A stretch of 24,415 nt of DNA from a virus, in IMG/VR virus record IMGVR_UViG_3300032562_000172, positions 1 through 24,415 of that record; one strand, 5' to 3'. Below are positions 1 to 24,415 of the stretch, in pieces; the first letter of the stretch is position 1; every line of letters starts with the position of its first letter. The notes beneath the pieces were generated by a model. The model was not told where the DNA came from. It worked only from the letters and a program-made list of their open reading frames with translations, and did not search any database. The position numbers were made by a program, and so were the translations under genes.

Positions 1-98
1 AGCCTACTTCGCACAAGTTCCATTATGTTAAATCCTGTATTCTACTTGTTGAGCCCCAAGGGTTTAACCTCGTTTCTGTTTAAAAAGTGAAGGTGATC

Positions 99-184
99 GG
101 TCCGGAAGGTCGAAAGTGCCTTCGAAATAGCTCAGAGGGACACCCTCCGGAGGGGCAACCGGTCCCGGCAACCGTGTCCCGACC
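99..184 (+). other. Possible structured RNA or DNA element
   Basis: GGGACAC at 137-143 is perfectly complementary to GTGTCCC at 174-180. The directly flanking GACC at 181-184 can pair with GGTC at 108-111, extending the helix. Inside lies the perfect palindrome CCCTCCGGAGGG (143-154), and a local hairpin is possible between GAAGG (about 105) and CCTTC (about 120). It matches no RNA family I can name. The pairing is only what can be seen by eye, and GC-rich sequence yields such pairs by chance. Confidence 0.25.
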
Positions 185-250
185 AGCCCAGCGGGTCCCA
201 TACGCCCGAGTCACGCTCCACCTTGCATTGGTTAGCGCGTCTCGAAACTG

Positions 251-425
251 GGGTGGGAACTGGTGAGGGATAATATTGGGGGAATTGATTTATTGGGGAC
301 GGGGGAAATTTTCTGGATAATAATTTGTGGGAAGTGGAGGGTAATTTTTTGTAGGAAATTCTGGGTAGAAAAGGAGTGGAAAAAGTGGGAGGGTATTTTT
401 TTTATGAGAGGGAGAGCGAAATAAG
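251..425. other. C-depleted, G-run-rich asymmetric stretch
   Basis: Only five C bases occur on the + strand in these 175 positions (260, 300, 313, 361, 417). Runs of three to five G recur at 250-253, 255-257, 267-269, 278-282, 295-298 and 301-305, interspersed with A/T tracts. The strand bias is far stronger than in the neighbouring genes. Such asymmetry can mark a replication, R-loop or G-quadruplex-forming region, but no named origin motif is visible. Confidence 0.5.
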
Positions 426-433
426 TATTGACA
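424..433 (+). promoter_or_regulatory. AGTATTGACA element before first gene
   Basis: AGTATTGACA lies 34 bases before the ATG at 467. The same 9-mer AGTATTGAC recurs at 5787 and 11938, with a near copy at 14851. TTGACA resembles a sigma-70 -35 box, but I find no good -10 hexamer at 16-18 bases. It may be a phage-specific promoter or another control site. Confidence 0.4.
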
Positions 434-466
434 TACTTGACGCGATAGATACAGACCCAGTGACTT

Positions 467-904
467 ATGGATAACCAAGAGAAATTTGGGGTGGGCGGGC
501 TGGAGGGGATGAGCGACGAGATGTTGGTGCGCGAGGTGTTCACGCGGGGGCATTTCTTCTGGGAGGGTGTTGAGGCGATGTGGAACAGGGCGAGCGAGAA
601 GATCGCCGAGGGAGGGGTTTTGGACGTGGCAGGAAAAGAAACTGATGGAGGAAGTCGCATGAGCACAACCGCCGCCACCGCCGATCAGCAAACCGCGAAA
701 GACGAAAGACGAGAGTCGATTTACCCGCTGGTTTGGCGATGGAAAAGGCGCCTAGGCGACCGCAATGGCCAACGCTGTCGGATTTTGGCACGCGGGAAAA
801 TGAACACCGTTGAGGTTGAATTTGAGGATGGATTCCGAGCCTTCACTAGCGGTAACGCCTTGAGAAAGCTCGCCCCGCCGATCGAAAGCGCAAAGGAGCC
901 CTAA
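467..904 (+). CDS. Conserved phage hypothetical, possibly two products
   Basis: The 145-residue frame has two parts. Residues 1-64 are acidic and glycine-rich. Residues 65-145 contain a basic segment around WRWKRRLGDRNGQRCRILARG followed by VEVEFEDGF, a pattern I know from small uncharacterised phage proteins. The start at 467 has no Shine-Dalgarno sequence but sits behind the AGTATTGAC element. An internal ATG at 659 has an excellent GGAGG seven bases upstream, so an 81-residue product is likely, alone or in addition. The stop overlaps the next start as TAATG. The role is unknown; the basic segment could bind nucleic acid, which is inference only. Confidence 0.65.
   Translation: MDNQEKFGVGGLEGMSDEMLVREVFTRGHFFWEGVEAMWNRASEKIAEGGVLDVAGKETDGGSRMSTTAATADQQTAKDERRESIYPLVWRWKRRLGDRNGQRCRILARGKMNTVEVEFEDGFRAFTSGNALRKLAPPIESAKEP
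647..661 (+). promoter_or_regulatory. Internal ribosome binding site and start
   Basis: GGAGG at 647-651 precedes ATG at 659-661 by seven bases, the best ribosome binding site in this part of the window. It lies in frame within the 467-904 reading frame and could start a shorter 81-residue product. Confidence 0.5.
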
Positions 905-1371
905 TGCCGCTGCTGAATTACACGACCACCGTTCCAACCTTCCGCACGATCGCCGAGGTACAGCAGGCGCTTGTGAAGGCGAAAGCACAGGCGATTCTCT
1001 CTGAGTACGACGCTGGAGGGAACGTCACGGCCATCAGCTTCAAGGTCGTTACCCAATGCGGTATCATGGCGTTTAAGCTCCCGTGCGATGTTCAGAAGGT
1101 CTGCGCCGTTCTCAACCGGGCCGTCAGGGAAGGCAAAGTTCCGCGCAGGCTTCTCAACGATTCTGACTATGCGCGGCGCGTTGCGTGGAGGATATTGAAA
1201 GACTGGATAGAGGCGCAAATGGCCCTGATCGAAACCGAGATGGCCACTCTGGACCAAGTATTCCTGCCCTACGCGCACACTGAAACAGGAGAAACCCTAT
1301 ACCAGCGAATGATCGAATCGAAATTCAAGGGACTGCAAATCGAAGGGCCAAAGGAAACGAGGGCTGAATGA
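904..1371 (+). CDS. Conserved phage hypothetical protein
   Basis: A 155-residue protein starting MPLLNYTTTVP. It has a region with SEYDAGGNVTAISFKV, then VAWRILKDWIEAQMALIE and VFLPYA near the C-terminus. This arrangement recurs in an uncharacterised family common in phage and metagenomic phage genomes. I see no catalytic motif and no membrane segment. The start overlaps the previous stop (TAATG), and the stop lies four bases before the next possible start, so these genes are probably co-transcribed. In related genomes I would expect it near early DNA-metabolism genes, which fits its place here beside a methyltransferase. Function unknown. Confidence 0.8.
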   Translation: MPLLNYTTTVPTFRTIAEVQQALVKAKAQAILSEYDAGGNVTAISFKVVTQCGIMAFKLPCDVQKVCAVLNRAVREGKVPRRLLNDSDYARRVAWRILKDWIEAQMALIETEMATLDQVFLPYAHTETGETLYQRMIESKFKGLQIEGPKETRAE

Positions 1372-1375
1372 GTTT

Positions 1376-2299
1376 ATGAGCACACCAACCCAAGGACCAG
1401 CCATGACCGCGAAACCGCAGGGAAAGGCTTTCGAGCCTTGTCTCTGCGACGGCTGGCCATCGGCTCACCTACAAACAACTAACGGCGTGAATCACCACCT
1501 CGAAATTCTGGACAAGATTGCCGATACGGTCCTCGCCTATCGCCCAAAGCCCATGAACGAATTTAACCATGCCATAAATCAGGGGAGCGAGATTTATGTC
1601 GATTCTAGGGAGATCGCCAAGCTGTTCGGAATCCAGCACAAGAATCTTCTAGACCAGATTTACAAAAATGAAGAGTCGTTGACTCAGCTAGGACAACTCG
1701 CGTTTGAAACGCTAGTTGGCAAGAGAGCGCAACTTACGTCAGGAAATCCGCAAAAGTTCGCTTGGCTCAACTTTGACCAGATTGCGTTGCTCCTAACCCT
1801 GAGTAAACCGAATGCGGCAACTCGCGAATACCGACTCCGCCTCGTCATCGCGTTCCGCAACGCTCGCCAGAAACTGCGGCCGGTCGATACCCTTCTCCTT
1901 TCTATCCCTGAAAAATGGAAAAAAACATTCAAGGATGAGTTCTACATCTCGCTGCTTCGCCTCTATGGTGATTCATTCAAAGCTAGCAGGAACAAACCAA
2001 GTTGGGTTGGTAAGTGGACGAACCGATTTATCTATGAGCCGATTTTTTCCGGACTTCCCTCTGAATTAAAAGCGAAGAGGGCGCAGTATTCCTCTGATTC
2101 TGGAAAAGACGCAGAATGGATGAGACTGCATCAATTCATTGAGGAAAACGCCAAAGAGGAATTGCGGGATCACCTCAGCAAGATCACGGGATTTTTGCAG
2201 ATCGCCAAGAGTCGCCAGGATTTCATCGAATCCTTTGTCGCGCTCTTTGGGGGCGGGAAACAGCAAAAATGGGATGAGTTCGACGATGCAATTGAGTGA
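1376..2299 (+). CDS. Rha-like regulatory protein with P63C domain
   Basis: A 307-residue protein. Residues about 72-165 resemble the Rha phage regulatory family: IYVDSREIAKLFGIQHKNLL, then a segment around FAWLNFDQIALLLTLSKP and a basic RLRLVIAFRNAR helix. Residues about 175-290 resemble the P63C domain: a KDEFYISLLRLYG core, PSWVGKWTN, FIYEPI and a C-terminal HLSKITGFLQIA helix. Proteins of this kind are found in phages and are thought to act in regulation, but their biochemistry is poorly known. The first ~70 residues match nothing I recognise. ATG 1376 has a weak ribosome site; ATG 1403 has AAGGA six bases upstream and may be the true start. The gene ends seven bases before the methyltransferase start. 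Confidence 0.75.
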   Translation: MSTPTQGPAMTAKPQGKAFEPCLCDGWPSAHLQTTNGVNHHLEILDKIADTVLAYRPKPMNEFNHAINQGSEIYVDSREIAKLFGIQHKNLLDQIYKNEESLTQLGQLAFETLVGKRAQLTSGNPQKFAWLNFDQIALLLTLSKPNAATREYRLRLVIAFRNARQKLRPVDTLLLSIPEKWKKTFKDEFYISLLRLYGDSFKASRNKPSWVGKWTNRFIYEPIFSGLPSELKAKRAQYSSDSGKDAEWMRLHQFIEENAKEELRDHLSKITGFLQIAKSRQDFIESFVALFGGGKQQKWDEFDDAIE

Positions 2300-2305
2300 T
2301 ACGCC

Positions 2306-2944
2306 ATGCCTAGCACACTTCACCAAAGTCTCCTGCGCGTGGCGAGCCGGCACAAGTTTTCAACAGTATTGGCCGATCCGCCATGGCAGTTCCAGAATCG
2401 TACCGGAAAGATCGCGCCTGAACACCGTCGTCTAAATCGGTATTGCACTATGAATCTTAGTGATATCAAGGCGATGCCGGTGGCTTCGGTCCTGACTGAA
2501 ACCGCCCATTTGTATCTGTGGGTTCCCAATGCCCTTTTGCCAGAGGGTCTTGAAACACTTCGCGCATGGGGGTTCCAATACAAGAGCAACATCGTCTGGC
2601 ACAAAGTCAGAAAGGACGGCGGACCAGACGGGCGCGGTGTAGGCTTCTATTTTCGCAACACCACGGAATTAGTCTTATTCGGCGTTCGCGGCAAGAACGC
2701 TCGGACGCTCGCTCCAGGACGCCGACAGGTAAACATCATCAGGACTATGAAGCGGGAGCATTCGCGGAAGCCCGATGAGATTTACGATGTTATCGAGGCA
2801 TGCAGCCCCGGCCCGTATCTTGAACTGTTTGCGCGTGGCCCCCGCCCGCGATGGTCTGTATGGGGCGATCAGGCAGATGCCTATTATCCGACGTGGGACA
2901 CCTACGCCAACCACTCGCAATCCGCCAAACTCAAGTCGGCATGA
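2306..2944 (+). CDS. MT-A70 family adenine-N6 DNA methyltransferase
   Basis: A 212-residue protein with the MT-A70 catalytic motif DPPW at residues 24-27 in VLADPPWQF, then YLWVPNALL, a NIVWHKV strand, a FRNTTELVLFGVRG segment and a C-terminal GPYLELFARGPRPRWSVWGD block. These are the family's characteristic pieces, and the length is typical of stand-alone phage members. It should transfer a methyl group from S-adenosylmethionine to N6 of adenine in DNA. No restriction endonuclease lies beside it, so it is an orphan enzyme that may protect phage DNA or regulate expression; the target site cannot be read from the sequence. It begins just after the Rha/P63C gene. Confidence 0.9.
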   Translation: MPSTLHQSLLRVASRHKFSTVLADPPWQFQNRTGKIAPEHRRLNRYCTMNLSDIKAMPVASVLTETAHLYLWVPNALLPEGLETLRAWGFQYKSNIVWHKVRKDGGPDGRGVGFYFRNTTELVLFGVRGKNARTLAPGRRQVNIIRTMKREHSRKPDEIYDVIEACSPGPYLELFARGPRPRWSVWGDQADAYYPTWDTYANHSQSAKLKSA

Positions 2945-2970
2945 CCGTCTCAATCATCAACGTAGAGACG

Positions 2971-2990
2971 CCGGGAGGGCTAAAAACTTA
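2971..2990 (+). repeat. Direct repeat, left copy, flanking the alanine-array gene
   Basis: CCGGGAGGGC followed by TAAAAACTTA. A near copy (CCGGGAGGGC then CAAATAACTTA) begins at 3651, 680 bases downstream. This copy supplies the GGGAGGG ribosome binding site for the gene starting at 2990. The two copies bracket that gene. Confidence 0.6.
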
Positions 2991-3667
2991 TGAAAACCCT
3001 ATTCAAGACGCTGGCAAATGGTCTCAAGTCAGCGCACGGCAACTGCGCTTGGAAAATTGGCGAGTGGAAGCAAGTCAAGGGCAAGCCAGTCCTTTGCGAG
3101 AACGGCTTTCATTGCAGCGAGCGAGTGCTGGACGCGATGGGCTATATTTGGACCGCATTCATTGCGAGAGTCGAAGTCGCTGGAGAAAGTCTAGCCCAAG
3201 CTGACAAGAGCGTGCATCAGAAGATGCGGCTGGTCGAAGTCTGGGAATGGAAGAAGGAGGACTCGGTTTCTCTTGCCATCTTCGCGGCGAAACTGGTCAT
3301 TGGAATTTACGAGAAGAAATACCCCGGCGAGGATCGCCCGAGAGAGGCAATTGAGGCCGCAAAGAAGTGGCTGGCTGATCCGACTGAGAAAAATAGCGCG
3401 GCGGCTTACGCGGCGGCTAACGCGGCTTACGCGGCGGCTCACGCGGCGGCTAGCGCGGCGGCTTACGCGGCGGCTAACGCGGCTTACGCGGCGGCTCACG
3501 CGGCTAACGCGGCTCACGCGGCTTACGCGGCGGCTAACGCGGCGGCTAGCGCGGCGGCTAACGCGGCGGCTAACGCGGCGGCTTTAGAAGCCACCCTATC
3601 CAAGATCGAGGCGTGGATTCAAAAAAGACTATCAGAGAAAACACCCATCACCGGGAGGGCCAAATAA
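2990..3667 (+). CDS. DUF7666-like protein with alanine-rich array
   Basis: A 225-residue protein. The N-terminal part (about 10-90) has the KIGEWKQVKGKPVLCENGFHCSE pattern, close to the DUF7666 type (a VxGxxxxCxxGFHxCE core), then WEWKKEDSVSLAIFAAKLVIGIYEKK. Residues about 136-198 are an alanine-rich array in which one residue (N, Y, H or S) interrupts AA or AAA units. The last ~25 residues form a charged helix-like tail. Such N-termini are found in phage and bacterial proteins, often with alanine-rich extensions, but have no established function. GGGAGGG at 2974-2980 supports ATG 2990. The gene lies between two near-identical 20-base direct repeats, suggesting that it entered as a cassette. 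Confidence 0.75.
   Translation: MKTLFKTLANGLKSAHGNCAWKIGEWKQVKGKPVLCENGFHCSERVLDAMGYIWTAFIARVEVAGESLAQADKSVHQKMRLVEVWEWKKEDSVSLAIFAAKLVIGIYEKKYPGEDRPREAIEAAKKWLADPTEKNSAAAYAAANAAYAAAHAAASAAAYAAANAAYAAAHAANAAHAAYAAANAAASAAANAAANAAALEATLSKIEAWIQKRLSEKTPITGRAK
3398..3583 (+). repeat. GCG/GCT alanine-codon array
   Basis: About sixteen units of GCG (once or twice) plus GCT, each ended by one variable codon. The variable codon is AAC, TAC, CAC or AGC, so Asn, Tyr and His differ only in the first base. The alanine codons are almost invariant. This looks like recent expansion by slippage or unequal recombination, with variation confined to one codon per unit. Confidence 0.85.
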
Positions 3668-3671
3668 CTTA
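3651..3671 (+). repeat. Direct repeat, right copy
   Basis: CCGGGAGGGC followed by CAAATAACTTA, matching the copy at 2971-2990 apart from one substitution region and a one-base gap. It overlaps the end of the alanine-array gene and does not serve as a close ribosome site for the next start at 3701. Confidence 0.6.
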
Positions 3672-3700
3672 GGCGAGTATCCCATTGCGACACGTAAATT

Positions 3701-3922
3701 ATGAAACGACTCCGATACCTACGTCTCCTTGAAGGCGAAACGGAAACAATAACGATGTCCGATCTACGCGCCCAACCGGGCGACCTGATTGCACAGGTTC
3801 AGCAGGGAAAAACCTTCACCGTCACTAAGCAGGGGAAGCCCGTTGCCGTGATTCACTCGCCAGAGCCTAACGCCCTTGAACTTGGGGCCGCGCTTCGGCG
3901 GATACCTGTCGCCAAGGGATAA
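3701..3922 (+). CDS. Phd/YefM-family antitoxin-like protein
   Basis: A 73-residue protein. Residues about 19-52 carry the Phd/YefM pattern: MSDLRAQPGDLIAQVQQG, then TFTVTKQGKPVAVI. In this family that part forms the dimeric DNA-binding N-terminal domain, while the C-terminal tail binds and neutralises a toxin. The tail here is short (about 20 residues), and no toxin of the usual types (Doc, YoeB, PIN) is visible next to it. It may be a stand-alone repressor or an anti-defence antitoxin acting on a host toxin; both are inference. The start has no Shine-Dalgarno sequence; ATG at 3755 is an internal alternative beginning right at the conserved domain. Confidence 0.75.
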   Translation: MKRLRYLRLLEGETETITMSDLRAQPGDLIAQVQQGKTFTVTKQGKPVAVIHSPEPNALELGAALRRIPVAKG

Positions 3923-3952
3923 TCACCTTATTTCAATAGGAGACATAACCCC

Positions 3953-4132
3953 ATGACAACCCCCGCTTCGCAACCGGACAGAATGACGGATGAGAGACTG
4001 GCTGAGATAGCCAAACACGCCGTTTCGCTTCCTCCCGAAGAATTGGAAGGGTGGAGCGTTATCTATGAACGCCGCGACCTCCTCTCGCACGACGCCGCCC
4101 TCTCCGCGAGCGCGACGGATAAAACACCTTAA
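3953..4132 (+). CDS. Small hypothetical protein (59 aa)
   Basis: A short frame that begins MTTPASQPDRMTDERLAEIA and contains SLPPEELEGWSVIYERRDLL. The start has a clear AGGAG about ten bases upstream and lies in the gap between the antitoxin-like gene and the octad-repeat gene. The DERLAEIA...LIYERRDLL pattern resembles helical segments of small phage proteins, but I cannot name a family. It is not a recognisable toxin partner for the preceding antitoxin-like gene. Confidence 0.6.
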   Translation: MTTPASQPDRMTDERLAEIAKHAVSLPPEELEGWSVIYERRDLLSHDAALSASATDKTP

Positions 4133-4144
4133 CCCACTCCCACT

Positions 4145-5026
4145 ATGTGCAATTACAAGTCAGCCATCGCCGTTCAAGACGAATCCGCAAAGGGCGGTTT
4201 TCGCCTTCTGCTGTCTCCCTGGACCGAATCCCATTCGGAATTGGAGACCATCTTCAAACTCAACTACGGTCCGCGCCTGAATTACGCCAAGATCGAGTTC
4301 TCGCCCGAAAGCCTTGCCACAGCGCATCAGGTCGAAACCTACAAATTCAATCTCGACGAGGAGCGAAAACCCGAATGGTTCACGGACGAAATCCAGGACG
4401 CCGTGATCGAGCGCATGAAGCAATACGTCTCGGGCATCATCGTTACAGGCGACGTTGCGCTCCTGATCGGCGGCCAATTTGTGATCGCTCCTTCCGCGAA
4501 GATCGAATGTGCGCACGCGATGGTTATTTCCTCGATTTGTGGCGGCACCGTGAACGCGATTTGTGGCGGCACCGTGAACGCGATTTGGGGCGGCACCGTG
4601 AACAAGATTTGTGGCGGCACCGTGAACGAGATTCGGGGCGGCACCGTGAACAAGATTTGTGGCGGCACCGTGAACGAGATTCGGGGCGGCACCGTGAACG
4701 CGATTTGTGGCGGCACCGTGAACGAGATTTGTGGCGGCACCGTGAACGCGATTTGTGGCGGCACCGTGAACGCGATTTGGGGCGGCACCGTGAACGCGAT
4801 TTGGGGCGGCACCGTGAACGCGATTTGTGGCGGCACCGTGAACGAGATTTGTGGCGGCACCGTGAACGCGATTTGTTGCGGCACCGTGAACAAGATTTGT
4901 GGCGGCACCGTGAACGAGATTCGGGGATACTTCTCTGGCCTGATAGGGGGGATCTACAGTGGCGCGACCATCGTTAAAGACAACAGGCCGAAGGAGGCCG
5001 CGAGCGCGACGGAGGTGAAGAAATGA
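4145..5026 (+). CDS. Octapeptide-repeat protein, probable beta-solenoid
   Basis: A 293-residue protein. Residues 1-132 form a mixed non-repetitive domain that I do not recognise. Residues 133-260 are sixteen consecutive 8-residue repeats of the form GGTVN-x-I-z, where x is A, E or K and z is C, W or R. The last ~30 residues (GYFSGLIGGIYSG and a charged tail) cap the array. Regular short repeats with alternating small and beta-branched residues usually form a beta-solenoid, so a rigid rod with stacked x and z side chains is likely; this is inference. No signal peptide or membrane segment is seen. The stop overlaps the next start as ATGA. Function unknown; binding or structural roles are both possible. 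Confidence 0.75.
   Translation: MCNYKSAIAVQDESAKGGFRLLLSPWTESHSELETIFKLNYGPRLNYAKIEFSPESLATAHQVETYKFNLDEERKPEWFTDEIQDAVIERMKQYVSGIIVTGDVALLIGGQFVIAPSAKIECAHAMVISSICGGTVNAICGGTVNAIWGGTVNKICGGTVNEIRGGTVNKICGGTVNEIRGGTVNAICGGTVNEICGGTVNAICGGTVNAIWGGTVNAIWGGTVNAICGGTVNEICGGTVNAICCGTVNKICGGTVNEIRGYFSGLIGGIYSGATIVKDNRPKEAASATEVKK
4541..4924 (+). repeat. Sixteen 24-bp tandem repeats
   Basis: The unit is GGCGGCACCGTGAAC, a variable codon (GCG, GAG or AAG), ATT, and a variable codon (TGT, TGG or CGG). All other positions, including silent ones, are identical except in unit 15, where the first GGC is replaced by TGC. There are no spacers, so it is not a CRISPR array. It encodes the octapeptide repeats of the 4145-5026 gene. 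Confidence 0.95.
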
Positions 5027-5142
5027 GCGCGCCTGTCCGGTCGCTGATCGTCAGAAAGATAATCAAGAAAACCGGGGCGCACAAGAAGTCGCAGCGCAGG
5101 GTTTCGAACGGTCGTGAAATCTGGGAGTACAAACTGACATGA
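5023..5142 (+). CDS. Small basic hypothetical protein (39 aa)
   Basis: A short frame beginning MSAPVRSLIVRKIIKKTGAH, rich in Lys and Arg, ending with REIWEYKLT. Its start overlaps the previous stop and its stop overlaps the next start (ATGA in both cases), which is the best evidence that it is translated. GGAGG upstream at about 5011 supports the start. The charge suggests nucleic-acid binding, but nothing more can be said. Confidence 0.6.
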   Translation: MSAPVRSLIVRKIIKKTGAHKKSQRRVSNGREIWEYKLT

Positions 5143-5456
5143 ACAGCCTACCCATCGTCAAATGCTGCCCGTTCTGCGGACATCAGGCCGGATTTTCGTT
5201 CGACAACGGGTTTTCAAACAACCCGATGAAACAAGTGGACACGGTTCGGATAACGCTTGCGTGCCAGCGCACGGTCAATTGTAAGGTGGGGCCGTCGATT
5301 ATGAAAGATGTCAGCATCTCGGCCCCATTTCATACCCCGACTTGGGAAGAAAGAGATTTCTACACGCGCCTGACGAACGTGATCAGCGAGCTTGCGGCTG
5401 AGTGGAACTACCGGCCCTTGGAGCCAAAGCCAAAGCCGGATCCGTCCCAAGTTTAA
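5139..5456 (+). CDS. Lar-like zinc-ribbon protein
   Basis: A 105-residue protein. The N-terminus VKCCPFCGHQAGF gives a first Cys pair; LACQRTVNCKVG supplies a second; the C-terminal ELAAEWNYRPL resembles the A..WN.R signature that ends Lar-like restriction-alleviation zinc ribbons. That family is named for phage and prophage proteins that modulate host restriction, but many members are simply uncharacterised zinc ribbons, so the functional link is weak. The second Cys spacing (C-x6-C) is looser than usual. The stop codon TAA lies inside a GTTTAAAC site at 5451-5458. Confidence 0.6.
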   Translation: MNSLPIVKCCPFCGHQAGFSFDNGFSNNPMKQVDTVRITLACQRTVNCKVGPSIMKDVSISAPFHTPTWEERDFYTRLTNVISELAAEWNYRPLEPKPKPDPSQV

Positions 5457-5468
5457 ACGGGCACCCCG

Positions 5469-5783
5469 ATGAACCACTGGACGAAACGGTTTCTGGTCGA
5501 AATCAAGTACAGTGGGGTTGACGGGTTCGGTAACGAGGTTGTCTTCACAACGTGGAGCCTTGGGACAACGGTGAGGGGTGCTATCATGGCTTGGCATCGC
5601 GGACCCTTCCACGGGGTCAGGATTGTCTCAACGAGGGTCTGGGCGGGTAACCGGCACCACATGAGGCAGTCCCACGCGGCTCCCACCAAGGAACGCGCCA
5701 AGGGGTTTTTGCAGGAGCCCGTGCAGGCATACCAAGGGATCGAGAACGTAGAGGATCAGCACCGTCAACTCGCTGTGGTTTAA
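5469..5783 (+). CDS. Hypothetical protein (104 aa)
   Basis: An unrecognised 104-residue protein that begins MNHWTKRFLVEIKYSG. It has a beta-rich first half (FGNEVVFTTWSLGTTVRGAIMAW) and a basic middle (AGNRHHMRQSHAAPTKERA). There is no signal peptide or zinc motif. It sits between GTTTAAAC sites at 5451 and 5778, and its own stop TAA lies within the second. The distance to the preceding gene is 12 bases, consistent with co-transcription. Confidence 0.6.
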   Translation: MNHWTKRFLVEIKYSGVDGFGNEVVFTTWSLGTTVRGAIMAWHRGPFHGVRIVSTRVWAGNRHHMRQSHAAPTKERAKGFLQEPVQAYQGIENVEDQHRQLAVV

Positions 5784-5786
5784 ACA

Positions 5787-5796
5787 AGTATTGACA
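5787..5796 (+). promoter_or_regulatory. AGTATTGACA element next to GTTTAAAC
   Basis: AGTATTGACA directly follows the GTTTAAAC site at 5778-5785 and lies 36 bases before the ATG at 5832. A small stem (CTGCC 5797-5801, GGCAG 5809-5813) follows immediately. No convincing -10 box is seen. Confidence 0.4.
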
Positions 5797-5831
5797 CTGC
5801 CGGAAAATGGCAGGGAATGGTGTGAAAGCAC

Positions 5832-6083
5832 ATGGCATCACCCATTCCAAAGAACCCGAGAAAGGGAGTCTCCCGGCAGAGACGCTGGCAGATCAAGATG
5901 AAGGAATCTGGCCGGTGCATCATTTGCGGCAAGCCGCGTGAGCACTACGCGCAGCATTGCGACGAGTGCTGGAGGTCGATCACGAACCGGAAGCCGTGGC
6001 AACCCGGCTACCCCGGTCGCCCGCCAAAATCGGCTGTCAGACTTGCGTTTCCGAATAAATCGGGACAGATGATCATCCTATGA
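5832..6083 (+). CDS. Small zinc-binding phage protein
   Basis: An 83-residue protein with a basic N-terminus (SRQRRWQIKMKESGRC) and four cysteines arranged as CIICG...HCDEC (CxxC, about 14 residues, CxxC), a treble-clef or ribbon-like zinc site. The C-terminal half is rich in Pro, Gly and basic residues. This resembles small HNH-related or zinc-finger proteins of phages, but no HNH catalytic residues are present, so DNA binding rather than cleavage is the safer inference. The stop overlaps the next start (ATGA at 6080). Confidence 0.65.
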   Translation: MASPIPKNPRKGVSRQRRWQIKMKESGRCIICGKPREHYAQHCDECWRSITNRKPWQPGYPGRPPKSAVRLAFPNKSGQMIIL

Positions 6084-6241
6084 GCAAAGCACATCCCGGC
6101 TTCAAGGCCGTCGCCGAAAAGGTCGCGTCGAAGGAGGGAATGCCGTTCGCAAGGGCGGCGGCAATCATCGCTTCCGGTGCTCACAATGCGAGTGCCAAGG
6201 CCAAGCACGCCAACCCCGCGCTAAAAAAAGTCAAGGGCTAG
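6080..6241 (+). CDS. Conserved small phage protein (53 aa)
   Basis: A short frame reading MSKAHPGFKAVAEKVASKEG, then AAAIIASGAHNASAKAK and ending NPALKKVKG. The pattern HPGFKAV...GI/M...AAAIIA...ASA.AK..NP.L..VKG is familiar from small uncharacterised proteins in many phages, often encoded just ahead of the terminase genes, as here. It overlaps the preceding gene as ATGA. It is lysine- and alanine-rich and probably helical. Function unknown. Confidence 0.7.
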   Translation: MSKAHPGFKAVAEKVASKEGMPFARAAAIIASGAHNASAKAKHANPALKKVKG

Positions 6242-6255
6242 TCCCCGTTTAAACC

Positions 6256-6462
6256 ATGAACAACAATCCCGACCATCTCCCCCAAAACCCACCCATCCAC
6301 CAGTTCACCTCCCGTCCCGACAAGCCTCAGGCCCAGCACAATGACGCCCCCGAGGGGACGCCTTGCGGGTCTTCCGCCGAGGGCGCGTGCGAGGACAGCG
6401 GATCGAAGTGGCTCAAGTCCGACACCGCCAGCAGGCTGCGCGAGGTGTCGAGGGAAGGCTGA
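6256..6462 (+). CDS. Small hydrophilic hypothetical protein (68 aa)
   Basis: It begins MNNNPDHLPQNPPIHQF and is rich in Asn, Pro, Asp and Ser, with low predicted order. It starts two bases after a GTTTAAAC site (6247-6254), which occupies the position where a ribosome site would be, so the start lacks a Shine-Dalgarno sequence. The stop precedes the next start by two bases. No family is recognised; it may be a disordered linker-like protein or a weakly supported frame. Confidence 0.5.
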   Translation: MNNNPDHLPQNPPIHQFTSRPDKPQAQHNDAPEGTPCGSSAEGACEDSGSKWLKSDTASRLREVSREG

Positions 6463-6464
6463 CC

Positions 6465-6683
6465 ATGCCCTACGTCTCAAAAAAGCAGCGGGGGAAGTTC
6501 CACGTTCTTGAGGCGCAGGGGAAGATTTCCCCGAAAATTGTCTCCGAGTTCGACAAGGCGAGTAAGGGGCTGAAGCTGCCCGAGCGCGTTGTCCACAAGG
6601 CCAAGACCCCTCTCCCCGCCGTCCGGGGAGGATCCCCAGCCGACTATCCCTTTGCACGCGCATCGTCCCTGACCCGAAACTAA
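6465..6683 (+). CDS. Conserved small phage protein (72 aa)
   Basis: It starts MPYVSKKQRGKFHVLEAQGKIS, then KIVSEFDKASKGLKLPERV. This matches the MPxxSKxQRxKFxxMxxxGxIs...Wxxas...LPerV pattern of small phage proteins commonly encoded just upstream of terminase genes. I chose ATG 6465 because GGAAGG lies upstream and the conserved motif begins there; an upstream in-frame start at 6363 would add an unconserved arginine-rich extension overlapping the preceding gene. Function unknown. Confidence 0.7.
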   Translation: MPYVSKKQRGKFHVLEAQGKISPKIVSEFDKASKGLKLPERVVHKAKTPLPAVRGGSPADYPFARASSLTRN

Positions 6684-6710
6684 ACCGTGGGTGAAGTAAG
6701 GAAAAACACC

Positions 6711-7418
6711 GTGCCGACCGAACTGACGGGCGACACGAAGAAGGATGTCATCCTCTCGGATCCCGAGATCCGTCAGCACACCGACCACGGCATCAACCAC
6801 GCAGCCTGTTTCGTCATGGCGGCGAAGGGCATAAGCCTCAGGGAAATATCGAAGGCGTGGAACTGCTCCTACCTGAAGCTGTTGAGGCGGTGCTCCGACG
6901 AGGACTGGCCGGGGCTCATCCGCAAGTACGGTGAGATTTTCCAGAGGAAGATCCCGATCCCCGAGCAGTCCCCGGACGAGATTGCGAAGAAGCTCAAGAA
7001 GATCGAGGAGAACCGGGACCGCACGATCAGCGCAGCGACCGGGCTCATGCAGCAGATCCAGCACATCATTGACCAGATCTCAACGAAGCAGGAGCAGAAC
7101 CCAGACGCCTTCATGGATCCGGAAACCATTTCAGACCTTGCCCGGTCCGTGAAGCTGCTGGGAGAGATTTCGATGGTGGCGCACGGGGACGAGTACGCTG
7201 TCAAGGGAGGGGTTGGCCAGCCGAGGCCGGGAAGCAATAACCTCGTACCCATGCTCCAGATCAACATCCCGGCCATCGTCGCCGCCCCGAGGCACCTCAA
7301 GCGCGTCAGGGAAACCGTCGAGAAGATCAACGAGAAGATCGAGCAGGGCTTGCCCGAGGAGGGCGATGGATCCGAGCAGTTGACTCTGGAGACTTCCGAT
7401 GCCCGCAACCCTAACTAA
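6711..7418 (+). CDS. terS: Terminase small subunit
   Basis: About 235 residues from this start. A helix-turn-helix-like segment lies near the N-terminus (ACFVMAAKGISLREISKAWN followed by CSYLKLLRRC), then a long coiled-coil-prone region (EIAKKLKKIEENRDRTIS and LMQQIQHIIDQIS), and an acidic C-terminus. Small terminases recognise the packaging site through such an N-terminal DNA-binding domain and form a ring through a helical middle. The family is too divergent for a firm match; the main support is the position directly before the large subunit, overlapping it by 20 bases. GTG 6711 has AAGGA eight bases upstream; GTG 6687, in the same frame, is an alternative with no ribosome site. Confidence 0.75.
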   Translation: MPTELTGDTKKDVILSDPEIRQHTDHGINHAACFVMAAKGISLREISKAWNCSYLKLLRRCSDEDWPGLIRKYGEIFQRKIPIPEQSPDEIAKKLKKIEENRDRTISAATGLMQQIQHIIDQISTKQEQNPDAFMDPETISDLARSVKLLGEISMVAHGDEYAVKGGVGQPRPGSNNLVPMLQINIPAIVAAPRHLKRVRETVEKINEKIEQGLPEEGDGSEQLTLETSDARNPN

Positions 7419-8997
7419 ACCCCTAGCCTCGCGCAGGGAAAACACCCCTAAGGATTGGTACAAGCCGGGAAAGTCCATCCGCGAGTTCCACAACTCCTCC
7501 GCGCTGATCCGGGTTCTGATCGGTGGGCGCGGGAGCGGAAAGACCACGGGGTGCGCGGTCGAGGCGATAAGGCACTGTTTAAACTTCGCGGGGGCAAAGG
7601 TGCTGTGCGTGAGGAAGACTCAGGTCAGCAATCAGGACACATCGGTAAAGACCTTCAATGACACCTACGACCGGTACGGCTACCGGATCGCCATTGACGA
7701 GGAGTTGAGCCTGTTCCGTAAGTGGAACGGCGGCTTGCGCGTCCGGATCCCGTCCGCTGCGGCGGTCGATGCCTACAACGAGTTCATGGCTTCCGGCCAC
7801 CACACCCGGCAGCAGATCGTAAGCTGGATCGACAACGAGGGGGACCGGCTTTGCAGCTACATCGAGTTTCGCGGCCTGAAGGACGAGCAGAAGTCGGAGG
7901 GGCAGTTGCGCGGCTACGAGTGCTCGATGGGCATCTTGGTCGAGGCCGACCTGATGGAGGAGCGCGACGTTGACCTGATGGTGGGGTGTTTGAGGTGGAA
8001 GGACGCCTACGGGGACGAGATCCCCGACTACTGCATCATCCTCGACACCAATCCCCCGGACCCGGACCACTGGATCGCCGACCTTGAGAAGAAGCATTCC
8101 TCCTCCGACCGGTACGCTTTCTGGCACATCCCCACCCATGAGAACCGCCAGAACCTGCCCAAGGGCTACATCGAGAACCTAGAGTTGCAGTATGCCGACA
8201 AGCCCGCCCACTACAGGCGGTATCTGCTTGGGGAATACGCCGACCTTTTCGAGGGGAAGCCCGTCTATTTCGCCTACAAGACGGACAAGCACTGCGCCGT
8301 CGATCTTCCATTCCCGAAGGGTGCCTACCTTATTCGCGGCTGGGACTTTGGATCCACCCACGCCGTCACATTCAGCGCGTACTTCAAGCTGGATTTCGAC
8401 CTTGGGGGCAGGCAGGTCCCGTTCGAATACTGGTGGGACCTGCACGAATATTACGACGAGCAGAGCGACGTTGAGCGTCAGTGCCGCGCAGTGATCGAGA
8501 TAACCGAGGCCCAGTTCCCGTTCGTCGGAGACAGGAGCATTTGCAGCGGCGTCCTCGACTTCTGCGACCCGGCTGGCGCGGCGAGGAAGGATACGGGAGC
8601 CTCGATCCCGGTCCTCAATGCGAACGGATTCTTCCCTAAGTACCAGACATACGTCAGGTCCCTCCACACCACCATCGCCATAGGAAACCGGCTGATGGAG
8701 ATGAAGGACCCGTCAGGACGCTACCAGTACCGCATCGACCGCCTTCACTGCCCGCGCCTGCACCGCGCCCTCGCCGGGGAATACCGATACCCGTTCAAGG
8801 GAGAGCCCGGATATTCCTCCGGGGAACCGGTCAAGGGACCGAGGGCGAACGGAGCAGACCACATCGCCGACGCATGGCGGTACGCCATCATCAACTGTAT
8901 GCAGCTTGCCCGAAAAATGATGGACGAAGCCGCGAAGAATCTCTCCGGTCCCATCCGCACCAAGCCGCGCAGTTTAAACCGTAAGAAATCGTATTGA
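7399..8997 (+). CDS. terL: Terminase large subunit
   Basis: A 532-residue packaging ATPase and nuclease. The Walker A motif GGRGSGKTT is at residues 42-50. A Walker B-like strand GILVEADLMEE is at about 178-188, and the coupling motif DTNPP at 216-220. The C-terminal RuvC-like nuclease has acidic residues in GWDFGST (D316), GVLDFCD (D387 or D390) and GADHIADAW (D487 or D491). It would drive ATP-dependent DNA translocation through the portal and cut the concatemer. GGAG seven bases upstream supports ATG 7399. It overlaps the small subunit by 20 bases. Two GTTTAAAC sites lie inside (7577 and 8972), both read as xGT TTA AAC, giving Leu-Asn. Confidence 0.95.
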   Translation: MPATLTKPLASRRENTPKDWYKPGKSIREFHNSSALIRVLIGGRGSGKTTGCAVEAIRHCLNFAGAKVLCVRKTQVSNQDTSVKTFNDTYDRYGYRIAIDEELSLFRKWNGGLRVRIPSAAAVDAYNEFMASGHHTRQQIVSWIDNEGDRLCSYIEFRGLKDEQKSEGQLRGYECSMGILVEADLMEERDVDLMVGCLRWKDAYGDEIPDYCIILDTNPPDPDHWIADLEKKHSSSDRYAFWHIPTHENRQNLPKGYIENLELQYADKPAHYRRYLLGEYADLFEGKPVYFAYKTDKHCAVDLPFPKGAYLIRGWDFGSTHAVTFSAYFKLDFDLGGRQVPFEYWWDLHEYYDEQSDVERQCRAVIEITEAQFPFVGDRSICSGVLDFCDPAGAARKDTGASIPVLNANGFFPKYQTYVRSLHTTIAIGNRLMEMKDPSGRYQYRIDRLHCPRLHRALAGEYRYPFKGEPGYSSGEPVKGPRANGADHIADAWRYAIINCMQLARKMMDEAAKNLSGPIRTKPRSLNRKKSY

Positions 8998-9003
8998 ATT
9001 GAC
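8991..9003 (+). promoter_or_regulatory. TATTGAATTGAC promoter-like element
   Basis: GTATTGAATTGAC overlaps the terminase stop codon and follows a GTTTAAAC site (8972-8979) by eleven bases. It is a looser relative of the AGTATTGAC elements and lies 53 bases before the ATG at 9057. A T-run follows at 9009-9016. Confidence 0.25.
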
Positions 9004-9056
9004 TCTGTGTTTTTTTGAGGTCATTTCGGTCCCAAAGGCCACACTTATTTCCCAAG

Positions 9057-9665
9057 ATGAAAAAGACATCGCTAGAAATTTCCGACAAGGAAAAATACGG
9101 GGACATATCACCCACCGCTTCTTTCTCAGGAAAGAAACCCAGCGAGCAGAAATCTTGCCCAAGGATTGATTTGGTCGGCAAGCAGATCGCCGCGTTCGGC
9201 CTTGAGGACGCCAAGGTGGGTGACAAGTTCACCGCCACGATTCACGGCGTGGTCAAGGCGATGTCTGCCGGTGACCGCTATGACGCGGGAAATCCGGGCA
9301 AGTCCGAGATGACCCTTTCCTGCACCCACTGCACCGCCGAGGACGAGAGCAAGGGCGGCGCGGACGAGACTCCCGAGAGCGAGGAGACGCCCGAGGACGA
9401 GGAGAAGGAAACCCCGGATGAGGAGAATGCCGAGGAGGAGTCCGGGACCGAGGAGGAGCCCGAGGGCAAGGGTGCCAACGCCGACGAGGAAAGCTCCGCA
9501 GACGAGGAGAGCGAGGGCGAGAAGGAGGAGGCAGACACCGAGACGAATGCTTCCAACGACGAGGGGCAAGGCACCACCAAGACCAATTCCGGAGGAAAGA
9601 AGAAGAATACCGGTGTGGGCTTCAAGAAAAAGCCTGTTTCCCCCGAGGAAGCAAATCTCGACTAA
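9057..9665 (+). CDS. Acidic head-region protein
   Basis: About 202 residues. The N-terminal half contains a compact segment (DAKVGDKFTATIHGVVKAMS), which looks like a small beta-barrel and recurs in uncharacterised proteins between terminase and portal genes of some phages. Residues about 95-175 are extremely acidic, mostly Glu, Asp, Ser and Thr, and the C-terminus turns basic (GGKKKNTGVGFKKKP). I prefer ATG 9057 over the upstream TTG at 9015, which has no support. The acidic tract could mimic DNA or interact with scaffold or portal; this is inference. Position suggests a head-assembly role. Confidence 0.7.
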   Translation: MKKTSLEISDKEKYGDISPTASFSGKKPSEQKSCPRIDLVGKQIAAFGLEDAKVGDKFTATIHGVVKAMSAGDRYDAGNPGKSEMTLSCTHCTAEDESKGGADETPESEETPEDEEKETPDEENAEEESGTEEEPEGKGANADEESSADEESEGEKEEADTETNASNDEGQGTTKTNSGGKKKNTGVGFKKKPVSPEEANLD

Positions 9666-9668
9666 CAA

Positions 9669-9683
9669 GGCCGCTCTGCGGCC
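9669..9683 (+). other. Short GC hairpin before portal gene
   Basis: GGCCGC (9669-9674), loop TCT, GCGGCC (9678-9683): a perfect 6-bp stem in the 27-base gap between the acidic protein and the portal start at 9693. There is no T-run after it, so it is not a typical terminator. The portal start lacks an obvious Shine-Dalgarno sequence, so the hairpin might affect translation. Confidence 0.4.
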
Positions 9684-9692
9684 CGCTGTACG

Positions 9693-11939
9693 ATGCCACT
9701 AAGCCTCACAGCGAGAATAGACGCCGACGAAGAATTTCGCAGGCGTATGTTTAAACTCTGCACGGACTATGTGCAGAACTCTCGCTTCCAACTGGACTTT
9801 TACACATCGGACTACGATGTGGCTCACGATATCCTGCAATGCTACAACATGATGACAACGCAGGACTATGTGAAGCTGGCGAAGGGCCATCCCCGCCGCT
9901 ACGTCCTGCCGGTCACAACGACGCACATCCACACGATGACCTCGTTCCTGACCCAGACTTTGTTTGGCGACCAGTGTCCGCACAAGGTTGATCCGGGGAC
10001 TCCGAAGGACGAGGGCGCATCGCGTGCGATGAACGAACTGCTCTGCTGGAACGCCGAGCAGCAGCAGGCCGGGATCTACCAGCTTGGATGGTTCTGGGTC
10101 GAGAACGCGCTGACCTACAACCGGGGAATCTTCTACGACTGCTACCAGTCGATCTACAAGGCGCAATGGAGCGAGGAGCCGATGGTTGACGAGGAGGGCC
10201 AGCCCGTCATCGACCCGGCAACCCAGCAGCCCAAGACCGAGCTTCGCAAGGTCCGCAAGCGGGTTGGGGGATACTGCCGCATGGAGGTGGTCAGCCCCTA
10301 TGATTTCTACATCGACCAGAATATGCCGATGTACCGGATGCAGGAGGGCCGCTTCTGCGGCCACCGCATCAACGTCGCGTGGAACGACCTAGACCAGCGT
10401 TCCAAGCTGCCCGTCGATGACCCGCGCTACATTTCCCCTAGGGCGGTCAAGGAATTGAAGATGAAGCCAGCGAAGTCGCTGGGCTACCCGACACCCGGAA
10501 CCATCACGGGCGGCACGGCGATGGAACTGGTCAGCCGCACCGCCTACGAGCGCACCCGCATCAACACCCCGCTCGATTCCCGCTACGACGCGAAGGATCC
10601 CGGCGTTGTCAGCATGGTGGAACTCTGGGTAAGGATCATTCCGAAGGACTACGACATCGATGACCGCACCGAGCCTGTGATGTACCAAGTGGTCATGGGC
10701 AACGAGCGCGAAGTCCTCGCCATGAATGAGTCCGTGTACGAGCACGATATGTTCCCGTACTCGGTCGGAGAGCCGAGGCCGTCACCCTTCTACCAATACA
10801 CCCCGTCCTACATCATGCTCCTGAAGAACATTCAGGACTATGTGGACTACCTCAAGAACCGCCACATGGATGCGGTTACGAGGACCGTGGGCAACGTCTT
10901 CCTCGCCAAAAGCCACCTGATCGACATTCAGGATTTCGAGGACCCGGACAAGGAGGGGAAATTCATCTCCATCCTCCCCGAGGCGGGCAACCTTCCCATC
11001 AGCGAGATCATCCGTCAGGTCCCCATCGTGGACACCACGGCGAACTTCATCAACGAGATGCGGGAGTTCATTAACTTCGCCGAAAGCACCTCCGGGGCAA
11101 CCCAGTCGATGCAGGGCGGTTTAAACCAGTCCGACGCCACCGCGACCGCATTCCAAGGCTCGCTCCACATGGCGCAGGGCCGGATGTCTGCCATCGCCCG
11201 ACTCCTCTCCGTGCAGGGAATCGTCCCCCAGACCAAGCGCATCGTCGCCAACTTCCAGCAGTTCTACGACGGCGAGCTTATCCGGCGCATCGAGGGTCCC
11301 GACCTTCTCGAAATCGACGGCAGTCAGGAGGACACCATCACGATCACGCCGGATGTCATCCAAGGCGAGTTCGACTACCGACCGCACGACGGAACCCTGC
11401 CGGGTCCGGACGCACGCAGGGTCGCCGCACTCACCCGCGTCATCGAGTCGATGCCCACCTTCCCGCAGCTTTTCCAGCCCGGCAAGACCAACATCAACCC
11501 CAAGCGCGTCTTCATCGATATGTTCCGCATCGCCGGAATGAAGCCCGAGAGCTATACTTGGAGCGATCAGGAGATGGCAGAGGCCCAGCAGGCGATGCAG
11601 CAGGCCCAGCAGCAGCAGGCAGCTTCCATGCAGAAGCCGCCCGAACAGATCCGGCCCAGCATGAACGTCGCCGTCAAGTGGGAGCAGCTTACCCCGGAGG
11701 AGCGCGTTCAGATCATGGGAAAGATCGACGTTCACGAACCCCACCTCATGCAGCCCGGTATGCCGCCGGTCCCCATCGTCCCTCCCGGTCAGGTTCCCCC
11801 TCGCCCAATGCCCGGTATGCCAAGGGCTCCCAGCGCAACCCAGCGCAGGCCCGGCCCCCCCAATCAGGGCGGTCCCAGAAGCAGGCCGATGATCCCCATC
11901 ATCAAGCCAGCCGCACCTCCAGAAGCACGGCCAGTTTAG
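9693..11939 (+). CDS. Portal protein
   Basis: A 748-residue protein in the position and size range of large portal proteins of short-tailed phages. Portal-like features are an N-terminal helical part, a central region with GGYCRMEVVSPYDFYIDQNMP and MFPYSVGEPRPSPFYQY, and a helix following it (YIMLLKNIQDYVDYLKNRHMD). It would form the dodecameric DNA channel at one capsid vertex and dock the terminase. Residues about 625-650 are glutamine-rich (QQAMQQAQQQQAA), and the last ~60 residues are rich in Pro, Gly and Arg, probably disordered. Assignment rests on position after terminase, size and architecture. GTTTAAAC lies 56 bases inside the start (9749) and again at 11119. The last bases overlap the AGTATTGAC element. 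Confidence 0.85.
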   Translation: MPLSLTARIDADEEFRRRMFKLCTDYVQNSRFQLDFYTSDYDVAHDILQCYNMMTTQDYVKLAKGHPRRYVLPVTTTHIHTMTSFLTQTLFGDQCPHKVDPGTPKDEGASRAMNELLCWNAEQQQAGIYQLGWFWVENALTYNRGIFYDCYQSIYKAQWSEEPMVDEEGQPVIDPATQQPKTELRKVRKRVGGYCRMEVVSPYDFYIDQNMPMYRMQEGRFCGHRINVAWNDLDQRSKLPVDDPRYISPRAVKELKMKPAKSLGYPTPGTITGGTAMELVSRTAYERTRINTPLDSRYDAKDPGVVSMVELWVRIIPKDYDIDDRTEPVMYQVVMGNEREVLAMNESVYEHDMFPYSVGEPRPSPFYQYTPSYIMLLKNIQDYVDYLKNRHMDAVTRTVGNVFLAKSHLIDIQDFEDPDKEGKFISILPEAGNLPISEIIRQVPIVDTTANFINEMREFINFAESTSGATQSMQGGLNQSDATATAFQGSLHMAQGRMSAIARLLSVQGIVPQTKRIVANFQQFYDGELIRRIEGPDLLEIDGSQEDTITITPDVIQGEFDYRPHDGTLPGPDARRVAALTRVIESMPTFPQLFQPGKTNINPKRVFIDMFRIAGMKPESYTWSDQEMAEAQQAMQQAQQQQAASMQKPPEQIRPSMNVAVKWEQLTPEERVQIMGKIDVHEPHLMQPGMPPVPIVPPGQVPPRPMPGMPRAPSATQRRPGPPNQGGPRSRPMIPIIKPAAPPEARPV

Positions 11940-11946
11940 TATTGAC
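11938..11946 (+). promoter_or_regulatory. AGTATTGAC element after portal gene
   Basis: A third exact AGTATTGAC, preceded by GTTTAG (a partial GTTTAAAC). It overlaps the portal stop codon and lies 30 bases before the GTG at 11977. Spacing to the start resembles that of the copies at 424, 5787 and 14851. Confidence 0.4.
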
Positions 11947-11976
11947 GCAAGCGGACTTTGCTCAAAAGTTTCCCGC

Positions 11977-12216
11977 GTGTCAATTTTGGTCAAGACCGCA
12001 ACCGAGGCTACCGGAATGTCCGACTCGCAGATCCGAGAGATCTGCCGCGTGATGCCCGACAGCCCGCTCAAGAAGTACATCGAGTACCAGCTTGAGAAAA
12101 CCGTCCTCGACCGAAGGATGAATTTCGATCCGAAAACCCAAGCCGACTTCGATTTCAATCGAGGCGTCATCGAGGGTTTAAACATAGCCAAGGGCATTTT
12201 GAACCGGAAACCTTAA
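11977..12216 (+). CDS. Small hypothetical protein before scaffold gene
   Basis: A 79-residue protein from GTG 11977, or 66 residues from ATG 12016, which has GAGG eight bases upstream and is the better start by ribosome site. The conserved-looking part is MSDSQIREICRVMPDSPLKKYI, then DPKTQADFDFNRGVIEGLNI. The FDFNRGxIeGLn segment suggests a small helical phage head protein, but I cannot name it. A GTTTAAAC near the end (12176) encodes the Leu-Asn of EGLNI. The stop precedes the scaffold ATG by three bases. Confidence 0.65.
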   Translation: MSILVKTATEATGMSDSQIREICRVMPDSPLKKYIEYQLEKTVLDRRMNFDPKTQADFDFNRGVIEGLNIAKGILNRKP

Positions 12217-12219
12217 CTC

Positions 12220-13419
12220 ATGCCAACCATGCCGCCATCCGCTGCCGCAACTCCTCCCGCAGATTCTGGAAGACTCCCCGGAGTCTCCGTCTCAGACGCC
12301 TTCGGCCTTCCTAAGGACTGGAGCCTAGCCGAATCCCTGCGCGGCGTGGCCGGTGACAAGGAGTCCATCGCCCCCGAGCCCGAAAAGGCTCCCGGCACCC
12401 CCGATCCGGACAAGATGGAGACGCAGCACGCGGAGGAAACGCCTCCCGACGAGGGCAAGGCAAGCACTCCCCCCGCCGACGAAAAGCCCCCGGTTGAGCC
12501 CGAAAAGAAGGCTCCCGCAGACAAAAAGCCCGAGGCTCCCGCCGCAAAGCCCGCCGCCAAGGCTCCCAAGCAGCCCGCGAAGCCCGCCGCCAAGAAGGAG
12601 CCGGAAGCCCCCTCCAAGATCAAGGTTGGCGACAAGGAGTACACCGCCGAGGAACTTCAGAAGCTCCTCACCGAGAAGGAAGCCAAGGCTACCACCAAGG
12701 AGGAAATCGACTCCGCCGCCGCCGCTGCCGCCGCTGCCGCCGCAGCAGCAAAGCCTTCCGACAAGACTCCGGAGCAGCAGGCCGCTGCCGCCTCCGAGCT
12801 TGCCAAGAAGGAATCCGACTGGATCGAGGATGCCTCAAAGAAACTCAAGCCCACGCCCATCGATGACGAGACGATGGACAAGATCCTCACCGGGGGACCC
12901 GAGGGCATCAAGGCTTTCGAGGAGGTTCGCCGCAAGGACATGGCCCGCGCACTGATCGAAGTTCGCAAGGACATCGTGAACCAGTTCAAGCCCATGATCG
13001 AAGCCGTGGACCGTTTAAACTCAGTCCACATTCAGGCCGAGGAGCAGCGCATCGAGGGGGAACTCATTGCGGAATATCCCTACATCGAGCCCCACATGGA
13101 TCTCGTCCGAGAATACGCGAACGCTCTCATCAAGCAGAACCCCGAGGCCGTAGCCAAGATGTCGCAGGCTGAGTTCAACAAGATGACCGTTGATCTCACC
13201 GTGAACCACATCCGAAAATACGACAAGGGATTCGGTCAGGCCGCTCCCGCCGCGCCAGCTTCCGCAAAGGCACAGCCAGCAGCACCCGCTGCCAGACCCG
13301 CTGCCGCGCCTGCACGGCGCACCCCGCAGCCCCCGGCGGGAAATGTTCCCGCTCCCACGGGGCAGGGAGGTGGCAAGGATCGCGGATTCCAGAAGTCGGC
13401 CATCGAATCGCTGATGTAG
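12220..13419 (+). CDS. Capsid scaffolding-like protein
   Basis: A 399-residue protein placed directly before the major capsid gene, the usual place for a scaffold. Residues 1-140 are a low-complexity Pro, Ala, Lys and Glu-rich stretch; about 127-152 contain KIKVGDKEYTAEELQKLLTE, a motif seen in phage scaffold-like proteins; a run of 12 alanines follows (residues 166-177), then helical segments (about 185-350) with VRREVRK-like charge patterns and EYPYIEPHMDLV; and an Ala/Pro-rich C-terminus ends in a conserved-looking FQKSAIESL. Scaffolds are mostly helical, charged and disordered at the ends, which fits. No protease motif is seen. GTTTAAAC at 13013 encodes Leu-Asn. Confidence 0.8.
   Translation: MPTMPPSAAATPPADSGRLPGVSVSDAFGLPKDWSLAESLRGVAGDKESIAPEPEKAPGTPDPDKMETQHAEETPPDEGKASTPPADEKPPVEPEKKAPADKKPEAPAAKPAAKAPKQPAKPAAKKEPEAPSKIKVGDKEYTAEELQKLLTEKEAKATTKEEIDSAAAAAAAAAAAAKPSDKTPEQQAAAASELAKKESDWIEDASKKLKPTPIDDETMDKILTGGPEGIKAFEEVRRKDMARALIEVRKDIVNQFKPMIEAVDRLNSVHIQAEEQRIEGELIAEYPYIEPHMDLVREYANALIKQNPEAVAKMSQAEFNKMTVDLTVNHIRKYDKGFGQAAPAAPASAKAQPAAPAARPAAAPARRTPQPPAGNVPAPTGQGGGKDRGFQKSAIESLM
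12715..12750 (+). repeat. Poly-alanine codon tract
   Basis: Twelve consecutive alanine codons (GCC, GCT and GCA mixtures) inside the scaffold-like gene. The mixture of codons indicates an older or selected tract rather than fresh triplet slippage. Confidence 0.9.
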
Positions 13420-13552
13420 TTATTGTAGGGATACGTTTTTCTGAATCGTTTCATTCGGAAATAGGCGTTATCTCGGAGCGTCGGTACGATCTATTGTAGG
13501 CTAAAAGGCCGCAATAGTTTACATCCCAAACTTTCCGTAAGGACGAAAGTTG

Positions 13553-13558
13553 TTGACA
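13553..13558 (+). promoter_or_regulatory. TTGACA box in capsid leader
   Basis: TTGACA sits between two stem-loops, 67 bases before the capsid ATG. It lacks the AGTA prefix of the other elements, and a -10 box at normal spacing is not visible, so promoter activity is only a guess. Confidence 0.3.
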
Positions 13559-13570
13559 TAAGGACTATAT

Positions 13571-13616
13571 TCCTGTTTGGGTCCTGCATCGTAGCACAGT
13601 TTAAACCCAAACAGGA
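13571..13616 (+). promoter_or_regulatory. 12-bp hairpin covering the capsid gene RBS
   Basis: TCCTGTTTGGGT (13571-13582) is perfectly complementary to ACCCAAACAGGA (13605-13616), with a 22-base loop. The loop holds the first six bases of GTTTAAAC (13599-13606), and the right arm holds most of the AGGAG ribosome binding site (13613-13617), eight bases before ATG 13626. Folding would hide the ribosome site. Confidence 0.65.
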
Positions 13617-13625
13617 GTTCCAATC

Positions 13626-14846
13626 ATGTCTTTAATTTCTGGCCTACTGTCCGTTCAGAACGCGGACCCGGATGATCTCACTGGCGAGTGGCAGCAGCAC
13701 GTAACTGTCCGTCATGCCAAGGGGATCGGAAGCGGTGCCGTCCTCTTCGCGTTGATGACGATGTTGAGGAAAGAAAACGCGGAGGCGACGGAGTTCCACT
13801 GGTTTGAGCGGAATCCGGTTCGCAACGACTATTACTCCGACGCGGGGTATAACGCGAGCGTGACCACCCTTGGGTGGAACGACGGCGGGACCCCGGCGAA
13901 TGCGGTTTGGCCGGGACTGGCCCTGAACACGGTGCTGGAGAACTCGCGGACGGGAGAGTTCGTGCGGGTGACCGCCGACGCGACGAGTTCGGCGGTTAGC
14001 GTGGAGCGCGGCCATGCGGGAACGACGGCGGCAGCGGTGCTGATCGGCGACCTGTGGACGCGGATCGCGGTGACGGCGGAGGAGGGATCGGCCCCCACGA
14101 CCTCGATCTACGAGACCCCGGACGAGTTGGTGAACTACGTCGAGACGTTCAACGCCTCGGTATTCCTGACCAACGCCTACAAGGGGACGGTCCTGAGGAC
14201 GGACATGGCGGGTCCGCTGCGGGAACGCCGGATCTACGCGCTGGAAAAGGTTTCCGGCGACATCGAGAAGAGCTTCCTGCTCGGGCGGCGCAACCGCCTG
14301 ATCGGCGCGACGAACGGCGCGTACATCTACTCGACGGGCGGCATCCGTGATGCCCTCGTCAAGGGTGGGTACACCAGCAACATCCTGAACGGCCTCGGTG
14401 CCGCCGGATGCCCGCTGTCCACGTTCCTCGCGTGGCTCCAGTCTTTCATGGTGTTCGGAAGCCCGTCGAAGCTGGCCTTCTGCGGCCCGAATGCCTTTGC
14501 GGCGGTCAGCAACTACGCGAACAGCGCGGCGAGCGGCTTCCGCATCATGAACAACGAGACGGTGTTCGGGATGAACATCACGACCATCGTCACGCCGTTC
14601 GGGATTCTGGAACTGACGTTCCACCCGCTCCTACAGGAGTCCACCGCCTACCAGTCCTCGATGTTCGTGGTCGATCTGCCGAACGTCGTGATGAAGGTGA
14701 TGGAGCCCCTGTTCTTGGAGCCGAACGTCCAGACTCCCGGACAGGACGCCTACAAGGAGCAGTTCCGGGCCAAGTACGGCCTGAAGCTGAAGTTCGCGCA
14801 AGCCTTCGGGTACGCGAACAGCCTCCAGAAGATCATCGCTGGCTGA
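13626..14846 (+). CDS. Major capsid protein, DUF5309/SU10-like
   Basis: A 406-residue protein directly after the scaffold-like gene. The middle segment RERRIYALEKVSGDIEKSFLLGRR, followed by ATNGAYIYSTGGI, matches the pattern of DUF5309/SU10-type major capsid proteins, which adopt the HK97 fold; the late RIMNNETVFGMNITTIVTPFG and LFLEPN segments also fit. It would form the icosahedral shell. No N-terminal prohead cleavage domain is evident beyond a short start. The gene has a strong AGGAG ribosome site, itself inside a hairpin, and highly GC-rich third positions, as expected for a highly expressed gene in a GC-rich genome. Confidence 0.9.
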   Translation: MSLISGLLSVQNADPDDLTGEWQQHVTVRHAKGIGSGAVLFALMTMLRKENAEATEFHWFERNPVRNDYYSDAGYNASVTTLGWNDGGTPANAVWPGLALNTVLENSRTGEFVRVTADATSSAVSVERGHAGTTAAAVLIGDLWTRIAVTAEEGSAPTTSIYETPDELVNYVETFNASVFLTNAYKGTVLRTDMAGPLRERRIYALEKVSGDIEKSFLLGRRNRLIGATNGAYIYSTGGIRDALVKGGYTSNILNGLGAAGCPLSTFLAWLQSFMVFGSPSKLAFCGPNAFAAVSNYANSAASGFRIMNNETVFGMNITTIVTPFGILELTFHPLLQESTAYQSSMFVVDLPNVVMKVMEPLFLEPNVQTPGQDAYKEQFRAKYGLKLKFAQAFGYANSLQKIIAG

Positions 14847-14850
14847 GTTT

Positions 14851-14860
14851 AGGATTGACG
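14851..14860 (+). promoter_or_regulatory. AGGATTGACG element after capsid gene
   Basis: AGGATTGAC differs from AGTATTGAC at one base and follows a GTTTAG remnant at the capsid stop. It lies 29 bases before the ATG at 14889, the same spacing class as the other copies. Confidence 0.35.
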
Positions 14861-14888
14861 TAACGATCAAGAGCCGAAGCATTCGGGA

Positions 14889-15224
14889 ATGATCGAAACG
14901 TCACGCCAAGTACGAAGCCCTGAAGAAATCTTGAACACACCCCGCGACACGCCAACTGGTGTCGCGGGCACAAAGGAGGGGACGAAAAAGACACCTGTGG
15001 AACCCGAGCCGATCATCGAGCGTCCGCTATCCGCGACGGTCAAGATCGACAGGGAAACCTTCAAGGCCATCCGATTCGTCAAGAACACCAACCCAAGGGA
15101 GCGAATAACCTTCGAAGACGGCACGAAGTTCGTCTTTCCCGGCCAAAGCTACCTGTGCCAAGATTTTGAGATCGCAACCCAGATTCTGAAAGTAGCAGAC
15201 CGCTACAGCATCGTCATCCAATAA
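14889..15224 (+). CDS. Small head-region protein (111 aa)
   Basis: The first ~45 residues are charged and low in complexity (TPTGVAGTKEGTKKTPVEPE). Residues about 52-111 look folded: KIDRETFKAIRFVKN, RITFEDGTKFVFPG, then a helix and a final strand DRYSIVIQ. Position behind the major capsid gene fits a decoration, head-completion or minor capsid protein, but no family is certain. The start has only a weak purine stretch upstream; the AGGATTGAC element precedes it. Confidence 0.65.
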   Translation: MIETSRQVRSPEEILNTPRDTPTGVAGTKEGTKKTPVEPEPIIERPLSATVKIDRETFKAIRFVKNTNPRERITFEDGTKFVFPGQSYLCQDFEIATQILKVADRYSIVIQ

Positions 15225-15237
15225 CGTCCACACCACC

Positions 15238-15432
15238 ATGAAGAAGTCCTATTCCGAAGCCTCCAAGCCCGGCAGCACCAAGGGTCCGAGCGGCGGCAAG
15301 GTTCATTCGCCCAGCAACACCCCGGAGGAGCAGATCGCCACCATCGGCGGGATGCCTCCCACGAAGAAGATCGACCAGATCGACAAGGAAAACACCCCCA
15401 AGTCCGCGCCGGGAGCCGTCCACGGCATCTGA
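15238..15432 (+). CDS. Small hydrophilic hypothetical protein (64 aa)
   Basis: It begins MKKSYSEASKPGSTKGPSGG and contains TPEEQIATIGGMPPTKKID. It is rich in Lys, Ser, Pro and Gly, and probably disordered. The start lacks a clear ribosome site, but the frame fits snugly between the previous gene and the terminator at 15478. No family is recognised. Confidence 0.5.
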   Translation: MKKSYSEASKPGSTKGPSGGKVHSPSNTPEEQIATIGGMPPTKKIDQIDKENTPKSAPGAVHGI

Positions 15433-15477
15433 CGCGCAGGTTCTACGTCGCGGTCAGGTTGGTGTGCGCGGTCCTTG

Positions 15478-15520
15478 GGCGGCGGCTCCCGGTGCGGGAC
15501 CGCCGCCTTTTTCGTTTCGT
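15478..15520 (+). terminator. Strong intrinsic terminator
   Basis: GGCGGCGG (15478-15485) pairs with CCGCCGCC (15500-15507), and the inner TCCCG (15487-15491) pairs with CGGGA (15495-15499) around a GTG loop, leaving one bulged C. TTTTT follows at 15508-15512, with further T tracts after. This closes the head transcript before the connector genes. Confidence 0.9.
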
Positions 15521-15530
15521 TTAAACTAAC

Positions 15531-16169
15531 ATGGCAATTCCCCAAAGTTTCAACGACGTAATCGCCATCCTGAATACGAGTGTAAACAGGCCGGATATTG
15601 CGCCGAGCTACGCGGATTTCATCAATCGGGCGGTTCGTGACACGGCGGCGGCGCATTCATTTGAGCAGATGAAGGCGACGGCGACGGTGACGTTGCCAGC
15701 CGGTGCGGGAACGATTGCCCTTCCGCTGAACTGGAAGGAGCCGCAGAACGGGAGGTTCTGGTCGTTTGCAAAGATCGGAAGCGGGACGCAGGCACCCTGC
15801 CCGGTCTACAGCAGGAGCGAAATAGAGCGTCTGGCGGCTTCGTTCCTTCCAAGCCCATACTTGGTATTCACGCAGGACAACTCGGCCTTCCAGCTAGGTT
15901 TGCTGCCTCCTGCGGTGGCATCGGCGGCATGGGCGATCCTCGTCTATTACTACGCCTACCCGGATGTGGTGACCGACCTGACAAAGGGTACGCCATTGCT
16001 GACGTTTTACCCGAACGCAATCCTGTCGAAGACGCTTTCCCTGATTTTCCAGTCAATCAGCGATCCGGTGTGGCAGGAGCATGAGCAGGCGTGGCAGACT
16101 GAGATGCAGCGGATAACCGGGGTCGATGTTGGAGCGGCGAACGCCGCGCCCCGGCCCGACAAGGAATAA
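15531..16169 (+). CDS. Head-tail adaptor-like protein A
   Basis: A 212-residue protein with an N-terminal helix pair (SYADFINRAVRDTAAAHSFEQMK), a beta segment (VTLPAGAGTIALPLNWKEPQ), VYSRSEIERLAASF, a LGLLPPA...WAILVYYYAYP strand pair and a C-terminal helical part. This resembles the adaptor or DUF6682-type proteins found just after the capsid gene, which sit under the portal. It is clearly related to the next gene. The start follows a GTTTAAAC site (15519-15526) by four bases and has no Shine-Dalgarno sequence; it is the first gene after a strong terminator, so a promoter must lie very close. Confidence 0.65.
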   Translation: MAIPQSFNDVIAILNTSVNRPDIAPSYADFINRAVRDTAAAHSFEQMKATATVTLPAGAGTIALPLNWKEPQNGRFWSFAKIGSGTQAPCPVYSRSEIERLAASFLPSPYLVFTQDNSAFQLGLLPPAVASAAWAILVYYYAYPDVVTDLTKGTPLLTFYPNAILSKTLSLIFQSISDPVWQEHEQAWQTEMQRITGVDVGAANAAPRPDKE

Positions 16170-16172
16170 CCC

Positions 16173-16823
16173 ATGACCTTAGACCAATACCGGACCCTTC
16201 TCCTCGACTGCACCAAGCAGGACACGCAGATCGGGATTCTGACCACATGGGTCAACACGGCCCTGTCCGAGCTACAGCGTAGGCGGTCGTGGCGCGGCAT
16301 GAAGAACACGATCAGCCTGACGATTCCCGGAGGGAACGGATCGGTCAACCTGCCCGCTACGTTCAAGGAGCCGCAGAGCGGAATCAATCCACTGCGCGGA
16401 ACGGATGCGACAACGCCGCAGGGGTTTGTGAACTGGTTTCTCTACAGCAAGCAGGAGGTGATGCGGCTGCTGGAGATTCAGGTTGGAGCCCCGGACCGGA
16501 AGGCGTACATCGACTTCGACGGCACGAACTGGAGTTTAAACACTCTGGGTCAGGTCGGATCAACGACCACCTTCCAACTCGACTGCTACCTTTATTTTGC
16601 GGACCTGTCCGGTGGTACGGATTCGAATTACCTGACGAAGGAATATCCAATGCTGGTGCTTGAACAGGCGAAGCAGTACGCCTACCGGCACGTTGGAACC
16701 CCGGACGCCTTGCAGATGGCACAGGCTGCGCAGGCCGAAGTTGAGCGTCAGTACCAGCTTGCGGCTGCGGATGACGGCTTCCGCGAGGTTCGCGGAAGAA
16801 GGTTCAGGATGTCTGGCTTCTAG
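16173..16823 (+). CDS. Head-tail adaptor-like protein B
   Basis: A 216-residue paralogue of the preceding gene: helical N-terminus (ILTTWVNTALSELQRRRSW), then SLTIPGGNGSVNLPATFKEPQ parallel to protein A's VTLPAGAG...LPLNWKEPQ, LYSKQEVMRLL parallel to VYSRSEIERL, a DCYLYFADL strand, and a C-terminal helix EQAKQYAYRHVGTPD. Probably another ring or adaptor component below the portal. AAGGA seven bases upstream supports the start. GTTTAAAC at 16534 encodes Leu-Asn, and another begins at the last base of the stop codon (16823). Confidence 0.65.
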   Translation: MTLDQYRTLLLDCTKQDTQIGILTTWVNTALSELQRRRSWRGMKNTISLTIPGGNGSVNLPATFKEPQSGINPLRGTDATTPQGFVNWFLYSKQEVMRLLEIQVGAPDRKAYIDFDGTNWSLNTLGQVGSTTTFQLDCYLYFADLSGGTDSNYLTKEYPMLVLEQAKQYAYRHVGTPDALQMAQAAQAEVERQYQLAAADDGFREVRGRRFRMSGF

Positions 16824-16840
16824 TTTAAACAGGAACTCTT

Positions 16841-17545
16841 ATGTCTCTCCCCATCATCGATCCTACCCAACCCGCCGACTCAAATGCGATCAGCGCGGGA
16901 GCATCAGAAATCCGCAAGATTTGGACGTACCTTCAGAATTTCCTGAGTGTGTCGTTCAACATGACCACGGGGGAGCTGAACGCCTCGGCTGTCCCGAACG
17001 GCCTTCCGACACCGTATGGCGCGGCGGGGACGATCCTGCGGTCCACGGGACCGAGTTCAACCCCCTCATGGGATGTGGTGGGGAATTTCATTCCGGTGGG
17101 TTTAATCGCCCCGTATGGCGGTGCCTCGGTTCCCTCGGGGTGGCTGGAGTGCGACGGATCCCTGGAATTGATTGCAACCTATCCGGCCCTTGCCGCGATT
17201 TTAGGCACAACCTTCGGAGGCGACGGGGTTACGAATTTCGGGCTCCCGAACCTAAAGGGTAGGACAGCGGTTGGCCTAGGGACCGGTGACGCACCCGACG
17301 CGACGAACTGGACTCTGGGCGAAAAGGAAGGCGAGGAAACCCACACGCTGACCGTTGACGAAATGCCCGCCCACACCCACAGCGTTTCGGCGAATTTGAA
17401 TAACGCGCAGGCAAACGGAAACGTGGGTGCTGCTGGTGGCATTCTCGCCGACCATTCCGCATCTGCGACCGGATCGACCGGAGGAGGCACCTCGCACAAT
17501 AATCTTCAGCCCTCTCTAGGGCTTCGCATGATCATCAAGTCGTGA
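16841..17545 (+). CDS. Tail collar domain protein
   Basis: A 234-residue protein. Residues 86-146 form a phage tail collar domain: GLIAPYGGASVPSGWLECDG, YPALAAILGTTFGGDGV, then FGLPNLKGRTAVGLG. A TVDEMPAHTHSV motif (about 171-182) follows, typical of the part after the collar domain, and the C-terminus reads NLQPSLGLRMIIKS, also typical. Such proteins are short tail fibres or baseplate-associated tips. The N-terminal ~80 residues are a variable attachment part. AGGA six bases upstream supports ATG. It overlaps the next start as GTGA. Confidence 0.9.
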   Translation: MSLPIIDPTQPADSNAISAGASEIRKIWTYLQNFLSVSFNMTTGELNASAVPNGLPTPYGAAGTILRSTGPSSTPSWDVVGNFIPVGLIAPYGGASVPSGWLECDGSLELIATYPALAAILGTTFGGDGVTNFGLPNLKGRTAVGLGTGDAPDATNWTLGEKEGEETHTLTVDEMPAHTHSVSANLNNAQANGNVGAAGGILADHSASATGSTGGGTSHNNLQPSLGLRMIIKS

Positions 17546-18120
17546 GACGTAAACTCGAAAAAGATTTCATGCGCCCCGGCATGGGGCGGTTTGAGGTGGT
17601 GATCAAGTCGCCGACCCTCGGGCTGATGACGCGCATTCCCGGTGACCAGCCGGATCCGCGCTATGCGACTGCGGCATCAAACGTGCGGTTTGATGATGGC
17701 GTTGTGCGGTCCGCTCCGGGTATCGAGCCGATTCTTGGATCGGTTCTCGACAGCCCGGTGTGCCTGATATTCCAGTGCAACGTGATGCCTTCCACCGGCA
17801 TGAACCGTCAGGTTGCGGTGTTGATCGCCTCGGAGCAGAAGCTGTACTCGCTGACGAAGGCGAGCGAGACGGTGTTCGCTTTCCCGGAGCAGTCGGTGGT
17901 GGAGTTTCGGGGTGACCTGACCACGCACGATGCCATAAGGCAGTTGCCGACAACGCAAACCGTGATTCCTCAGACCATCGCCGTGAGCATCAGCGATGAC
18001 ATGGAGATCTGGAAGCTGCGGCAGCGTGCGGTTGGCGAGGATGACAACGACAATGGCTTCATTCTCCCGTTCGATTACGGCCTCGTTTCAAACAATAAAA
18101 TCTGGGTGAGGATCCGCTGA
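17542..18120 (+). CDS. Tail-associated protein with truncated gp10-like N-terminus
   Basis: 192 residues from GTG 17542, or 183 from ATG 17569. Residues about 24-60 (LGLMTRIPGDQPDPRYATAA then NVRFDDGVVRSAPG) resemble the start of long podovirus tail or DNA-stabilisation proteins that cap the head-tail channel, but those are several hundred residues longer. Residues about 150-192 form a different module (EIWKLRQRAVGEDDN...GFILPFDYG...NNKIWVRIR), which recurs in the next gene. It could be a truncated or re-fused stopper-type protein. The stop overlaps the next start (TGATG). Confidence 0.6.
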   Translation: MRRKLEKDFMRPGMGRFEVVIKSPTLGLMTRIPGDQPDPRYATAASNVRFDDGVVRSAPGIEPILGSVLDSPVCLIFQCNVMPSTGMNRQVAVLIASEQKLYSLTKASETVFAFPEQSVVEFRGDLTTHDAIRQLPTTQTVIPQTIAVSISDDMEIWKLRQRAVGEDDNDNGFILPFDYGLVSNNKIWVRIR

Positions 18121-18374
18121 TGTACCAATTCCCGCTTCCACAGGCACAGGTCGTTGCATTCCAAGGCCAGATCACCAGCATCGCCGGGATCCGTGGAATC
18201 CCCACGCTTGGCCTACAATTCCCGTGCGCCTATGTTTTCAGCCTGAACGATGACAGTCAGGAGTGGAAGCTGCGGGCAAAGGGAGCGGGAGAGGCGGATG
18301 ATGGAGTCACCTTCCTGCTTCCAAACGATTACGACTCGATGACCAACAACGTGATCTGGGTGAGGACACTCTGA
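18120..18374 (+). CDS. Small protein sharing the C-terminal module of its neighbour
   Basis: 84 residues. The last ~40 residues ([15 protein letters not shown], then [19 protein letters not shown]) align with the C-terminal module of the preceding gene: WKLR, a GE.DD acidic turn, a LP.DY turn, and NN.IWVR. The first half ([20 protein letters not shown]) has no counterpart there. It starts within the preceding stop (TGATG) and ends within the next start (TGATG-type overlap), so translation is coupled. Function unknown; a structural role in the tail is plausible from position. Confidence 0.65.
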
Positions 18375-20008
18375 TGAAAAATCTGTTTAAACTGATCTTT
18401 ACGGTTTGGTTTTCGCTGGCAATTTGTGGCGGCGCGTTAGCCCAGCATCAGGCGGTCACGGTGTTGCCAAACGGGACATCGGGACACATCGGAACGATCA
18501 ACACTTCGGGGATAACCTACTACAATTTTAGTTCCGGAATCACTGTGGATTTCACCGGGGTAACGATTGTGGGGGGGACAGGGGGAAGCGCGTCATGGGG
18601 TGCGATCACCGGAACGCTTACAAACCAGACCGATCTCGTCTCTGCTCTTGGCACCAAGGCACCGGTTACGACGGCAACAACGAGCCAGCTTCTCGCGGGA
18701 AACGGATCCGGTGGATTTACAAATATTACTCTGGGGACGAATCTTTCCCTTGCCGGGGCGACCCTTAACGCAAGTGGGAGCGGAACGTGGGGATCAATCA
18801 CGGGAACCCTATCGAACCAGACCGATTTAAACACGGCACTGAACGCAAGGATCACAGCACCGGCCACTCCGTCCCTGAACAATTTCCTTTATTGGAACGG
18901 ATCGGCATGGGCGAACGCGACTCTGGGAACAAACCTTTCGATGTCTGGCAGCACGCTGAATGCGTCAGGAGGGGCAGGCAGTGCAAACTGGGGATCGATT
19001 GGAGGAACGCTTTCTGCACAGACGGACTTGAGCAGTGCGCTGGCCGGTAAGCAATCGACGCTTACATTTGCCCAATCCGTCACGAATGGATCCGGGACGA
19101 TCACCCTAACCGGGGATACCCCTACTCCTGCGGCCTCGTACTACTACGGGACAAATTCAAGCGGGACTCGCGGCTGGTTCGCCATTGCGAATCCGACAGC
19201 ACTTTCGTTCTCGACCGGCCTGACAAATACCCTCGGGACGATTACGGTAAACGCAATCAGCCTTGCGAGCGCGGGATCCGGCGGGGTGACCGGGAATCTC
19301 CCGGTTGGGAATTTAAACAGCGGGACATCGGCATCGGCATCGACGTACTGGCGCGGAGACGGGACATGGGCAACGCCTCCGGGGACCGCGTACACGTTTT
19401 CCCAGTCGGTCTACAATTCCTCAGGCACGGTCACGCTGACCAACGACAGTGCTTCTCCGGGGAACAGTTATTATTACGGGACGAACAGCGGAGGAACTAA
19501 AGGATGGTTCGCAATCCCTAATCCGACCGCTCTGACCTTTTCTACGGGCCTTACGAACACGGCTGGTACGGTCACCGTCAACGCGATTAATCTCTCTACC
19601 TCGGGCAGCGGAGGAGTAACTGGAACGCTTGCAGTGGGCAATGGCGGGACCGGGGCGACAACGGTGGCTGCGGCGAACCAAAACATGACACCGGGTACGG
19701 TGACAGTTACGGAAAGCGGTGGCGCGGCGACAATCGACTGGGCTCTGAGCAATTCCTTTGACCTTACCCTGACCACGGTTGGCGGTGGAAACTGCACGAT
19801 TTCCTTCGCCCATGTTCAGGACGGGCAAATAATCACCATCGACATCCACCAGACGGGTGCGAATGCCTACACGGTTACTTGGCCCACAATGAAATGGCCC
19901 AGCAATAACGCTCCGATAATGACTTCAGGGACGCACACGGACACCTACACGGTAAAATACAACGCCGTATCCGGTTATCTGCAAGGCTCCTATGTCCAGA
20001 ACTACTAA
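18374..20008 (+). CDS. Fibre-like repeat protein with signal peptide
   Basis: 544 residues. Residues 1-23 look like a Sec signal peptide: basic NLFK, a hydrophobic [11 protein letters not shown] core, and ALA before Gln24. Cys18 is not in a good lipobox. The mature part has three WGxIxGTLxxQTDLxxAL units (about 75, 134 and 205) of the kind seen in phage tail fibres, and a duplicated block of about 80 residues (FxQSVxNxSGTxTLTxDxxxPxxSYYYGTN..., first near 235, again near 342). The C-terminal ~90 residues ([16 protein letters not shown]) form a beta-rich tip. GAGG upstream supports ATG. It overlaps the next gene by 17 bases. A fibre with a signal peptide is unusual for a virion part. Confidence 0.75.
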
Positions 20009-20849
20009 GCTATTCCTGATCGCGTGCGCGGTGGCGGTATGCGCCCCGCTTATCGCCTTTCAGCAGATCCCGTTTGGTCTGTGGGGTCAGGTTGTGTCCC
20101 ACGGAACAGTCACGTTCAGCACGGTTGGAACGACAAGCTGGACGGTGCCTGTGGGTATAACGAGTGTTGATGTCCTTGTGGTGGGCGGCGGTGGTGGTGG
20201 CGGAGAGGCAACAACTCCTGACGGTGAGGCTGGCGGCGGCGGCGGCGGCGGCGGCGTAATCCGAAACACAACCTATTCGGTCACGCCGGGATCAACCATT
20301 ACGGTAACCGTAGGAAATTATGGTTCTTGGGATACGAATGGAGGGTCATCGATATTTGGAACCCTTGTCGCGGTGGGAGGTGGTCATGGAGGATATTACA
20401 ACTCCGCTGGAGCAACCGGTGGGTCAGGCGGTGGAGCAGCGGCAACTTATTCGAACCCCGGTTCCGGTACAGCCGGGCAAGGAAATACCGGAGGCAATGG
20501 GGCAAATTCGGCGGGAGGTGGTGGCGGCGGTCAGGCATCCACAGGCTCAGATGGGGTCTACTCAACCCGAGGAGTTGGCGGCAATGGTGGGACCGGGTAT
20601 CTTTATGCCGGTGTGTATTATGGAGCCGGTGGGGGAGGCGGGGCAACCGGAGTCGCCAGCGTTGGAGGTAATTATTCCACGCCGCCCGGAACAGCCGGTG
20701 CTGGGCATGGTGGTGACCACAATGGTGTCGCCACGGATGCAACTCCCAACACTGGATCCGGTGGTGGAGGTGGCGGCGGTTACTCAGGAAGCCAAACAAA
20801 CGTAGCTCCGGGGTTTGGAGGTTCTGGGATTGTAATTGTGACCTATTGA
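19992..20849 (+). CDS. Glycine-rich adhesin-like protein with signal peptide
   Basis: 285 residues. Residues 1-22 are a likely Sec signal or membrane segment ([17 protein letters not shown]). Residues from about 47 show the [20 protein letters not shown] pattern of glycine-rich phage fibre domains, followed by about 200 residues dominated by Gly, Ala, Ser and Thr with regular GGGG blocks, and a final [10 protein letters not shown] strand, typical of these domains. Such proteins probably form polyglycine-II-like sandwiches at fibre tips and contact receptors. ATG 19992 is coupled to the previous gene by a 17-base overlap. A (GGC)8 tract lies inside. Confidence 0.8.
20232..20255 (+). repeat. 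(GGC)8 triplet tract
   Basis: Eight perfect GGC triplets encoding a polyglycine run in the glycine-rich adhesin-like gene. Pure triplet repeats are prone to slippage, so length may vary between phage isolates in steps of one residue. Confidence 0.95.
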
Positions 20850-20864
20850 GGATTTAAACGCATA

Positions 20865-22352
20865 ATGCCCATGAAAACACTGATGAACAAACTTTTCTCG
20901 GTCGCCTTGCTTGCTTTGGGGATACCGGTCATGGCGACAACTCCCGCGCCGACCGATGTGGCGGGTCTGGCGGTGAACCCGTCAGGTGTGTTTAAATACC
21001 TGAACGTCGATGCGAACGGTGCGCTGATGCTGGCAACCTCTTCGCTGCCGGGCGCAACGGTAAGCGCACCCAGCGCGGTGTTTGGGACCGCTGTGAATCC
21101 ATCGGGGAAGTTCCAGTACCTGAGTGTAGACGCGAACGGAGGGCTGATCGTGAGCGGATCGAGCATCCTTCCATCAATGAGCGCGGGTACGGCGAATGCA
21201 ATCCTTACGAACAACGGATCGGCGGCATCGTGGACATTAACGCCGACAGGTCTGACATCGATAAACGGTCTGGCATTTCCCACGGTTGGGACCGGGCAGT
21301 ATTTCTCGGTTGGTTTAAACACGACTGCGGTGAAGACGGCGGCGACCTACGCGGCCCAGCCGGGTGACTTCGTTCCCTGCGACACGACGAGCAACGCGAT
21401 CACGATCACGCTTCCCACCGCTCCTGCCGACAAGACAAGGGTGGCGGCAAAGCTGGTGATCATGGGAGGATCGAACGGGGTCACGATCAACACGGGCGGG
21501 ACCGATGTCTTCAACAAGGTCGGGGGAGGGACGAGCTATTCGATGCCTCTTGTCAATCAGGCGGTTTCCTTCCAGTACGCGGCGGGAACACCGGGCATCT
21601 GGTATGCGGTCAGCAACGACGTAGCCCTGTCCCAGCTAGACGCCCGTTATCCGCAACTGGCAGCGGGAACGAACACGTTCACGGGTACATCGCTCTTGGG
21701 AGTGAACACGGTAAAATCGGCTGCGTTGAGCGATCTGACTCTCGGCACGGGTACGTTCGGGACGGGGATCACGCTGGCTTCGGCTACGGGGACGGCCACG
21801 TTCGCGGTGAGTCCGGTAGTGAGCACGTTTTCGACGGCTGGGGTAGTGGTTAATAATTCGCTGGGTGTTCTGTCGAGCACAACGGCCCTTCCTAGCACGA
21901 CTACGGCGACAACCCAGTCGGTTCTGGATAATACGACTGCTGTCGCGACCGACGCTTTCGCCAATGCTGCAGGCAGGGCTGCTTTCGTCGGAACGATTGC
22001 GGCTCCCGACACGACTGCGGGCGCGATGACGCTGGTCGCTCCGCTGACCATCGTCTACACCGACTGCACCGCCGCTAATCGCACCTACACGCTTCCGGCT
22101 GCTGCTGCGGGCAACAAGGGCATGGCGGTTATGATCGTCGCTGCCGCTGTCGGGGCGCATCACATCAACTTCCAGCCCTATTCCGGCGACATCTTCTACG
22201 TCTCGGGCGCTGCCATCACGGTAAACTACTATTTCCAAGATGCGTCGCCTTCGGTCGGCGACTACGCGGTCGCGATTTCGGACGGCGTGCATTGGAGCTT
22301 CACCTTCGGGACTGGCTACATCGGCACCTGGGCTGCGGCTTCCGGCGCTTAA
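20865..22352 (+). CDS. Fibre-like protein with signal peptide and N-terminal duplication
   Basis: 495 residues, or 493 from ATG 20871, which gives the more usual signal start MKTLMNKL. A hydrophobic core FSVALLALGIPV ends in VMA before Thr25. Residues 33-60 and 73-100 are repeats (AVNPSG.F.YL.VDANG.L). Later parts are beta-rich and Ala/Thr/Gly-rich, with ALSQLDARYPQLAAGTNTFTG, a trimerisation-type pattern common in phage fibres, near the middle, and a C-terminal HHINFQPYSGDIFYVSG domain. ATTTAAAC at 20852 sits before the start and GTTTAAAC at 21313 is inside (Gly-Leu-Asn). The likely role is a surface or host-contact protein. Confidence 0.75.
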   Translation: MPMKTLMNKLFSVALLALGIPVMATTPAPTDVAGLAVNPSGVFKYLNVDANGALMLATSSLPGATVSAPSAVFGTAVNPSGKFQYLSVDANGGLIVSGSSILPSMSAGTANAILTNNGSAASWTLTPTGLTSINGLAFPTVGTGQYFSVGLNTTAVKTAATYAAQPGDFVPCDTTSNAITITLPTAPADKTRVAAKLVIMGGSNGVTINTGGTDVFNKVGGGTSYSMPLVNQAVSFQYAAGTPGIWYAVSNDVALSQLDARYPQLAAGTNTFTGTSLLGVNTVKSAALSDLTLGTGTFGTGITLASATGTATFAVSPVVSTFSTAGVVVNNSLGVLSSTTALPSTTTATTQSVLDNTTAVATDAFANAAGRAAFVGTIAAPDTTAGAMTLVAPLTIVYTDCTAANRTYTLPAAAAGNKGMAVMIVAAAVGAHHINFQPYSGDIFYVSGAAITVNYYFQDASPSVGDYAVAISDGVHWSFTFGTGYIGTWAAASGA

Positions 22353-22358
22353 TCAGCC

Positions 22359-24401
22359 ATGAAATTCCTCCACCGTTTAGCAGTTCTGCTCGCCCTGCTT
22401 GCGGCTGCGGTCCTGCCTGTTTCGGCGCAATGGGCTTCGATTCTTAGCGGATCGAATGTCGGCTACCTGTTCAGCAAGTCGGGCGGTGCCGCGGCTCTGT
22501 ATTCGCTTCAAGGCAGCAAGTCCGACGCGACCTACCAGTGCGACAGTTCGTCTCCTCCGAAGATTTCGCTGATCGCGGATCGCAGCGGCAACAGCTCCAC
22601 GAATTGCTTGGTGCTGAATGGGGTCACATATAACTACGCTTGGGCGCCGAGTTCCGCTGCGCTGCAAATAACGGGCGACATTGATCTAAGGTGCCAGATC
22701 ATGCTGTCGAGTTGGTCATCCCAGCCGAACAACCCAAGCCTGATCTCGAAGGACGATGTCTCCACGAGCCGGGACTACACCTTCTACATAAACTCCAGCG
22801 GCAGGTTCGTTTTCTTGACGAGCACCAACGGGAGTTCGACGCGGGCGGCGACTTCACAGAACGCAACCGGGCTTGCGGCCTATTCCGTTTCGTGGTGCAG
22901 GGTGACATACGAGGCTTCGTCGGGACACGTCAACTTCTACATTTCGCCGGACGGCATTTCTTGGTCAACGCTTGGGGCGCAGCAGACAATAGCCTCCGGG
23001 GCGATCCACGCGGGAACCTATCAGCTTGAGCTTGGGGCCACGGAGCAGAACAACGGCAATATGGCCGGTGTCATGTATCGCGCCTGTGTCTACAACTCCA
23101 TCGCCAGCGGAACGACGAACACGGGTCCGATCAGCAACGCCTACCTTGTGTTTGACGCGGACTTCTCGCGGGTGGCAAAGCTGTTACCCCAGTTCACGGA
23201 GTTCAATCCGAACAACGCGCAGGCGACGGTGACGATCGCCAGCACCGGCGCGACAGGAGCACGCATCGCAGGCGAGAGGGACCTCGTGCAATTAGTAGCT
23301 GCCAGCGAGCCATTATTGCTGGCGTATGCAGGGACGAAATACTCTTACAACAATGGCACGGCGGGATACACGCTGACCACGCCAACGCAGACCATTACGG
23401 GCAATACGACGCTCACCTTTGACTTGGCCCTGTCCAGCTATGCGCCCGCATCGAACGTAACCCTCTTTGACAAGTTGAGCGGCAACAACGGGATTCGCGT
23501 GCTTCTGCTCACAACGGGAGTTGTGCGCCTTGTGGTGGGCGATGGCAGCGCGGCGACGAACGTGGACTCGACCTCTGCCTGCTCCATCACGGCGGGCGCA
23601 CGCGGCACGCTGGCAATCGCATGGACTGACGGGGTGGGCGCGACCTTCACGCAGAACGGGTCAACCCCGCTAGGGACGGTTGGATCGGTTCATACGCTCA
23701 CAAACGCCGCAGTAACTGCAACGGTGGGGCCGTGGACGGGCAGCATCTACAGCGTCACGGTGGCAAGCGCGGTGGCAACCCTCACCTGCAACCCGAACGC
23801 CAGCTACTCCTCGGGCGCGACATGGACTGCCACTACGGGCGAGGTCTGGACGATCAACGGCGGCGCGTGCGTCGTGGGCCAAAATTGCGCGTACTTCAAC
23901 GGGACGAGCAGCTACATGGCAAGTGCGCCGTTTAGCTACGCGCAGCCGGAGTCCATCTATGCGACATTCTCCCTGCTAAATTCCGGCACAACGCCAACCT
24001 ATCAGGATGTGTTTGATGGCGGCACCTACAATACGGGTGCGCTTTTCGTTGTGGGGGCCGACACACCCACAAAGCCGCTTCGGCTTTACGCTGGCTCAAA
24101 CGCCACCAGCGGCTTTTCCAACACGAAGGCAACCCAGAACCTATGCGCTTCCGCGTTTGTATTCAACGGGGCAAGCTCATCGGGGAAGGTCAACCTAACC
24201 GCACCCATTACGGTAAACGTGACCCCCGGCGCAAACAACATGAACGGGCTGACGCTCGGGAGCGGTGCAGGAACCGGATCGTCCCAATACACGAACATCC
24301 TAGTCAGCGAACTTCTCCTGCGCAGCGCAGCCGACAGCGCAGCGACACAGGCCCAAATCGCAAATTATCAGATTAGCAAGTGGAAGATCGTCACGCCATG
24401 A
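22359..24401 (+). CDS. LamG-like multi-domain protein with signal peptide
   Basis: 680 residues. A signal peptide is clear: MKFLHR, hydrophobic LAVLLALLAAAVLP, then VSA before Gln24. Three concanavalin/LamG-like jelly-roll units can be seen: about 98-250 (DIDLRCQIML... VNFYISPDGISW... MYRACVYN), about 335-470 (TLTFDLALSSY... GTLAIAWTDG), and about 500-676 (CAYFNGTSSYM... ILVSELLLRSAADSA... NYQISKW). Such domains bind carbohydrates or proteins, so adhesion to the host surface is likely. The start is six bases after the previous stop. The stop overlaps a further start (ATGA at 24398), so the gene series continues. Confidence 0.8.
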   Translation: MKFLHRLAVLLALLAAAVLPVSAQWASILSGSNVGYLFSKSGGAAALYSLQGSKSDATYQCDSSSPPKISLIADRSGNSSTNCLVLNGVTYNYAWAPSSAALQITGDIDLRCQIMLSSWSSQPNNPSLISKDDVSTSRDYTFYINSSGRFVFLTSTNGSSTRAATSQNATGLAAYSVSWCRVTYEASSGHVNFYISPDGISWSTLGAQQTIASGAIHAGTYQLELGATEQNNGNMAGVMYRACVYNSIASGTTNTGPISNAYLVFDADFSRVAKLLPQFTEFNPNNAQATVTIASTGATGARIAGERDLVQLVAASEPLLLAYAGTKYSYNNGTAGYTLTTPTQTITGNTTLTFDLALSSYAPASNVTLFDKLSGNNGIRVLLLTTGVVRLVVGDGSAATNVDSTSACSITAGARGTLAIAWTDGVGATFTQNGSTPLGTVGSVHTLTNAAVTATVGPWTGSIYSVTVASAVATLTCNPNASYSSGATWTATTGEVWTINGGACVVGQNCAYFNGTSSYMASAPFSYAQPESIYATFSLLNSGTTPTYQDVFDGGTYNTGALFVVGADTPTKPLRLYAGSNATSGFSNTKATQNLCASAFVFNGASSSGKVNLTAPITVNVTPGANNMNGLTLGSGAGTGSSQYTNILVSELLLRSAADSAATQAQIANYQISKWKIVTP

Positions 24402-24415
24402 GCCGCACCTTCTTA
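24398..24415 (+). CDS. Start of a further gene, cut by the window end
   Basis: ATG at 24398 overlaps the preceding stop as ATGA and reads MSRTFL to the window end. The first residues resemble the MSRTTKLFL start of the gene at 19992, hinting at another signal-peptide protein. Only six codons are visible. Confidence 0.35.

Follow-up and report, generated by a model that had tools for sequence, protein, structure and literature searches.

The DNA analysed here, referred to below as the window, is a stretch of 24,415 nucleotides (24.4 kb) making up positions 1 to 24,415 of the IMG/VR virus record IMGVR_UViG_3300032562_000172. Its gene content is that of a phage and includes, by Pfam and PHROG matches, the terminase large subunit, the portal protein, an SU10-type major capsid protein (PF17236), two SU10 adaptor-like proteins and a tail-collar protein, after which come the four genes considered in this study. 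Three near-identical contigs overlap the window and two of these extend it; the longest, of 58,715 bp, carries a 172-bp repeat at both ends (99.4% identical) and includes the window's terminase, and the window is therefore part of a circularly closing SU10-type phage genome of approximately 58.7 kb. Alignments of the capsid and terminase proteins against genome contigs, made for host identification, found no relative. Several features of the upstream region can be recorded in passing. A P63C domain is fused to a Rha-type phage regulatory protein at 1376-2299, and the ORF at 2306-2944 carries a DPPW motif of the kind characteristic of MT-A70-type adenine methyltransferases, making that family a candidate assignment. 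The C-terminal half of the protein encoded at 2990-3667 has a long alanine-rich AAYAAANAAYAAAHAA repeat, and the protein encoded at 4145-5026 has many tandem eight-residue repeats (GGTVNxIx), the array lying in an intact translated frame and giving a weak beta-helix match.

The tail genes immediately upstream of the four, all on the plus strand and all lacking a signal peptide, encode a collar-domain protein (16841..17545; PF07484, E 1.1e-22), a 192 aa short form of the PHROG 3287 virion structural protein (17542..18120), which is approximately 800 aa in relatives, and an 84 aa protein (18120..18374). The sequence of this last protein resembles the C-terminal segment of the 192 aa protein, as if part of the interval 17542-18374 had been duplicated. 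The four genes then follow consecutively on the same strand, with ORFs starting at 18374, 19992, 20865 and 22359. The start codons are well supported, since in none of the four is there an in-frame start upstream of that used, the ATG of gene 1 shares one base with the preceding stop codon (TGATG) and genes 1 and 2 have 17 bp in common. Each protein begins with a basic n-region, a short hydrophobic h-region, a helix breaker (P or G) and small residues at positions -3 and -1, with no later transmembrane (TM) segment, and all four are rich in A, G and S. Besides this fibre-type composition, they share a location within the tail gene block, with the capsid, adaptor and collar genes lying upstream.

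Gene 1 (18374..20008) encodes a fibre-like protein of 544 aa whose predicted Sec-type signal peptide (18374..18442; score 6.17 on the scale described below) would be cleaved after residue 23 (ALA/QH); the body contains a repeat region with a YWRGDGTW fibre motif and matches PHROG 25379, 'tail protein' (E 2e-10). Gene 2 (19992..20849) encodes a glycine-rich protein of 285 aa (Pfam Gly_rich_2, PF21722, E 3.9e-23) with a signal peptide at 19992..20057 (score 5.29; LIA/FQ, predicted cleavage after residue 22). The 495 aa fibre-like product of gene 3 (20865..22352) has the signal peptide MPMKTLMNKLFSVALLALGIPVMA / T (20865..20936; score 6.17; VMA/TT, predicted cleavage after residue 24) and two N-terminal VNPSGxFxYLxVDANG repeats, and gave no significant family match in Pfam or PHROG. 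Gene 4 (22359..24401) encodes a fibre-like protein of 680 aa with the highest-scoring signal peptide of the four, MKFLHRLAVLLALLAAAVLPVSA / Q (22359..22427; score 7.05). Of the cleavage sites proposed in the initial annotation, those of genes 1 to 3 were also the top-scored sites here; for gene 4 the scorer preferred AAA/VL, yet the proposed VSA/QW after residue 23, with Pro at -5, appears the more natural site from the sequence. The mature product of gene 4 contains ten cysteines, those of genes 1, 2 and 3 one, none and two, respectively. An IMG/VR search with genes 3 and 4 returned as relatives only copies of the same virus, and by tblastn gene 4 weakly resembles tail proteins of actinophages (E 1e-6), with no Pfam match and no PDB relative by sequence search. 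The domains first read into these proteins thus stand for gene 1 (fibre-like) and gene 2 (glycine-rich), while gene 3 belongs to no significant family and the LamG-like domain proposed for gene 4 is not borne out, a single-sequence AlphaFold model of that protein being unusable (mean pLDDT 32). No virion-docking domain was recognized in any of the four proteins by Pfam or PHROG, nor by PDB sequence search with genes 1 and 4, and Pfam gave no match to a YadA-type C-terminal membrane anchor, as in trimeric autotransporter adhesins, and neither Pfam nor PHROG to the eight-stranded Lom/Ail beta-barrel domain.

Signal peptides were assessed with a scorer built for this analysis from n-region charge, hydrophobic core and the -3/-1 residues, with weights that approximate known cleavage-site rules, so that its scores rank proteins and are not probabilities. 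On the 87 annotated Escherichia coli K-12 genes used for calibration, all 15 exported proteins scored at least 4.77 and all 47 cytoplasmic proteins at most 3.1; the high-scoring inner-membrane proteins had later TM segments. The signal threshold was passed by exactly four of the 28 window genes, the four consecutive ones, all others scoring -1.9 or lower. Given four signal-bearing genes among 28, the chance of their being just the last four is 1/20475. The presence of Sec-type signal peptides on four consecutive genes, as first annotated, is thus upheld, and the sequence features make it very probable that the four proteins undergo real Sec export.

Relatives of the window phage were fetched by capsid protein (72-75% identity), and the two most informative, G002 (75%) and G004 (74%), match the gene order of the window up to the tail genes and then carry signal-bearing runs of fibre composition of their own. 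In G002 the run comprises signal-bearing proteins of 1566, 129, 619, 196 and 515 aa, the last with a weaker score (4.4), followed by a lipoprotein; in G004 it comprises proteins of 971 aa (score below threshold, the signal being judged by eye), approximately 84 aa (the gene cut by a contig junction), 766 aa and 86 aa, again followed by a lipoprotein. Among the signal-bearing bodies are a right-handed beta-helix and a tailspike module that is weakly pectate-lyase-like, and BLAST detected no similarity between the G002 and G004 fibre bodies and those of the window. By sequence, then, the relatives retain predicted signals in the same gene run though the fibre bodies differ. The first fibres of G002 and G004 have their N-terminus in common. 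They form the only related pair that can be aligned, and in it conservation is lower in the signal than immediately past the predicted cleavage site, the pattern to be expected if the signal is removed. After the terminal lipoprotein of both runs come further envelope-type genes. In G002, as in the window's virus, the fibre run has lipoprotein and class 3 lipase/esterase genes downstream of it (L002, 13651-14566; L107, 12341-13539), which possibly have a role in release or envelope modification.

Four further records (G003, L092, L093 and L095) stop short of the informative region, and G006 has no signal-bearing fibre run. More distant relatives (G007, G014 and G016; 43-58%) each have one small signal-bearing fibre-like gene, and among cultured phages whose capsid protein is distantly related (22-26% identity) signal-bearing fibre genes are absent. 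In ten related genomes or genome fragments taken together, signals were found in 14 of 36 fibre-like genes vs 13 of 555 others (odds ratio 26, p 8e-12), fibre-likeness being a composition criterion, the 'others' including lipoproteins and the genes of related phages being non-independent. Glycosyltransferase-like genes, recognized by eye, lie near the tail genes of the relatives L094 and L098, where there is no fibre run. In Roseobacter phage CRP-810 the structural region includes a gene for an OmpA-family protein with a signal (L086, 11261-12016).

The arrangement recurs in unrelated phages. Among 62 non-redundant complete IMG/VR proteins with the fibre domain of gene 1, scores were bimodal: 16 carry a signal (15 a clean signal peptide, one a lipobox) and the remainder are ordinary signal-less fibres. 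Four signal-bearing fibre genes stand in a row behind the baseplate block of L066, a cluster of four to five occurs in L072/G013, and further runs are found in L021, L006 and L037/G012, these contigs being unrelated. In the named Bradyrhizobium phage ppBdUSDA122-1 (host USDA 122), two consecutive signal-bearing genes directly follow a tail protein, the second being annotated as a tail fiber protein. The 865 aa fibre of this phage is predicted to start with AEQSSY once cleaved; the Leptospira phage LE3 and Rhizobium phage RHph_N28_2 proteins with a domain in common with the Bradyrhizobium fibre have no signal. The 'Membrane-anchored cell surface protein' of MW202524, which matches gene 1, was likewise rejected as an example for want of a signal peptide. 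The initial annotation's system of exported fibre-like proteins encoded in a tail locus is thus well supported at the level of predicted signals, and is recurrent and not peculiar to this phage.

In three phages the signal is placed exactly in front of a docking domain. In L072 cleavage is predicted after residue 20; residues 21-145 align with PHROG 'tail protein' families, beginning at profile position 2, and residues 21-144 match the Dpo31 tailspike of Cobetia phage Carin1 over its residues 2-120 (PDB 28lx, with the same sequence in 8ck1; E 8.5e-11). The D1 domain of Dpo31 has been located at the virion base by cryo-EM (PMC13317679). The annotated coding sequences of Dpo31 and of Pelagibacter and Escherichia phage tail proteins start at or within one codon of the graft point, so that in the alignment Met1 of these cultured-phage proteins falls on the last residues of the signal. 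The same exact juxtaposition is seen in L022/G017 and L037/G012. No other copy of the Dpo31-type docking domain was found in any of the three records, the sole copy carrying the signal. A wider look for fibres with the docking domain, made with single sequences since the alignment was too divergent, yielded only close relatives. In addition, the mature N-termini of the signal-bearing proteins of G016 and G007 match a signal-less G014 protein near its Met1, from which it follows that export is not obligatory. Together with the precise grafts, this match suggests that the signal is a modular prefix, processing of which would restore an ordinary virion N-terminus. Cysteine is also more frequent in mature signal-bearing fibres, at 0.95 per 100 residues (n=17), than in signal-less ones, at 0.43 (n=45; Mann-Whitney p 4e-4), in a comparison that ignores shared ancestry and host differences and in which a few signal-less ORFs may be in the wrong frame; a higher content is as expected for periplasmic folding.

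Virion assembly in tailed phages, including the making and attachment of fibres, is cytoplasmic in the textbook account. Our working hypothesis is that the four genes encode tail-fibre or tailspike-type proteins prefixed by cleavable Sec signal peptides, which would cross the inner membrane through Sec and have the signal removed by signal peptidase I. The most likely destination of the proteins is periplasmic maturation followed by joining of virions at lysis. Folding and trimerization of the fibres, in some cases with disulfide formation, would take place in the periplasm during the cytoplasmic assembly of capsids and tails; when the cell lyses, fibre-less virions would meet the fibres, which would then attach. 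Fibres that are in the periplasm or already released before lysis may also make receptors inaccessible or cleave surface polysaccharide. Taken as a whole, this sequence of Sec export, periplasmic maturation and attachment at lysis is in our view an even call. The retention of a docking domain next to the signal speaks for continued contact between the mature protein and the virion, and is our main reason for preferring virion fibres over free secreted proteins.

The strongest competitor is that the fibres are exported and never join virions. They would then be adhesins or depolymerases of the infected cell, either free or attached to its surface, that might mask receptors (superinfection exclusion), trim exopolysaccharide or prevent re-adsorption of progeny to debris. 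Several signal-bearing proteins look enzymatic: those of L091, L096 and L037 are right-handed beta-helix or pectate-lyase-like, and one at the tail-fibre position of L066 (11353-12885) has a sialic-acid-specific acetylesterase domain (PF03629). The lipoprotein after the run and the class 3 lipase, present in G002 and in the window's virus, could likewise be read as an envelope-directed set. Precedent exists in Lom of phage lambda, which is exported to the host surface and has its gene between tail genes (PMC12309495), and in bacteria that use phage-like fibres or tailspikes as exported proteins (MAT fibres, PMC10769870; WceF, PMC7949094). A free protein, however, would have no need of the docking domain that forms the exact mature N-terminus in three phages, and in diderm hosts Sec alone reaches only the periplasm. 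With no docking domain recognized in the window proteins and with the enzymatic-looking family members, free fibres keep about a third of our confidence, which makes them a possible reading and not the preferred one.

It is improbable that the hydrophobic N-terminus stays uncleaved and anchors the fibre in the virion, a role initially suggested for it, or in a membrane. Fibre N-terminal segments do normally contact the virion, and some hydrophobic segments, as read from the sequence, are up to approximately 17 residues long. All four, however, have the short core, helix breaker and small -3/-1 residues of a cleavable signal, and among 44 fibre-like proteins selected by hydrophobic core, irrespective of any cleavage site, 17 (39%) have AxA after the core, vs 14% in control windows. 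The docking domains of cultured phages, onto which the signals are grafted, work without a hydrophobic segment, and this together with the lower conservation of the signal in G002 and G004 disfavours an anchor. That the signals are products of chance, start-codon artefacts or functionless vestiges of captured host secreted genes is more improbable still, for though richness in A, G and S makes AxA triplets common and the fibre modules are plausibly of host origin, the scores are cleanly separated from those of the cytoplasmic calibration proteins, alternative upstream starts are lacking, the ten-genome enrichment is strong, and the signals are retained beside different fibres in relatives and recur in unrelated phages.

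Several known systems resemble parts of the preferred scheme of fibres exported and then added to virions. The Dpo31-type tailspike of Carin1 is homologous, from its second residue, to the mature N-terminus in three signal-bearing phages, but it and its cultured relatives begin at Met1 with no signal peptide, and no docking domain of this T7/Dpo31 type was detected in the four proteins of the window. A gene position after internal virion proteins, as in T7-like fibres, is also seen for signal-bearing fibres. The mosaic adhesive trimer (MAT) proteins of Bdellovibrio bacteriovorus are signal-bearing phage-like fibres, in which the signal peptide precedes a conserved beta-rich domain of approximately 130 aa (PMC10769870); by their published description they resemble the present proteins in being tail-fibre-like and trimeric, with a signal peptide and organization as a multigene adhesive set, but they are encoded by bacterial genes and displayed on the bacterial surface, whereas the four genes of the window sit in a phage tail locus. 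WceF of Pantoea stewartii, a Tat-exported enzyme of tailspike fold (PMC7949094), similarly combines this fold with an export signal peptide, though its signal is of the Tat type and its bacterial gene lies within a polysaccharide cluster. Export of the MAT proteins and WceF indicates that phage-fibre-like folds can be exported. Lambda Lom (Ail/Lom) is signal-bearing, encoded among tail genes and destined for the host envelope, but is a beta-barrel outer membrane protein encoded by a single gene, with no fibre. A search of the open-access literature found no description of signal peptides or Sec cassettes on phage tail fibres; subscription papers may contain one.

We would extend the scheme only tentatively, somewhat short of an even call, to the proposition that in many environmental tailed phages fibre cassettes are exported via Sec, processed to a docking N-terminus and oxidized and trimerized in the periplasm, the virion being completed at or after lysis. 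If fibres are indeed exported and added at lysis, the place where adsorption specificity is built changes, a route to disulfide-bonded fibres is offered, and neighbours co-infecting or lysing together could swap fibres. If instead the fibres remain free, secreted adhesins and depolymerases would emerge as a widespread class of phage proteins. The named Bradyrhizobium phage makes the question testable and, on either reading, many uncharacterized 'tail fibre' genes would have products with an unexpected cellular location.
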